From a virus, in IMG/VR virus record IMGVR_UViG_3300010391_000093, positions 1 to 48,738 of that record: DNA of 48,738 nt. The stretch is one strand, 5' to 3'. Below the pieces are notes generated by a model. It made no database searches. It was given only the letters and a program-made list of their open reading frames with translations, and was not told where the DNA came from. The translations under genes and the position numbers were made by a program. Positions 1 through 48,738 of the stretch are shown here, piece by piece (position 1 is the first letter of the stretch; the number at the start of each line of letters is the position of its first letter).

Positions 1-164
1 CGCACCGCCGCGATCAACACGCTCTGCTGCATAATCGTCAGGTCCTCGACCCAGGGTTGGAGCGCACTCGGCATCGATTCCTCCTTCACACTATTCGTAT
101 AGTACTCGGCTATTGCCGCGCGGTACCGCTGGATGTCGTGGCCGCCCCAGTGCTTGAGGGTCAT
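1..164 (-). CDS. Small phage protein, runs off the left edge
   Basis: The first 54 codons of a gene that leaves the window at base 1. I place the start at the ATG of 164-162, which overlaps the upstream stop as ATGA. A second in-frame ATG at 74 has a good AAGGAGG site 5 nt ahead, so a shorter product starting there is possible. The visible part contains a PWVEDLTIMQQSVL stretch, which resembles a small protein of unknown function common in phage genomes. No catalytic motif can be seen. If the molecule is circular, the frame runs on without a stop into the small gene at 48519-48689. Confidence 0.6.
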   Translation of the reverse strand, partial: MTLKHWGGHDIQRYRAAIAEYYTNSVKEESMPSALQPWVEDLTIMQQSVLIAAV

Positions 165-481
165 GTGGCCACCGCCGCCTTGAGCGCGGAGGCGTTGGCG
201 CGTACGACTGCGTCGGCCATGCGGTAGGCCGCGTCGAATACCTCGTCGGTAGTCGTGGCGGGCCAGGTCACCCCGCACCCGACTCCGCTGCCGCACACGT
301 AGCGGTGCTCGGGGTCCTGTGGCTTGTCAGCGCAGTAGCCTTTGTGGAAGGGCGTGAACTCGATGCCCTGGCTACGCAGGATCTCGATCGCCCGGTGGAG
401 GCGGTGGGTCATGCGGGAGTCCTCCGGATCGAAGGTGTACCCGCGCTTGAGCATCCAGCCGCCACTCGTCTCGGTTGCCAT
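161..481 (-). CDS. Hypothetical protein, 106 aa
   Basis: I do not recognise this protein. It is soluble and mixed alpha/beta in character, with three cysteines in the middle (YC, VC and GCG contexts) that are too loosely spaced for a clear zinc ribbon. The ATG at 481 follows a purine-rich GGGAGAACCC stretch. Its stop overlaps the start of the next gene as ATGA, so the two are probably translated together. It lies at the distal end of the DNA and RNA metabolism operon, just after the RNA ligase gene. Confidence 0.6.
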   Translation of the reverse strand: MATETSGGWMLKRGYTFDPEDSRMTHRLHRAIEILRSQGIEFTPFHKGYCADKPQDPEHRYVCGSGVGCGVTWPATTTDEVFDAAYRMADAVVRANASALKAAVAT

Positions 482-517
482 CTGGGTTCTCCCTTTCCGG
501 TACGCCCAGATCTTCGG

Positions 518-1471
518 CTATCCGGCCTCCGGAGTCAAGATCCCAGCCTCGTCTGAAACCGTAAATGTTGAGTCTACGAGGGTGGCCTTGTAGAATTCGG
601 GCACGCCCGTCGTGAGCACCTTGCGGATATCCCGCTCAAAGGCCGCCAGCAGCGCGTAGGCCAGCGTGTCGCGGTCTGGCCCCTCTAGGACGTCGCGCTG
701 TACCTCCGCGATCAGCGGCCCTATGTCCTTCGGCTCGTTCGCGAGCTTGCCCTCATCCCGCAGGTGCTCGATGGCTTTCCGCCAGCGAGCCTCGCCGCCG
801 AAGCCCTGCACCACCGCGGTGAGCGCGTCCCGGTGGTTCGGGTTGCGATCCTTCCAGTCCTTGAGGTGGACCTCCTTGAAAGCCTCGCTCACGAACTTGA
901 GGATCAATGGCTCAGGCTGCTTGCCCCCGATCTGGACGAACACGGTGTCGAGGGGCTTGAGGACCACGCCCTCGATCTTGGGGCCGCCCAGGAACGACTC
1001 CTCCCGGAGCAACTGGCCGAAGGTCGTCACATCGATCACACCCTGGAACAGGCGCGGGACCACCTCCAGCCCGAGGCGCGTGGCCTCGTTGACCTTGTCC
1101 ATGTAGGAGAGGTACCCGAAGTCGGTCTCCACGTCGAACAGGACGATGCCCCCGCGGGGCGTGCGGTCATAGGTCAGGGTGTTATGCTTCGGCTTGCTGA
1201 GGACCTCGCCGCGGTAGACCCAGCCCTCGCGCAGGGCTCCTGCCTCGTACAGGGAACGGGCGGTCTCGACCGCCTCTCGGAACATGGCGTCCGGGGCCTC
1301 GATGTCGATCTGCCGCCCCTTGCTGCGGGCATGGAGGGCACCCTCCAGCTGGGCGAAGCTGAACTGCGAGCCGTCAACCTTCTCCTCGGCAACCACTGCC
1401 TGGCCGACGACCTGGGCCGAGAGCCGATGTCCGAAGTTCAAGATGTGAGGGTAGCTGGGAATCTGGGGCAT
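518..1471 (-). CDS. RNA ligase, Rnl2-like nucleotidyltransferase
   Basis: ATP-dependent polynucleotide ligase that would seal nicked RNA through a lysyl-AMP intermediate. The core motifs appear in order: motif I EEKVDGSQF with Lys31 as the likely adenylated residue, motif III around WVYRGEVL, motif IIIa GIVLFDVE, motif IV EGVVLKP, and motif V LILKFV. The length of 317 aa and the motif spacing fit T4 Rnl2-type RNA ligases better than DNA ligases, since no OB-fold or BRCT extension is evident. The ATG at 1471 follows GGAGAGG. No polynucleotide kinase partner was seen, so it may act on ends left by nucleases that produce 5'-phosphate. The phage also carries tRNAs, which are possible substrates. 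Confidence 0.85.
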   Translation of the reverse strand: MPQIPSYPHILNFGHRLSAQVVGQAVVAEEKVDGSQFSFAQLEGALHARSKGRQIDIEAPDAMFREAVETARSLYEAGALREGWVYRGEVLSKPKHNTLTYDRTPRGGIVLFDVETDFGYLSYMDKVNEATRLGLEVVPRLFQGVIDVTTFGQLLREESFLGGPKIEGVVLKPLDTVFVQIGGKQPEPLILKFVSEAFKEVHLKDWKDRNPNHRDALTAVVQGFGGEARWRKAIEHLRDEGKLANEPKDIGPLIAEVQRDVLEGPDRDTLAYALLAAFERDIRKVLTTGVPEFYKATLVDSTFTVSDEAGILTPEAG

Positions 1472-1499
1472 CAGGGGTGCCTCTCCTTTCGCTAGGGAC

Positions 1500-1778
1500 C
1501 TATTCGCGGCGCAGGGCGTCCGCAGGGTCCTCGTCGGTGTCGATCGGCGGACGAGTCCGGATCGTCGTCTGCTGCAAGACGATCTGGTGACGCTGGTTCA
1601 TGGCATTGAACAAGGTCAACGCCGTATTTCCCGCGTGATCAAGAGCTTCGGTCGCGATCGACAGCTGCCCAGCATCCTGCGCCTTGCGCGAGATCTCCAT
1701 GTATCGCTCGATGGCCGAGTTCAAGCGCTCCACCAGGGCCAGATCGTAATCTGACTTGTTCTCGAATCGCTGATTCAA
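1500..1778 (-). CDS. Hypothetical helical protein, 92 aa
   Basis: A mostly alpha-helical acidic protein of unknown function. Long helices rich in Ala, Leu and Glu fill residues 5-70, and the C-terminus is charged and probably disordered. Its ATG overlaps the stop of the gene before it as ATGA (1775-1778), so it is likely translated by coupling. No motif allows a functional assignment. Confidence 0.6.
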   Translation of the reverse strand: MNQRFENKSDYDLALVERLNSAIERYMEISRKAQDAGQLSIATEALDHAGNTALTLFNAMNQRHQIVLQQTTIRTRPPIDTDEDPADALRRE

Positions 1779-2131
1779 CTGAACACCGCCTTTCGTTCCC
1801 GCATGAGTGCCGCGAGAGATCCCGCGGCCACCGCTCGATAGACGATCGTCTCAACTGCTAGCATGCTCCGCTCCAGCGGGATCTGCTTGCGATAGTCGAA
1901 TATGATCAACGCCTGGATCGCCGCGGTACTGGCCTCCAGCAATGAGGTGACCTCGCGCTCGTCCTGGAGGTAATCACGCAGCGAAGGTTCCTCCCTCGCG
2001 ATAGTGTCCAGCGCCTCGTCGACAAAGAGATCGACGTTCGCGATATCCATGCGATCGGTGCTTTCCATCTGTACCGACGCTAGCAGCCGACTATAGATGC
2101 TCTTGGGCTGTCTGTCAAGCAATCGGCTCAC
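1775..2131 (-). CDS. Hypothetical protein, 118 aa
   Basis: Unrecognised. The sequence predicts four or so helices with an acidic central part (the DEALDTIAREEPSLRDYL stretch) and an alanine-rich C-terminal half. It overlaps the next gene by 4 nt and starts inside the end of the zinc-ribbon gene upstream, so it belongs to the same operon. The ATG at 2131 is the first plausible start. Confidence 0.6.
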   Translation of the reverse strand: MSRLLDRQPKSIYSRLLASVQMESTDRMDIANVDLFVDEALDTIAREEPSLRDYLQDEREVTSLLEASTAAIQALIIFDYRKQIPLERSMLAVETIVYRAVAAGSLAALMRERKAVFS

Positions 2132-2318
2132 GTTCGCCCTCCCATCTCTCCGCCTGATCGGCCGGGTAATCTGCGTGTTCGCGTTCCTTCAACACCGTCG
2201 TGGCCCCGCAGCGCTTGCACTTCGCCGCTCGGCCATGTACCCAGCCGGTGCGAGCTACCGTCACGAGTGCCCCGAGTACCCAATGGTGCGCGCCGGGGCA
2301 TGGCTTGCGCCTAGGCAT
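2115..2318 (-). CDS. Small zinc-binding protein, 67 aa
   Basis: The start is the ATG at 2318 (MPRRKPCPG), 8 nt inside the end of the resolvase gene. An upstream extension of the frame would overlap that gene fully and reads as non-coding. The protein carries a possible zinc site made of CPGAHH near the N-terminus and a CKRCG pair around residues 38-42. A charged C-terminus follows. The likely role is nucleic-acid or protein binding. Nothing more specific can be said. Confidence 0.6.
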   Translation of the reverse strand: MPRRKPCPGAHHWVLGALVTVARTGWVHGRAAKCKRCGATTVLKEREHADYPADQAERWEGEREPIA

Positions 2319-2778
2319 ACAACCTGGCTCCTGCGCGAGCAATCGCGTAGGCATCCACGAGATCTTGCGTGTCCAGGCTTTCGAGACCGCCGGTCTCCGC
2401 AAATACCCAGGCCGCGATCATCGCCTTGTTGGCATTGCCACTGAGTCCAAGCGCCCGCTTCCAATTCCGCCCAGCTAGAACCCGTACCTCCGCCTGAGGC
2501 GCGACCTGGGCAGTAAGCGCGCGCAGGCCTCCGAGAATCTGAGCGAGGCCCGAGAAGCCAGCCCGGTTCCGTACGAAGGGCGTGTCCTCGATCACGATCA
2601 GATCCGGTCGGACCATCGGAATCATGCAGGCATAGGTCTGCATGATGCTGGGGAATCGATCTCCCGCTAGCTTCCCTTGTCCGCCACACACCAAGGTGGC
2701 GACCAGCTGCCCGTGCTCCAACAGCGCCCCGTGCACGCGATGCGTGTCCAGATCCACGCCCAGGATCCTAGTCAACAC
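2311..2778 (-). CDS. RuvC-like Holliday junction resolvase
   Basis: RNase H-fold nuclease of about 155 aa, the size expected for phage RuvC-type resolvases. The acidic active-site residues are visible in their usual contexts: ILGVDLD at the N-terminus, LIVIEDTPF in the middle and QDLVDAYAIA at the C-terminus. It should cut four-way junctions made during recombination or packaging. The GTG at 2778 puts the first strand at the right distance and overlaps the stop of the phosphoesterase gene by 11 nt. The longer upstream frame lies in the neighbour and lacks family features. A TTG one codon later is an alternative start. Confidence 0.75.
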   Translation of the reverse strand: MLTRILGVDLDTHRVHGALLEHGQLVATLVCGGQGKLAGDRFPSIMQTYACMIPMVRPDLIVIEDTPFVRNRAGFSGLAQILGGLRALTAQVAPQAEVRVLAGRNWKRALGLSGNANKAMIAAWVFAETGGLESLDTQDLVDAYAIARAGARLYA

Positions 2779-4069
2779 GGGGAACGTCCAACCAGACTTC
2801 CTCGGTCGAGGCGCGGTTTCCGACGTCGAGGTACAGCGGATAGTAGGCGACCGCACCGTGCTTATTGAACATGACCAGCTGCTGCACCGGCCGCCGGTTC
2901 GCCTTGAAGCTCGCCTGGACCCAGCTGGTCGAGGGAGGTAGCGACCCGTTCAAGAACACATTGGACTGCTGCCCCATCGGGAGCATACCGGGGATGTGGC
3001 CGTGGCCCAGGAACAGGGCATCATAGCCACCGACCATCTGCTCGTAGCGCATGGCCGCAACGCTGATGGCGTTCCACGGGATACCGCTGTGGCCGCCGGT
3101 TGTCCACTTGATGTCCGCACCATGCGAGTGCACGAAGCGGTGCCCACCGAACATGATCTGCCCGAAGAAGGTCGAGCGGTTGAAGATCGTGGTCCGCGAA
3201 TCCTCGACGTACCAGCGCTTGAGCATCTCGCCGATCAGCCAAGCGTACGAGGCCACGTAGCCAAGCTCGCCGCCGCCTGCGTTGCCAGGCTTGCGCGAGG
3301 TGCGGTCGTGGTTGCCGCCGACGCTGGAGACTACGACCTCCTCCTCGAATAGTTCCTGGAGGCCATCGATCAACCAGCGGGACAGATCGAACGCCTCAAC
3401 AGTCTGCGCCATGACCAGCCGGTCAATATCGGTGTGCTGACTGTTCCGCATATCATCGCCTTCGACGATATCGCCGTTCATGATGATCAGGAGCTTGCGG
3501 ACCTTGCGCCCACCGTCCCGCATGATCTCGCGAAGGATCTCCGCCATCCGCGTGACCTGCTCCTTGGCGATATCCGAGGTCTGAACGAACAGCCCACCCG
3601 TGCTGGCCTTGTCTGTGTTCTGCCCGATGTGCCAGTCGCTCAGGTGAAGCACCCAGAGATGATCCGCGTGGTCATCTCGCAACCCGGCAGGTGGATTATA
3701 GGGGCGAGGCTTCCAGGTACTGAGATGCTCGGTGAGCAAGGAGCGAATCTGCTCGGCCTTTGCCGCATCGGTGGTGGCCCGGCGAAGCTCCACCACCTCG
3801 GAACGTCGGTCCCGCACCTCCAGCGGCGCGTCCGGAACTGCCAGGGCCGCGACCGCAGTCAGGCCGGTGATCCCGTAGAGGCGGTCCATGCTCTGGCGGA
3901 TCCCGTGCGCGGTCCAGGCAACGGCGAAACGCTCCGCAACCTCTATCGCCAGTGCCGCGGTGTCTCGGTGTCCAGCCGCGATGCGATCCCGCACCCAGCC
4001 AGCAATCGTCGCTCGCTCCTCCTTGTGGACGTTCCGGAACGCTCGCAGTCCGCTATCCTGCTCCACCAC
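2768..4069 (-). CDS. Calcineurin-like metallophosphoesterase
   Basis: Metal-dependent phosphoesterase or nuclease. All the classic metal-binding blocks are present in order: LHLSDWHIGQ, MNGDIVEGDD, GGNHDR, and late HSHG and GHGHIPG. The N-terminal 140 residues form a separate, charged helical region that may bind DNA. Together with its place between a Cas4-like nuclease and a resolvase, this suggests a role in recombination, similar in spirit to SbcD/Mre11, but no ATPase partner is encoded nearby. I chose the GTG at 4069 (one codon later is equal) because GGAGG precedes it and the overlap with the previous gene is only 17 nt. Confidence 0.8.
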   Translation of the reverse strand: MVEQDSGLRAFRNVHKEERATIAGWVRDRIAAGHRDTAALAIEVAERFAVAWTAHGIRQSMDRLYGITGLTAVAALAVPDAPLEVRDRRSEVVELRRATTDAAKAEQIRSLLTEHLSTWKPRPYNPPAGLRDDHADHLWVLHLSDWHIGQNTDKASTGGLFVQTSDIAKEQVTRMAEILREIMRDGGRKVRKLLIIMNGDIVEGDDMRNSQHTDIDRLVMAQTVEAFDLSRWLIDGLQELFEEEVVVSSVGGNHDRTSRKPGNAGGGELGYVASYAWLIGEMLKRWYVEDSRTTIFNRSTFFGQIMFGGHRFVHSHGADIKWTTGGHSGIPWNAISVAAMRYEQMVGGYDALFLGHGHIPGMLPMGQQSNVFLNGSLPPSTSWVQASFKANRRPVQQLVMFNKHGAVAYYPLYLDVGNRASTEEVWLDVPRVD

Positions 4070-4598
4070 CTCGAACCTCCGATTCCCGCCTTGACTGTTC
4101 CCGGCTGAGCCGGACCAGCTGCTCATGGTAAATGTCCGCTTGGACCTCAAGGCGCTTTGCGAGCGCTCGGCGTTCGATCAGGATCCGCGTGCTGTTCTTG
4201 AGATTCTCCTCACCCTGAACGGCGCGAGCCTCCAGGATCTCCTTCGGGATGACCTTAGGCGCTCCTGCCTCAATCAGCAGGGCCTGTGCCCGTTCCATCG
4301 CCGTGCCAAGTGCGAGCCGATAGGTTGCCTCCAGTGCTCCGAGCTCGCTTTCGATGCGCGCCTGCTGTTGCCGGGTCCAGGTGTAGTACCCGGTCAATTG
4401 AAGCTGCAGCGTCCCCAGTCGCTGACCGTCAAGGGCTCCGAACGAGGCGTCATCGGGAAACGTATAGCCCTGGCCCAGACCCGAAGGAGCCTCCATGAGT
4501 GGGAGCCGCAGCGAGGCGAACGCCTGGTCCGTCTTACGCATGACCTCCGCTACGCTCCAGAACTCACCTGGGCGAGCGCCTGACGCACTCGGGTCCAC
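4053..4598 (-). CDS. Hypothetical protein with coiled-coil segment, 181 aa
   Basis: Unrecognised. Residues about 70-175 are rich in Glu, Arg, Leu and Gln with heptad-like spacing, so a coiled coil is likely. The tail ends in a glycine-rich stretch. The GTG at 4598 has an excellent AAAGGAGG site and overlaps the Cas4-like gene by 49 nt. Its position between nuclease and phosphoesterase suggests an accessory factor for recombination, but that rests on context only. Confidence 0.6.
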   Translation of the reverse strand: MDPSASGARPGEFWSVAEVMRKTDQAFASLRLPLMEAPSGLGQGYTFPDDASFGALDGQRLGTLQLQLTGYYTWTRQQQARIESELGALEATYRLALGTAMERAQALLIEAGAPKVIPKEILEARAVQGEENLKNSTRILIERRALAKRLEVQADIYHEQLVRLSREQSRRESEVRGGGAG

Positions 4599-5488
4599 GG
4601 TTCCTCCTTTCCGTCACGCAGCGCATTACACAGTTCCTCACGGTAGCAGGCCCGGCACTCCGCTGACCCGCGTGCAAAGGGCGGGTCTAACAGTGTACCC
4701 GAGAACGCGGCCGTCTCGGCTACGCCCGCCACCTTGAAAGCCTCCTTGCGCATTTTCGCGGAGGGGCGCACCACCCGGATCTTGTATTCCTGCGTGTCGG
4801 TGTTCTCGAAGTACAGGAAGGCCGTGTCCTCAATGGTACCCAATCCAGGGATCTCCCCGGCCTGCTGGAATTGCACGAGGTACTGCGCCAGTTGCCGCGG
4901 GTAGTGGCGCATGTAGGGGGCTAGCTCGATCAGCAGCCGGTTGTACATCTCCTCCGGGCTGGCCGCCTGCTTCGGCACCGTGCCCCAGGAGAACCGGCTC
5001 GCGCTCTTGACCTCGACGAGGTGCAGTCTCCCCGTCTTGGGATTGCGGACGATGTCATCCGCCTCTCCGGACCAGGTCACGCGGCCGTGGTTCTGAACCG
5101 ACGCGAGTAACATAGGCAGCGTGCGGCCGTTCTCATCGAACAGGGCGCTGTCGGTGAGGTTGTTGTGCACAAGCCCATCTGCGAAGAAGGTCACCCGCAC
5201 GCTCTCCGCGGCCAGCAATCCGGCCTCGGCAAAGTTGTCCGAGACGCGGGCATGCACGTCCTTCCCGTTCTTGACGCGCTCTTGCGACTTGGCGCTGAAC
5301 TCGTCGTGGTGTCCGAGCATCGCTAGCTCGGCGTCCAGCGGACAGGGGCCGCCCGCGGCAGAGGGGCGTACGAAGGAGGATGGAGTGCTCCAGCGCTCAA
5401 GCTCCCGGCGCGTATTGAGGTGTCCCTCATAGGCTGCGGTGAGCCAGTCCTCCGCTTGGAGACTACGAATGAAGTCGCCAACAGCCAT
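4550..5488 (-). CDS. Cas4-like PD-(D/E)XK exonuclease, probable Fe-S cluster
   Basis: A RecB/Cas4-family nuclease of 312 aa. Visible motifs are GEADDIV followed by LHLVEVKSAS, which gives the D...ExK active site, and then the QLAQYLVQF motif typical of RecB-type nucleases. One cysteine near residue 49 (GGPCPLD) and three near the C-terminus (ECRACYREELC) have the arrangement that holds a 4Fe-4S cluster in Cas4 and AddB. It probably resects DNA ends for the RecA-like recombinase encoded four genes upstream in the same operon. No CRISPR array or Cas1 is present, so this is a phage recombination gene, not part of a CRISPR system. Confidence 0.8.
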   Translation of the reverse strand: MAVGDFIRSLQAEDWLTAAYEGHLNTRRELERWSTPSSFVRPSAAGGPCPLDAELAMLGHHDEFSAKSQERVKNGKDVHARVSDNFAEAGLLAAESVRVTFFADGLVHNNLTDSALFDENGRTLPMLLASVQNHGRVTWSGEADDIVRNPKTGRLHLVEVKSASRFSWGTVPKQAASPEEMYNRLLIELAPYMRHYPRQLAQYLVQFQQAGEIPGLGTIEDTAFLYFENTDTQEYKIRVVRPSAKMRKEAFKVAGVAETAAFSGTLLDPPFARGSAECRACYREELCNALRDGKEEPWTRVRQALAQVSSGA

Positions 5489-5491
5489 GGC

Positions 5492-6064
5492 TTATGCTCC
5501 CCGAACCACATGGAGGATCTGATTGGCGACCCCGTCGACGCCCTTCTCGAACAGCGTGATGTCGACGTCGACCTTGAAGTCCCGCCAGTATTGCTCGGAC
5601 GCATGAGCATCGCGCGCCGGGTCCGCTGGGAACTCAGGGTTGCGGGGCAGGCGCACGAAGGTAAACCGCTGCGCCCGGAGCATCTCGTACTCGTTCGGGA
5701 ACCGGCAGTCATCCACGAGTAGGTTCGCGTGGAGGCGCTCGATGATCTTGCGCTCCGCCTTACGGACCCAATAGTCATCGCCGTAGTGCTTGCGCCTGAA
5801 GTCGGTGCCCCAGGTCTGTGCAAGCTCCCGGAACTCCGCTTTGGTAGTCGCATCGGTCATGCGCCGGATTAGATCCTGGACGAGCAGATCATCGGTCGGA
5901 TTCTTCCCATCCGCTGCGAGGATAGCCCGCGCCAGTTCGAGTTTGACTTCGAGCGCGATCGAGATCCGCTGTCCATCGCCTAGCTGGCGCAGCAGCGATT
6001 CTCCGATGGTGGTCTTGCCCGATCCGATCGGTCCGACCAATGCAATGCGTACGGGGGTCGTCAT
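5492..6064 (-). CDS. Deoxynucleoside monophosphate kinase-like P-loop protein
   Basis: P-loop kinase of 190 aa. Residues 10-17 form a Walker A loop (GPIGSGKTT), and LLVDDCRFPNEYEML resembles the conserved block of phage dNMP kinases such as T4 gp1. It probably phosphorylates deoxynucleoside monophosphates to feed DNA synthesis. The ATG at 6064 overlaps the previous stop as ATGA. A longer upstream reading would overlap that gene and is unlikely. The HD nucleotidase at 10744 and the methyltransferase hint at further manipulation of nucleotides. Confidence 0.75.
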   Translation of the reverse strand: MTTPVRIALVGPIGSGKTTIGESLLRQLGDGQRISIALEVKLELARAILAADGKNPTDDLLVQDLIRRMTDATTKAEFRELAQTWGTDFRRKHYGDDYWVRKAERKIIERLHANLLVDDCRFPNEYEMLRAQRFTFVRLPRNPEFPADPARDAHASEQYWRDFKVDVDITLFEKGVDGVANQILHVVRGA

Positions 6065-6432
6065 AGGTACCCTGCCTCCTCGTAGACTTCTCGGCGTCGA
6101 GCAACGGAGTCCCGCCACTCGTCCGCCCATGCCAGGATGATCTCACGGTGCGTGGACGGGTGCAGATCCGCCAGGCGATCGTATCGAACCCGCAGGATAG
6201 GGAGTGCCACCTGCTCCATGATCCAGGCGTCTCGCTTCGTATCCCGTTTCGCGCTGTGCTGCGGCCCGTCCGCTTCGAACCCCAGATGGAGCTCGGCGAC
6301 GTAGCAATCTACATGGTACCGACCTACGACCAGTTCGTCCTCGACGTCCCAGCCGCAATCCAGCAATAGGTCGTGGAGTTTCCGCTGGATTGCGGTATCG
6401 GTATTCGACTGGACTGCGCCCCAGTCAGTCAA
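6061..6432 (-). CDS. Vsr/DUF559-like PD-(D/E)XK endonuclease
   Basis: A small nuclease-fold protein of 123 aa. YHVDCYVAELHLGFEADG followed by HS and then a positively charged helix and ILRVRYDRL matches the pattern of very-short-patch-repair and DUF559 endonucleases, with acidic residues at the D and E positions. I place the start at the TTG of 6432, overlapping the stop of the zinc-ribbon gene by 8 nt, because the upstream part of the frame reads as antisense to that gene's acidic tail. A role in DNA nicking or recombination is likely. Substrate and specificity cannot be read. Confidence 0.65.
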   Translation of the reverse strand: MTDWGAVQSNTDTAIQRKLHDLLLDCGWDVEDELVVGRYHVDCYVAELHLGFEADGPQHSAKRDTKRDAWIMEQVALPILRVRYDRLADLHPSTHREIILAWADEWRDSVARRREVYEEAGYL

Positions 6433-6787
6433 CGAGATCGTCCAGATCAAGCTCGCGAAGCAGTCGTTCCTCGGCCTCGGCTTCGGTCTCTGGGCCATCA
6501 AGATCAGAGTCATCATCGTCGAGAGTCGCCTCCGCCTCAGCGCGGGCACGAGCCTCAGCTACTTCGAGCGCCGCGATCTCTTCTTCCATCAACGGACGCT
6601 CTACCCAGACGTAGCGACAACGTCCGCAGACCCGGTGCATGTGCTCCAAGCCCTGGATCTCCTCGCGATGATCCTTGCAGTAGTAGTCCTTCGTGTCCGG
6701 CCGGTAGATCGTACCAACGTCGAAGTTCCCACACTTCTGACACCGCGCCAGCGGGTTGAATGGTTGGAGACTAGAGATCAGCGACAT
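6425..6787 (-). CDS. Zinc-ribbon protein with acidic tail, 120 aa
   Basis: Two cysteine pairs, CQKCG near residue 16 and CGRCR near residue 54, with an additional Cys-His between them, indicate a zinc ribbon. The second half is very acidic and alanine-rich (an EAEARARAEAEA-like stretch and DDDD), probably a flexible or helical tail. The start lies within the last codons of the RecA-like gene, so the genes are coupled. Possibly an adaptor that binds DNA or a replication protein. Unassigned. Confidence 0.6.
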   Translation of the reverse strand: MSLISSLQPFNPLARCQKCGNFDVGTIYRPDTKDYYCKDHREEIQGLEHMHRVCGRCRYVWVERPLMEEEIAALEVAEARARAEAEATLDDDDSDLDGPETEAEAEERLLRELDLDDLVD

Positions 6788-7778
6788 CTGGCAATGCCTC
6801 GACTGCAGCGATCTCCGCCTTGAGGGCCTCGGTCAGAGCCTCACTCTCATTGAAGGCTTCGCGCACTGCCTTGCGACCATGCCAACGGAACTCGCCAAAC
6901 GTGTAATAGCCCCCGCTGCCGACGAGTACGCCGACGTCGATCGCCTTGTCGATCAAGCCCGAGACCAGATCGAACTGACCCGTGAAGTAGAAGGGGACCT
7001 CGGCCGTGCGGTTAGGCGGTCCCTGCTTGTTCTTGTCCACGCGGAGCTTGAGGGTGCGGCCAACCAAAACCTTACTGTCCCCTGTGCCCTCTTCGATGCG
7101 CGCGCCCTTGCGGACGCGGATGATCTGCCAGGCATAGTAGGATTGGCCGACCCCGCCAGGTAGCGTCTCGGGACTACCATACATGACCCCGACCTTCATG
7201 CGGATCTGGTTGATCATGATGATGCACCAGCCACCGGTGTTCTCAGCATTCAACGCACGCAAGCCACGGTTCACCATCCGCGCCTGGGTACCGACTAGGC
7301 CCTGCTCGGACTCGACCTCTAGCTCCTTCGCCGGAGGCATGGCCGCGATCGAGTCCAGCACGATCACGCCTGCGGGCTTGGTCTGGATGATCGCGCGGGC
7401 GACATCAAATGCCTTCTCCCCATTCGGCGGGAGACTTACAATCACGTCCGCAGCATTCAGCCCGACGTGCTCGGCCCATTCGTTTGTCCAGGTCCGCTCG
7501 ATGTCGACGAACACGGTCGGGAGTCCCAACGCTTGGGCGGCCTTCATGGCTTGCATCGCGAGCAGGGTCTTGCCTGCCTGTTCCTCGCCCACGATCAGGG
7601 CGAGACGGTTGAAGGCGAAGCCGCCGCACAATGCCTCGTCTACCGCGTGTAGGCCGGTGGGAAGGATCGCAGGCCGCAGATCCTCGTCGTTGCCCCACAC
7701 CAGCTTCGAGCCGGTGTCCTTCTCGATCTGCTTGCGGAGCGCCTCTAGGGCGACTCGGCTCTCAAGTGGCGCTGCCAC
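6771..7778 (-). CDS. recA-like: RecA-like recombinase
   Basis: Strand-exchange ATPase of about 335 aa. The Walker A loop is GEEQAGKT and Walker B is VIVLDSIAAM. A MINQIRMKVGVMYG stretch corresponds to the L2 region, and the C-terminal block with YYTFGEFRWHG resembles the end of the RecA core. The GTG at 7778 has a full AAGGAGG site 5 nt upstream. The longer frame to 7841 overlaps the previous gene and is less likely. With the SSB-like, Cas4-like and RuvC-like genes it forms a complete phage recombination set. Confidence 0.9.
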   Translation of the reverse strand: MAAPLESRVALEALRKQIEKDTGSKLVWGNDEDLRPAILPTGLHAVDEALCGGFAFNRLALIVGEEQAGKTLLAMQAMKAAQALGLPTVFVDIERTWTNEWAEHVGLNAADVIVSLPPNGEKAFDVARAIIQTKPAGVIVLDSIAAMPPAKELEVESEQGLVGTQARMVNRGLRALNAENTGGWCIIMINQIRMKVGVMYGSPETLPGGVGQSYYAWQIIRVRKGARIEEGTGDSKVLVGRTLKLRVDKNKQGPPNRTAEVPFYFTGQFDLVSGLIDKAIDVGVLVGSGGYYTFGEFRWHGRKAVREAFNESEALTEALKAEIAAVEALPDVADL

Positions 7779-8316
7779 GGGACCTCCTTCGTGGTGAGAC
7801 GTAGTCAGCAGAGGCGTCTCCGTCGATGCCGACACCATCACTGCCCACGATGGTCCCGTCGTCGCGAATAGGGACTCCCTTGGCTCGCTCCTGCGCGACC
7901 TCCGCAGCCAAGACCTCGGCCGCGAGATCCGGGACCTCCGCCTCGGCCTGGATCGCCGCAGTGGCCGCCGTGCGGAGCTCGGGGCTCTCCTTCAGCTTGC
8001 GGATCAGGGTGTTAAACCGCCCTGTCATGCTAGCGCGGAACGAAGCGAACTCCGACATCTGCGACCGTAGAGAAGGGATCCCAGAATGGGGCGTCAGGAT
8101 CTCCGACAGCACCTCCTCCAGTTTGCCATCGAGCCGAGCAAACCCCGCCCCCGCCGCCGTCAGCGCCGCATCTACCTGCGCCTCGACATCACCCGCCGGA
8201 TCGATATCGGAGATGCGAATCTCCGGCTTCGCCATGACGAATTGGATGTCGGGGTGTGGGATCGTCAGCCCGAGGGTGATCGACACCCTCAGGCTGGGAT
8301 TAGTCGCGTCGCTCAT
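7762..8316 (-). CDS. Hypothetical protein, 184 aa
   Basis: Unrecognised. The N-terminal 40 residues look like a beta-rich domain, followed by an alanine- and glutamate-rich helical part. The C-terminus is Asp/Gly-rich and then basic. It lies between the SSB-like and RecA-like genes, overlapping the latter by 17 nt, which suggests a mediator or regulatory role in recombination. That is context only. Confidence 0.6.
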   Translation of the reverse strand: MSDATNPSLRVSITLGLTIPHPDIQFVMAKPEIRISDIDPAGDVEAQVDAALTAAGAGFARLDGKLEEVLSEILTPHSGIPSLRSQMSEFASFRASMTGRFNTLIRKLKESPELRTAATAAIQAEAEVPDLAAEVLAAEVAQERAKGVPIRDDGTIVGSDGVGIDGDASADYVSPRRRSRGSAT

Positions 8317-8318
8317 GA

Positions 8319-9155
8319 CTAGAACGCCACCTCTTCAAGCTCATCCTGGCCCTGCGCGAAATCATCCGCCGTCGGCACGTCCTCCGCGGCACTGGTAGTC
8401 GTCGTCGTCCGGGGCTCGTATCCGTCGGAGAATTCCTTGTTGATCGTGTCCACGAGCGGCGGCAGCGCGGCCACCGCCTCGCGCACGTAGTCCGGCAAGC
8501 CCTCGGCCGGGATCGGCTTGTTGGGCTTCAAATTCGTGGTCGTCTTGTTGTCGTCAGCGGTCTTGCTGATGATGAACGAGCGGTCCAGAAGCGTGGCGAT
8601 AGAGGGATCGAAGTCCTCATCCGCCGGATCTCCAGTGAAGGACAACGCCTGCATGTCCTGGGCGAGCTCTTTGCCCGCGACCATGAGCATGATCTTCCTG
8701 GTCTGTTCCAGGTACCCCACGCCCTCCGGCGTCCGGACACTTCGCCATGACTCATCCTTCTTGACGGTATGGATGACGTGCTCGGCAAACACATACCCCA
8801 CCATCCGGGGGAACGGACCAGGGAACGGAGGCCGCTGGAGCTTCACGCCCTTTGCATCCGCCTCCTTGAAGGCCCGACCATTGGCCTCGCACATCGGGCA
8901 AACCGTCTCGTCCTTGGCGCTGGTACGCATGCACAGGACGTCCTTCGACCAGGTCTTGCCGCTGCGACCCGCGGGCATGGTCTTGCCGTGGATGAGAGGA
9001 ACCAGCATCTGGTTCATGTCGGTGATGAAGTAGAACCCCGCCTGCTCACCCGGCTTGATCCAGGTGATCTTGTTGAACCCGGATCCGCGATTGCCCCCGC
9101 CGAATGCCGCGCTCTGCTCCTTGAGGAAGTCCATGCCCGCGCCGAAGTTAACCAT
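8319..9155 (-). CDS. Candidate single-stranded DNA-binding protein
   Basis: A 278-aa protein whose features fit a T4 gp32-like or other phage SSB: it is encoded beside RecA and the replication genes, has Cys residues in a VCPMCEANG context that could bind zinc, and ends in an acidic tail with a hydrophobic end (DELEEVAF), typical of SSBs that recruit partners. A Thr/Ser-rich flexible linker precedes the tail. The ATG at 9155 follows AAAAGGAG. The core fold itself cannot be verified by eye. Confidence 0.65.
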   Translation of the reverse strand: MVNFGAGMDFLKEQSAAFGGGNRGSGFNKITWIKPGEQAGFYFITDMNQMLVPLIHGKTMPAGRSGKTWSKDVLCMRTSAKDETVCPMCEANGRAFKEADAKGVKLQRPPFPGPFPRMVGYVFAEHVIHTVKKDESWRSVRTPEGVGYLEQTRKIMLMVAGKELAQDMQALSFTGDPADEDFDPSIATLLDRSFIISKTADDNKTTTNLKPNKPIPAEGLPDYVREAVAALPPLVDTINKEFSDGYEPRTTTTTSAAEDVPTADDFAQGQDELEEVAF

Positions 9156-9180
9156 GACCTGTAGCTCCTTTTGCTGCCCG

Positions 9181-9834
9181 TTAGGCTTTCTCTACGTGAA
9201 TGGTACGCGATCCCGCCGCCCACAATTGCCGCCAATCGGCCGCGCGTAGTTGCTTTCGGTTCCCGGTGAGAAAGGCAGCTACGGCTGCCCGCGTGTCCAC
9301 GTCCACGCTCTCCAGTACCTGCCCGAGATCAGTTCGATACTCGAAGGCCGCGAAGGCCGGGTCCTCAGTCATGAGCAGATACTCGGGCGTGTCATCCTCC
9401 GCCTCGGTCACAGCGTCAAGCGATGCCTGCGCATGGATGTCGTGCTGGGATACCCAAGTGGTGCCTCCGCACTGGCACAGTCCTCCGCGCGCGCCCTCGA
9501 CCGGCCGCGTGCGGTCGCAGGTCCGGCAGCGGAGTGCGGTGATCGGGTACGCCTGGTACGCCTTCATCACCACGGTGCGGATGCGATTCTGGCAGGATGC
9601 CATGAGATAGTTGAGGAATGAAGCCTTGTCCTGCGTGTAGCGGCTCTGGCAATGCCAGACGATCAATCGCAGTTCCTGCATCACGTCCTCGTATTCCAGG
9701 CCGGGCAGATCCCGGTGGGTCGAGGACACCACGGCGCGAGCCGCGTACTTCCCTAGAAGGGGGGTGACCTCACGAACGAGATCCTCGTAGGCTATCCCGG
9801 CCACCACTGCGGCGGTTAGTTCTCTCGGCGTCAT
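9181..9834 (-). CDS. Sigma-70-like factor with inserted zinc ribbon
   Basis: The N-terminal half resembles sigma region 2: LEYEDVMQELRLIVWHC, then a helix ending SFLNYLMASCQNRI. A CRTCD...LCQCGG zinc ribbon follows at about residues 102-122, and a C-terminal helical part (from about residue 165) could be region 4. It may redirect host RNA polymerase to phage promoters, or be a sigma-like DNA-binding protein used in replication. The ATG at 9834 has GAGAGGAG upstream and overlaps the primase gene by 65 nt. The zinc insertion is unusual. Confidence 0.6.
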   Translation of the reverse strand: MTPRELTAAVVAGIAYEDLVREVTPLLGKYAARAVVSSTHRDLPGLEYEDVMQELRLIVWHCQSRYTQDKASFLNYLMASCQNRIRTVVMKAYQAYPITALRCRTCDRTRPVEGARGGLCQCGGTTWVSQHDIHAQASLDAVTEAEDDTPEYLLMTEDPAFAAFEYRTDLGQVLESVDVDTRAAVAAFLTGNRKQLRAADWRQLWAAGSRTIHVEKA

Positions 9835-10747
9835 CAGCGCTCCTCTCCAGTGCTAGCGGTGTAGCTGCAGCATATAGGGCTCGAAGTTCCTCCTCGTTAC
9901 ACTCTTGGACGTCCCGGCCCTCGGGGGGCGTCGCAACCCAGGCGTCGACTCCTCTACTCATCAGAAGGTAGGCCGCGCCACGCACGCCCTTCCGCCCTGC
10001 CTTGTCCGGATCGTATGCGACCGTCACGCGAGTGAACCGTCGCGATAGGATCCCAGCCTGAACAACCGACAGGGTCGCGCCCAACGACGCCACTGCCGGG
10101 TATCCCTGCTGGTCTAACCACATCGCGTCAAGCGGCCCCTCCACGAGGGTCACAGAGTAGCACGTTTCGGGCACCAGGTCAAGGCCGAATAGGATCTCGG
10201 ACTTCTCGAAGCCGGGAGTGTTGTCGTACTTGCGCGCACTGGGAACGACGTTGCGCCGGATCAGTCCGAGTAGTTCCCCGCCCTGATAGACAGGAAGGAC
10301 GACCGCTCCCGTCTCCTCGTCCTTCCCCACGTCCCAGCGCTTCAGTGTCGCCGGAGTGAACCCGCGGTTCAAGATGTACTTCGGGGCCACGCCGTGCTTG
10401 TAGACCAGGACCGGGTCGTACATGCGGACTGGCTTCTCATCGTCCGGCGTGACCACGCGCCACATCGATGCTTCGTCTGTTGGCAGGTTGTCCAGTAGGC
10501 GACGGCGCACCGCCTCCACGGACTCCCCGGTGGCCTCGGCCACGAGCAGGGCTAGATCGCCGGAACCACAGCCTGCGTAGCAGACCCAGCCGCCGGTATC
10601 CAGGTTCAACGCGAAGGAGGGGCTGGTATCGTCATGCAGCGGGCACGGGCCTACCGCCCACGAGGAGCCATAGCTAGTCTCGTAATCGACGCCAAGCTCG
10701 TCAAGGACCTGCTCACTAGCCTCGCGCCCATAGCGCACGGGACTCAT
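9770..10747 (-). CDS. DnaG-type DNA primase
   Basis: Makes RNA primers for phage replication. The N-terminus has a CHC2-type zinc site (C35, H38, C56, C60 within GPCPLHDD and WVCYAGCG). The TOPRIM domain follows, with VTLVEGPLDAMWL and VAYDPDKAGRKG carrying its acidic residues. At 325 aa it lacks the DnaB-interacting domain of host primases, as is usual in phages. The replicative helicase gene lies two genes upstream. The start overlaps the HD gene stop as ATGA. Confidence 0.9.
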   Translation of the reverse strand: MSPVRYGREASEQVLDELGVDYETSYGSSWAVGPCPLHDDTSPSFALNLDTGGWVCYAGCGSGDLALLVAEATGESVEAVRRRLLDNLPTDEASMWRVVTPDDEKPVRMYDPVLVYKHGVAPKYILNRGFTPATLKRWDVGKDEETGAVVLPVYQGGELLGLIRRNVVPSARKYDNTPGFEKSEILFGLDLVPETCYSVTLVEGPLDAMWLDQQGYPAVASLGATLSVVQAGILSRRFTRVTVAYDPDKAGRKGVRGAAYLLMSRGVDAWVATPPEGRDVQECNEEELRALYAAATPLALERSADDAERTNRRSGGRDSLRGSRS

Positions 10748-11370
10748 AGGATCGGCCGCTCCACCGCCCCGCCATGTGCAACCGCCCGCAGGTACTTCTC
10801 CATGCCGTGGATCTCGATCAACAGATCATTGAACCAAACTCGCGGCCAACCGTATGCTGCGCCTCCCATGTCGAGTAGGCTCTGAGCCGTCTCTCGGCGC
10901 GCGTCAAACAATAGCAGGTTTCCCTGCTGGACCTCTTGCTCTAGGAAGGCCAGCGCCGAAAGTCGGTCCGCGAACTTCGCGATCTCCATCTCTAGTGAGC
11001 TCTCAGCAGGCATGACCCACTGACGCAGATCCGCGCGCAGGTCGGGGTCGAGATCGAGCCACAACCGATCTGCGGCCTGGGATTCCCACTCCTCCCAGAT
11101 GCGAGTGATCTCTGGGGCGCTGGACTTGAAGGGGGAAGGGATGTCCCCGGTGATCGTTTCGTGCATGTCATGGAACATGCCCAGCATCATCACGCGGTGT
11201 GGATCGATCTCGTGCCCAGCCTTCCGGAGATACCAGGCGAGGACATAGCCGAGCACCGCAGCCGACCATTGGTGCGACGCGATGCTTTCCTCCTGCCGGG
11301 TCGGGCGGTGGTGCCAGCGCGTAACCTGCTCGGCCCGTCGCGTCAGGAGCGCCTCGAATGTCGTAGTCAT
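10744..11370 (-). CDS. HD-domain 5'-nucleotidase, YfbR-like
   Basis: HD phosphohydrolase of 208 aa. RWHHRP, EESIASHQWSAA and GMFHDMHETITGDIPSPFK give the His, His-Asp and distal Asp metal ligands, and the spacing and the HETITGDIP block match YfbR-type deoxyribonucleotidases. It probably removes phosphate from dNMPs, shaping the nucleotide pool. It sits between helicase and primase genes, with 1-nt and 4-nt overlaps. Confidence 0.8.
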   Translation of the reverse strand: MTTTFEALLTRRAEQVTRWHHRPTRQEESIASHQWSAAVLGYVLAWYLRKAGHEIDPHRVMMLGMFHDMHETITGDIPSPFKSSAPEITRIWEEWESQAADRLWLDLDPDLRADLRQWVMPAESSLEMEIAKFADRLSALAFLEQEVQQGNLLLFDARRETAQSLLDMGGAAYGWPRVWFNDLLIEIHGMEKYLRAVAHGGAVERPIL

Positions 11371-12665
11371 CAGAACCCAACCTCCTCGGCCTTGAGCGCC
11401 CGGAGTCCGGACGCCTCATCCACAGTGTCGTCTACCTCGTGGATGTTACCCACGTCCACGTCGAACACAAGATACCGTTTGTTCGGCACGCGAATGCCGT
11501 CGCGGAACTTCGGGACCTTGAACACCCGGAGATGCGCATCGCCGGACTTCTCCGCCAGCGAGATCACGCGGTTGCTCGCTTCGACCAGGGCCAAGCCATA
11601 GGCTGCGTGCCCGAGCTCCGGGGTCTCGTCCTGGGCCACGGTGGCGCTGCGCTGCGCCTGGGAGACCGCCAGCACAACCATACCCATGTCCTGGGCCAGA
11701 CCCTTCAGCGTCTTGGCGGCCGACATGATGTTCTCCCAAGACGAGCCGCCACCACGTAGGAGGTGAAAGCCGTCAATCGCGAGGATATCCGGCCGGTGCT
11801 CGCGCGCTGCCGTGACGATATCCGCGACCGTAAAATCGCCCTTCTCACCTGAATCCCGTGTGATCCAATCCCGTCGCTTCCGCTGCTGCACGGCCTCGAT
11901 GAAGGCGCGATAGATCTCTGGATCCTGTGTGCCATTGCGGACTGCACGGTTGCTGATCTGGAAGCCGAGCCAGCGGCCGATGATCGCATCGAGACGGAAC
12001 TCGATGTCGTCCACCGTGTTCTCCGGACTGAGGAACAGGACCTTCGCACCGTGCTTCCAGTAAGCGTGTGCTGCAAGGTAGAGTAGCAGCCAAGACTTCC
12101 CCGCGTTCGTGGCCCCCATGATGCTGGCAACCTCGCCCGGCTTCCAGGTATCCCCGTTGTCGTCGAAGGTGGGCAGACCAGTAGGGATGCCGACAGCCTC
12201 GCCGCGGGACCGCTTCTCGATCTTATCCAGCAGGATGGCTAGGCGGCGTTCTGCATCGGCATCGAAGAACCGCGCATGCCCCTGGGTCACCGGCATGGCG
12301 ACCTCTCCGAGGTCCCCAAGCAGTTCCTGCAATGCCTGGACCGGGTTATCATTTAGGCCGGGGGCGCGCCGGTAGATCGCCTGGCGGGTGCGTGCGGCCA
12401 CTGACTGGCGCACAAGCGCCGCAATCAGCGTCCCATCGTCCGTTACCCCTGGTAGCAGATCAAGCCCGCACACGAGCCTGACGTCGGCGGACGTGGCGTC
12501 CTCGCCCTGATTCGCCCGTAGTACGAGGTACTCCCAGACTGCAGCATGCTCAGTGACCTGGAAGGATTGCGGGGTTACGCCTTCGCTGACCGCCGCGACT
12601 ACCTGCGCCGCGGTGCCCAGCGATGACAGTGCCGCGAGCTCGATCTGCTCTGGAGTACCAATCAC
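11370..12665 (-). CDS. DnaB-like replicative helicase
   Basis: Hexameric 5'-3' helicase of 431 aa. A small N-terminal helical domain, residues 1-100, resembles the DnaB N-domain. The RecA-like motor has Walker A GATNAGKS and Walker B ILAIDGFHLL, followed by VLAVSQAQR (sensor-type block). It unwinds DNA ahead of the polymerase and should work with the primase encoded two genes downstream. The start is the GTG at 12665, overlapping the previous stop (GTGA). Confidence 0.9.
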   Translation of the reverse strand: MIGTPEQIELAALSSLGTAAQVVAAVSEGVTPQSFQVTEHAAVWEYLVLRANQGEDATSADVRLVCGLDLLPGVTDDGTLIAALVRQSVAARTRQAIYRRAPGLNDNPVQALQELLGDLGEVAMPVTQGHARFFDADAERRLAILLDKIEKRSRGEAVGIPTGLPTFDDNGDTWKPGEVASIMGATNAGKSWLLLYLAAHAYWKHGAKVLFLSPENTVDDIEFRLDAIIGRWLGFQISNRAVRNGTQDPEIYRAFIEAVQQRKRRDWITRDSGEKGDFTVADIVTAAREHRPDILAIDGFHLLRGGGSSWENIMSAAKTLKGLAQDMGMVVLAVSQAQRSATVAQDETPELGHAAYGLALVEASNRVISLAEKSGDAHLRVFKVPKFRDGIRVPNKRYLVFDVDVGNIHEVDDTVDEASGLRALKAEEVGF

Positions 12666-13165
12666 CAGTTAATCTCCTCTGCGTCCGCGAGCTCGTCCTC
12701 TTTCCGGAGCTTACGGAGTGCCGCCTGCGCCCCAGCAATAATCCGCTTGGACTCTGCTCGGTCCAGGGAAGGATCCCGCGCGTCACTCCAGATCTCGATC
12801 CATCGTTCTATGCTCCAGCGCAGGCCCCGCCCCGATTCGTAGGGCAGCGTCTGTGCCCAGCGGTAATAGGTCCAGGCTCCGTCCGCCACGCCAATCCGCT
12901 TGCGGACCAGATCATACTCGGTCGGGGTGATCCATTCAAGGGTCTCCCCGCGACGTTCGACGATCTTCCGAACCACGCATTCGATCTCGGCCTCGTCCCG
13001 CTGCTGCTTGAAGAACTGCGCAAGGGCTTCACGCAGGGTACCCCAATTCCACGGGGGCGGGGTCCGGTGTTCGTCACGCCAAGCGTCCCAGAAGCGATTG
13101 AGCATCTTCCCGGCGCGGCCTGCTGGGGTGTTGCTGCCCTCCGCAACCGACCGTCGTCCAGCCAT
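12662..13165 (-). CDS. Hypothetical replication-associated protein, 167 aa
   Basis: Helical, charged, and rich in Trp (FWDAWRDE, WTYYRWAQ, WSIERWIEIW). It is placed directly between the polymerase and helicase genes and overlaps the latter by 4 nt. Helicase loaders and initiators often sit here, so such a role is a reasonable guess, but no loader motif or Walker site is visible. The start ATG at 13165 is 2 nt from the polymerase stop. Confidence 0.6.
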   Translation of the reverse strand: MAGRRSVAEGSNTPAGRAGKMLNRFWDAWRDEHRTPPPWNWGTLREALAQFFKQQRDEAEIECVVRKIVERRGETLEWITPTEYDLVRKRIGVADGAWTYYRWAQTLPYESGRGLRWSIERWIEIWSDARDPSLDRAESKRIIAGAQAALRKLRKEDELADAEEINW

Positions 13166-13166
13166 C

Positions 13167-14888
13167 TTAAGCTGCCCGCTCGAAACGCAGATCTGCTAGG
13201 TCCGCCAGTGCGGCCTTGCCGCCAACGCCATCGAGATTGAACTCGACCGCATTCTCGTCCTTCCAGTGCGTGCCAATCGTCCCCTCGGCCAACATGCGGA
13301 GGGGGAACTTCTCCCCGTTGGCAGCGAGCAGCGCGACCATGTGCCGAGGGTTCTCCATGACGCGGAGGATCTTTTCGGCGACCTGCATCCAGTCCGCCTC
13401 GCGGATCTCGAACAGCAGGGCATCGTGAATATCCCCGACCACCCGTGCCTCCTCGGGGTCGAGCGTCTCGTTGAGTAGCTCGATCAAGGAGGCCAGGTTC
13501 ATGTCCCCGCCGGTTCCCTGAATGGGGCTGTTGATAGCTTGGCGTTCGGCATCGCCGACCGCGATGTGATCGTGTGAGTGAATGTTGGTCAGGTGACGGT
13601 AGCGGCCGGTTGGGCTCTGTACCCAGCCCTTCGCGTGCACCGTCCGGCGCTGGCGTTCGTGGTAGGAAACCAGGCCGGGAAACAGTGAGAAGAACAGGTT
13701 ACGGATCGCCGTGGCCTCGGCCAGGGTGAACTCGATCCCGTACTGGTCGAGCGCGTACTGAACGAACTTCTTGGCCCCCATGCCATACTGGAACCCCAGC
13801 ACCACCGGCTTGGCTCGGTTGCGGTCCTGCTTTGTAATCTCACTTTCTGGGACGCCACGAATACGGGCAGCCACGTAGCGGTAGATGTCACCCGAGGTCT
13901 TGAATACCTCCAGCATATTCGCATCGCCGGATAGCCACGCCATGATGCGAACTTCGATCTGGCTGTAGTCAATCTCCAAGAACAGATAGCCAGGTGCTGC
14001 GCCGAAGCACGCGCGCATGAATGCGATCTTCGGAACCTGCTGAAGGTTGGGGGTATCACACGACCGACGGCCGGTGACGACCAGCGCGAGGTTGAAGTAG
14101 GGATGGATCCGCCCGTCATCTCCGAGCCAGAACAACCATTGCCGGAAGAAGTCCCGGCGCTTCTGTAGTTCCTTGATTTCCTTTAGGAGAGAGAGGGCGG
14201 GGTGATCGAGCCGAGCAATAGTCTTTTCGTCGGTCGCTGGCTCGTGCCGAGCAGTGGTCCAAGCAATCGGCTCCAGGCCGAGGCCACGCGGACGCCTGCC
14301 ATAGATCCATTCGCGCAAGAAGTTGTCGTTCTGAAACACAGAACGCGTCCCCGCCGTTTTGCGCTTGGCTGCCGCGGCTTCCGCCTCCGCCAGCAACATC
14401 GGATCGACGTGTCCGCGAAGCTCCGCGTCAAGCGCCATGATCCGCTCGGCGAGTTCTGCATCCCGCGTGTGTACTCGCGACTGATCAAGCCAGATCCCAT
14501 TGCGCTCGACGATCGCGAACGCCTCTACGCCGGGGAGGCTAAGCGTCTTGGCGAGACGAGCTAGTGGTTGATCGATCCGCAGGGCCTCGCGCTGCTTCAG
14601 GTAGAGCAGGTGGGTGTACGCGGTGTCCACAGCGCAGTACCGGCCGAGGCTGTCCTCTCCGTACAGGTCGCCGAGGTGCGACGCGAAGTCCTCGTTGTTC
14701 TTGCTGGGCCGCTTCTGCTGCCGGGCGAGGATGTCCTCTGGCTTGCCCCAGGCGGTGCCGAAGTACTGATTGCCCTTTCCCCAGTTCGTGACCCCGAGGT
14801 GAAGCGTTGCCTGATCGAGCAGATTTAGTGGCAGCTGCTCGTCGAGCAGGTGGGCTGCGACCTGGGTATCAAAGCCTACGGGACTCAT
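13167..14888 (-). CDS. Family A DNA polymerase (with exo III motif only)
   Basis: Replicative DNA polymerase of 573 aa. Motif A is LEIDYSQIEVRIMAWLSGD, motif B is the NRAKPVVLGFQYGMG helix, and motif C is GDIHDALLFE. The first 100 residues are not a separate domain but the second half of a 3'-5' exonuclease: FDTQVAAHLLDE and the YCAVDTAYT exo III motif. The exo I and II motifs sit at the end of the preceding gene. The ATG at 14888 overlaps that gene's stop as ATGA. The two polypeptides probably assemble into one proofreading polymerase. Confidence 0.9.
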   Translation of the reverse strand: MSPVGFDTQVAAHLLDEQLPLNLLDQATLHLGVTNWGKGNQYFGTAWGKPEDILARQQKRPSKNNEDFASHLGDLYGEDSLGRYCAVDTAYTHLLYLKQREALRIDQPLARLAKTLSLPGVEAFAIVERNGIWLDQSRVHTRDAELAERIMALDAELRGHVDPMLLAEAEAAAAKRKTAGTRSVFQNDNFLREWIYGRRPRGLGLEPIAWTTARHEPATDEKTIARLDHPALSLLKEIKELQKRRDFFRQWLFWLGDDGRIHPYFNLALVVTGRRSCDTPNLQQVPKIAFMRACFGAAPGYLFLEIDYSQIEVRIMAWLSGDANMLEVFKTSGDIYRYVAARIRGVPESEITKQDRNRAKPVVLGFQYGMGAKKFVQYALDQYGIEFTLAEATAIRNLFFSLFPGLVSYHERQRRTVHAKGWVQSPTGRYRHLTNIHSHDHIAVGDAERQAINSPIQGTGGDMNLASLIELLNETLDPEEARVVGDIHDALLFEIREADWMQVAEKILRVMENPRHMVALLAANGEKFPLRMLAEGTIGTHWKDENAVEFNLDGVGGKAALADLADLRFERAA

Positions 14889-15940
14889 CGAATTTCCCCC
14901 GTCGCGGAGTCGACCGTGAACCCATAGCGGTCAACAAGGCTCCAGACCCAGCGCAGATCGAAGGAGACGTTGTGCCCATTGATCCGGGAGAGCAGGACTA
15001 GCTCACAGAACGACCGGACGATCTCACGCTTCAACGGCTCGTTGTAGTACCACGGCGCGTCTGGGTGTTCGAGGCCGAGGTTCCACACCATGATCCCGTT
15101 GCCCCGGTCTGCGCCGGAAGTGATCCCGGCCAACCACACGCGAGAATAGTTCGCGCGCACGCTGAGCATGCCGCGGGTCTCTAGGTCGAAGGAGATCAGG
15201 CCGCGGCTAGCCGCCTCAGCGAGGTCGTACTGCGCCGTGCGCCAGGCATCCCCGCTATGGATGTCGATCACCTCGACAGCGGGATTGGCCCCCTGCCCCT
15301 GGGAGAGCTGAATCCACTTCATCAGGTCAGCCGCGAAGGCTGGGTGCAGCTTCAGGTCGTCGATGACCTTATCTGGATTGATCGTCGGGACGATCCAGAT
15401 TGTCAGGGTCGGGTCATCTGGGTGCGTCCACTCGAACGCCTTACCTCGGCGCTTAGAGATACCCGCCGCGTGCGTGAAGAAGTAGTAAGCCGACTCCCCC
15501 ATAGCAAAGATGGCCACCGGCCGCAAGCGGGCGATCTCCTGCAGGAGGTAAACGGCGCACGCCTTCTGCGCCTGCTTAATGTCGCGGAGACTAGCCCCCT
15601 CGGAAACGCATTTCAGGGCGTACGTCTGATAGACGTTGTCGAGCGGGAAGTCCAGGTCCTTCTCCGCCAGTGCCTTCATGTAAAGCAGTCCTCGCACTCC
15701 GCCGGGGAGACCCATGCGATCTTCGCTCGGGGTTGGACTCTCACCAATAATCATGCCGGGACCGGCTCGGCCGGTGCCCATCATGCAGACCGTCATGCTA
15801 TTCGAGTGCAGCGGACAAAGCGCGCACGCGCTGTTGCGAACATCCCGCCAGAGTGGGAGCGTCGACGGGTGGATCGGGTCCGCCTCCTGCGGCTTGATCT
15901 TCCGTGGCGGCTCCCGGTATTTGGCGAAGTCGCTAGTCAA
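14885..15940 (-). CDS. UDG-superfamily domain fused to first half of 3'-5' exonuclease
   Basis: The N-terminal 210 residues resemble a family 4-type uracil-DNA glycosylase. Cysteines at CALC and C52, with more later (KCVSEG, KACAVY), could hold a 4Fe-4S cluster. GMIIGESPTPSED is motif A-like and VPTINPDKV is in the motif B position. Since neither matches the textbook motif exactly, activity is uncertain. Residues about 245-350 hold exo I (LISFDLETRG) and exo II (INGHNVSFDLRWV) of the polymerase proofreading domain. The SPO1 polymerase is known to carry an N-terminal UDG-like region. Here the protein is cut after exo II. Confidence 0.8.
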   Translation of the reverse strand: MTSDFAKYREPPRKIKPQEADPIHPSTLPLWRDVRNSACALCPLHSNSMTVCMMGTGRAGPGMIIGESPTPSEDRMGLPGGVRGLLYMKALAEKDLDFPLDNVYQTYALKCVSEGASLRDIKQAQKACAVYLLQEIARLRPVAIFAMGESAYYFFTHAAGISKRRGKAFEWTHPDDPTLTIWIVPTINPDKVIDDLKLHPAFAADLMKWIQLSQGQGANPAVEVIDIHSGDAWRTAQYDLAEAASRGLISFDLETRGMLSVRANYSRVWLAGITSGADRGNGIMVWNLGLEHPDAPWYYNEPLKREIVRSFCELVLLSRINGHNVSFDLRWVWSLVDRYGFTVDSATGEIR

Positions 15941-16329
15941 CGAGCCAACCCGATCGTCCAGGCTGCAGGCTTCGGCGGATCACCGAGACAATCGAGGATG
16001 TCGTCCACCGTGAGGCGCTCTTGTTCGATCGCGGCCTGCGACTTTGTCGGATCGATCGTGACCTTCGTTAGCACGCAGACGTCGACGAACACCTCGGGGC
16101 CGACGCGTTCCAGGAACTTCAGCGGGTCCAGGGCAGGGACAGGATCGAGATCTGTGCGGGTGACCGTGACGCCTCCAACCTCGATGGTCTTGCCGCCCTT
16201 GGCCCAGAGCGCAGGCCGTTTCTTGGTCGCAGCGCGGATGGCTACCTTGAGTTCCTCCAGGCGCTTCTCCTGCGGCTTCATCTTCTCGCGGAGAAGCCGG
16301 AACTCACGCAGGTCGTCCTCGAACGTCAT
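15937..16329 (-). CDS. Hypothetical protein, 130 aa
   Basis: Starts with a charged helical, probably coiled-coil region (residues 1-40), followed by a beta-containing segment with GGVTVTRTD. Unassigned. It overlaps the UDG-exonuclease gene by 4 nt (ATGA). Phage proteins of this build are often found beside polymerase or recombination genes. Confidence 0.6.
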   Translation of the reverse strand: MTFEDDLREFRLLREKMKPQEKRLEELKVAIRAATKKRPALWAKGGKTIEVGGVTVTRTDLDPVPALDPLKFLERVGPEVFVDVCVLTKVTIDPTKSQAAIEQERLTVDDILDCLGDPPKPAAWTIGLAR

Positions 16330-16337
16330 AGTGCCTC

Positions 16338-17789
16338 CTATCGAACTAGCTCAGCCTTCAGCCCGCTCTGCTCCTCCCACCGTCGGATCGCCGTCTGCAC
16401 GTACTGCGGGTCAAGCTCCATGCCGTAGCAGGAGCGGCCGACCAGGTCTGCGACCAGCAAGGTGGTGCCTCCGCCGAGGAAGGGATCAAACACGATGTCC
16501 AGTTCGCGCGAAGTGTTGGTGATCGCCCTGCGCGCTAGACCAAACGGCTTTTCCGTAGGATGGTACTCATGCTTCGACTTGCGCTGTGCACGGTAGACGT
16601 TGGTTTGGAAGCGGTGGCCGATCCAGTGGTGCTTCGCACCCTCGCGCCAGCCGTACCAGATGGGCTCGTAGGCCCGCTGGTGATCGGACCACCCGATGGT
16701 GGCGTTCTCCCCGACCTCGCTCTCCTCGTCGGCTCCGGTCTTGAGCCAGAGCAGGGTGTCCGACCAGTGCCCGCCCTCCTTCTGCATGGCGAGATTCAAG
16801 ATCGGCGTCTGCGAGGAACTCATGCAGATATAGATCGCGCCGTCGACGTTCTGCAGAAGCATGCGGGCGAAGCCGCGGACGAAGTCCACCCAGGGACCGG
16901 CGAGAACTTCCTCAAAGCCGTCACCCGTGTAGAACATGTCGTCGTTCTCGATCGCCTCGCGAACTGAGTTCTGGATCACCGCGTGAGCACCGCCGATGTA
17001 CTTGACGTTGTAGGGCGGGTCGGTGAAGGCCATCGCAGCCTTCTTGCCGCGCATGAGCTTGGCGACGTCGGCTTCGTCCGTGCTGTTCCCGCACATGACG
17101 CGGTGCCCGGCGAGCCGGAACACCTGACCACGCTTGACCTGAACCTTACCGATCATCACGACCGGAGCCGCGTTTTGAATCTCGTCGGCACCCTCGTCCG
17201 AGACGTTCAGGGTGTGCTTCGCCTGCACTCGACGCTCCGCTAGCAGTGGCTGCGCTGCCTTGCGGACATCCTTCGCAGTCACGGTCTTCAACCCGCGATC
17301 GGTTGCCATCGCAACCGCCGTCTCAAATGCCTGCACCAGCAGGTCGGGTGTCTCGGGCCGGAAAGTAGGACGGCCCCGCCCATCTTCTTCGCCGGTCGTT
17401 CCTACAAGGGACCGCGGAGGGGCGGGGAGCAACGGGAGCAACTCTCGCGAAGCGCGCTCAGAGAGACTGATATCCACCACGGTGGATAATAGGCCGACCG
17501 TACGCGCGTAGTCCGTGAGTTGATACGCTCGCGCGTGGCCCACACTCAGGCCTCGCTCCTTGCCGAGGTAGGCGTTCACGTAGTCGTCAAAGGTGTTGAA
17601 CTGACGCTCTCGGTACAGACCTCCAAAGCGGATCGCCTCAAGGTCTCGCCCCATTGCGAGACGGGCCTCGGACTCCTTGCGGTCGTTCGTGAGGATGCGC
17701 TTCTCAAGCTCCAGCAACTCCGCGCTAGGGCCGGTGTCTGGAAGGTCCAGCACCTCAACGAGCGCGTCCGAAATCTCTTGCGTTGTCAT
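16338..17789 (-). CDS. DNA (N6-adenine or N4-cytosine) methyltransferase, beta class
   Basis: Amino-methyltransferase of 483 aa. The catalytic TDPPYN motif (IV) comes before the AdoMet-binding FDPFLGGGTTL motif (I), the beta-class order. The first 200 residues are a separate helical region with a DUF3102/ParB-like flavour (SVGHARAYQL, then VVDISLSERASRELL), found in phage methyltransferases. It may modify phage DNA against host restriction. A TACCAT element lies 25 nt before the ATG, which also has an AGGAGG site. A 19-bp palindromic sequence inside the gene (17470-17488) recurs at 43203-43221. Confidence 0.9.
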   Translation of the reverse strand: MTTQEISDALVEVLDLPDTGPSAELLELEKRILTNDRKESEARLAMGRDLEAIRFGGLYRERQFNTFDDYVNAYLGKERGLSVGHARAYQLTDYARTVGLLSTVVDISLSERASRELLPLLPAPPRSLVGTTGEEDGRGRPTFRPETPDLLVQAFETAVAMATDRGLKTVTAKDVRKAAQPLLAERRVQAKHTLNVSDEGADEIQNAAPVVMIGKVQVKRGQVFRLAGHRVMCGNSTDEADVAKLMRGKKAAMAFTDPPYNVKYIGGAHAVIQNSVREAIENDDMFYTGDGFEEVLAGPWVDFVRGFARMLLQNVDGAIYICMSSSQTPILNLAMQKEGGHWSDTLLWLKTGADEESEVGENATIGWSDHQRAYEPIWYGWREGAKHHWIGHRFQTNVYRAQRKSKHEYHPTEKPFGLARRAITNTSRELDIVFDPFLGGGTTLLVADLVGRSCYGMELDPQYVQTAIRRWEEQSGLKAELVR

Positions 17790-17814
17790 CTGGCCCTCCT
17801 AGAGGCTCTCGGTG

Positions 17815-17820
17815 ATGGTA
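17815..17820 (-). promoter_or_regulatory. Promoter-like TACCAT box before the methyltransferase
   Basis: A TAnnnT hexamer in a short intergenic gap, exactly 25 nt before the ATG at 17789. The same box sits exactly 25 nt before the starts at 18777 and 42800. No -35 match is seen. It could be a -10 box or another leader element. Confidence 0.4.
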
Positions 17821-18777
17821 CTAGATCGTGTCGAGGTGCCGCCGCATCGAGGCCACTGCCTCGCCCTTGCCACGGGCATAGGCCACTGCAGGATCCTCGA
17901 CCGGGAGCGTGATGATCACCGGAGCTTCGGGCTCCACGCTCCACGGGTCCGCGAGCTCGATGATCGCCTGGGCCGTCTCCGGCCGGAGGTTGATACGCTG
18001 CCATAGGTTCGGCCGTGGCAGGCCCTGGGCGTGGAGCAAACCGATCGCCCGCACCATGTCATCGGGGTCCGCGTTTGCCGGAAGCGTCACGAGGATCTGA
18101 TCACGCCGGAGACCGTAGCCCTCTAGCGTCTGTAGCATCGCGAACAGCGCAGGCTCGGGCTCCGCGAGGCTGCCCCCGAAGTCCGTCCAGTAGGTCTCGG
18201 GAAGCACCGCCACCGGCACCTCGTAGTGCTCGCATGCGCGCAGCCACTCGGCTAGGCTCACGCCTTGGTCCTCGGTAAGCTGCCAGCCGCGGGTATCCAT
18301 CCAGAGCCAGAGCGCCCCGAGACGGCCGAGCGTCTCCCTATAGGCTCGCACGAACTCCCAGAGCGTGGCCTTTGATTCCTCACCCCGCCAGGTCCAGAAT
18401 TCCTTATAGGGCTCAACGTTCGCGATGTAGGTAGGGATGAAGCGGTCGCGTCGTTCCACGGTCTGTGCATCGTGTGCGGTCAACGCTATCTCGGCGGCCA
18501 TTGTCCCCTCCCAGCGAGGATCAAGACCGCGGACATTCGACCAGGGCAGCCAAGCCCGCCCAGCCGCGTTGTGTGCCTGCACACGGGCTCTCACACGACT
18601 GAGGCTACCGATAGCCATCGGGTGCTCGTCGTACCGGCTCATCCAGTCCACGCCGTCGAGGCATTTCTCCCAGACGCCGTCGAACAGCTGGCTCGCGGGC
18701 GGAGCTTCATCGGACGGGCCGATCAGCGCCTGCAGGTACGACGTGCTAATCTGATGCGACGCAACGGGCAAATGCAT
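17821..18777 (-). CDS. TIM-barrel glycoside hydrolase-like protein, candidate endolysin
   Basis: A 318-aa protein with the rhythm of a TIM barrel: GRAWLPWSNVRG, YIANVEPYKEFW, LWLWMDTRGW and VAVLPETYW each look like a strand ending at the active-site face, with acidic residues at Glu of NVEPY and Asp of WMDTRG. It lies next to a one-helix holin-like gene, so cell-wall hydrolysis is the simplest role. No known lysin family or wall-binding domain is recognised. The ATG at 18777 has AAGGAGG upstream. The frame extends to 18864, but that part overlaps the neighbour and is not needed. Confidence 0.55.
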   Translation of the reverse strand: MHLPVASHQISTSYLQALIGPSDEAPPASQLFDGVWEKCLDGVDWMSRYDEHPMAIGSLSRVRARVQAHNAAGRAWLPWSNVRGLDPRWEGTMAAEIALTAHDAQTVERRDRFIPTYIANVEPYKEFWTWRGEESKATLWEFVRAYRETLGRLGALWLWMDTRGWQLTEDQGVSLAEWLRACEHYEVPVAVLPETYWTDFGGSLAEPEPALFAMLQTLEGYGLRRDQILVTLPANADPDDMVRAIGLLHAQGLPRPNLWQRINLRPETAQAIIELADPWSVEPEAPVIITLPVEDPAVAYARGKGEAVASMRRHLDTI

Positions 18778-18802
18778 GGGGCCTCCTTCGCTGGGCATAG
18801 GG

Positions 18803-18808
18803 ATGGTA
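18803..18808 (-). promoter_or_regulatory. Promoter-like TACCAT box before the lysin candidate
   Basis: Same hexamer and same 25-nt distance to the start codon as at 17815. It lies within a 15-bp sequence (18802-18816) that is repeated identically at 17814-17828. Confidence 0.4.
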
Positions 18809-18830
18809 CTAGATCGGAAGCGGGAGGGGT

Positions 18831-19112
18831 CTAATTGCGCTGGAGAGATTGGAGCGCGGACCACAGGGAGATCACGAGAGATCCAAGCGCAGTCAGTACT
18901 GCCCCGGCCGTGATCTTGCCATTCTGCTGCACACCATCAAGAGTGTGAGGCTCCGCCTTGTGGTCCCGAAGTTCCTGTCCGAGAGCGCTATGCGCCACGA
19001 CAAGCCCGCCTGGGCCGAACAGCGCACCCTTCACCGAGTCCAGGTCGGTCTTTACGGCCACGAGCAATTCGTGATCCGACCACTCATTCAGGGGCACACC
19101 GGGGGGCATCAT
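18831..19112 (-). CDS. Holin-like protein with one membrane segment
   Basis: A 93-aa protein with a charged N-terminal helical part and one hydrophobic stretch near the C-terminus (AGAVLTALGSLVISLWSAL), ending in a short polar tail. This is the layout of XhlA-type and other small holin accessory proteins. The adjacent hydrolase-like gene supports a lysis role. ATG codons at 19112 and 19109 are both possible. A TGC-TACACT box ends 6 nt before the first, so the mRNA may be nearly leaderless. Confidence 0.6.
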   Translation of the reverse strand: MMPPGVPLNEWSDHELLVAVKTDLDSVKGALFGPGGLVVAHSALGQELRDHKAEPHTLDGVQQNGKITAGAVLTALGSLVISLWSALQSLQRN

Positions 19113-19399
19113 GCTTCCAGTGTAGCAGGTGGGGTGATACGGGCGCGCAAGCGCTCGATCACCTCATCCAGTTGCGCCACCGACTGTACCACGGTTAGGC
19201 GATCCGCGCGGACCACCAGCTTGGCCCCAAGCGTCTCGCCGCCTGCGCTCTGGCCGACCAAGGCCATCACGACTGTGGGATGCTGCCGGGGGTCGTTCGG
19301 ACGTGCCTCAACTACGACGCCCTCAAGCTGCCGTCCGGCATAGCCCGTGGTCACCACGGTGCCGACCTCGATCGGAGTCCCTCGCCAGTCCTGCATCAT
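19109..19399 (-). CDS. Hypothetical small beta-rich protein, 96 aa
   Basis: Predicted small beta-barrel (SH3-like rhythm: IEVGTVVTTGY, LEGVVVEARP, GAKLVVRADRL) followed by a C-terminal helix. Unknown function. It sits between the beta-propeller tail protein and the holin candidate and overlaps the latter by 4 nt. Confidence 0.55.
   Translation of the reverse strand: MMQDWRGTPIEVGTVVTTGYAGRQLEGVVVEARPNDPRQHPTVVMALVGQSAGGETLGAKLVVRADRLTVVQSVAQLDEVIERLRARITPPATLEA
19119..19124 (-). promoter_or_regulatory. Extended -10 promoter candidate (TGC-TACACT)
   Basis: TACACT with an upstream TGC forms an extended -10 box. Only 6 nt separate it from the ATG at 19112, so transcription would begin at or next to the start codon. 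A 15-bp stretch covering it (19117-19131) is identical to 27278-27292. It lies inside the end of the 96-aa gene. Confidence 0.45.
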
Positions 19400-19408
19400 C
19401 GTAATCTC

Positions 19409-20638
19409 CTAGTCGTTATGGGTCGGAAGCGGCTCGTAACCCGCGGTCGCCGCGGACGAATAGTCATCCCACACGATCTCATCCTGGAAAGCCGTGCCCC
19501 CCGTCGATGCGGAAGGCAGCGAAGCGTTGTGCGTGTTGCCCGCGAAGTACAGCGTGTCCGTGGGTTCGTAGTAGGCCATCGCCTGTGTCCAGTCGACCGT
19601 GCTGAAGGGCGTGGCGGCCAGGGTCTCCCAGGTGATGCCGTCCAGCGACCGCTGGATCTGGTCGCTCCCGTCGCCTGGACTGTAGGACGATAGGTATGTG
19701 TAGCTGCCGACGTTGCGGAGGTCAGTGATGATCCGATCCGTGCCGCCAGTCACGTCTGCCTCGGTGAAGGTCACGCCGTCGTCGGTCGAGTACTGGATCG
19801 AGTTGTCACCACTCGCCTTACGGTAGACGAACACGATCGTGCCGTCGGACCGCCAGATGACCATCATGTCCTGGTTGGTACCGTCGGTCAGCGTCGCGTC
19901 GACGATGTACTCAGTAAAGGTTGCCGCCGTGTCCGTGGACACCAGCGCGATTACCTTCGCGGCCCCGGCCGCGTCCATCTGGGCGGACATGACGAGACGC
20001 GTCTGGTCACCGTCCATGCTGTAGACGTTGACCAGCGCGCCGACCTGCGGGACGGGGGCTGCCCAGTCCTGCGACCAGGACGCGCCCGCGTCGCTCGTCG
20101 AGTACAGACCCAGGTCGAAGGTCGCGAACAGGCGCGCGCTCGCCGTGCTGCGGTTGCAGACGCCGCGAGCGAGATCCGCGCCGTCGCCCGGCAGCGTCAC
20201 CTCGGCGTAGGACTGACCGTCGTTGATCGACACCTGCGGACGCAGCGTCCCGTTCGGCGAGTCGAGATAGAATAGCTCGTCGCGCGTACGGCGCAGCAGC
20301 CGTGCCGGGTCGCCGGTCGCCGCGGCCACGGGGTCGAACGTGTACCACTGGCTCTTGTGCACGAAGTAGTTGGCCGTCCCGACGAGCGCCAGTTCGTAGA
20401 ACGTGTCCGGCAGCGGGATCGCGTGGATGACCCAGAGGGCCGCCTCGATATGCCAGTACGCAAACACCGGATAGCCGAGCGGCAGTGTGTTCGGGCCGAG
20501 GTAGGTCGCGATGACTGTCGATGACTCCGATCCGCCCAGGTCAACGCCGTAGCGGTTGCCTTGTCGCCAACGCACACGGCCCTTGCGGGCGAGCGCGCGG
20601 TTGTTTGGTCGGTCCTCCGAGAATGGATGCTCAGGCAT
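19409..20638 (-). CDS. Beta-propeller tail or receptor-binding protein
   Basis: A 409-aa protein with repeated sialidase/BNR-type motifs: YSTSDAGASWSQ, VSTDTAATFTE, YSTDDGVTFTEA and RSLDGITWETL, each the S-x-D-x-G-x-T-W pattern of a propeller blade. It is the last tail gene before lysis. A role in host recognition or at the tail tip is likely. Enzymatic sialidase activity is not implied. Codon use looks more C/G-ending than in the replication genes. The start overlaps the upstream stop. Confidence 0.65.
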   Translation of the reverse strand: MPEHPFSEDRPNNRALARKGRVRWRQGNRYGVDLGGSESSTVIATYLGPNTLPLGYPVFAYWHIEAALWVIHAIPLPDTFYELALVGTANYFVHKSQWYTFDPVAAATGDPARLLRRTRDELFYLDSPNGTLRPQVSINDGQSYAEVTLPGDGADLARGVCNRSTASARLFATFDLGLYSTSDAGASWSQDWAAPVPQVGALVNVYSMDGDQTRLVMSAQMDAAGAAKVIALVSTDTAATFTEYIVDATLTDGTNQDMMVIWRSDGTIVFVYRKASGDNSIQYSTDDGVTFTEADVTGGTDRIITDLRNVGSYTYLSSYSPGDGSDQIQRSLDGITWETLAATPFSTVDWTQAMAYYEPTDTLYFAGNTHNASLPSASTGGTAFQDEIVWDDYSSAATAGYEPLPTHND

Positions 20639-22689
20639 TAGCCTGTCCGTTCAATGGCATCGGCCCACTTCGATGTGGAAGCTTCGATGGTCGAGCGCAG
20701 CACCCGGTCGCGCACGGCCCAGGTCACGGTGTTGACGACCCAGGATTCGTCCGCCGGGTCAAGACCGGTGCGGTCGTCCTCGATGCCAATCTCATCCGTC
20801 GGCTCCAACCACGGGTGGTTGAGCACCTCGAAGGTGACGATGCGGCGCATCCCGTTTTCCTTCATATACCGGAACTTCGCCAGCCCACCAAAGACGTTAG
20901 TACCTGCCGCGTTCTTCCAGGTCGTCAACACCGAGAAAGACGTAGCCGCGATCGACGCAATCGATGCGTTGAGCGTACGTTCCTCCGCTGGGTACTGCGC
21001 CGATGGGAATGTCCCAATCGTCTGTAGCTTCGTCAGCGCGAGGAAGTCCGGCGTGTGCTGCGGGGCGTCATGCCGATAGTAGACCTGCCCCGGTCCGCTG
21101 CGCCGGTTCTCACGGAGCTCCACTCCCGGCTCGACGATGTTGCTATTGCCGCTCGCCGCACCCTGCCCGCGGAAGGTGTAACCCGAGGTACCGGTCCCGA
21201 ACGTCCATAGGTTAACCAGGATCTGACCGTACCGTTCGGTGCCGGTCGGCCGGAACTTGCGCCAGACCTCCAGGACGAGATTGTCACACAGCCCGAGGAT
21301 AGTCGTCACCAACGATTGACCACCAGAGTCAAGCGCGGCCGGGATGATGACCGGTGCGTTCTGAATGGAGGTCGCCGTCGCGCCTAGGCCGCTACCCCCG
21401 TGGATCACATCCGCCACGTCAACCAGGTCCTCCAGGATCTCCGGAACGGTGTAGTCCTCATTCGTGGCGTCGATGCTGCCAATGACCGGCTGGTCCGCAT
21501 CAAGGCCGAGGTAATTGCGCGAGAGGTAGGCATCGAGCTTGAACATCGGCCGGTCGGTCGCGGTCAGCGACACCTGGAAACCGCGTTCCCGGCTTTCCAT
21601 AATCTCGTATGCGCCGAGGCGATACCAACTGGACACGCTAGAAGCCGAGTCTGTGACCCGCGCATCAACCAGCAGGATCTGGCCTGACCAGATGTCACCC
21701 TGGAAGCGGTTGATGGGATCGGCATCGGCGGGATCTGGTGTCGTCAGCACCATCGCTAGGCTATCGACCCCTGTGCGTGTCTTGACGCCCGAGAGTGCGT
21801 GAATATTCGCGCGCGGAATGATCGCCCAGGTCACTGTGTCGATGACGACCCGCTCTCCTTCCGCCGCGTTATCAAGCGTGGTACCCCCGGCGTTAGCCGT
21901 TGTCCAGACCGGCCAGGTCTGCGTCTCAAAGCCGTCCCCGTTCGAGTCAATGACAATCGAATTCACGCTCATCGTGGTGACCGGCACGCCACTCGTCCCT
22001 AGGCCGGGAATAGCATTGCCGTCCGCATCCACGATGGTGGACATGATCTCACCAATGGCGACGTACCGCGGGCGCACAGCCTCTCCCGCAACCGACGTCT
22101 CCTTGATCAGCACCGTGTCGCGCTTGACCGTCAGTTTCTCGGCCCCCGCGCCGCCAACCGCGTTCGGGTCCCAGAACACCTCATAGGTGTGGTCCGCGCC
22201 GTCCCAGGCGAAGCCTGTCGCGTCAAGCGTGCCCGAGCTATGCACGAACTCGCGGCCGACGGCCGAGCCGCCGTAGACGGTGCTGCCGCCCTGCACGACC
22301 AGCAGCGGGTCCGCCTCGACCCCAAAGGACTGCTCCAGGCCGCCGACGGTGATGACCTGCGAGTAGACCGGGTCCTCCTCCGGGAACTTCGCGATGATCG
22401 TGATCTTGAATGCAAGGGTCGGATCAGTCGGAACACACACCCGGCGCGTGATGACGCGCTCATGCGGCGGTCCGCCGTACTGCTTGATGAGCAGACGACC
22501 TCCTGCGATCTCAGGATGCGCCCCACCAAACTGCGTTGTCCAGAGCTTCGAGTGATCGAACGCCGAAGAGAAGTCGAAGGTGACCGTCGCCGTCCACGCC
22601 GGGCGCGCGAACCCGAGCGCGACGCGATAGTCGAGCAGCTTGGCTGAGTCATTGAAGATCGTGATCTCGCCACCCACTGGTACAACCAT
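20638..22689 (-). CDS. Distal tail/baseplate protein, 683 aa
   Basis: A large beta-rich protein directly after the tape measure and a small tail gene, the usual place of the tail tip or hub. It contains a lectin-like region early on (about residues 35-210), and a later part with AYEIMESRERGFQVSLTATDRP and DGFETQ-like strands. I recognise no exact family. By position and size it should form the tail hub or connect to the receptor-binding propeller protein encoded next. Confidence 0.65.
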   Translation of the reverse strand: MVVPVGGEITIFNDSAKLLDYRVALGFARPAWTATVTFDFSSAFDHSKLWTTQFGGAHPEIAGGRLLIKQYGGPPHERVITRRVCVPTDPTLAFKITIIAKFPEEDPVYSQVITVGGLEQSFGVEADPLLVVQGGSTVYGGSAVGREFVHSSGTLDATGFAWDGADHTYEVFWDPNAVGGAGAEKLTVKRDTVLIKETSVAGEAVRPRYVAIGEIMSTIVDADGNAIPGLGTSGVPVTTMSVNSIVIDSNGDGFETQTWPVWTTANAGGTTLDNAAEGERVVIDTVTWAIIPRANIHALSGVKTRTGVDSLAMVLTTPDPADADPINRFQGDIWSGQILLVDARVTDSASSVSSWYRLGAYEIMESRERGFQVSLTATDRPMFKLDAYLSRNYLGLDADQPVIGSIDATNEDYTVPEILEDLVDVADVIHGGSGLGATATSIQNAPVIIPAALDSGGQSLVTTILGLCDNLVLEVWRKFRPTGTERYGQILVNLWTFGTGTSGYTFRGQGAASGNSNIVEPGVELRENRRSGPGQVYYRHDAPQHTPDFLALTKLQTIGTFPSAQYPAEERTLNASIASIAATSFSVLTTWKNAAGTNVFGGLAKFRYMKENGMRRIVTFEVLNHPWLEPTDEIGIEDDRTGLDPADESWVVNTVTWAVRDRVLRSTIEASTSKWADAIERTG

Positions 22690-23042
22690 TAGGGGCGCTC
22701 GTAGAAGGTCACGCTGAAGCGACCGAAGCTATACGAGACGAGGATGCTGATCGGTGGATCGCCCAGCCATTGCACGCTGTAGGTCCGCGTCGTGCCGTTG
22801 CGATCGGTGAAAGCGATCGTGTGCGGGATGAGGCTATTCCGTTTGGTGACTAGTTCCGCAATGGCCCCGTCCAGCGCTGTATCCACACCCCAGGTCACGG
22901 TGATGACCGCGCCCTTGGTGCGAGGCGACGCGACATATCCGCCGTCGAGTGTCTTGTCCGTCGTCCCCTCCGGGGGTTGGACGCGAATCTCGCTCGGCTG
23001 GTTGGTCATCGCGACCGTATCGATCTTAAAGTCGATAGCCAT
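22689..23042 (-). CDS. Tail protein, 117 aa
   Basis: Small beta-rich protein with repeated strand patterns (GAVITVTWGV, IAFTDRNGTTRTYSVQW, FGRFSVTFYER). It lies between the tape measure and the large distal tail gene. Likely a distal tail or tail-tip component. The stop overlaps the next start by a single base. Confidence 0.6.
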   Translation of the reverse strand: MAIDFKIDTVAMTNQPSEIRVQPPEGTTDKTLDGGYVASPRTKGAVITVTWGVDTALDGAIAELVTKRNSLIPHTIAFTDRNGTTRTYSVQWLGDPPISILVSYSFGRFSVTFYERP

Positions 23043-23044
23043 AT

Positions 23045-25267
23045 CTAGGCCACCTTATCAAAGGTCGCCATCTGAAGCGCCTGCGCTACCGGAGCCGGGT
23101 CCACGCCACCGGGAATGTCCGGACGGACCCCCACGTAGATGTTGCCGACCGACACCCGGTTTCCCCCTCCCGAACGCAGCGTCGTGGAAGTGCGCCCCGT
23201 CTCCTCGTCGGTACTAGTCGTCAAGCTCGTCCGGCCTGTGCCGGTCCCACGAGCCGCCAGAAAGCCAAGCAGGCCGCTGAGCGTTTGATCCTTGCCCTTA
23301 TTGAGCTCGGCCTGGATGCCCTCCCACATGAGGCGATGTTCCTCAGGCACCTGGATGCCGAGCTTGTCATGCAGGTCCGCTGCCACCTTTATCCACTGTG
23401 CGTCCAGTCTCGCTTGCGTCTTTTGCACCACACCCACCGCGGTCATCCCGCCGCGCGAATAGGCCTCGACCAACTGCGAGGTGTGCGCGCTCGCGATTCC
23501 CTCCAGCGCGGACTTCAGCTTGTCAAGCGCCTTCGAGGTTTCGTCCGCCCCAGTCGAGATCGCACCCAGACCCGCGTTCAACTTCAAAGCCGAATCCGCC
23601 GCCTTGGCTGTCTTAGCCATCTGCTCCGTGTCTAGCTCATCCCCTGCGGACCGCGCGGCTTCCGGCACCGCCATACGCTCAAACTTCTGCTCTTCGACCC
23701 GTCCCAGTTCGAGGGTCCCCACCTTGCCCAGACCAAACACTCCAGCAACCGCGTTCCAGGCGGCCCCGACCTTGTTGATCTTTTCCTCGATCTTGCCGAC
23801 CATCCAGTTGAAGGCCGCGATGACTCCGTTAACCATCGCCTCGGCCACACCGATCATGCCGTTGAACACTTCACGCCAGTGATCACGCAGGATGCCGAGC
23901 GCCAAGACCACCACCGCAATGGCCGCAGGTACTGGAGCAAACACCGCAATCAACAGTCCGGCGATCACCAACAGCACCACCTGCAGCGACTTGTGCGCAC
24001 TGATAAACTGGATCACCCAGGCGATGACCTCCCCAAACACCTGTCCGATGAACAGCAGGCCCTTCCCGAACAGCAATAGCGCAGGTACCGCCGCATTCCA
24101 GATGGCCACGAGCTTCGGACCATTCGTATCGAACCAGGTATTGAGTGCCCCGAACGCCCGCAGGACGTGCGGCATCAGCTTGTCACCGATGGTGATCAAG
24201 ACGTTGGTAACGCGGTTCCCGAAAATGTCAATCTGAGCTTGACCTGTCTGGAACACGCGATTCGATTCGTTCATCAAGGCGTTGGTGTTCTGGATCCCAC
24301 CACTCGCGATGTTCAGGGAATCGTTCAAGAGCGCGCCGCTCTGCGCGAGCTTCAGGAACGTCTGCGCGGAGCGTGCGCCATCCAGGCCAAGGTCATCGAG
24401 CAGCAACACTGCCTGGTCACCAGAGGCCCCAAGGCCAGCAACGAACTGCTGGAACGCACCGAAGGCGTCCTCGTTCCATTGCTTCGAGAACTGCGCGCTC
24501 GTTATGCCCGCGATATCCGCGAGCACCTTCAGGTCGTCCCCACCCTTGACGGTCGCCGTGTTGATCTTGAGCAGCGCCTGCTGAATCGCGGTGCCGCCCA
24601 TCTCAGCTTCGATGCCCAACTGTGGCAACGTGCTGGAGAGTGCGAGGACCTGGGCAGTCGTGAACCCGACCAGTTGCCCACCACCTGCGATACGCTGAGC
24701 GAACGCCAGGATCTCCGCCTCGGTCGAGGAACCCTCGTTGCCGAGCGCGACCACTGCCGACGCCAGCTTATCAACCTCCGCAATCGGCACCTGCAGAACG
24801 GTGGCAAGGCGGGCGAAGCCGGTCGCTGCCGCATCGGTCGTCAGGTCAGTCGAGACCGTGATGCGGGAAATCGTGTCGATGAACTTGGCGAGGTTGTCGG
24901 TACCGCTGATGCCCAGCGCACCTGCGATCTCACCGATGCGCGCGAGCTCCGTCGCCGCCACCGGCATCTCTGTGGACATGCTTCGGATCCGCTGGCGCAG
25001 ATCGTCCATCTCGGCCTTGGTGCCACCAACGGTCTTGATGACACCCGTGAACGCGCTCTCAAAGGACAGCGATGCCTGCGCCGCCTTCTGCAGCCCCACG
25101 GCCACCGCAATACCGCCCCCGACTGCCAGACCAACCGCGGCCATCTTGCCGACGGCCACCGCCTGGGCACCGAAGCCATCAAGGTCGCGCGTCGCCTTCT
25201 TTATGGACGCGGTGAACCCGGAGGCGTCCCCCCGGATACGAACGAGCAGATCGGCTACGGTCGCCAC
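23045..25267 (-). CDS. Tape measure protein
   Basis: 740 aa, the longest protein in the window. It sets tail length and is injected with DNA. The N-terminal part (VADLLVRIRGDASGF, ATRDLDGFG) is the typical start of siphophage tape measures. The central part, with ELARIGEIAGALGIS, matches the PhageMin_Tail domain. Hydrophobic helices fall at about residues 55-70 and again from about 390 to 450. The C-terminus is helical and ends in a short beta tail. Assembly chaperone genes lie just upstream, as expected. Confidence 0.9.
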   Translation of the reverse strand: MATVADLLVRIRGDASGFTASIKKATRDLDGFGAQAVAVGKMAAVGLAVGGGIAVAVGLQKAAQASLSFESAFTGVIKTVGGTKAEMDDLRQRIRSMSTEMPVAATELARIGEIAGALGISGTDNLAKFIDTISRITVSTDLTTDAAATGFARLATVLQVPIAEVDKLASAVVALGNEGSSTEAEILAFAQRIAGGGQLVGFTTAQVLALSSTLPQLGIEAEMGGTAIQQALLKINTATVKGGDDLKVLADIAGITSAQFSKQWNEDAFGAFQQFVAGLGASGDQAVLLLDDLGLDGARSAQTFLKLAQSGALLNDSLNIASGGIQNTNALMNESNRVFQTGQAQIDIFGNRVTNVLITIGDKLMPHVLRAFGALNTWFDTNGPKLVAIWNAAVPALLLFGKGLLFIGQVFGEVIAWVIQFISAHKSLQVVLLVIAGLLIAVFAPVPAAIAVVVLALGILRDHWREVFNGMIGVAEAMVNGVIAAFNWMVGKIEEKINKVGAAWNAVAGVFGLGKVGTLELGRVEEQKFERMAVPEAARSAGDELDTEQMAKTAKAADSALKLNAGLGAISTGADETSKALDKLKSALEGIASAHTSQLVEAYSRGGMTAVGVVQKTQARLDAQWIKVAADLHDKLGIQVPEEHRLMWEGIQAELNKGKDQTLSGLLGFLAARGTGTGRTSLTTSTDEETGRTSTTLRSGGGNRVSVGNIYVGVRPDIPGGVDPAPVAQALQMATFDKVA

Positions 25268-25276
25268 GTCTGGCTC

Positions 25277-25465
25277 CTATTTGAACCTGGCCAGGAAATC
25301 CTCCGGAAGCTCCTGCTCCGGCGCATCATATTCGGGGATCGGCCGTCCGGCCTTTGCGCGCAGGCGTTGCCACGCCAATTGCGGATCCGGCTCCTTGGAC
25401 ATCTCCCGGTACTGAAAGAAGGCCGCCCATTCGGTGATCTCACGGGCGTCCATAGCTCGCAGCAT
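25277..25465 (-). CDS. Second tail assembly chaperone (T-like part)
   Basis: 62 aa from the ATG at 25465. The AREITEWAAFFQYRE block is typical of the downstream half of G/GT-type tail chaperones. The frame stays open upstream of the ATG into the end of the 135-aa gene and keeps reading sensibly (ALELKQPSVRRMLRAMD), in the -1 frame relative to that gene. It is therefore probably made mainly as a frameshift fusion. It lies next to the tape measure gene, where such proteins act. Confidence 0.65.
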   Translation of the reverse strand: MLRAMDAREITEWAAFFQYREMSKEPDPQLAWQRLRAKAGRPIPEYDAPEQELPEDFLARFK

Positions 25466-25497
25466 CCGGCGAACAGAGGGCTGCTTCAGTTCCAGGG

Positions 25498-25905
25498 CTA
25501 GGCTGAAGTAGAAGGCTCGCTCTGGTCGCCAGAAGAGAAATCCTCGACCAGTTCCTCCTCGTCCTCCTTGGTGAGACCGCTGAGACGTGAAGCCACCGCA
25601 TACACCCGGTCCAGTGCCACGGCCGACTTCTGGCCCAGCCGCTTAACATCTCGATCGCTGAAGATGCGGACGCCCTCTTCCGTGCAAGCAGCGCGGGCAA
25701 CCAACCCGGCGCGCACGTTGGCGAGGTTCATCTCCCGCTTCGGCCCCTTCTTCTCTACCATCGACTGCTCGAAGCTATCCCGTTCCTCGCCGGTCAGGCC
25801 GCGCACGTAGAGGCTGCCGCCCCATTCCGGAACGTCGAGCACCTCAATCGTCTGGTCCGGGACCTCCCAGATGTCAGCGGCGGTCAGGAACTTCGTATCA
25901 GACAT
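25498..25905 (-). CDS. Tail assembly chaperone (G-like part)
   Basis: 135 aa. It begins with a short beta part (LTAADIWEV, IEVLDVPEWGG, YVRGLTGEER) and continues with helices, ending in an acidic Ser-rich tail. This sequence shape (a VRGLTGEERDSFE block) is common in siphophage tail assembly chaperones. Position before the T-like part and the tape measure supports the call. A -1 frameshift somewhere before the TAG at 25500 would give the longer GT product. Confidence 0.75.
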   Translation of the reverse strand: MSDTKFLTAADIWEVPDQTIEVLDVPEWGGSLYVRGLTGEERDSFEQSMVEKKGPKREMNLANVRAGLVARAACTEEGVRIFSDRDVKRLGQKSAVALDRVYAVASRLSGLTKEDEEELVEDFSSGDQSEPSTSA

Positions 25906-25996
25906 GCTACGAGCCTCCTCAGGCTTCTATGCCCAGCGAGGAGGCCCGGATTGGGCGCGGCCCTCGCGGGGCTCGGTTCCGTTGTTGCTAGGCCCC

Positions 25997-26416
25997 CTAT
26001 GGGGTCTCGTCCATCACCAAGGTGCTGGCGGACTGGAGGGTCACCTTCGCGATTGCGAGATCACCGACCGACCCGTCGATGCCATCGTAGGTTTCCAGCA
26101 CCGCGTTGCCCTGGAATTCCGGGTTGTTCGAGGCGAGCACATCAGAGACCGGCTGGATCTTGATCGGGAAAGCAGCCGCGCCGACAAGCGCGAAGAGGGT
26201 GATGTTCACCTCGGACGCTGCATAGTCCTGATTGAATTCGATGTCGACAGACCAGGTCTTGAGACCTGGCTTGTTGATGCGCGTGTCCTTCGACATCGCG
26301 GTCTCATCCTGCATCTCCGCTCCGTAGTGGAGCGAGACCTTACGGACATGATCCGACAGGTTGACGGAGTTGATGACGACCTTCGCGTTCGTCCAGACAA
26401 GGGTGCCGTTCGGCAT
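25997..26416 (-). CDS. Tail-tube-like protein, 139 aa
   Basis: Likely a tail structural protein related to the 248-aa protein encoded just upstream. Both share GAEMQDET, followed by a DTR..K.GL block. The whole protein looks like one tail-tube-type beta domain (VSLHYGAEMQDET, WSVDIEFNQDY, AKVTLQSASTLV). A promoter-like TATACT and a hairpin precede it. It may be a second tube, sheath-like or tail-completion subunit. Confidence 0.65.
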   Translation of the reverse strand: MPNGTLVWTNAKVVINSVNLSDHVRKVSLHYGAEMQDETAMSKDTRINKPGLKTWSVDIEFNQDYAASEVNITLFALVGAAAFPIKIQPVSDVLASNNPEFQGNAVLETYDGIDGSVGDLAIAKVTLQSASTLVMDETP

Positions 26417-26474
26417 GGGGCCTCCATCGATCGCCCCCGGCGCTCGTTGGCGCGCGCGGCTCGTCGCTGCTTAC

Positions 26475-26480
26475 AGTATA
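26475..26480 (-). promoter_or_regulatory. Extended -10 promoter candidate (TGC-TATACT)
   Basis: TATACT with TGC upstream, in the 95-nt gap between the two tail-tube-like genes, 58 nt before the ATG at 26416. No -35 match. Directly upstream is a 7-bp hairpin. The arrangement would allow high, separate expression of the 139-aa protein. Confidence 0.5.
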
Positions 26481-26485
26481 GCATT

Positions 26486-26504
26486 CTCCGGGAACCGCCC
26501 GGAG
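26486..26504 (-). terminator. Hairpin after the major tail gene, possible terminator
   Basis: CTCCGGG and CCCGGAG form a perfect 7-bp stem with a 5-nt loop, 7 nt after the stop at 26512. No U-run follows, so this is either a weak or factor-dependent terminator or an mRNA-stabilising structure. Confidence 0.4.
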
Positions 26505-26511
26505 CGGCCGA

Positions 26512-27258
26512 TTACCGGATACCCAGCACCATGAGCGCCGTGAACGTAGTCCCGACGAACGTCCACTCGATGTCCCACCAGGTGTTAGTGATTGCACCCG
26601 CGACGGACTTCTGCTCGAAGGTAAAGGTCGTCGCCTGGGTCATCGTGATGCGAGTGGTTTCACCGCCCGCCGCCGCGTTCGCGTCCGAGCGCACGATGAT
26701 GTCTAGGGAGGTCCCATTGAACTGGATCACATGCAGACCCGCGTAGAGCCGCTGGGTCGCGCTCAATGCGCCAAGCTGGATCTTCGAGGACGCCCCACTC
26801 GCAACCTGCTGCGTGAAGGGCAAGAACGCCGTGCTGGAGATCGGGGCCTGCCGACCGGCAAACTCCGCCTTGTACTTCAGTAGTTCCCCGACCGAGGCTC
26901 CCGGCTCGTACAGCGCCTCCGCCATCAACTGCTGGAACGCGAGGTCGCCTTCCTCAATGCCATCCGGACAGAGGGTCACAAGCTGATCGTAGAGAGTGAT
27001 CTGATTGAACAGCGGTCGGTTGGATCCTTCGTAGGTCGCCGAATCCACGCCCAAGGCGGCCAGGTCCACGAAGCCCTCAGCCGTGATCATATTCGTGATC
27101 AGCCCGGCCTTATTCTTGCGCGTGTCGGCCCCTCCGTGAATCATCACGGTCTCGTCCTGCATCTCTGCGCCGACGTTGTGGGCGACCTTATTGGTGAAGC
27201 CCGTCAGGTCATAGGCCCCTACGAACAGGCCCACGTCCTTGAGAATGAAAGTCGCCAT
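26512..27258 (-). CDS. Major tail protein candidate, 248 aa
   Basis: The start is the ATG at 27258 (MATFILKDVGLFVG), preceded by GAGGGAG. The longer frame to 27408 runs antisense-like through the upstream gene and is rejected. The protein reads as beta-rich and shares GAEMQDET and a nearby DTRKNKAGL block with the 139-aa neighbour. A promoter-like box and a following hairpin suit a highly expressed gene, fitting a major tail subunit. Homology was not tested. Confidence 0.7.
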   Translation of the reverse strand: MATFILKDVGLFVGAYDLTGFTNKVAHNVGAEMQDETVMIHGGADTRKNKAGLITNMITAEGFVDLAALGVDSATYEGSNRPLFNQITLYDQLVTLCPDGIEEGDLAFQQLMAEALYEPGASVGELLKYKAEFAGRQAPISSTAFLPFTQQVASGASSKIQLGALSATQRLYAGLHVIQFNGTSLDIIVRSDANAAAGGETTRITMTQATTFTFEQKSVAGAITNTWWDIEWTFVGTTFTALMVLGIR

Positions 27259-27279
27259 ACAAATCTCCCTCGCGCGTCC

Positions 27280-27285
27280 AGTGTA
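27280..27285 (-). promoter_or_regulatory. Extended -10 promoter candidate (TGC-TACACT)
   Basis: TACACT with TGC, ending 21 nt before the ATG at 27258. A 15-bp stretch around it (27278-27292) is identical to that around the box at 19119. It likely drives the major tail protein gene. Confidence 0.5.
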
Positions 27286-27290
27286 GCAGG

Positions 27291-27542
27291 TTAGCCCTCG
27301 ACGGGCTCGATACGCCCATCCGGATAGACGAACGACTGGCAATCCTTGCAGTAGTCCCGCGCCGGAGTGTTGAAGGTCGACGCACTCTGGCGATTCGAAT
27401 GTGAGCAACGGGGCGTCACGAGCTCCTCCACAGGGGCCGCTAGGGGCTCCACGGCGGCCGACAGCGCGGTCTCGATCGCAATCTGGGCCGCGGTTAGGGA
27501 GGCATAGGCTGCCTGCAACTGGCGTTGAATCTCTAAGTTCAC
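27291..27542 (-). CDS. Small protein with C-terminal Cys/His site, 83 aa
   Basis: Starts at the GTG of 27542, overlapping the Com-like gene stop as GTGA. The N-terminal half is an alanine-rich helix (LQAAYASLTAAQIAIETAL). The second half has CSHSN and YCKDCQSF, a possible zinc site. Unknown function; it may be a tail assembly factor or a regulator. Confidence 0.55.
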   Translation of the reverse strand: MNLEIQRQLQAAYASLTAAQIAIETALSAAVEPLAAPVEELVTPRCSHSNRQSASTFNTPARDYCKDCQSFVYPDGRIEPVEG

Positions 27543-27703
27543 GGCAACACCACCACTGGATTCCGGCCCGGCGCGAAACGCAGGGTCACAAGGCGTTTGC
27601 ATGTCTGGCGCGGACACGCCTTCTCGATCGTCCCGCTCAGGTCCGGCAGGTACTTGAAGAACAACCGCTTGCAGAAAGGGCACTCTAGTCGTAGGAGCTC
27701 CAT
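27539..27703 (-). CDS. Com-like small zinc-finger protein, 54 aa
   Basis: A 54-aa gene. The N-terminus MELLRLECPFCKRLFF, followed by CPRQTCKRL, gives a four-Cys zinc site with the spacing of Com-type proteins of Mu and other phages. In Mu, Com binds mRNA and activates translation of mom. Here it is encoded among tail genes, 4 nt from the tail terminator gene, and its stop overlaps the next start (GTGA). Function in this phage is open. Confidence 0.6.
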   Translation of the reverse strand: MELLRLECPFCKRLFFKYLPDLSGTIEKACPRQTCKRLVTLRFAPGRNPVVVLP

Positions 27704-27706
27704 TTG

Positions 27707-28126
27707 CTAGGCTCCCGCCTTCCAGGCCTCGACATTGAAACCGATGAGCGGCCGTTCGTTCCCGTCTGGTACGATCACGAACAGATCACCCTGCGCCTCC
27801 ACCTTGAGATAGCGGTGACTATTCACAGTGAAATCCGCCGCTAGCGCTAGCGCCGCGTAGACTGCCTCTCCCATCGTCATCGCAGCAGCCCGGCCATCCC
27901 GCGCCGCCCGAATCTGGATCGCGAGACTCGCTCGCCGCGCGGTCACCCGCGCACTAGAGCTCGATCCCATATTGACCTCAGGGCGCAGGCCCCCAGACGG
28001 GAGGACGCCCAGGATCGCGTCCGGCGATTCCGGCAGCAAGCCTACGAAGGCATGCGCAGCATCCACCCCAGTGATGGATAGGCTGACCAAGTAGTCGCGA
28101 ATGTCCTCGGCGATCCCTAGGGTCAT
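27707..28126 (-). CDS. Tail terminator-like protein, 139 aa
   Basis: Position (after the HK97 gp10-like gene and before the major tail gene), size and an alpha/beta build (AEDIRDYLVSL, ASLAIQIRAARDG, LIGFNVEAWK) match tail terminator or minor tail proteins that cap the tail tube at the neck end. The start overlaps the previous stop by 4 nt. Confidence 0.6.
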   Translation of the reverse strand: MTLGIAEDIRDYLVSLSITGVDAAHAFVGLLPESPDAILGVLPSGGLRPEVNMGSSSSARVTARRASLAIQIRAARDGRAAAMTMGEAVYAALALAADFTVNSHRYLKVEAQGDLFVIVPDGNERPLIGFNVEAWKAGA

Positions 28127-28506
28127 AGCGTCTGGAACCCCATCCCGTCCAGCAGATCATCCCATAGGTCTACTCGGTCTGCGACTCCTGACAGCCTTCG
28201 CTTGGCGGGCTGCTCTAGGAACTTCCACTGCGTCGGAGCCTTGTGCGATGCCGGAATCTCGTGCACGAAGATTGCGTACGAGGCTGCGAATCCGATCTCT
28301 AGGATATTCAGCTTGGGCCGACGCACGAACCCGGTCGAGCGCATGTAGCCTGTGTCGACCGGGGCTAGCTCCTTTGCCTCGGTGAGAATCTCCTCCGCCA
28401 CGATCCGCATCCTGCTGTCAGTCCGCGTATTGATCTCACGTGCCGTCCGGGCAAGGGCATTACGCAAGCCGAGGTAGCCGAGAAGCTGGATGACTTCGCT
28501 AGGCAT
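28123..28506 (-). CDS. HK97 gp10-like neck/tail completion protein
   Basis: 127 aa. The pattern ILTEAKELAPVDTGYMRST followed by EIGFAASYAIFVHE is characteristic of HK97 gp10-type proteins, which join head and tail. Gene order (connector, head closure, gp10-like, tail terminator) is the standard one. Overlaps by 1 nt upstream and 4 nt downstream. Confidence 0.75.
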   Translation of the reverse strand: MPSEVIQLLGYLGLRNALARTAREINTRTDSRMRIVAEEILTEAKELAPVDTGYMRSTGFVRRPKLNILEIGFAASYAIFVHEIPASHKAPTQWKFLEQPAKRRLSGVADRVDLWDDLLDGMGFQTL

Positions 28507-28859
28507 TAAGCGGCCCGTCCCCCAGAACCGAGGTAGATCTTCCAGTGATGATCACCCTCCTCGTCCGGGTACACCTCGACCCGCAGGATCGGAGGGGTAC
28601 TCCCGTCCGGCAAGGTAATCAGGCTCTCGGGACCAAGGTTCGGGATTCCTGAGCTAGTGTGCGGGGCGATCCAGACTGTATGTGAGGACATCCCCTCGAC
28701 CCCATCAAGGGTCGTGATACGCCGCTGCTCCTCGACCACACGCGCCGGGTAAGACACCGCCGCTCCGTAGGTGCGCGTGCCGAACTTGTCGCGCGAAGTC
28801 ACCGGAGCTACGGTCACGGTGTGGGGCATCATATCGAGGAAGGCATCCTCGAAGGACAT
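28506..28859 (-). CDS. Head closure-like protein, 117 aa
   Basis: The start is the ATG at 28859 (MSFEDAFLD), overlapping the previous stop as TAATG. A longer frame to 28910 is rejected. The sequence shows a beta-barrel pattern (HTVTVAPVTSRD, YPARVVEEQRRI) of the kind seen in SPP1 gp16 and HK97 gp7-type head closure proteins. Order between the adaptor and gp10-like genes supports the call. Confidence 0.6.
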   Translation of the reverse strand: MSFEDAFLDMMPHTVTVAPVTSRDKFGTRTYGAAVSYPARVVEEQRRITTLDGVEGMSSHTVWIAPHTSSGIPNLGPESLITLPDGSTPPILRVEVYPDEEGDHHWKIYLGSGGRAA

Positions 28860-29305
28860 TAGAAGAAGCCCCAGATACGAGCCAGATCCTCGTTGTCCAT
28901 CTCCGGCCATTCGTCATGCACGCCCACCCGAAAGCGCGGCTGCGGCAGATTCGTATCCTGGTCATCCGCGTCTTGTTCGCTCTGAGACTGCCCGCCCACA
29001 TAGAAGCCGCCGGGGCTCAACGTCAGCGTCTGCGTCTCCAGCACGGCCAGGAGCGCCTTCCACTGGGTCGCACGGTCCGAATAAGCGATCCGGAGATCGC
29101 CGACCTGTCGTGTAACCAGCTTGGCGTACTTCGAGAACAGAGCGCGCGCACCGCCGATAGCGGCCTCGATCGGAGTGCCATAGGTCGTGAGTAGGTAGGC
29201 GATCTCCTCATCAGAGATCTCGCCAGGGCTGACCGTATCCTGCAGGAGGAAGCGCACCGCGTCACGGTCGGTTGCAGAGGGGTCGCCAGAATAGGTGAAG
29301 GTCAC
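28859..29305 (-). CDS. Head-tail connector (adaptor)-like protein, 148 aa
   Basis: The start reads MTFTYSGDPSATDRDAVRFL, followed by TVSPGEISDEEIAYLL. This opening is common in phage head-tail adaptor proteins. The middle is helical (AAIGGARALFSKYAK). The protein should attach below the portal. It ends in LARIWGFF, overlapping the next start. Confidence 0.7.
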   Translation of the reverse strand: MTFTYSGDPSATDRDAVRFLLQDTVSPGEISDEEIAYLLTTYGTPIEAAIGGARALFSKYAKLVTRQVGDLRIAYSDRATQWKALLAVLETQTLTLSPGGFYVGGQSQSEQDADDQDTNLPQPRFRVGVHDEWPEMDNEDLARIWGFF

Positions 29306-29332
29306 TGTCTAGGCCCTCCGTGGGGCTCGCCG

Positions 29333-29719
29333 TTACGGACGGGCCAGGTAAAGGATCACCCGCCCGGACTTCGAGACGCCCGCCGCTGCAACCTGCAGTT
29401 CTCCACGTCCACAGATCACGGACGGGACATCCGCTCCCGCGCCCAGCAACGGGTAGACGGTCTCGGTATTCGTGGTATCCCGGTTAGCCCCTAGGCCCGC
29501 GAACAGATCAACTCCGTCCTCGTCGAGGAAAACCACGTCGTAATCATCGGTCGGACCATCAGTCGGATCCGTGGTCACGCGCACGATTCGGCCGATCAGG
29601 CCCTCGCTGAAGATACCACTGACCGCACCTGCCCCACTACAGGTCCAATCAAGGATGATCTTCTGGACATCGCGTTCTGGCGACGTCCGTGTTTCGGTGA
29701 TGGTGCCAACGGCTACCAT
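29333..29719 (-). CDS. Virion structural protein, 128 aa
   Basis: Beta-rich and acidic (ITETRTSPERDVQKIILDW, DYDVVFLDEDGVDLF), a build often seen in small virion proteins encoded next to connectors. The exact place in the particle is unknown. The ATG at 29719 is preceded by a weak GGAGG site. Confidence 0.55.
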   Translation of the reverse strand: MVAVGTITETRTSPERDVQKIILDWTCSGAGAVSGIFSEGLIGRIVRVTTDPTDGPTDDYDVVFLDEDGVDLFAGLGANRDTTNTETVYPLLGAGADVPSVICGRGELQVAAAGVSKSGRVILYLARP

Positions 29720-29741
29720 GTCCTAGCCTCCCTGGTGTCCG

Positions 29742-30638
29742 CTAGGCCCCTGGGATGCCGACGGTCATCGCCGCGGTGTTGTTCGAGTAGTTCCGCCACT
29801 GGCCGTCGTTGCCGACCGAGCCGCCCGCGTACCCGTTCGAGTTCGCGATGCTCGCCTCCGCCGTGGCAAAGAAGTTCATGAGCACCATGTTCCCGCCCGC
29901 GACGCCGCCCGACAGGTTCACGTTGTCGGTCCCAGCATCGGTCAGGAACACGTTGTCCTTCACGAGACAGTCGTAGCCCGGCAGCGTGATGTGGTTGGTG
30001 TTTCCCTTGAAGGTGTTGCGCTCGATGCGCCAACGGTTCGGCGAGTCGATGCCCGCGCCGCCGGTGTGGCCGATGCCGGTGGTCAGCCCGTCGAAGATGC
30101 AGTCCTCGACCGTGATCTGGCTCACGCCGCCGTGGTTCTCGACGCCCTTGCCCGTCGCGCCGATGAAGCGGCAGTCGCGGATGATCGCGTGCGAGGCATC
30201 CGGGTAGGTCGCGCTCTCGGCGCGGCGCAGGCGTACGCCGACGACCGCGTTCGCGTCAGGCACGAACAGGATGTGCTGGACCTCCCAGCCCTGCTCACGC
30301 AGGGTCAGGAGCGGGGTGTCCGCGACCGGGGTGGCGGCGACGCGCCAACGCACGGCGTCGTCGTGGTGGTTGTTGCCACCCGATGCGCCGATGATCGCCA
30401 CACCCTGCACGCCCAGCGGCGCGAGGATCTGCTCGCGCACGTCGCCGCGCACGTAGATGATGGCATCATCTTCAACGATTGCGAAGGCCGCAGCCATCGT
30501 CGCCTTGGCGCTCGACCAGGACGTGCCGCTCTTGGTGTTCGAACCGAGCACCGTATCGACGTACAAGGTCGGCTTGCGCGTGACGCCCACAAGACCGTTG
30601 GTGAGCAGCAACGGACGGAACAGCTTGGTGATACCCAT
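29742..30638 (-). CDS. Right-handed beta-helix protein, 298 aa
   Basis: After a short N-terminal part, repeated turns such as HAIIRDCRFIGATGKGVEN, ITVEDCIFDGLTTGIG and WRIERNTFKGN show the parallel beta-helix pattern of pectate-lyase folds. Phage proteins of this fold are usually spikes or fibres that bind or cut polysaccharide. It is encoded among head-connector genes and not with the tail tip, so it might decorate the head or neck. Codon use is more C/G-ending than in the flanking genes. Confidence 0.65.
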   Translation of the reverse strand: MGITKLFRPLLLTNGLVGVTRKPTLYVDTVLGSNTKSGTSWSSAKATMAAAFAIVEDDAIIYVRGDVREQILAPLGVQGVAIIGASGGNNHHDDAVRWRVAATPVADTPLLTLREQGWEVQHILFVPDANAVVGVRLRRAESATYPDASHAIIRDCRFIGATGKGVENHGGVSQITVEDCIFDGLTTGIGHTGGAGIDSPNRWRIERNTFKGNTNHITLPGYDCLVKDNVFLTDAGTDNVNLSGGVAGGNMVLMNFFATAEASIANSNGYAGGSVGNDGQWRNYSNNTAAMTVGIPGA

Positions 30639-30656
30639 CGTGGGAACCTTTCGTCT

Positions 30657-31037
30657 CTAGCCGAGGAACGAGGGCAGGCTATCCCTGTCCTGATCTTCGT
30701 CGGTCGCTTCGTTCTCACGTGCCTCGACACGGGCTGCCGCGTCGTTCGCCCGGAGCTTGTCATTGTGCAGTCGCTGCTGCATCTCCTCGACCTGCGCGGC
30801 CAGCGCCACGCGCGTCTCTCGTAATGTCAGTTCGTCCGCATCGATCGGCACCGCCTTGTGGCGTACCGAACTCGCGGGCGCGCGGCCCGCCACGGTCACG
30901 GACTCGATCCACCGCAGATTGCGAAGGCTGCGGAGCTTGACCGGCGTGAACACCTCCGCAGGCACCAGGTCTCCTGGCTCGAACTGCAGGTCTCCGACCT
31001 TCATGCGTCGCGTGAACGTGTCTGCCACGTACGACAC
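30657..31037 (-). CDS. Head-associated protein, 126 aa
   Basis: I use the GTG at 31037, which has GAGGAG 6 nt ahead. A TTG at 31103 is the alternative. Beta-rich first half (MKVGDLQFEPGDLVPAEVF) and a helical, charged tail. Such proteins commonly follow the major capsid gene. Unassigned. Confidence 0.5.
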   Translation of the reverse strand: MSYVADTFTRRMKVGDLQFEPGDLVPAEVFTPVKLRSLRNLRWIESVTVAGRAPASSVRHKAVPIDADELTLRETRVALAAQVEEMQQRLHNDKLRANDAAARVEARENEATDEDQDRDSLPSFLG

Positions 31038-31121
31038 TAGGTTCTCCTCACGAAAACGGCGGAGGTGGAGCGCGCTCCGGGCCTCCGCCGCTAATTGCTT
31101 CAAGCTACTAGGCCGCTATCG

Positions 31122-32084
31122 CTAGGCGACCACGCTCGGCATGAACACACCGAGCTCCGGCGCGACCTGCTTAAGGGCCATCGACATCTCGGCCTCGACG
31201 CGGTCCGATTCGTTCCGCTCCAGGCGGAACTTCTTGACGCGCGCGCCGTAGGCACCGGCACCCAAGAGCCCGGTCCAGGCGAACGTGTACCCAGCGGATG
31301 GGGTCTTGAGACCCGGCCGGGGGGCCGCGTAGACCAGGAGAGCGCTCTTGCCCCAGAAGAAGTCGTACACCGCGGTCGCAAGCTCCGCGGCGGTGTTCCG
31401 CGTAGCCATCGGCACCAGCACCTCGTCGATCCCAAGCAGGGTGGCGAGCAGCTGGGTGTTGACGATCCCCGTCTGGGTGTACTTGATCCGCTCCAGAAGG
31501 TCTGGGTGGTTCTTCAGCTTCAGCCAGACCTCAGGACCGAGGACCAGCTTGTTCGGCTTGTAGCCCGTCTTTTCCGCCATCGCGATGATCTGGGTGTCCA
31601 GATCCTCGATCGGGGTCGACGCAGGGTTATCCCAGGTCGTACCGACCGCGATGTCCGCACCTGTGGACGATCCGGTCCAGATGCTGGAGGTGAAGTGTTG
31701 GGCCACGAACAGGGCCTCGCGCTTCAGGAGCAGCTGGTTGGTCACGAACTCGACCGCGTCCTGGTCCGGCGACAGCGGGTCGTCGGTGTTGGCGCGGGTC
31801 GGGTCGTCGACGTCCTGGTGGAAGGCGTACCGCTTGGCCGCGTATTCGGCCGGGGTCACGCGCCAGCCGCCGCCCGCGGATTCCGCGCCAGGGGCGCGCT
31901 CCTCCGCCTGCGATCGGAACCAGTCACCTCGGTTGTAAACGAAGTACTGGTCGCTGCGCTTCGAGACCGGGATGGTCGGGAACACGCGGTCCGCGATGAA
32001 GTTCGATGCGCTCTGAATGAACGCGACCGACGCAATCGTCAGCGGCCGATTGACATGAACGTCACTCGGAGTAGGGTTCGGCAT
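31122..32084 (-). CDS. Major capsid protein
   Basis: 320 aa. N-terminus with NRPLTIASVAFIQSASNFIA, then RVFPTIPVSKRSDQYFVY, a block typical of HK97-fold capsid proteins of the phage GPE/E-like type. Later PNKLVLGPEVWLKLKNHPD and AWTGLLGAGAYGARV support it. Preceded by cement, scaffold and protease genes in the standard order. Confidence 0.85.
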   Translation of the reverse strand: MPNPTPSDVHVNRPLTIASVAFIQSASNFIADRVFPTIPVSKRSDQYFVYNRGDWFRSQAEERAPGAESAGGGWRVTPAEYAAKRYAFHQDVDDPTRANTDDPLSPDQDAVEFVTNQLLLKREALFVAQHFTSSIWTGSSTGADIAVGTTWDNPASTPIEDLDTQIIAMAEKTGYKPNKLVLGPEVWLKLKNHPDLLERIKYTQTGIVNTQLLATLLGIDEVLVPMATRNTAAELATAVYDFFWGKSALLVYAAPRPGLKTPSAGYTFAWTGLLGAGAYGARVKKFRLERNESDRVEAEMSMALKQVAPELGVFMPSVVA

Positions 32085-32130
32085 CTATCGGCCTTCCGTT
32101 TTCCTGGGCTGCTTTTCTGGAGCGCCGCTA

Positions 32131-32502
32131 CTAGGCGAGAATGTGCTGGCTGGTCAGGAGGACCGCAACGAGCTCTCCGGCCGAACCGGTTTCGAGCGCC
32201 TTGCCGACCACGTGATCGCCGGAAGCTGCGAGCGTAATGCCGTCCGACACCAGCTGGCACTTCTGCCCGACCGTGATCCCGCCAGTACCGACCAGCATCT
32301 TGCTGACCGGGCCGCTCACCATCACGGGAATCGCCTCGCCGTCCGCGGTCGCAGCCATCTGGGCCACGCCGTCCATGTCGCCACCCGCGGAATCCGCGAG
32401 GTCGACCTTCCCATCGGACTGAAGCAGTACCCCGCGGTACTGGCCCACAGCCTCACCCGCGATCAGGGTGATGACCATGCCGAAAGTGATCTCGTACGTC
32501 AT
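32131..32502 (-). CDS. Capsid cement/decoration protein (DUF2190-like)
   Basis: 123 aa, beta-rich, with the pattern AGEAVGQYRGVLLQSDGKV and MDGVAQMAATADGEAIPV that is typical of the small cement proteins encoded just before the major capsid gene. It probably sits on capsid three-fold axes. The start ATG at 32502 follows GGAGG. Confidence 0.7.
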   Translation of the reverse strand: MTYEITFGMVITLIAGEAVGQYRGVLLQSDGKVDLADSAGGDMDGVAQMAATADGEAIPVMVSGPVSKMLVGTGGITVGQKCQLVSDGITLAASGDHVVGKALETGSAGELVAVLLTSQHILA

Positions 32503-32572
32503 GCCTAGCCCCCTCCGGGACCTGCTAGGCGCTGGCGCTCAAGGCGCTCCGGCCGATTGATCTGTTCTGCAG

Positions 32573-33454
32573 CTAGTCCGCTGCGATACCTGCCAGGCGC
32601 TCGGCTCGGACGCGCTCGGCTTCGCCGTACGCAGCCTTGCCCTCGTCCGTGTTGAGCGCCGCCATGTAGGCCTGCTCTGGCGTCAGCTTCGCGTTGTCAG
32701 CCGCGATGCCCTTGGCGAGCTTCTCGATCCGACCTTCCGGGGAATTCTCGGCGGGGGTCATGGTGCCCTGCTCGCGCATGATCGCCGCGCCATGCTTGGC
32801 GATACCATTCGCGGCACGCATGCCGGTGCGGATCAGTTCGAGGTCCTCAGCGGTCGCCCCGCCCTTCTCGACACGGTACATCGCCGCACCAAGCGCGGCA
32901 GCATCGACGGGCAGATTCGGGAACTCCGCGCGAACCGTAGCCACCGACTTGGCGATATCGGACTCCTCGCGGAGCTCCTTCGCCAGCTTCTCGGCGTCCT
33001 CGGCGCGCTTCGCAATCGCCTGGTACTCGGCGCTCTTGGTGATGTCCACCGCGCCCTTCGTCACTTCACCTTCGCCCTCGTCACCTGCCGGAGCCACAGG
33101 CTCCTGCTTGCTTGGGGCCGCTGCCAGCGCCGTCACGGACTCGATGAGCGCAGAGCGCTGCTCATCCGTAAGCGTCACGCCTTCCAGCGCCTTCGCAACG
33201 CTGACTGGAAGCTCGGCGGTATTCGACATCATGGCCCCCTTCGGAGCGGTTGGCGCGGGCGAGCCCGCCTCAGACTTCTTCATCATCCACGGAGGCAGGC
33301 GCTTCTTGGCCTTCTCCTCCATGTCATCCTTCTTCGCCCCCTTGGCAGGCATCGCGGGCGCTGCCTTTGCAAGGACGATGTGGGCGTCCGGGTCAGCGCC
33401 CCGGCGCACCAGGCTCACGAAGCTCACATCCAGGTCGCGAAGTCTCGTAGGCAC
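32573..33454 (-). CDS. Scaffold protein with XkdF-like N-terminal motif
   Basis: 293 aa. The first 30 residues include VSFVSLVRRGADPDAHIVL, the motif that ends many XkdF-type prohead proteins. The rest is helical and highly charged (Lys, Ala, Glu), as in scaffolds. The GTG at 33454 stands 7 nt after a TGC-TACAGT promoter-like box, so the transcript would be near leaderless. Confidence 0.7.
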   Translation of the reverse strand: MPTRLRDLDVSFVSLVRRGADPDAHIVLAKAAPAMPAKGAKKDDMEEKAKKRLPPWMMKKSEAGSPAPTAPKGAMMSNTAELPVSVAKALEGVTLTDEQRSALIESVTALAAAPSKQEPVAPAGDEGEGEVTKGAVDITKSAEYQAIAKRAEDAEKLAKELREESDIAKSVATVRAEFPNLPVDAAALGAAMYRVEKGGATAEDLELIRTGMRAANGIAKHGAAIMREQGTMTPAENSPEGRIEKLAKGIAADNAKLTPEQAYMAALNTDEGKAAYGEAERVRAERLAGIAAD

Positions 33455-33461
33455 GTTGTCT

Positions 33462-33467
33462 ACTGTA
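33462..33467 (-). promoter_or_regulatory. Extended -10 promoter candidate (TGC-TACAGT)
   Basis: TACAGT with TGC, ending 7 nt before the GTG at 33454, inside the 41-nt gap after the protease gene. Predicts a leaderless scaffold-capsid transcript. Confidence 0.45.
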
Positions 33468-33495
33468 GCACATTCTCAGCAGACGCGCTGCCGGA

Positions 33496-34461
33496 CTATA
33501 CGGTATCACGGATGGAGCGCCCGCCGATGGAGAACATCTCCAGGTCCCCGCGCTCGACCGCATCCATTGTTTCATCGTCGACGAGGTAGCCGAGCCACCA
33601 ACCCTTGTTCACGCGCGCGCGCATGTCCTCGTCAAGACCCATGAGCGCGAGCTTCTCATCCGTTGCCAAGAACGATTCGACCAACACCGCGTGTTGCACC
33701 TCACTGTGGTCTACATCGCCGGTGCGACTGTGCAGTACGAAGTTGTAGGCCGCCGCCTCCAATTCCTCCATTGGCACGATGTCGCCCTGGAGATCCACCT
33801 TCGGTGCGCTCTTGAGCGCATCGAGGAGCTTGCGGCGCGGCTCGGTCACTCGCTTGATCCCACGGCGCACCTTCCCGGCAAGGCCCTTGGCCTTCTCCTC
33901 TAGGTAGTCCGGGAGGCCCTTCATCATCTTCTCGACGTAGGCGAGTTCGACTTCGATGCCCTCCGCGAACACGATCGTGTCCTCGTCGTCCTCCGTAGAA
34001 CGCACGTAGCTGTGTCGGAAATACCGGCACTCACCGTCCTCCGTGCGCTGGGCGATCACGTAGTCCGGAAACGACGCCACGATCCAAGTGTAGAAGTGCG
34101 GATCAAGCGCGCCGTCAGAGCGCAGCCGCTGTGGGTACTGCTCCTGATAGGCGGCACGGAGATCTTCAATCTCTTCCTCTAGACTGCCCTCAGGTGCGCC
34201 GTTCTTCTTCACGGGCTCGGGCACGTTGGCCCACCCGAACACGAGGTTCTGGCGCTCGCCGTCCTCCTTCGTGATGCGGACCGCCTTGGAGATGCGGCCT
34301 TCGAGGATCGTCTCGGTCATGGCTTTTCCCATCGCTGCGCGTTCTCGGATCGAGCCGCTGATCGCAGCATCTCGCCTGCTCGTGTGGTGGGACTTGACCT
34401 TGCCGGTCGCGTCATCAACCACCACCCAGGCGCGGCCCCGCTTCTCTACATGGTTCGGCAT
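33496..34461 (-). CDS. XkdF-like prohead protease
   Basis: The start is the ATG at 34461 (MPNHVEKRGRAWVV). It has a region typical of XkdF-type putative serine proteases: VDLQGDIVPMEELEAAAYNF, a following HS, and GWWLGYLVDDETM followed by EMFSIGG. It should cut the scaffold during capsid maturation. The catalytic residues cannot be assigned with certainty. Near-leaderless behind a TATACT box. Confidence 0.75.
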   Translation of the reverse strand: MPNHVEKRGRAWVVVDDATGKVKSHHTSRRDAAISGSIRERAAMGKAMTETILEGRISKAVRITKEDGERQNLVFGWANVPEPVKKNGAPEGSLEEEIEDLRAAYQEQYPQRLRSDGALDPHFYTWIVASFPDYVIAQRTEDGECRYFRHSYVRSTEDDEDTIVFAEGIEVELAYVEKMMKGLPDYLEEKAKGLAGKVRRGIKRVTEPRRKLLDALKSAPKVDLQGDIVPMEELEAAAYNFVLHSRTGDVDHSEVQHAVLVESFLATDEKLALMGLDEDMRARVNKGWWLGYLVDDETMDAVERGDLEMFSIGGRSIRDTV

Positions 34462-34464
34462 CTC

Positions 34465-34470
34465 AGTATA
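34465..34470 (-). promoter_or_regulatory. TATACT -10-like box before the protease
   Basis: TATACT preceded by GGC, ending 3 nt before the ATG at 34461. The spacing is too short for a normal start at that ATG, so this box is weaker evidence than the others. Confidence 0.3.
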
Positions 34471-34472
34471 GC

Positions 34473-35354
34473 CTATCGCTTCGCCACGAGACCGATCGAG
34501 CATCGGCATCGCGGGTGTACCGGGGGTTCCCCATAAGAGAAGGAATCATCGAACGCTATCTCCGTGCCATCCAGATTAGCGCAGATCTCATCTGTACGAT
34601 CATCTTCGGTAGCGATCCAGCGCCGAAGCAGCGTCTTGGTATCAAGCTCACCCGCTCGGGCAGCCGCCTTCCAGGCCTCATGCTGCGCCTCGTTTGACGC
34701 CCGGAGCATCTCTGTCCGAGCAATGGTCTGCGCGCGCACACGCACTAGGCGATCATGGTAGGTCTTCGTGAGCTTCTCAACGCGCGCATCCGGTAGTCCC
34801 TGGGCCTCTAAGCCGCGTCGGTAGTTGAGCACCGCCTTGGCCCAGCGTTCATGCAACCCGACCACGTGTCGGATCTCCTGTGCTACGACTTTTGGATTGG
34901 TCCCCGCCTGCAATCCCTCGGCCACGATCCCACGTAGGAGGTCGCGTTGTTCCAGCGTAATCTCCACCACCAGCTTGGCCGCGGTAGTAGCTGCCCGCGC
35001 AGCCGCAGCCTCCTGGCCACCGCCGAACACCGCGTCCACTCGCACCTGTTCCAGAGCAGCCTTCGCGGCTAATTCCGCGGCGTGCCGGAACGCACGGATC
35101 AGTTCCGCGCGGGAGGCTTCGGCTCGAACGCTCATGACCTGCTCAGCCGCCCGTAGGCCGACCTTCACAATCTCCTCGGCCTCGTTGGTACTGAGGGAAC
35201 GCCCGATACGCTCGAAGGCCCGACGCACGTCAGCCGCCAATGCTCCGTTGGAGATCCGCAAGACTGCGCGGACGTTCTCCGGGTGCTCGGCCTTGCGGAT
35301 GCGATAGGTTCGCGCACCACGGGTGGGCCGATGGCGCACTCGCAACTTTGCCAC
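34473..35354 (-). CDS. Mu F-like head morphogenesis protein
   Basis: 293 aa. The C-terminus holds the Mu gpF-like signature: ARTEMLRASNEAQHEAW, then WIATEDDRTDEIC, and PPVHPRCRC. These proteins attach to the portal and are packaged in small numbers. The GTG at 35354 has GGAG ahead and overlaps the previous stop region. An ATG at 35366 is an alternative. Confidence 0.85.
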   Translation of the reverse strand: MAKLRVRHRPTRGARTYRIRKAEHPENVRAVLRISNGALAADVRRAFERIGRSLSTNEAEEIVKVGLRAAEQVMSVRAEASRAELIRAFRHAAELAAKAALEQVRVDAVFGGGQEAAAARAATTAAKLVVEITLEQRDLLRGIVAEGLQAGTNPKVVAQEIRHVVGLHERWAKAVLNYRRGLEAQGLPDARVEKLTKTYHDRLVRVRAQTIARTEMLRASNEAQHEAWKAAARAGELDTKTLLRRWIATEDDRTDEICANLDGTEIAFDDSFSYGEPPVHPRCRCSIGLVAKR

Positions 35355-35355
35355 A

Positions 35356-36054
35356 CTAATCTCCAAACAGGACGTCGAGGATCTTCGGGTCCTCGATAGC
35401 CATACGGAGGAGATCCTCCAGGTCCTTTTCGCCGATCGTCATTAGCCGCGTCGCAGCTGCCCCCGATAGTACCAGTAGTCCAGATCCGATGTAGGCGAAT
35501 GAGGATCGTAAGCCAGTAGAGGCCGCGCCACCCAGTTGAATCACACCGCCTGCAGATCGGTATCGATAGTGCTGCTGAGGTGGTGGAAGCACACGATGGA
35601 CGCGTCGCACGACCGGGCCGCGGGTAGCTGCCGCGCCGCCGAACCTGAGACCGCCTCGCCCCTGGTAGGCATAATGATTGCCGAGGATCCGCACGACGGT
35701 GGCACGGAACCGATTACGAGCATCCGCCCAGGGAAGAAGCCATCCACCTCCGCTACCAGAGATGATAACCGTCTCCACCGCACCCGGCGTGTAGAGCGTG
35801 ATGGCTGCGCCGCCTAAGACGATGCCGCCGGTCCCAGCGTAGACCGCCGTTGTGGTGAGCGCGGTGATCGCCGCGCCGCCCAGGACGATGCCGCCGGACC
35901 CGGCGTAGGCCATTGTCCCGCCGGTGATCGCGGTGAGGGCCGCGCCGCCCAGGACGAGGCCGCCGCCGCCCGTGTACGGGTACGAAACCGACGCATCGAT
36001 CTGAAAGGCGTCGTTCTGAAACGCGTCCGGCTGGAAGGCCGTTGGCCCAGCCAC
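35356..36054 (-). CDS. GG-LGGAA repeat protein, 232 aa
   Basis: Opens with the rhythmic AFQPDAFQNDAFQIDA, then carries five or six copies of a Y-x-G-x-GG-x-x-LGGAA-x-T unit, for example AYAGSGGIVLGGAAITA and YAGTGGIVLGGAAITL. Less regular copies follow after about residue 125. A C-terminal acidic helix (EKDLEDLLRMAIEDP) ends the protein. The repeats probably form strands and turns. One copy also occurs in the next upstream protein, so the two may interact. Function unknown; virion fibre or spacer is likely from position. Confidence 0.6.
   Translation of the reverse strand: MAGPTAFQPDAFQNDAFQIDASVSYPYTGGGGLVLGGAALTAITGGTMAYAGSGGIVLGGAAITALTTTAVYAGTGGIVLGGAAITLYTPGAVETVIISGSGGGWLLPWADARNRFRATVVRILGNHYAYQGRGGLRFGGAAATRGPVVRRVHRVLPPPQQHYRYRSAGGVIQLGGAASTGLRSSFAYIGSGLLVLSGAAATRLMTIGEKDLEDLLRMAIEDPKILDVLFGD
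35801..35990 (-). repeat. Tandem DNA repeat, unit 66-69 bp
   Basis: Three near-identical units begin at about 35801, 35867 and 35936 and encode the LGGAA repeats. Copies share runs such as GCCGCGCCGCCCAGGACGA on the plus strand. The similarity at DNA level suggests recent duplication. Confidence 0.7.
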
Positions 36055-36060
36055 GGCGGG

Positions 36061-37539
36061 CTACACGTTTCGCATGAACCCGGCGCGGTCACCGCTCATC
36101 AGGCCGGTCAGGCCGACGTCCGAGGCGACGTACCGGAAGAACGGGAAGCGCGCCGCGATCGTGATCCCCGAGGCGCTGTTGTTGATCACCGGACCGAAGT
36201 GCGTCGGGGTAAAGGCCAACGTGTTGCTATAGAGAGCGGTCCACCCGATGCCGTCCAGCGAGCAGTCAAAGGAGTAGGTCGTCCCGCTGCGGCGGATTCG
36301 CAAGTACATGTTGGCGACGCCCACGTCGACGGTGATCACCTTGTTCAACGGGGTCGAGGTATAGGTGTTATAAGCGGACCACAGGTCGACCTTAATTTCC
36401 TGGTCGAGCGTGTTCTGCATCAGCAGGAGGGTAGCGAGGTCGCCCGAGCTAGAGGTCGCGTTCTGCCACAGCGCGAGGCCCGCCATCGTGTAGTTCAGTA
36501 GGCCGCCGGACAGCGACATCTTCGTCCAGATCGTGAAGTCGCCCGTCGGGATCGCCTTGTAGACGCCCGCGATGGAGTCGCCCGCGTGCGTCGGCTGCGT
36601 CAGCTTGAGGCCCGCCTCGTTCTCGTCCACCGTCGTCGACGCGCCGTGGTCGACCTCGGTCCAGCCCGGCGGTACGCCGCCGGACGCTCCGTCAAACTCG
36701 TCATCCGCCGCGCCCGCCTCGGCGGGGGCCGCGTCCGGCAGCCAGAGCGTGAAGTTCGGGACGAACAGGTGGTCGGCGTTCCAGTTGGTCGGGCGGACCA
36801 GCGTCGCGTCCGCGCCGTCGGCGACCTCGGACACGAAGGCGTGGTGGACGCCGGAGACGTGCTGCGCGGTCAGCGCGGTCGTCGCCGCGCCGCCGAGGGT
36901 GAGGCCGCCGGTGCTGGTGTAGGCGAAGGAGGTCGACCCGTAGTCGATGATCAGCTCGGGTGGGTTCGCCGCGCCGCTCCAGTGGATCGTGTTGTAGCCG
37001 CCGAACACGGCTGACGACCAGGTCGGCTCCACGTTGTCCGGCACCTCAGCGATGCGTATCGCGAGGGAGACCACGCCCTCGGCCGCCGCCTCGACCGCCG
37101 CGATGCCCGTACCGTTGAACGCCTTGTCGTTGTAGGCCCCCGCCGTCACGCCCGCGTGCGTATAGTCGGTGCAGAAGGCCGTCGCGCCCATCTGAGCGTA
37201 GTCCGCCGCGACGATGCTCAGCGGGTCCGCGGGCGTCGCGAGCGCGACGCGCATCGACAGGTCGAAGGTCACGATCTCCTGCCCGATGTAGAGCCGGAGC
37301 GTGACCGAGTTCACGTTCTCCCCGATGGGGAGCGTGGCCAGGTCGAAGGTCGCGATCGTCGCGTAGTCTGAGTACCACGTCGGGTTGAACAGGCCGGAGT
37401 CGATGCCGACCGGCTCGGTCGTGCCGTCCCCCGCGCCGCTGCCGGGCAGCACGCGGAAGGCCGCCCAGGCCTGCCCGCTGCCGGACGCGACCGAGTAGAC
37501 CTTCTTGTCGTGGGTCGGGTTGAGCGTCAGTGTAGGCAT
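36061..37539 (-). CDS. Fibre/decoration protein with lectin-like domain, 492 aa
   Basis: N-terminal half: ATFDLATLPIGENVNSVTLRLYI resembles the CBM96/DNRLRE carbohydrate-binding type. A single LGGAA repeat (YTSTGGLTLGGAATTAL) follows near residue 210. Then a jelly-roll domain (about residues 275-480) with FTIWTKMSL and FDCSLDGIGWTAL looks like a concanavalin/laminin G type. Together with its place next to portal genes this suggests a host-binding or glycan-binding head or neck fibre. Codon use is strongly C/G-ending. Confidence 0.6.
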   Translation of the reverse strand: MPTLTLNPTHDKKVYSVASGSGQAWAAFRVLPGSGAGDGTTEPVGIDSGLFNPTWYSDYATIATFDLATLPIGENVNSVTLRLYIGQEIVTFDLSMRVALATPADPLSIVAADYAQMGATAFCTDYTHAGVTAGAYNDKAFNGTGIAAVEAAAEGVVSLAIRIAEVPDNVEPTWSSAVFGGYNTIHWSGAANPPELIIDYGSTSFAYTSTGGLTLGGAATTALTAQHVSGVHHAFVSEVADGADATLVRPTNWNADHLFVPNFTLWLPDAAPAEAGAADDEFDGASGGVPPGWTEVDHGASTTVDENEAGLKLTQPTHAGDSIAGVYKAIPTGDFTIWTKMSLSGGLLNYTMAGLALWQNATSSSGDLATLLLMQNTLDQEIKVDLWSAYNTYTSTPLNKVITVDVGVANMYLRIRRSGTTYSFDCSLDGIGWTALYSNTLAFTPTHFGPVINNSASGITIAARFPFFRYVASDVGLTGLMSGDRAGFMRNV

Positions 37540-37546
37540 GGTGCCC

Positions 37547-37948
37547 CTACGCGGCGGTGACGGCCAAGGTGACCGCGATGTCGTCGCCGTCGTGCAGGAT
37601 CAGGTACGGCCCGTCGGTGAACCGCTCCGCCCACACGAGCTTGCCGCTCGTCACCTGGACGAGCCCGTAGCCGTAGACGTTCTGCGACTGCGCCGCGGTA
37701 GAGACGAAGGTCTGCGCCGCGTACGACAGCGTGCCGGGGTCGCCCGCGACGTAGGACCAGCTCGCGGCCGTCAGCGTGATCGCCGCGTAGCCGGTGAAGT
37801 CTGCCTCCGTCAGGTTCGCCTCGGTCGTGCCCTCGACGGGCGTGTAGTCGTTCTTGAACAGGATCAGCTTGAGGTTCTGCCCGGCGGTCTTGCCGACGAG
37901 CGCCTCGAGCGCGATCTGCTCGCCCTGGTTGGGCGCTACTAGTGTCAT
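37547..37948 (-). CDS. Virion protein, 133 aa
   Basis: Beta-rich (LKLILFKNDYTPVEGTTEA, AAITLTAASWSYVAGD) ending YLILHDGDDIAVTLAV. Proteins like this accompany fibre genes in many phages, often as minor head or fibre-joining parts. Shares the C/G-ending codon use of the fibre gene. Confidence 0.55.
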   Translation of the reverse strand: MTLVAPNQGEQIALEALVGKTAGQNLKLILFKNDYTPVEGTTEANLTEADFTGYAAITLTAASWSYVAGDPGTLSYAAQTFVSTAAQSQNVYGYGLVQVTSGKLVWAERFTDGPYLILHDGDDIAVTLAVTAA

Positions 37949-37950
37949 CG

Positions 37951-39477
37951 TTAGTCTCCGGCTTCACGTACTAAACGAGCGAGGCGGCCGTTTCCGTCAA
38001 GTACGACGGTGACCGCTTGTGACTTCTTAATCGGTTCGGCCAGTGGTTCCTCCGGCTTTGCTTCTGCCTCGGCCTGAAAGTCTTGCCGCGCCTGATCCTG
38101 CATCTCTCGATGGATCTCCAAGGCCTCTTGGAACTGCTCCTCAGTCGGCGCAGGCAGTCCGGCCTCATCCAGGAGCCGCTGCTCCAGCTTACCATCAGGG
38201 CTTGGGAACAGCGACATGCCTGCGCTCGCCAGCTTGGCGATGTATTCCCCAATGACACCGAGGTCCTGACTATCAAGGTCGCTATGCTTGAGCTCCGGCA
38301 CCTCAGTTGTATCGTAACCATTCAGTTCCAGCAGCAGGGGGAATGCGTGCCGAGTGAAGGGCTCGGTCACGGTGTCCAACCACACTCCCAAGGCCACCGC
38401 GAGCATTTCGGTCTTATTGTCCGCCAGGGCGAACGATCCCACCTTCTCGTGACCGAGCAGGACCACGTCGGCCGCTGCCATCATCGCGATCCGGACGTCG
38501 TAGTACTCCAACAGGCTTCGGACATCAAACTGCCGTCGACCGGTCTGGCCCAACAGACGAATGTCGAACATACGGACGATCGTATCCGTATACACGTCGC
38601 TAGGAGCAAGCACGCCTTCTTGCTGACCGCGGCGGATGTTGCGGATCATCTTCTCCGCCGCCTCGCGCACCGCCAGTTGATTTTCGTTCAGGTTTGACTT
38701 GGCCCGCATGTACTCCAAGGGAAGATCGAACACCGGCAGGCCCGCGAGATCCCGCTCCACCCCAATCGCCTGGATCTCCTCAAAGGTCTTCTTGAAGTAC
38801 CAAGGCCGGTAGGCTCGACGGAAGATCGAGACGCCCTCTGGATTGCCCCCCCGCGCCGTGGTCCGGAAGTGCAACGACCGGGTGGCCGCGATTGGTTGCG
38901 GGCGATAGAGCGGCGGAGCATTCTGGACGATGCCGTGAACGCCTCCATGCTCGTCAAGGATCCAACGGTCAAGCGTGTCCTGGGCGCGGCCCGGCAGTTT
39001 CGCGAGGCCGATCTTCCCATCGTTGAACCGCGAGGGCGCGACCATTTCCTGGCCTGGAACAAGTGCCCCCGCCTCATCAATCACAATCGGAGACTGAGGA
39101 CCGTGACGGTACTTCACGACGATCTCGTGCCAAGACCAGCCGAACTGGATAAACGATAGGATTTCGGAAATGACTTCTGAGAAGGGACGGTCCAAGTCAT
39201 CCAGACAGGACTGGAGAAACTCAACCTTCTCATCCATCTGCGGATCGGTGCTGTTAGCTGGAGCCTCGACCGTCCACTTGACCTGTCGGCAAAGCATGTC
39301 GACGTAGAACAATACCCCTCCAGCGATCGGGTCATTGTCCCCCATCTCGCGAAAGGTGTGATTGCGGCGGCGCGGATCCATGAGTTGCCGCAGCTTCTCA
39401 TCATGGACGTAGCCGCCGAAATGCTCAAGCCCCGAGGAGCCGAGCTCGATGAAGAGATTGCTGTTCGATTGGACCAC
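37951..39477 (-). CDS. Portal protein (gp6/DUF935-like)
   Basis: 508 aa. The ring through which DNA enters. Visible family features are the early DPRRRNHTFREMGDNDPIAG stretch, FVDMLCRQVKW-like core, FIQFGWSWHEIVVKYR, and the helical SLLEYYDVRIAMMAAADVVLLG part, and a Gln/Glu-rich C-terminal helix. The start is the GTG at 39477 with GAGGAG 8 nt upstream. A TATACT box lies 40 nt upstream. Confidence 0.85.
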   Translation of the reverse strand: MVQSNSNLFIELGSSGLEHFGGYVHDEKLRQLMDPRRRNHTFREMGDNDPIAGGVLFYVDMLCRQVKWTVEAPANSTDPQMDEKVEFLQSCLDDLDRPFSEVISEILSFIQFGWSWHEIVVKYRHGPQSPIVIDEAGALVPGQEMVAPSRFNDGKIGLAKLPGRAQDTLDRWILDEHGGVHGIVQNAPPLYRPQPIAATRSLHFRTTARGGNPEGVSIFRRAYRPWYFKKTFEEIQAIGVERDLAGLPVFDLPLEYMRAKSNLNENQLAVREAAEKMIRNIRRGQQEGVLAPSDVYTDTIVRMFDIRLLGQTGRRQFDVRSLLEYYDVRIAMMAAADVVLLGHEKVGSFALADNKTEMLAVALGVWLDTVTEPFTRHAFPLLLELNGYDTTEVPELKHSDLDSQDLGVIGEYIAKLASAGMSLFPSPDGKLEQRLLDEAGLPAPTEEQFQEALEIHREMQDQARQDFQAEAEAKPEEPLAEPIKKSQAVTVVLDGNGRLARLVREAGD

Positions 39478-39517
39478 GAGACAAAGCTCCTCAGAACGCG
39501 ACAGCGCGCGCCCCTCC

Positions 39518-39523
39518 AGTATA
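39518..39523 (-). promoter_or_regulatory. Promoter candidate (TATACT) before the portal gene
   Basis: TATACT 40 nt before the GTG at 39477. The 13-bp sequence GCGTATACTGGAG is identical at 48402-48414 upstream of the terminase, supporting a shared function. It is preceded by GCG, not the TGN of the other boxes. Confidence 0.5.
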
Positions 39524-39536
39524 CGCTACCGGAGCA

Positions 39537-39863
39537 TCATTCCCAAGCGGTCAAGCCCACCGGGCTGATGGCACGGGGTTTGCGCTGCAGGCGTTCGCTT
39601 CTTGATGAATCCGGCCCGGCCCCGTGACACCAGGACGATTCATCGTCGTCCTCGTAAAGGCCGGGCGGATGTCCGTCCGCCCGGTGCCTCTCGCAGGAAT
39701 CACACAGCACGCGCCGTGCCGGGATCTCGATCTCGCAGTCGAAGCAGTACCGACCCGCTAAGCGATCTGAGCCTGCTCCTCCGCCGCGTACACCGCGACC
39801 ACCCGTCGCAGGGCGAGCTTGTTCGCGCGGATACCGGTCTCGGGGTAGGAGCTCGCGTGCCAC
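39537..39863 (-). CDS. Zinc-binding protein, start uncertain
   Basis: The certain part is the C-terminal 75 residues with YCFDCEIEIPARRVLCDSC, a four-Cys zinc site, and a later Asp/Glu-rich stretch. No ATG, GTG or TTG lies close before it, so the only in-frame start is the GTG at 39863, which overlaps the upstream gene by 93 nt. It could instead be made by frameshift from that gene. Unknown function. Confidence 0.45.
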   Translation of the reverse strand: MARELLPRDRYPREQARPATGGRGVRGGGAGSDRLAGRYCFDCEIEIPARRVLCDSCERHRADGHPPGLYEDDDESSWCHGAGPDSSRSERLQRKPRAISPVGLTAWE

Positions 39864-39955
39864 TCAGGATCTCCCACCCAGGGATTCGGGATCAAGCCGT
39901 CCGGGTTGTTCAGCCTCCGGACGTTCACTGGATCGCCCGGCTGCTGCCTAAGCAT
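39758..39955 (-). CDS. Hypothetical protein, 65 aa
   Basis: Short protein starting MLRQQPGDPVNVRRLNNPDG. The ATG at 39955 overlaps the stop of the RAMA-domain gene by 8 nt. The middle has NPWVGDPEWH, the end is helical. Unassigned. It is translationally coupled to its neighbours. Confidence 0.55.
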   Translation of the reverse strand: MLRQQPGDPVNVRRLNNPDGLIPNPWVGDPEWHASSYPETGIRANKLALRRVVAVYAAEEQAQIA

Positions 39956-40562
39956 CGTTCTCGACCGCCGCCACAAGCTCACCCTCGGTGCCCCGTAGCT
40001 TCTCGATGACGGTGGCCTCATCGGCCCCGCAGTTCCCGCACACGGTCGGGCGCGGATCGGCTGGTGCCTCGAAGGTCTGCATGCAAGCATCGCAGAACCA
40101 CTTGGCCTGGCCTTCCTCGACCTGTGTAGATGGTACCCGCTTTATCATCTTGTAGGACGCCAGCGGCTTGGCGCGAGGCCGCACCTTCTTCGGTGCAGGC
40201 TCGGAGGTGGTATCGCCAGCCTCCGGGTCGGCGACCTTCTTCGCGCGCTTGGCGCGGGGGGCGGCCGTCGTCTTGCCTGCCGTCGTCTTGCCTGCCGCCC
40301 GCGGTTTGGTCGCGATCTTGGGCTTGGTCGTTACGATCGGCATCTCTGCCCCGACCAGGCTCCAGAATGCCCAGCCGTTGAAGCTGCCTCCACCGGCCGC
40401 CTCTTTGGCTGCCGCGCTCGGGGACTTCTGCGCGAGGGTGCTTCCTTCAACCTGGAAGCGCACGTCGCCCAGCAGGCCGGTGACATCACACCGGAGCGTC
40501 TGCCCCTTGTAGCTGGCCACCAGGACATCGCCCGGCTTGAGGGCCTCACGGTTCTCGATCAA
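39948..40562 (-). CDS. RAMA-like domain protein with zinc ribbon
   Basis: The N-terminal 70 residues (LKPGDVLVASYKGQTLRCDV, then STLAQKSPSAAAKEA and FNGWAFWSL) carry the hallmarks of the RAMA domain, which is found beside or in restriction enzymes and adenine methylases: a KG-x-x-x turn, an SPS-AA block and NGW-FW. A long basic linker of Lys, Ala, Pro, Thr repeats follows. The C-terminus has a CDAC...CGNC zinc ribbon. The start is the TTG at 40562 with a full AAGGAGGTGA site. It may read methylated phage or host DNA. Confidence 0.6.
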   Translation of the reverse strand: MIENREALKPGDVLVASYKGQTLRCDVTGLLGDVRFQVEGSTLAQKSPSAAAKEAAGGGSFNGWAFWSLVGAEMPIVTTKPKIATKPRAAGKTTAGKTTAAPRAKRAKKVADPEAGDTTSEPAPKKVRPRAKPLASYKMIKRVPSTQVEEGQAKWFCDACMQTFEAPADPRPTVCGNCGADEATVIEKLRGTEGELVAAVENDA

Positions 40563-40618
40563 TGGTCACCTCCTTCATAAAGCTCGTACCCAGATCTTCG
40601 TCGATCCCACTCCAGAAA

Positions 40619-41098
40619 TCAAGCCCTGCCAGTGCGTTTCAGGTTAAGAACCAGTCTGGAGAGTGTCTGGATCCCGAAGGCCTCCGCCGAGAGCCGCTTG
40701 GCGGGCCGAGCAATACGCCAATATGGGAACTTCGGCCCCGTCGGATTCATGTAGGACGATCGCTCAGAGCGCACGAGGACGCCGCACTCGATTGGCACCT
40801 CTCCTGGCTGCGCCACCCCCTCGGGGAACGCGAAGTACAGCCGGTGTACATATGGCAGGTATTGCCTCCACTTCCCGGCGCGGATGTCGGCCAGGAAATC
40901 TGAGCGAGTCGCCTTGACCTCGTAGCCACGCAGGAGATGGATCGTGTATCCCCGCGCTGCGATGTAGCTCACCACGTCCAGGCGGCCCTGATCGCTGTAG
41001 CTCCCGCCCAGGGCGAGCTCGGTGAACACCGCGGGAAACGGGGCCACCGAACCGAGGTGCCTCGCTAGGTGCTTCTGAACCTCAGCGTGGCTGGTCAT
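40619..41098 (-). CDS. MmcB-like PD-(D/E)XK nuclease
   Basis: 159 aa. GGSYSDQGRLDVVSY followed by RGYEVKATRSDFLADIR gives the D...ExK core, and YLPYVHRLYFAFPEGV follows, matching MmcB-type proteins linked to DNA repair. The ATG at 41098 overlaps the previous stop as ATGA. No partner polymerase is present, so the role here is open. Confidence 0.6.
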   Translation of the reverse strand: MTSHAEVQKHLARHLGSVAPFPAVFTELALGGSYSDQGRLDVVSYIAARGYTIHLLRGYEVKATRSDFLADIRAGKWRQYLPYVHRLYFAFPEGVAQPGEVPIECGVLVRSERSSYMNPTGPKFPYWRIARPAKRLSAEAFGIQTLSRLVLNLKRTGRA

Positions 41099-41238
41099 GC
41101 GGGGAGCCAGGAGGAGGCGCTGTCCTGGCTCACCCGCGGGCGTCGACAACTAGACGGCGGGATCGGGCTGCGGAGGTTGGACCGCTTGTGGATCTGTCGT
41201 CGATCCCTGCGCTTGCCTTCATCCGCCGTCGTGTTCAT
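41095..41238 (-). CDS. Small basic ORF, 47 aa
   Basis: Reads MNTTADEGKRRDRRQIHK at its start and is Arg/Ser/Pro-rich throughout. It lies in the gap between the tRNA array and the nuclease gene. Evidence for coding is the ATGA overlap with the next gene. There is no strong ribosome binding site. It may simply be a short translated leader. Confidence 0.35.
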   Translation of the reverse strand: MNTTADEGKRRDRRQIHKRSNLRSPIPPSSCRRPRVSQDSASSWLPA

Positions 41239-41255
41239 GGTACCGGATTGTGGGT

Positions 41256-41334
41256 TGGTCAGGGAGGGAGGATTCGAACCTCCGATCTCCTGCTTCCAGG
41301 GCAGGTGGGGACGGCCAAACTCCCCTACTCCCTG
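41256..41334 (-). tRNA. tRNA-Pro(TGG), with C33
   Basis: A 76-nt cloverleaf plus an encoded CCA. The acceptor CAGGGAG pairs with CTCCCTG, the first pair C1-G72 and A73 being typical for bacterial tRNA-Pro. The anticodon stem CCTGC/GCAGG closes a loop CCTGGAA, giving anticodon TGG with C at position 33 instead of the near-universal U. The T arm GGAGG-TTCGAAT-CCTCC is perfect. Confidence 0.75.
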
Positions 41335-41335
41335 A

Positions 41336-41410
41336 TGGCGTCGCGTACGGGATTCGAACCCGTGATCTCCACCTTGACAGGGTGGCGTGCTGCCGCTGCA
41401 CCAACGCGAC
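41336..41410 (-). tRNA. tRNA-Asp(GTC)
   Basis: Perfect cloverleaf: acceptor GTCGCGT/ACGCGAC, anticodon stem CCACC/GGTGG with loop CTGTCAA (anticodon GTC, normal T33), T arm ACGGG-TTCGAAT-CCCGT, G73 and encoded CCA. Only 1 nt separates it from tRNA-Pro. Confidence 0.9.
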
Positions 41411-41487
41411 TGGAGCCCCGAGCACGGAATCGAACCTGCGACCCCCCGCTTACAAGGCGGGCGCTCTGCCTGCTGAGCTACCGGGGC
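41411..41487 (-). tRNA. tRNA-Thr(TGT), T arm with extra base
   Basis: Acceptor GCCCCGG pairs with TCGGGGC (one G-U). Anticodon stem CCCGC/GCGGG with loop CTTGTAA, anticodon TGT. The T arm GCAGG-TTCGATT-CCGTGC needs a bulged G to pair, and position 73 is T. CCA is encoded. Probably a tRNA-Thr, with signs of structural drift. Confidence 0.75.
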
Positions 41488-41561
41488 TGGCTCCGGGTCG
41501 AGGGCTCGAACCTCGGTCGGGTGGTTAACGGCCACCTGTCCTACCACTGGACGAACCCGGA
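41488..41561 (-). tRNA. tRNA-Asn(GTT), with C33
   Basis: Acceptor TCCGGGT/ACCCGGA with G73 and CCA, as in bacterial tRNA-Asn. Anticodon stem GGTGG/CCACC with loop CCGTTAA: anticodon GTT but C at position 33. T arm CGAGG-TTCGAGC-CCTCG is perfect. Directly joined to tRNA-Thr. Confidence 0.8.
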
Positions 41562-41562
41562 A

Positions 41563-41635
41563 TGGCACGGCGCTAGGGTGTCGAACCCCACAGGGCCGGT
41601 TTTGGAGACCAGCCTGCGCCCGGCGCGCACCGCGT
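41563..41635 (-). tRNA. tRNA-Trp(CCA)-like, degenerate
   Basis: The anticodon arm CTGGT-CTCCAAA-ACCGG (anticodon CCA), T arm TGGGG-TTCGACA-CCCTA and an encoded G-CCA are clear. The acceptor stem pairs only partly with either possible 5' end and the D arm is short and GC-rich. It may be a decayed or non-canonical tRNA-Trp. The exact 5' end is uncertain. Confidence 0.55.
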
Positions 41636-41643
41636 GTCACAGT

Positions 41644-42177
41644 TTAGCCGATCTTCCGATCGATGGCTCGCACCACCCCATCGAGACGATCGACCAGCAT
41701 GTCGTTCGCGCACTCCTGGCAAAGGGTCAACCCTGCGCGGGCGGCCTGGCTCCCGTGTCCGGAACGCATCCGATCCTTGTGCCGAGTCTCCGCGACTTCC
41801 TCCTTGGCGGCCCAGCAGGTTTCGGTCACGTGCGCGCGCGAGAATTCGTCCTGGGCTTCGACGCTCTCCGGCCACCAGTAGAATCGGAGGCCTTCCAAGC
41901 TAGCGACGTTCACCTGAGGCTGGGCCGGGGGCGCTTCCTCCGGCGGAGTGTCCGCGACCTGACCGCCCTTCCAGAGCTTCTCCAGGTCGGCGAGGCCGCG
42001 CTTGCCAATCGGCATGAACAGCGGAGTGGTCTTGCTTGCCTCGGTCGGAAGCGCCCCGCGGTAGCCGAGCGCCCGGCGCTGCCTGCGATTGATCGTCCGC
42101 ACGTCGACCGTCTGCGGTGCGCGGGTGATCTTGGTCGCCTCGGATGTGGGCTGTGGTTCAGTCCCCTGCATGGTCAA
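41644..42177 (-). CDS. Hypothetical protein, 177 aa
   Basis: Unrecognised. N-terminal third rich in Thr/Pro and then basic (TINRRQRRALGYRG), central Pro/Glu-rich linker, and a C-terminal part with ETCWAAKEEV and LTLCQECANDML, possibly a Cys-pair metal site. Ends 9 nt before the tRNA array, so both may share one transcript. Confidence 0.55.
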   Translation of the reverse strand: MTMQGTEPQPTSEATKITRAPQTVDVRTINRRQRRALGYRGALPTEASKTTPLFMPIGKRGLADLEKLWKGGQVADTPPEEAPPAQPQVNVASLEGLRFYWWPESVEAQDEFSRAHVTETCWAAKEEVAETRHKDRMRSGHGSQAARAGLTLCQECANDMLVDRLDGVVRAIDRKIG

Positions 42178-42481
42178 GCTCCTCGATCATGACCTCAGAA
42201 GTCGGAGCCTGCTCTCCCTCCGGAGCCTTCCGCATCTCCACCGTGCAACGGGTGCAGTAGTAGCCATCAGGTCCGACGATCAGCTTCTGAGTGATCGAGT
42301 AAACCTGAGGCATCGCATCGGATGCCGCGCCCTCCACCGGGCGAACCATGATCTCCTCGGTCGGGCCGATCCCGAGGTGTTGCCGCCAGTTGTGCTGCTG
42401 CGGGATCCGCGCCGCGATCATGTCCCCGCGCGGGCGCAGGTCAAAGACCTCCGGGCAGAACAAGCGTGGGTCGTTAGGCAA
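42158..42481 (-). CDS. Hypothetical protein with CxxC, 107 aa
   Basis: Unrecognised. It has a GYYCTRCTVEMRK pair near residue 75 and an acidic C-terminus. The likely start is the TTG at 42481, overlapping the stop of the membrane protein gene by 8 nt, with no clear ribosome binding site. An internal ATG at 42421 is an alternative. Overlaps the next gene by 20 nt. Confidence 0.5.
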   Translation of the reverse strand: MPNDPRLFCPEVFDLRPRGDMIAARIPQQHNWRQHLGIGPTEEIMVRPVEGAASDAMPQVYSITQKLIVGPDGYYCTRCTVEMRKAPEGEQAPTSEVMIEELDHAGD

Positions 42482-42800
42482 CGGAGGTGCCGCGCGTAAA
42501 GATGCCAGCGATCACGTTCAACACGATCATGCCCGCCGCCGCTGGGAAGAAGCCAACGTCGTAGCCGAATACCGGCGCGACCAAGGTGATCGCGAAGGCG
42601 GGGATCAGGATCCGCACCGCAAGTCCGTAGGCGACCAAGCCGAAGACAATGCCACCGACAAGGGCAACCGCGTCTCGCATGGTGTGATCCTTCCGCCTAG
42701 CAGCGATCACCTCTGCCCGGCGCGTGTTTCGGCGGGCGCGCCTACCATTGGTCACCCGTGCATCCGCGATCTCTGCGGCCTCAAACTCGTTCCCAAACAC
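42474..42800 (-). CDS. Small membrane protein, holin-like topology
   Basis: 108 aa. A charged N-terminal 40 residues (RRARRNTRRAEVIAARRK) precede two hydrophobic helices, AVALVGGIVFGLVAYGLAV and a second from about residue 65 to 100. This resembles holins or small inner-membrane phage proteins. It lies far from the other lysis genes. The GTG at 42800 has GGAGG 5 nt ahead, and a TACCAT box stands 25 nt upstream. A GTG two codons earlier overlaps the ribosome site. Confidence 0.5.
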   Translation of the reverse strand: MFGNEFEAAEIADARVTNGRRARRNTRRAEVIAARRKDHTMRDAVALVGGIVFGLVAYGLAVRILIPAFAITLVAPVFGYDVGFFPAAAGMIVLNVIAGIFTRGTSVA

Positions 42801-42825
42801 AGTCACCTCCTTCGCTCTCGATGTG

Positions 42826-42831
42826 ATGGTA
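42826..42831 (-). promoter_or_regulatory. Promoter-like TACCAT box before the membrane protein
   Basis: Third copy of the TACCAT box with exactly 25 nt to the start codon. It overlaps the short gap between two genes and shares GTACCATC with the copies at 17815 and 18803. Confidence 0.4.
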
Positions 42832-42836
42832 CTTCG

Positions 42837-43064
42837 TTACTCGACCGGCAGCGTACCATCGAACAGCCGCCGGAGCAAGCCGCGCAGATGAGCGATCCTG
42901 GTCTGAGCAACCGCCAGCGCGAAACGTGAAGGTCGACGTTGTAGGCCATCCTCGGCGATCTCGGACATAAATTCGATGCCTTGGACCAATTGCGTGATCA
43001 AGCCGGTCATCTTGACCTCGACGCCAGCGCGTTCGTTCGAGGAGCAAACGCCGCCCACCCACAT
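42837..43064 (-). CDS. Hypothetical protein, possibly frameshifted at its start
   Basis: 75 aa from the ATG at 43064. The frame is open and reads like protein for another 38 codons upstream (YLAGLQEQADQEREANPQYK is visible) but has no start codon before a TGA at 43181. A well-formed start with GAGGAGG sits at 43182 in another frame. An indel in the first codons would join them. The visible product is helical. Unknown function. Confidence 0.4.
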   Translation of the reverse strand: MWVGGVCSSNERAGVEVKMTGLITQLVQGIEFMSEIAEDGLQRRPSRFALAVAQTRIAHLRGLLRRLFDGTLPVE

Positions 43065-43200
43065 CGCGATCGAGCCTTGGAGTTTGTATTGAGGATTAGC
43101 CTCTCGTTCCTGGTCGGCTTGCTCCTGTAGCCCGGCCAGGTAACGGTCTCGACTCTCCCCTCCAGCTTTCCATTGTGGTCATGGGGACTGCCTCCTCTCC

Positions 43201-43224
43201 TAATATCCACCACGGTGGATATTA
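43201..43224. promoter_or_regulatory. 11-bp inverted repeat, operator or RNA hairpin
   Basis: TAATATCCACC-AC-GGTGGATATTA, a perfect inverted repeat just 6 nt before the GGAGAGGAGG ribosome site of the start at 43182. A shared 19-bp core recurs in the methyltransferase gene at 17470-17488. In RNA it could hide the ribosome site, in DNA it could bind a dimeric repressor. Gap region 43183-43328 also holds a possible 11-codon leader ORF starting at 43268. Confidence 0.5.
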
Positions 43225-43328
43225 TCTATTGATCACCCTGCTGATCCTCTACAGGGCGTGGGGGTCATGGTGTGCTGCTCCCACCACCGTGCTGACAGTC
43301 AGATGGTACCGAGGGTTGATGCAAATGA

Positions 43329-43484
43329 TCACCAGAAGCGCACGTTAAATTTCGACCGCTGTATTTGGGCACGCTTGCGGATGGCGTTCTTGAGGGCTTG
43401 GGCCGCCCGCGGCTGCCACCCGTGTGTGCGTACCTTCGGGGGCTTGCGCTTGGCGTCCCTCCGCTCCGCGTGCTCGTCGGTCAT
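43329..43484 (-). CDS. Small basic protein, 51 aa
   Basis: Starts MTDEHAERRDAKRKPP and is rich in Arg and Lys throughout. A likely nucleic-acid binder. The ATG at 43484 overlaps the previous stop as ATGA. Confidence 0.5.
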   Translation of the reverse strand: MTDEHAERRDAKRKPPKVRTHGWQPRAAQALKNAIRKRAQIQRSKFNVRFW

Positions 43485-43714
43485 GGTTCCACCGCGAATC
43501 CCTGCGCCAGCAGCCGCCGCCGGAGGTGCTCGCGCCATTCTGGATTCGCTAGGCGCTCGACGCCGTTGCAGCGGCTACTTGTAAGCACGAGCCGCCGTCG
43601 CCCCGTGTGGTAGCGAATTGGGCGCACAGGGCCTCGGACAGCCACGTACGCGCCTCTCTCGGTGCGCAGCGCCCCGTCGGGCAACTGGGCGAAGGGGCCG
43701 CCGTGAACCGGCAT
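43481..43714 (-). CDS. Hypothetical protein, 77 aa
   Basis: Start at the ATG of 43714, with GGAGG 8 nt upstream and a 3-base region of contact with the helicase stop (TGAGATG). The frame upstream of this start is antisense-like. Arg-rich with RCNGVERLANPEWREHLRRR near the end. Unassigned. May act with the helicase encoded upstream. Confidence 0.5.
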   Translation of the reverse strand: MPVHGGPFAQLPDGALRTERGAYVAVRGPVRPIRYHTGRRRLVLTSSRCNGVERLANPEWREHLRRRLLAQGFAVEP

Positions 43715-43715
43715 C

Positions 43716-45845
43716 TCAGTTGCCTCCGGCATGCTGCGGGTGCGGCAGGCCGAAGTGCTCGGCGCAAGTCGGCCCGTAGCCGACCTCGATTGACCCGGCT
43801 TCAGTAAGCGCCTTGGCGCAGAAGCAGCAGTTGCCAGTGCGCTGGCCATAGACCTGGGCGGTCCCCGCGGGGTCGCGCGCCAGCTTGTCCAGCAGATCCC
43901 GTGCCTCGTCCGAGAAGCTCGGCTGGAAGAAGGTCTGGCCGTTGCGGCTGATGCGCCCGAACCACTGGCCGCTCCCATAGGGGCCGCCGTCAGTAACGCT
44001 CACCGAGCCTGGCTCCTTGGACCCGGCCCCCGCCAGGCTAAGGACAATCGGCCAGCCCTCGCCCGTGGCCAGCCGGATCTTCGGGAACTTCAGCCCGGCG
44101 CTGCGCGCGCGCTGCAGAAGCTCCACGATCGGGTAGAGGCCTGTGAGGACCTTTACCGTAGGCGAGGCCGCAACAGAGGGCTGTGTGGCCGCCTGTGCGC
44201 CTTGTGCGGTGGGAATCAGGAGTCCCGCATTGGTAAGCTGCTCCCGGAGTAACACCTCGTCGATCAGGGCGGAAACCTGCGGCTTGGTCGCGCCCTCCGG
44301 GACCATGATCCCGAGGCGTCGGGCGAACTGGATCTGGGCGTAGGTAGCAGGGGCCTCGCTGGTCCGCCACGAGGCGTTGCGGTCGGTGAGTGGGCTCGGC
44401 TCGGCATAGTCCTGCGCGATGCCCTGCGCTACCTCCAGGTCGACCGCCCGATCGAACAGCTGCTCAAGTACCGGCACCCCCGAGGAGCGGGTGCTCATCT
44501 TGATCGGGATCAGGCCATCGCCTTCCGGCCGGAGGATCGCCCAGGCATTCTGGGTGATGCGCGCCGTGAGCAGGCCATCGGGACCAGTGATCCAGATCAG
44601 GGGGAGCCGGTTGAACAGGTCCACCTTCTGGGCCTTGGCCGCAAGTTCCGCCGCCTCGTCCGCGGTGAGCAATTCGGTCGCGCGCCCGGCGATCCCGAAC
44701 AAGTCGAGAAGCTCCCCGTCCAGGCGCGCTCGTTCTCCGGCCTTGGCTCCTTCCTCGCCCGCGAGTGAGGGGAGGCTGGCTAGGTTGTGCTTCGTGCTCA
44801 GGTCCGCGAAGTCGAGGACCAGGCAGTCGACCTTGCCCGTGGCGTTGCGCGCGCCGCGCCCGACCATCTGCTGGTAGAGTCCGCCGCTTTGAGTGGGCCG
44901 CGCCATGAGGATGCAGTCGATCGCGGGCTCGTCATAACCCTCGGTGAGAACCATGCAGTTCGTGAGGACTGGTAGGTCCCCTCGGTGGAAGGCCGCGAGA
45001 ATGGCAGCGCGCTCGTCCGCCGGAGTCGATCCGAGTACGGTCTCCGCGGTGATCCCCTCGGCGATGAAGGCATCCCGAAGCGCGACCGCGTGGGCGACGT
45101 CGACGCAGAAGGCAACAGTGCGCTCGCGCCCGCCCGCGTGCTGCTTCCAGGCCTCAACGATCAGATTGTTGCGCGCCTCGGTGTTCACCGCCGCCGCAAG
45201 TTCTCCCTCGGCGAAGTCGCCGCCTCGGCTGCGGACGTCATTGAGATCGGTCTTGGTCGGAACCCGCAGGCCGGTGACGCGCGCGAGGTGCCCGATCCGC
45301 ATCAGGTCGAGCAGGCCAGTGTGGTGGACGATCTCCTCGTACACCGCGTCCAGGCCCTGCTTGTCGCCCCGGCTAGGGGTGGCGGTCAGGCCGAGTAGAA
45401 GCTCCGCACCAACCGCCGCGATGGTCGCCATCCGGGTCGGGGCCGCGCTGTGGTGCGCCTCGTCCTCGATGTGCAGGACCGGGCGATCAGAGCGATGAAG
45501 AACCTCGGTCAACTGGTCGAGGCGCTTCTGGCTCGCTAGGGTCTGGGCGCTCGCCACGATGATGTCCGCGTCGAGCTCGTTGCGCTCCGCCTTGACCACG
45601 CCGATCCGTAGATCGGGGTTGATCTGCTGGAAGGACCGCACAGACTGATTCACCAGTTCATCCCGGTGGACCACCATCAATGTGCGCCAGCCGAGGCGCT
45701 TGATCAGGTGAGCGGCCAGGTAGGTCTTGCCTGCGCCGGTGGGCAGCGCCACCAGCTGTCGGCGGATGCCGCGTTCCTTCGCCTCCAGGACCGCATCGAG
45801 TGCAGCCTGTTGGTAGGGGCGGAGCGGAATCGTGCTGCTGGACAT
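43716..45845 (-). CDS. SF2 DEAH-box helicase with C-terminal zinc module
   Basis: 709 aa. Motif I LPTGAGKTYLAAHLI, motif II IEDEAHHSA, motif III LTATPSRGD, and motif VI MVGRGARNATGK define an SF2 DEAH helicase of the type also seen in UvsW and restriction-like proteins. The C-terminal 70 residues hold a GNCCFCAKALT...GYGPTCAEHFG Cys-rich module, as found in phage and DUF6011-type proteins. It may unwind replication or recombination intermediates, or counter R-loops. It sits outside the replication cluster. The ATG at 45845 follows AGGAGG. Confidence 0.85.
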   Translation of the reverse strand: MSSSTIPLRPYQQAALDAVLEAKERGIRRQLVALPTGAGKTYLAAHLIKRLGWRTLMVVHRDELVNQSVRSFQQINPDLRIGVVKAERNELDADIIVASAQTLASQKRLDQLTEVLHRSDRPVLHIEDEAHHSAAPTRMATIAAVGAELLLGLTATPSRGDKQGLDAVYEEIVHHTGLLDLMRIGHLARVTGLRVPTKTDLNDVRSRGGDFAEGELAAAVNTEARNNLIVEAWKQHAGGRERTVAFCVDVAHAVALRDAFIAEGITAETVLGSTPADERAAILAAFHRGDLPVLTNCMVLTEGYDEPAIDCILMARPTQSGGLYQQMVGRGARNATGKVDCLVLDFADLSTKHNLASLPSLAGEEGAKAGERARLDGELLDLFGIAGRATELLTADEAAELAAKAQKVDLFNRLPLIWITGPDGLLTARITQNAWAILRPEGDGLIPIKMSTRSSGVPVLEQLFDRAVDLEVAQGIAQDYAEPSPLTDRNASWRTSEAPATYAQIQFARRLGIMVPEGATKPQVSALIDEVLLREQLTNAGLLIPTAQGAQAATQPSVAASPTVKVLTGLYPIVELLQRARSAGLKFPKIRLATGEGWPIVLSLAGAGSKEPGSVSVTDGGPYGSGQWFGRISRNGQTFFQPSFSDEARDLLDKLARDPAGTAQVYGQRTGNCCFCAKALTEAGSIEVGYGPTCAEHFGLPHPQHAGGN

Positions 45846-45933
45846 CGTGCCTCCTAGCCGGGTTTAGGGAGAGTATCGGTCCTGGCCGCGGCCCCGCGCA
45901 GATGAGCCGCGACCGAGATCCTATGAAGAGTGC

Positions 45934-46065
45934 CTATATAGTCTCTTGTGGCAACGGGCTGTACTCAACGATCTCTCGCAAGCCTTGGGGGCCAAGCGCG
46001 CGAAGGTACTCTCGCACGGCATCGCCGACCTCGCTTTGCGTGTAGAGCCGTTCTGTCTGGATCAC
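45934..46065 (-). CDS. Small hypothetical protein, 43 aa
   Basis: Starts at a GTG (VIQTERLYTQSEVG) and continues VREYLRALGPQGLREIVEY, a sensible amphipathic helix. No strong ribosome site. Fills an otherwise empty gap between the helicase and the 79-aa gene. The stretch 45846-45933 shows no gene, only a GGCCGCGGCC palindrome and possible AT-rich promoter sequence near 45935. Confidence 0.4.
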   Translation of the reverse strand: MIQTERLYTQSEVGDAVREYLRALGPQGLREIVEYSPLPQETI

Positions 46066-46090
46066 AGCAGCCGGGTGCCGGGCGCGCCCT

Positions 46091-46330
46091 TCATCTCATC
46101 GCGGGCCGCGGCATTGCACATACCGCACTCCGTTTGCTGTGCGCTGGTGCACGTCCAGGGTCCGCTTGGTAGGCGAGGCTGTACACGCGCTTTCGGGTCC
46201 GGTCGTCGCCTTCAGGAGACTGGTGCTCAACCGGAACGGGAATCCACTCGTGGAGTGGCAGTCCGCGCATCCAGGCGGTAAGCCCGGTTCTGAAGGCTCC
46301 GGTGTTGAAGGGAAGGGGGTTAGGCTCCAT
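46091..46330 (-). CDS. Hypothetical protein, 79 aa
   Basis: Start ATG at 46330 with a perfect AAGGAGG site 5 nt upstream. Sequence begins MEPNPLPFNTGAFRTGLTAW and contains a basic Arg-rich middle. Unrecognised. Confidence 0.55.
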   Translation of the reverse strand: MEPNPLPFNTGAFRTGLTAWMRGLPLHEWIPVPVEHQSPEGDDRTRKRVYSLAYQADPGRAPAHSKRSAVCAMPRPAMR

Positions 46331-46341
46331 TGAATGCCTCC

Positions 46342-46592
46342 TTAGAACCGCGCGCGGCTCCGCATGAACTTGCTGAGTTGAACCAGGTCACCGAACATCG
46401 GCTGGGCATCGGCGCGGTGCACCTGGCGGGGCGTGGTCTCGGTGATGCCGGTGCGAGTCCGAGCCTCGCGCAGGCTGATGTAGCCTTCGTCCTCCAGCCA
46501 GACCCGCCGCCCTTGCCGTGGGCGGGGAGCGCTTGCTGGTGGCTCTCGGCTTCGAGGGCTCGCTGAATCCGGGCGTACAGGTCCTTGTTCAC
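46342..46592 (-). pseudogene. Small gene with an apparent frameshift
   Basis: From the GTG at 46592 (AAAGGA 9 nt upstream) the protein starts MNKDLYARIQRALEAE. After about 30 codons this frame becomes low-complexity, while the -1 frame begins to read RRVWLEDEGYISLREARTRTG and ends at a TAA at 46342, 11 nt before the next gene's start and just ahead of its ribosome site. Without a shift, the first frame would run past that start to 46320. The joint lies near 46505-46520, in a run of GGC repeats. Either a real lesion, a programmed shift, or an assembly error. Confidence 0.45.
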
Positions 46593-46655
46593 GGGGCGTG
46601 TCCTTTCGGGTACGCCCAGATCATCGACCCTCGGCGGGGCCGTGCGCATATGAGG

Positions 46656-46661
46656 AGTGTA
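46656..46661 (-). promoter_or_regulatory. Promoter candidate (TACACT) overlapped by operator
   Basis: TACACT, 6 nt before an ATG at 46649 that is in frame with the GTG at 46592. Upstream is the inverted repeat at 46667-46684. Suggests a repressible, near-leaderless promoter. Confidence 0.4.
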
Positions 46662-46666
46662 GGAAA

Positions 46667-46684
46667 TATACCGGAAACGGTATA
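46667..46684. promoter_or_regulatory. 7-bp inverted repeat, possible operator
   Basis: TATACCG-GAAA-CGGTATA lies directly upstream of the TACACT box, in the gap after the terminase gene. An ideal position for a repressor or activator dimer. Confidence 0.4.
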
Positions 46685-46718
46685 CAACGTGGCACCCGGC
46701 AACGGAGGGTGTGGTTTG

Positions 46719-48296
46719 CTAGCGGAGGCCAGCCAGCGGGTCGGGAATCTGCAGTCCCGCGTTCGCACCGCCGAGATCCACGTTCCCGAGGTTGATCCCA
46801 CGCAGGTGCCAGCAGATTGCCCCCGCCACGAACGAGTCTGGCGCGTGCCCATCGCTGCCTGCGCGCAGGTCGTCGTTGGTGGTGTAGCGGTACTCATCAT
46901 AAGCCCAGTCGATCCGTGGCCCGAGGAAGCTGTCATGCTCGACCGCCCGAACATGGTCGTTCAGGATCACGTCGCGCACCGAGCCGACGAGGATGACCGG
47001 CTCCGCCGGGACGTTCAAGAAGTCCGCGTTGACATCGCCCAGGCCGGTCGCATCATGCGCCGCCTTCGCGCCGTGGAACAGATGCACTCGCTCCTCGAAC
47101 GCAGGGAGCATTTCCTTCCAGGACCGACGGCCAAGGCGCACCCAGGAGACGAGCCACCAAGGTGAGACATCCGTGCGGTAGACCGCGATGATCGTCCAGT
47201 CTCGTTTCTTGCCCCAGTCCGCGCCGACCGCGTAGGTGTGATCTGTGCACGGGCGCTTCTTCAGATCCCGTGCCATGCTGTCCGGCATCTTCGTCTTGGA
47301 GCAGCAAGCCATCTCGATCCGCTCGCCCTCGCGCCCGGTATACCGTCCCCACTGTGTATTCCACATCCGCTTGACGGCTTCGCCGTCGATGGCGCGCCCG
47401 ATGATCGATGGCTCTCCGAGCTCGTACTCGACGCGGAACATCTCGTCCGAGACTTCGAGCTTCTTGTTGGCGACCTGGATCGGCTGCAGCCAGCCACCGT
47501 TCTCAACGAGATTCTCCCGGTAGCAGACTTCCGCGATCGGCCAGCCGCGCTCGCGCGCGCGCTCAAGCACCATCGCGAAGGTGCCCTTCGGGTGTTGCCA
47601 AGTGGAACTCAGCGCCGTCTGGGTCGGGAACTGCTCATCGTCGTCGGACATGGTCTGGCCCTGCGCGCCCTCGAACACGTCCTCTGCCATCTCGTCAACC
47701 TCATCCATACGGTTGCGTTGCGGGTGCTTTGAGCGGACGGCGCGGCGGGAAGCGGTGAGGACCTCGCGCTTGGCCCCGGAGATGGGGTAGCGGGTCTCAC
47801 GCGCAATCGGATCCTGGATCAGGCGGTAGAAGGGCTTTTCGTAGAGCTTCCCCTCGAACAGAACATCGCGCTCGTAGATCGTCTCGGACTGTTCGTGGAT
47901 GCGCTTCGATTGCTCAAACGACCCGCCGAGCAGGACGCCGTTCAGCCCATGCAGGCCCTCCAGGGTCGAGACCCCGGCCAGCAGGGTGCTCTTGCCCGCC
48001 AGACCGCGGGAGCCGCGGAGGACGCAGATCGGCATACGGAGACCGGAGCCAGTGATGTAGTCGCGGCCGGAGAACATCGACCAGGCGACGTCGCGCGGGG
48101 AGCTATGGCCCTTGTCGCGGCAGGCGGGGTGAGCGGTAGGTGCGAGTTTCCATCCGAAGAAGGTCTCGAAGTACCACGCTAGTTCGTCGCGATCTTGCGG
48201 GCTGCGCCAATCCGCGAGGCCGCCCGCCGCGTCCTGGAAGCGCAGGATGGAACGGGTGCGAGGGATGGAGGGATCTAGGCGTCGACGCGCTGGCAT
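46719..48296 (-). CDS. terL: Terminase large subunit
   Basis: 525 aa. The DNA packaging motor. ATPase: Walker A-like LRGSRGLAGKSTLL, Walker B RMDEVDEM. Nuclease: GADWGKKRDWTII with its Asp, HDATGLGD, and a C-terminal APDSFVAGAICWHL with the last Asp. The ATG at 48296 follows GGAG by 10 nt. No small terminase was recognised nearby, and the portal gene is 7 kb downstream, an uncommon distance. Confidence 0.85.
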   Translation of the reverse strand: MPARRRLDPSIPRTRSILRFQDAAGGLADWRSPQDRDELAWYFETFFGWKLAPTAHPACRDKGHSSPRDVAWSMFSGRDYITGSGLRMPICVLRGSRGLAGKSTLLAGVSTLEGLHGLNGVLLGGSFEQSKRIHEQSETIYERDVLFEGKLYEKPFYRLIQDPIARETRYPISGAKREVLTASRRAVRSKHPQRNRMDEVDEMAEDVFEGAQGQTMSDDDEQFPTQTALSSTWQHPKGTFAMVLERARERGWPIAEVCYRENLVENGGWLQPIQVANKKLEVSDEMFRVEYELGEPSIIGRAIDGEAVKRMWNTQWGRYTGREGERIEMACCSKTKMPDSMARDLKKRPCTDHTYAVGADWGKKRDWTIIAVYRTDVSPWWLVSWVRLGRRSWKEMLPAFEERVHLFHGAKAAHDATGLGDVNADFLNVPAEPVILVGSVRDVILNDHVRAVEHDSFLGPRIDWAYDEYRYTTNDDLRAGSDGHAPDSFVAGAICWHLRGINLGNVDLGGANAGLQIPDPLAGLR

Positions 48297-48518
48297 CGGT
48301 AAGCCACTCCAGGGTGGTCGGTCCTACCGTGCAGGGACAGGGATGCCCCGCCGGAAGGGTGCAGCGACCCCTCGGGTGGGCGCGCTTGCACGTAGGCCAC
48401 TCCAGTATACGCGACGCGCGCAGTTCACGAACTGTGTAGCTTGTCCGAATCAGGCGCGCGAGGAAGCGCGGATCAATGGAACGCACTGGCCTGGCGTTCA
48501 GTAGTACCCGCCCGCCGC
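48297..48518 (-). other. Gap before terminase with promoter and Cys-rich frame
   Basis: 222 nt without a firm gene. A frame starting at a GTG of 48486 contains CKRAHPRGRCTLPAGHPCPC, which resembles small phage zinc proteins, but it runs 194 nt into the terminase gene in another frame. The interval also holds the inverted repeat AGTTC-GT-GAACT and the TATACT box at 48404. Confidence 0.35.
48404..48409 (-). promoter_or_regulatory. Promoter candidate (TATACT) before the terminase
   Basis: TATACT, about 107 nt before the terminase start. Shares the 13-bp sequence GCGTATACTGGAG with the box in front of the portal gene. Confidence 0.45.
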
Positions 48519-48689
48519 CTAGGCGACTGCATCCTCGACGATCAGCACGTCACCGACATGAGCGGCTCCGTACCGAGGGTAGCCCTCACTCTGCAGTGCG
48601 ACCATGCGCGCGATGCACAGCACGCAGAAGGCGAACTCAGGCAGCGGGGTAAAGCCATCGCAGAACTGGTGGTTCAGACAGCGGATCAC
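48519..48689 (-). CDS. Small Cys-rich protein, 56 aa
   Basis: Start GTG at 48689 with AAGGAGG 4 nt upstream. Four cysteines (IRCLNHQFC and FCVLC) suggest a zinc site. The C-terminus has VGDVLIVEDAVA. The frame is open through the right edge of the window and would join the left-edge gene if the molecule is circular. Confidence 0.55.
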   Translation of the reverse strand: MIRCLNHQFCDGFTPLPEFAFCVLCIARMVALQSEGYPRYGAAHVGDVLIVEDAVA

Positions 48690-48738
48690 TTTGCCTCCTT
48701 CGTACGCCCTGGCCCTATGCTGCTGATCTCCCTGAGTA

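Follow-up and report, generated by a model that had tools for sequence, protein, structure and literature searches.

A phage DNA polymerase gene divided between exonuclease motifs II and III, a candidate for a replicative enzyme made as two chains

The window analysed here is a virus contig of 48,738 bases with 63.6% G+C in which the polymerase is encoded by two ORFs on the minus strand, the strand to which all features of the locus given below belong. The first ORF, gene 1 (15940-14885), encodes 351 aa comprising a UDG-like domain and the first half of an exonuclease with motifs exo I and exo II, and the second, gene 2 (14888-13167), encodes 573 aa comprising the second half of the exonuclease with motif exo III and a family A polymerase. 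Both ORFs are present where an earlier inspection of the letters by themselves, hereafter the sequence-only reading, had placed them. Gene 1 starts with TTG, which overlaps the preceding stop codon as TTGA (15940-15937), and tight start/stop overlaps of this kind are common across the genome of the window. At its other end, the stop codon of gene 1 (TGA, 14887-14885) and the start codon of gene 2 (ATG, 14888-14886) share the tetranucleotide ATGA (14885-14888), as read directly from the sequence, and the frame of gene 2 is -1 relative to that of gene 1. A Shine-Dalgarno-like GGGGG (14896-14900) lies 7 nt before the ATG; its duplex with the anti-Shine-Dalgarno sequence amounts to -8.6 kcal/mol, a value reached at 8% of random positions, and the run is also a homopolymer in which a length error could sit. 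A one-base difference within a stretch of about 46 nt (14885-14930) would fuse the frames of the two genes.

The domain content of the locus, UDG plus exonuclease plus family A polymerase, is certain. Gene 1 matched the UDG superfamily in Pfam (E 1.9e-9) over residues 63-189 (15374-15754), an assignment shared by profile and residue comparison and in keeping with the UDG domain that had been proposed for the first half. A profile built from gene 1 together with its relatives matched family-4 uracil glycosylases at about 1e-46, and the structure model of gene 1 retrieved family-4 UDG and UdgX folds with Foldseek (1vk2, 4zbx and UdgX, probability 1.00). The resemblance to family-4 UDGs and UdgX thus covers the fold and the four cysteines at positions 39, 42, 111 and 128, which are retained in gene 1 and which we take to be Fe-S ligands, but it does not extend to the sequence motifs. 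Family 4 is defined by GE(A/G)PG as motif A and HPS as motif B, whose His contacts and holds the uracil (PMC10359453), whereas gene 1 has GESPT and NPD at these places, with Asn188 (15377-15379) replacing the motif B His; many relatives likewise vary at the UDG motifs. Because of this replacement, glycosylase activity of the domain is doubtful, and its residues suggest that it may serve for binding rather than excision.

Downstream of this domain, gene 1 carries exo I, FDLET, with catalytic D252 and E254 (15179-15187) that are D and E in 158/158 relatives, and exo II, NVSFD (14957-14971), whose catalytic D328 is D in 153 of the 158 relatives and E in the other 5. Apart from the break itself, no lesion was found in gene 1. 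Gene 2 begins with MSPVG, followed directly by FDTQVAAHLLDE (residues 6-17), and then carries exo III, YCAVD (14625-14639), with catalytic Y84, conserved in every one of the 158 relatives, and D88, conserved in 157. All five exonuclease residues are therefore intact, D252, E254 and D328 on gene 1 and Y84 and D88 on gene 2, and the exo I, II and III residues that mark a DnaQ-type exonuclease are found across the two chains. Gene 2 continues with a family A polymerase domain at residues 211-542 (13263-14258), identified as DNA_pol_A (PF00476, E 2.4e-67) by Pfam and by profile and residue comparison, in which motif A (DYSQIE), motif B and motif C (IHD) are present and D307, E312, K360, H488 and D489 are retained. 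The sequence-only reading had described the contents of both genes in these terms, and its account stands.

Motif B of gene 2 contains Leu364 (13797-13799) at the position equivalent to Phe762 of E. coli Pol I, where the relatives have Phe in 154/158 cases and Leu in none (0/158). Leu762 has been tied to slower and more accurate synthesis and to temperate phages (PMC6302109).

In profile searches against the Klenow fragment, gene 1 aligned with chain residues 6-112 and gene 2 with residues 117-604, which places the cut within the exonuclease fold, after exo II and before both the FDT motif and exo III, confirming that the ATGA overlap falls within one fold. Likewise, a single PHROG family, phrog_17, is covered consecutively by gene 1 (507-747) and gene 2 (758-1239). 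The structure models of the two chains are confident, with pLDDT values of 86.6 (gene 1) and 88.1 (gene 2), although both were built from alignments of unbroken relatives, which puts autonomous folding of the half-domains outside their reach.

Relatives were gathered with two scans of viral contigs and phage records. A total of 157 distinct relative ORFs are continuous across the cut point, so the single-protein relatives that the sequence-only reading had suggested looking for exist in number and its view of a mid-domain division into two polypeptides as unusual is borne out. Breaks at the cut point in virus loci are contig ends only; in one distant bacterial contig (L002) the match begins at the cut point, yet the ORF extends upstream. 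Genes for UDG-exonuclease-PolA fusions occur in phages of Streptomyces, Lysinibacillus, Pseudomonas, Serratia and other hosts. The UDG-like region, which had been likened to the case of SPO1, is thus widespread on phage family A polymerases and not a peculiarity of that phage. The fusion is an ordinary phage enzyme made as one continuous polypeptide, and it is the cut in the window that is exceptional. Elsewhere in the gene, breaks were found in four relatives only: three loci (L020, L037 and L063) have breaks farther downstream than that of the window, with the parts separated by 0.5-2 kb, which are probably introns or endonuclease insertions, and one (L016) changes frame near the C-terminus.

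The closest relatives are IMGVR_UViG_3300049911_000129 (L099) and IMGVR_UViG_3300036766_001792 (L176), with about 45% identity over gene 2. They share the helicase and flanking genes with the window in synteny, and the tree groups the three with support of 100/99, but in both the gene is unbroken, of about 878 aa (878 in L099), with the usual short stretch between exo II and FDT. Because these two and the other relatives are unbroken, the split is either derived within the lineage of the window itself or an error. The terminal branch of the window is long (1.93 changes per site). With either half by itself as protein query, viral and genome contigs returned no close relatives, a gapped DNA pattern across the cut found no second copy of the junction, and a search based on the helicase found no near kin beyond L099 and L176. 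Unbroken close relatives had been named beforehand as a finding that would speak against a real split; the nearest ones are indeed unbroken, but at about 45% identity they are too distant to expose a base error. In L099 (3990-6626), polymerase motifs A and B are separated by about 27 more residues than in the window.

Split phage polymerases are already known, but they are divided either between domains or in the polymerase part. The polymerases of Caudoviricetes sp. ctfzr933 (MW202455), Streptomyces phage Zuko and Lysinibacillus phage LysYB1 have the domains, order and motifs of the window, and the phiLo family A polymerase, for which a structure has been solved (9qhs), matches it in domain set, order and exonuclease and polymerase motifs; however, all four are one polypeptide, whereas in the window the enzyme is divided into two between exo II and FDT. 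In some T4-like Aeromonas phages the replicative polymerase is made as two chains, gp43A and gp43B, as proposed here, but it belongs to family B and is cut at another site. Phage PolA from two ORFs, as in the window, has been described in the OM43 phages MEP401 and MEP402, in which the cut is within the polymerase domain and a small ORF lies between the parts (PMC10580990); their exonuclease is whole, while in the window it is the exonuclease that is cut, with no insert. In related Bacillus phages, the same polymerase domains are divided among ORFs by endonucleases (PMC10684548). The cut of the window is not described in the phage papers searched.

To judge how often such a junction would arise by accident, we took 23 intact G+C-rich relatives and introduced one-base indels at each position beyond base 600 (79,824 indels). 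ATGA was produced by 13% of them, and because of this frequency the overlap alone is weak evidence for a split and was dropped as a proof of it. Only 0.28% of the indels gave ATGA together with an equally good Shine-Dalgarno site, and the pair is moderately strong evidence. Between exo II and FDT, 158 relatives have 24-30 aa (median 25), and the window has 38 aa when the halves are placed end to end. The surplus of about 10 aa, roughly DSATGEIR in gene 1 and MS in gene 2 (14885-14917), has no counterpart in the relatives and contains the GGGGG and the ATG, and these residues look like new chain ends.

The reading that best accommodates these observations, to which we give a probability of roughly 0.55, is that the locus encodes a real, translationally coupled two-chain polymerase whose exonuclease site is rebuilt in trans. 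The production of both chains, their assembly and their activity are deduced here from sequence. Under this reading, one message would yield the replicative DNA polymerase as two polypeptides: ribosomes ending gene 1 would restart at the overlapping ATG, aided by the GGGGG site, and the coupled synthesis of the chains in the same place would favour their joining. Three carboxylates of the exonuclease would come from gene 1, the fourth and the tyrosine from gene 2, so that the proofreading site would be present in the heterodimer only. The retention of all catalytic residues despite the long branch fits proofreading rebuilt in trans, although it would demonstrate function only if the split were old. 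Of the two outcomes offered by the sequence-only reading, an obligate two-subunit enzyme or low-level frameshifting, the former is thus the better fit. More tentatively, and with the odds somewhat against it, the UDG-exonuclease half could be an exchangeable proofreading subunit, with the ratio of the chains setting copying fidelity during infection.

The main rival, clearly less probable than the two-chain enzyme but of real weight, is that the junction reflects either a contig error or a recent frameshift. Most of that weight falls on the contig error, a minority prospect in which one wrong base near 14885-14930 conceals an ordinary UDG-exonuclease-PolA fusion with a longer loop. That all 157 of 157 relatives spanning the cut point are single ORFs and none has the same cut argues for it, as do the unbroken, syntenic genes of the two nearest relatives and the fact that the junction is known from a single sequence, with no second copy found by the DNA pattern search. 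The five-G run at the spot could explain an error and the apparent Shine-Dalgarno site alike, 13% of simulated indels generate ATGA, and the gene 1 model folds its tail into a small hairpin (bridge V343-I350), which would allow the extra residues to form a loop within an unbroken protein. On the other hand, ATGA and the Shine-Dalgarno site coincide in only 0.28% of simulated indels, joining the halves would lengthen to 38 aa a stretch that spans 24-30 in the 158 relatives, and none of the other conserved genes of the contig, among them those for the helicase, RecA, head protein and portal, appears broken.

The second part of this rival, a real and recent frameshift after which proofreading (or the UDG part) was lost, the free polymerase chain sufficed and gene 1 began to decay, is improbable. 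It would account for a cut common to no relative, for the Asn already standing in place of the UDG motif B His and for the long branch of the lineage, but it sits poorly with a full set of exonuclease residues, a gene 1 free of further lesions and a good start site for gene 2.

Programmed -1 frameshifting, in which some fused polymerase would be made alongside the two chains, is very improbable and was rejected: gene 2 does lie in the -1 frame, with a G run and a Shine-Dalgarno-like site upstream, but no X XXY YYZ heptamer occurs within the final 60 nt of gene 1, a slip on G GGG GAA would leave a mispair in the A site, and the folding of the RNA downstream of the junction is matched by shuffled sequences (z -0.55). 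The frameshifting half of the alternative in the sequence-only reading is thus not supported. Equally remote is the idea that the gene was formerly interrupted by an intron, intein or homing endonuclease of which a remnant is seen here. It was likewise rejected since the 4-nt overlap leaves an insert no space, the excess comes to just some 10 residues and an Rfam search of the window returned no intron, even though such elements interrupt phage polymerases, as in the Bacillus phages (PMC10684548) and probably in the gapped breaks of L020, L037 and L063.

If the two-chain enzyme is real, it would be a natural cut through an exonuclease active site, implying that separate chains of a replicase can reconstitute a DnaQ fold in trans and offering a natural handle to turn proofreading on and off. 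Should the junction prove to be an error, it would illustrate why split genes known from single contigs need reads.

Several other features were noted in the window. An N6/N4 DNA methyltransferase is encoded at 16338-17789, two genes upstream of gene 1, and a cluster of five tRNAs, Pro(tgg), Asp, Thr(tgt), Asn and Trp, occupies 41256-41640. A small protein encoded at 9181-9834 has a weak match to sigma-70 region 2, below the Pfam cut-off, and is a possible phage sigma factor. Finally, an RNA ligase family protein is encoded at 518-1471, and both L099 and L176 have a gene of similar appearance close to the polymerase.
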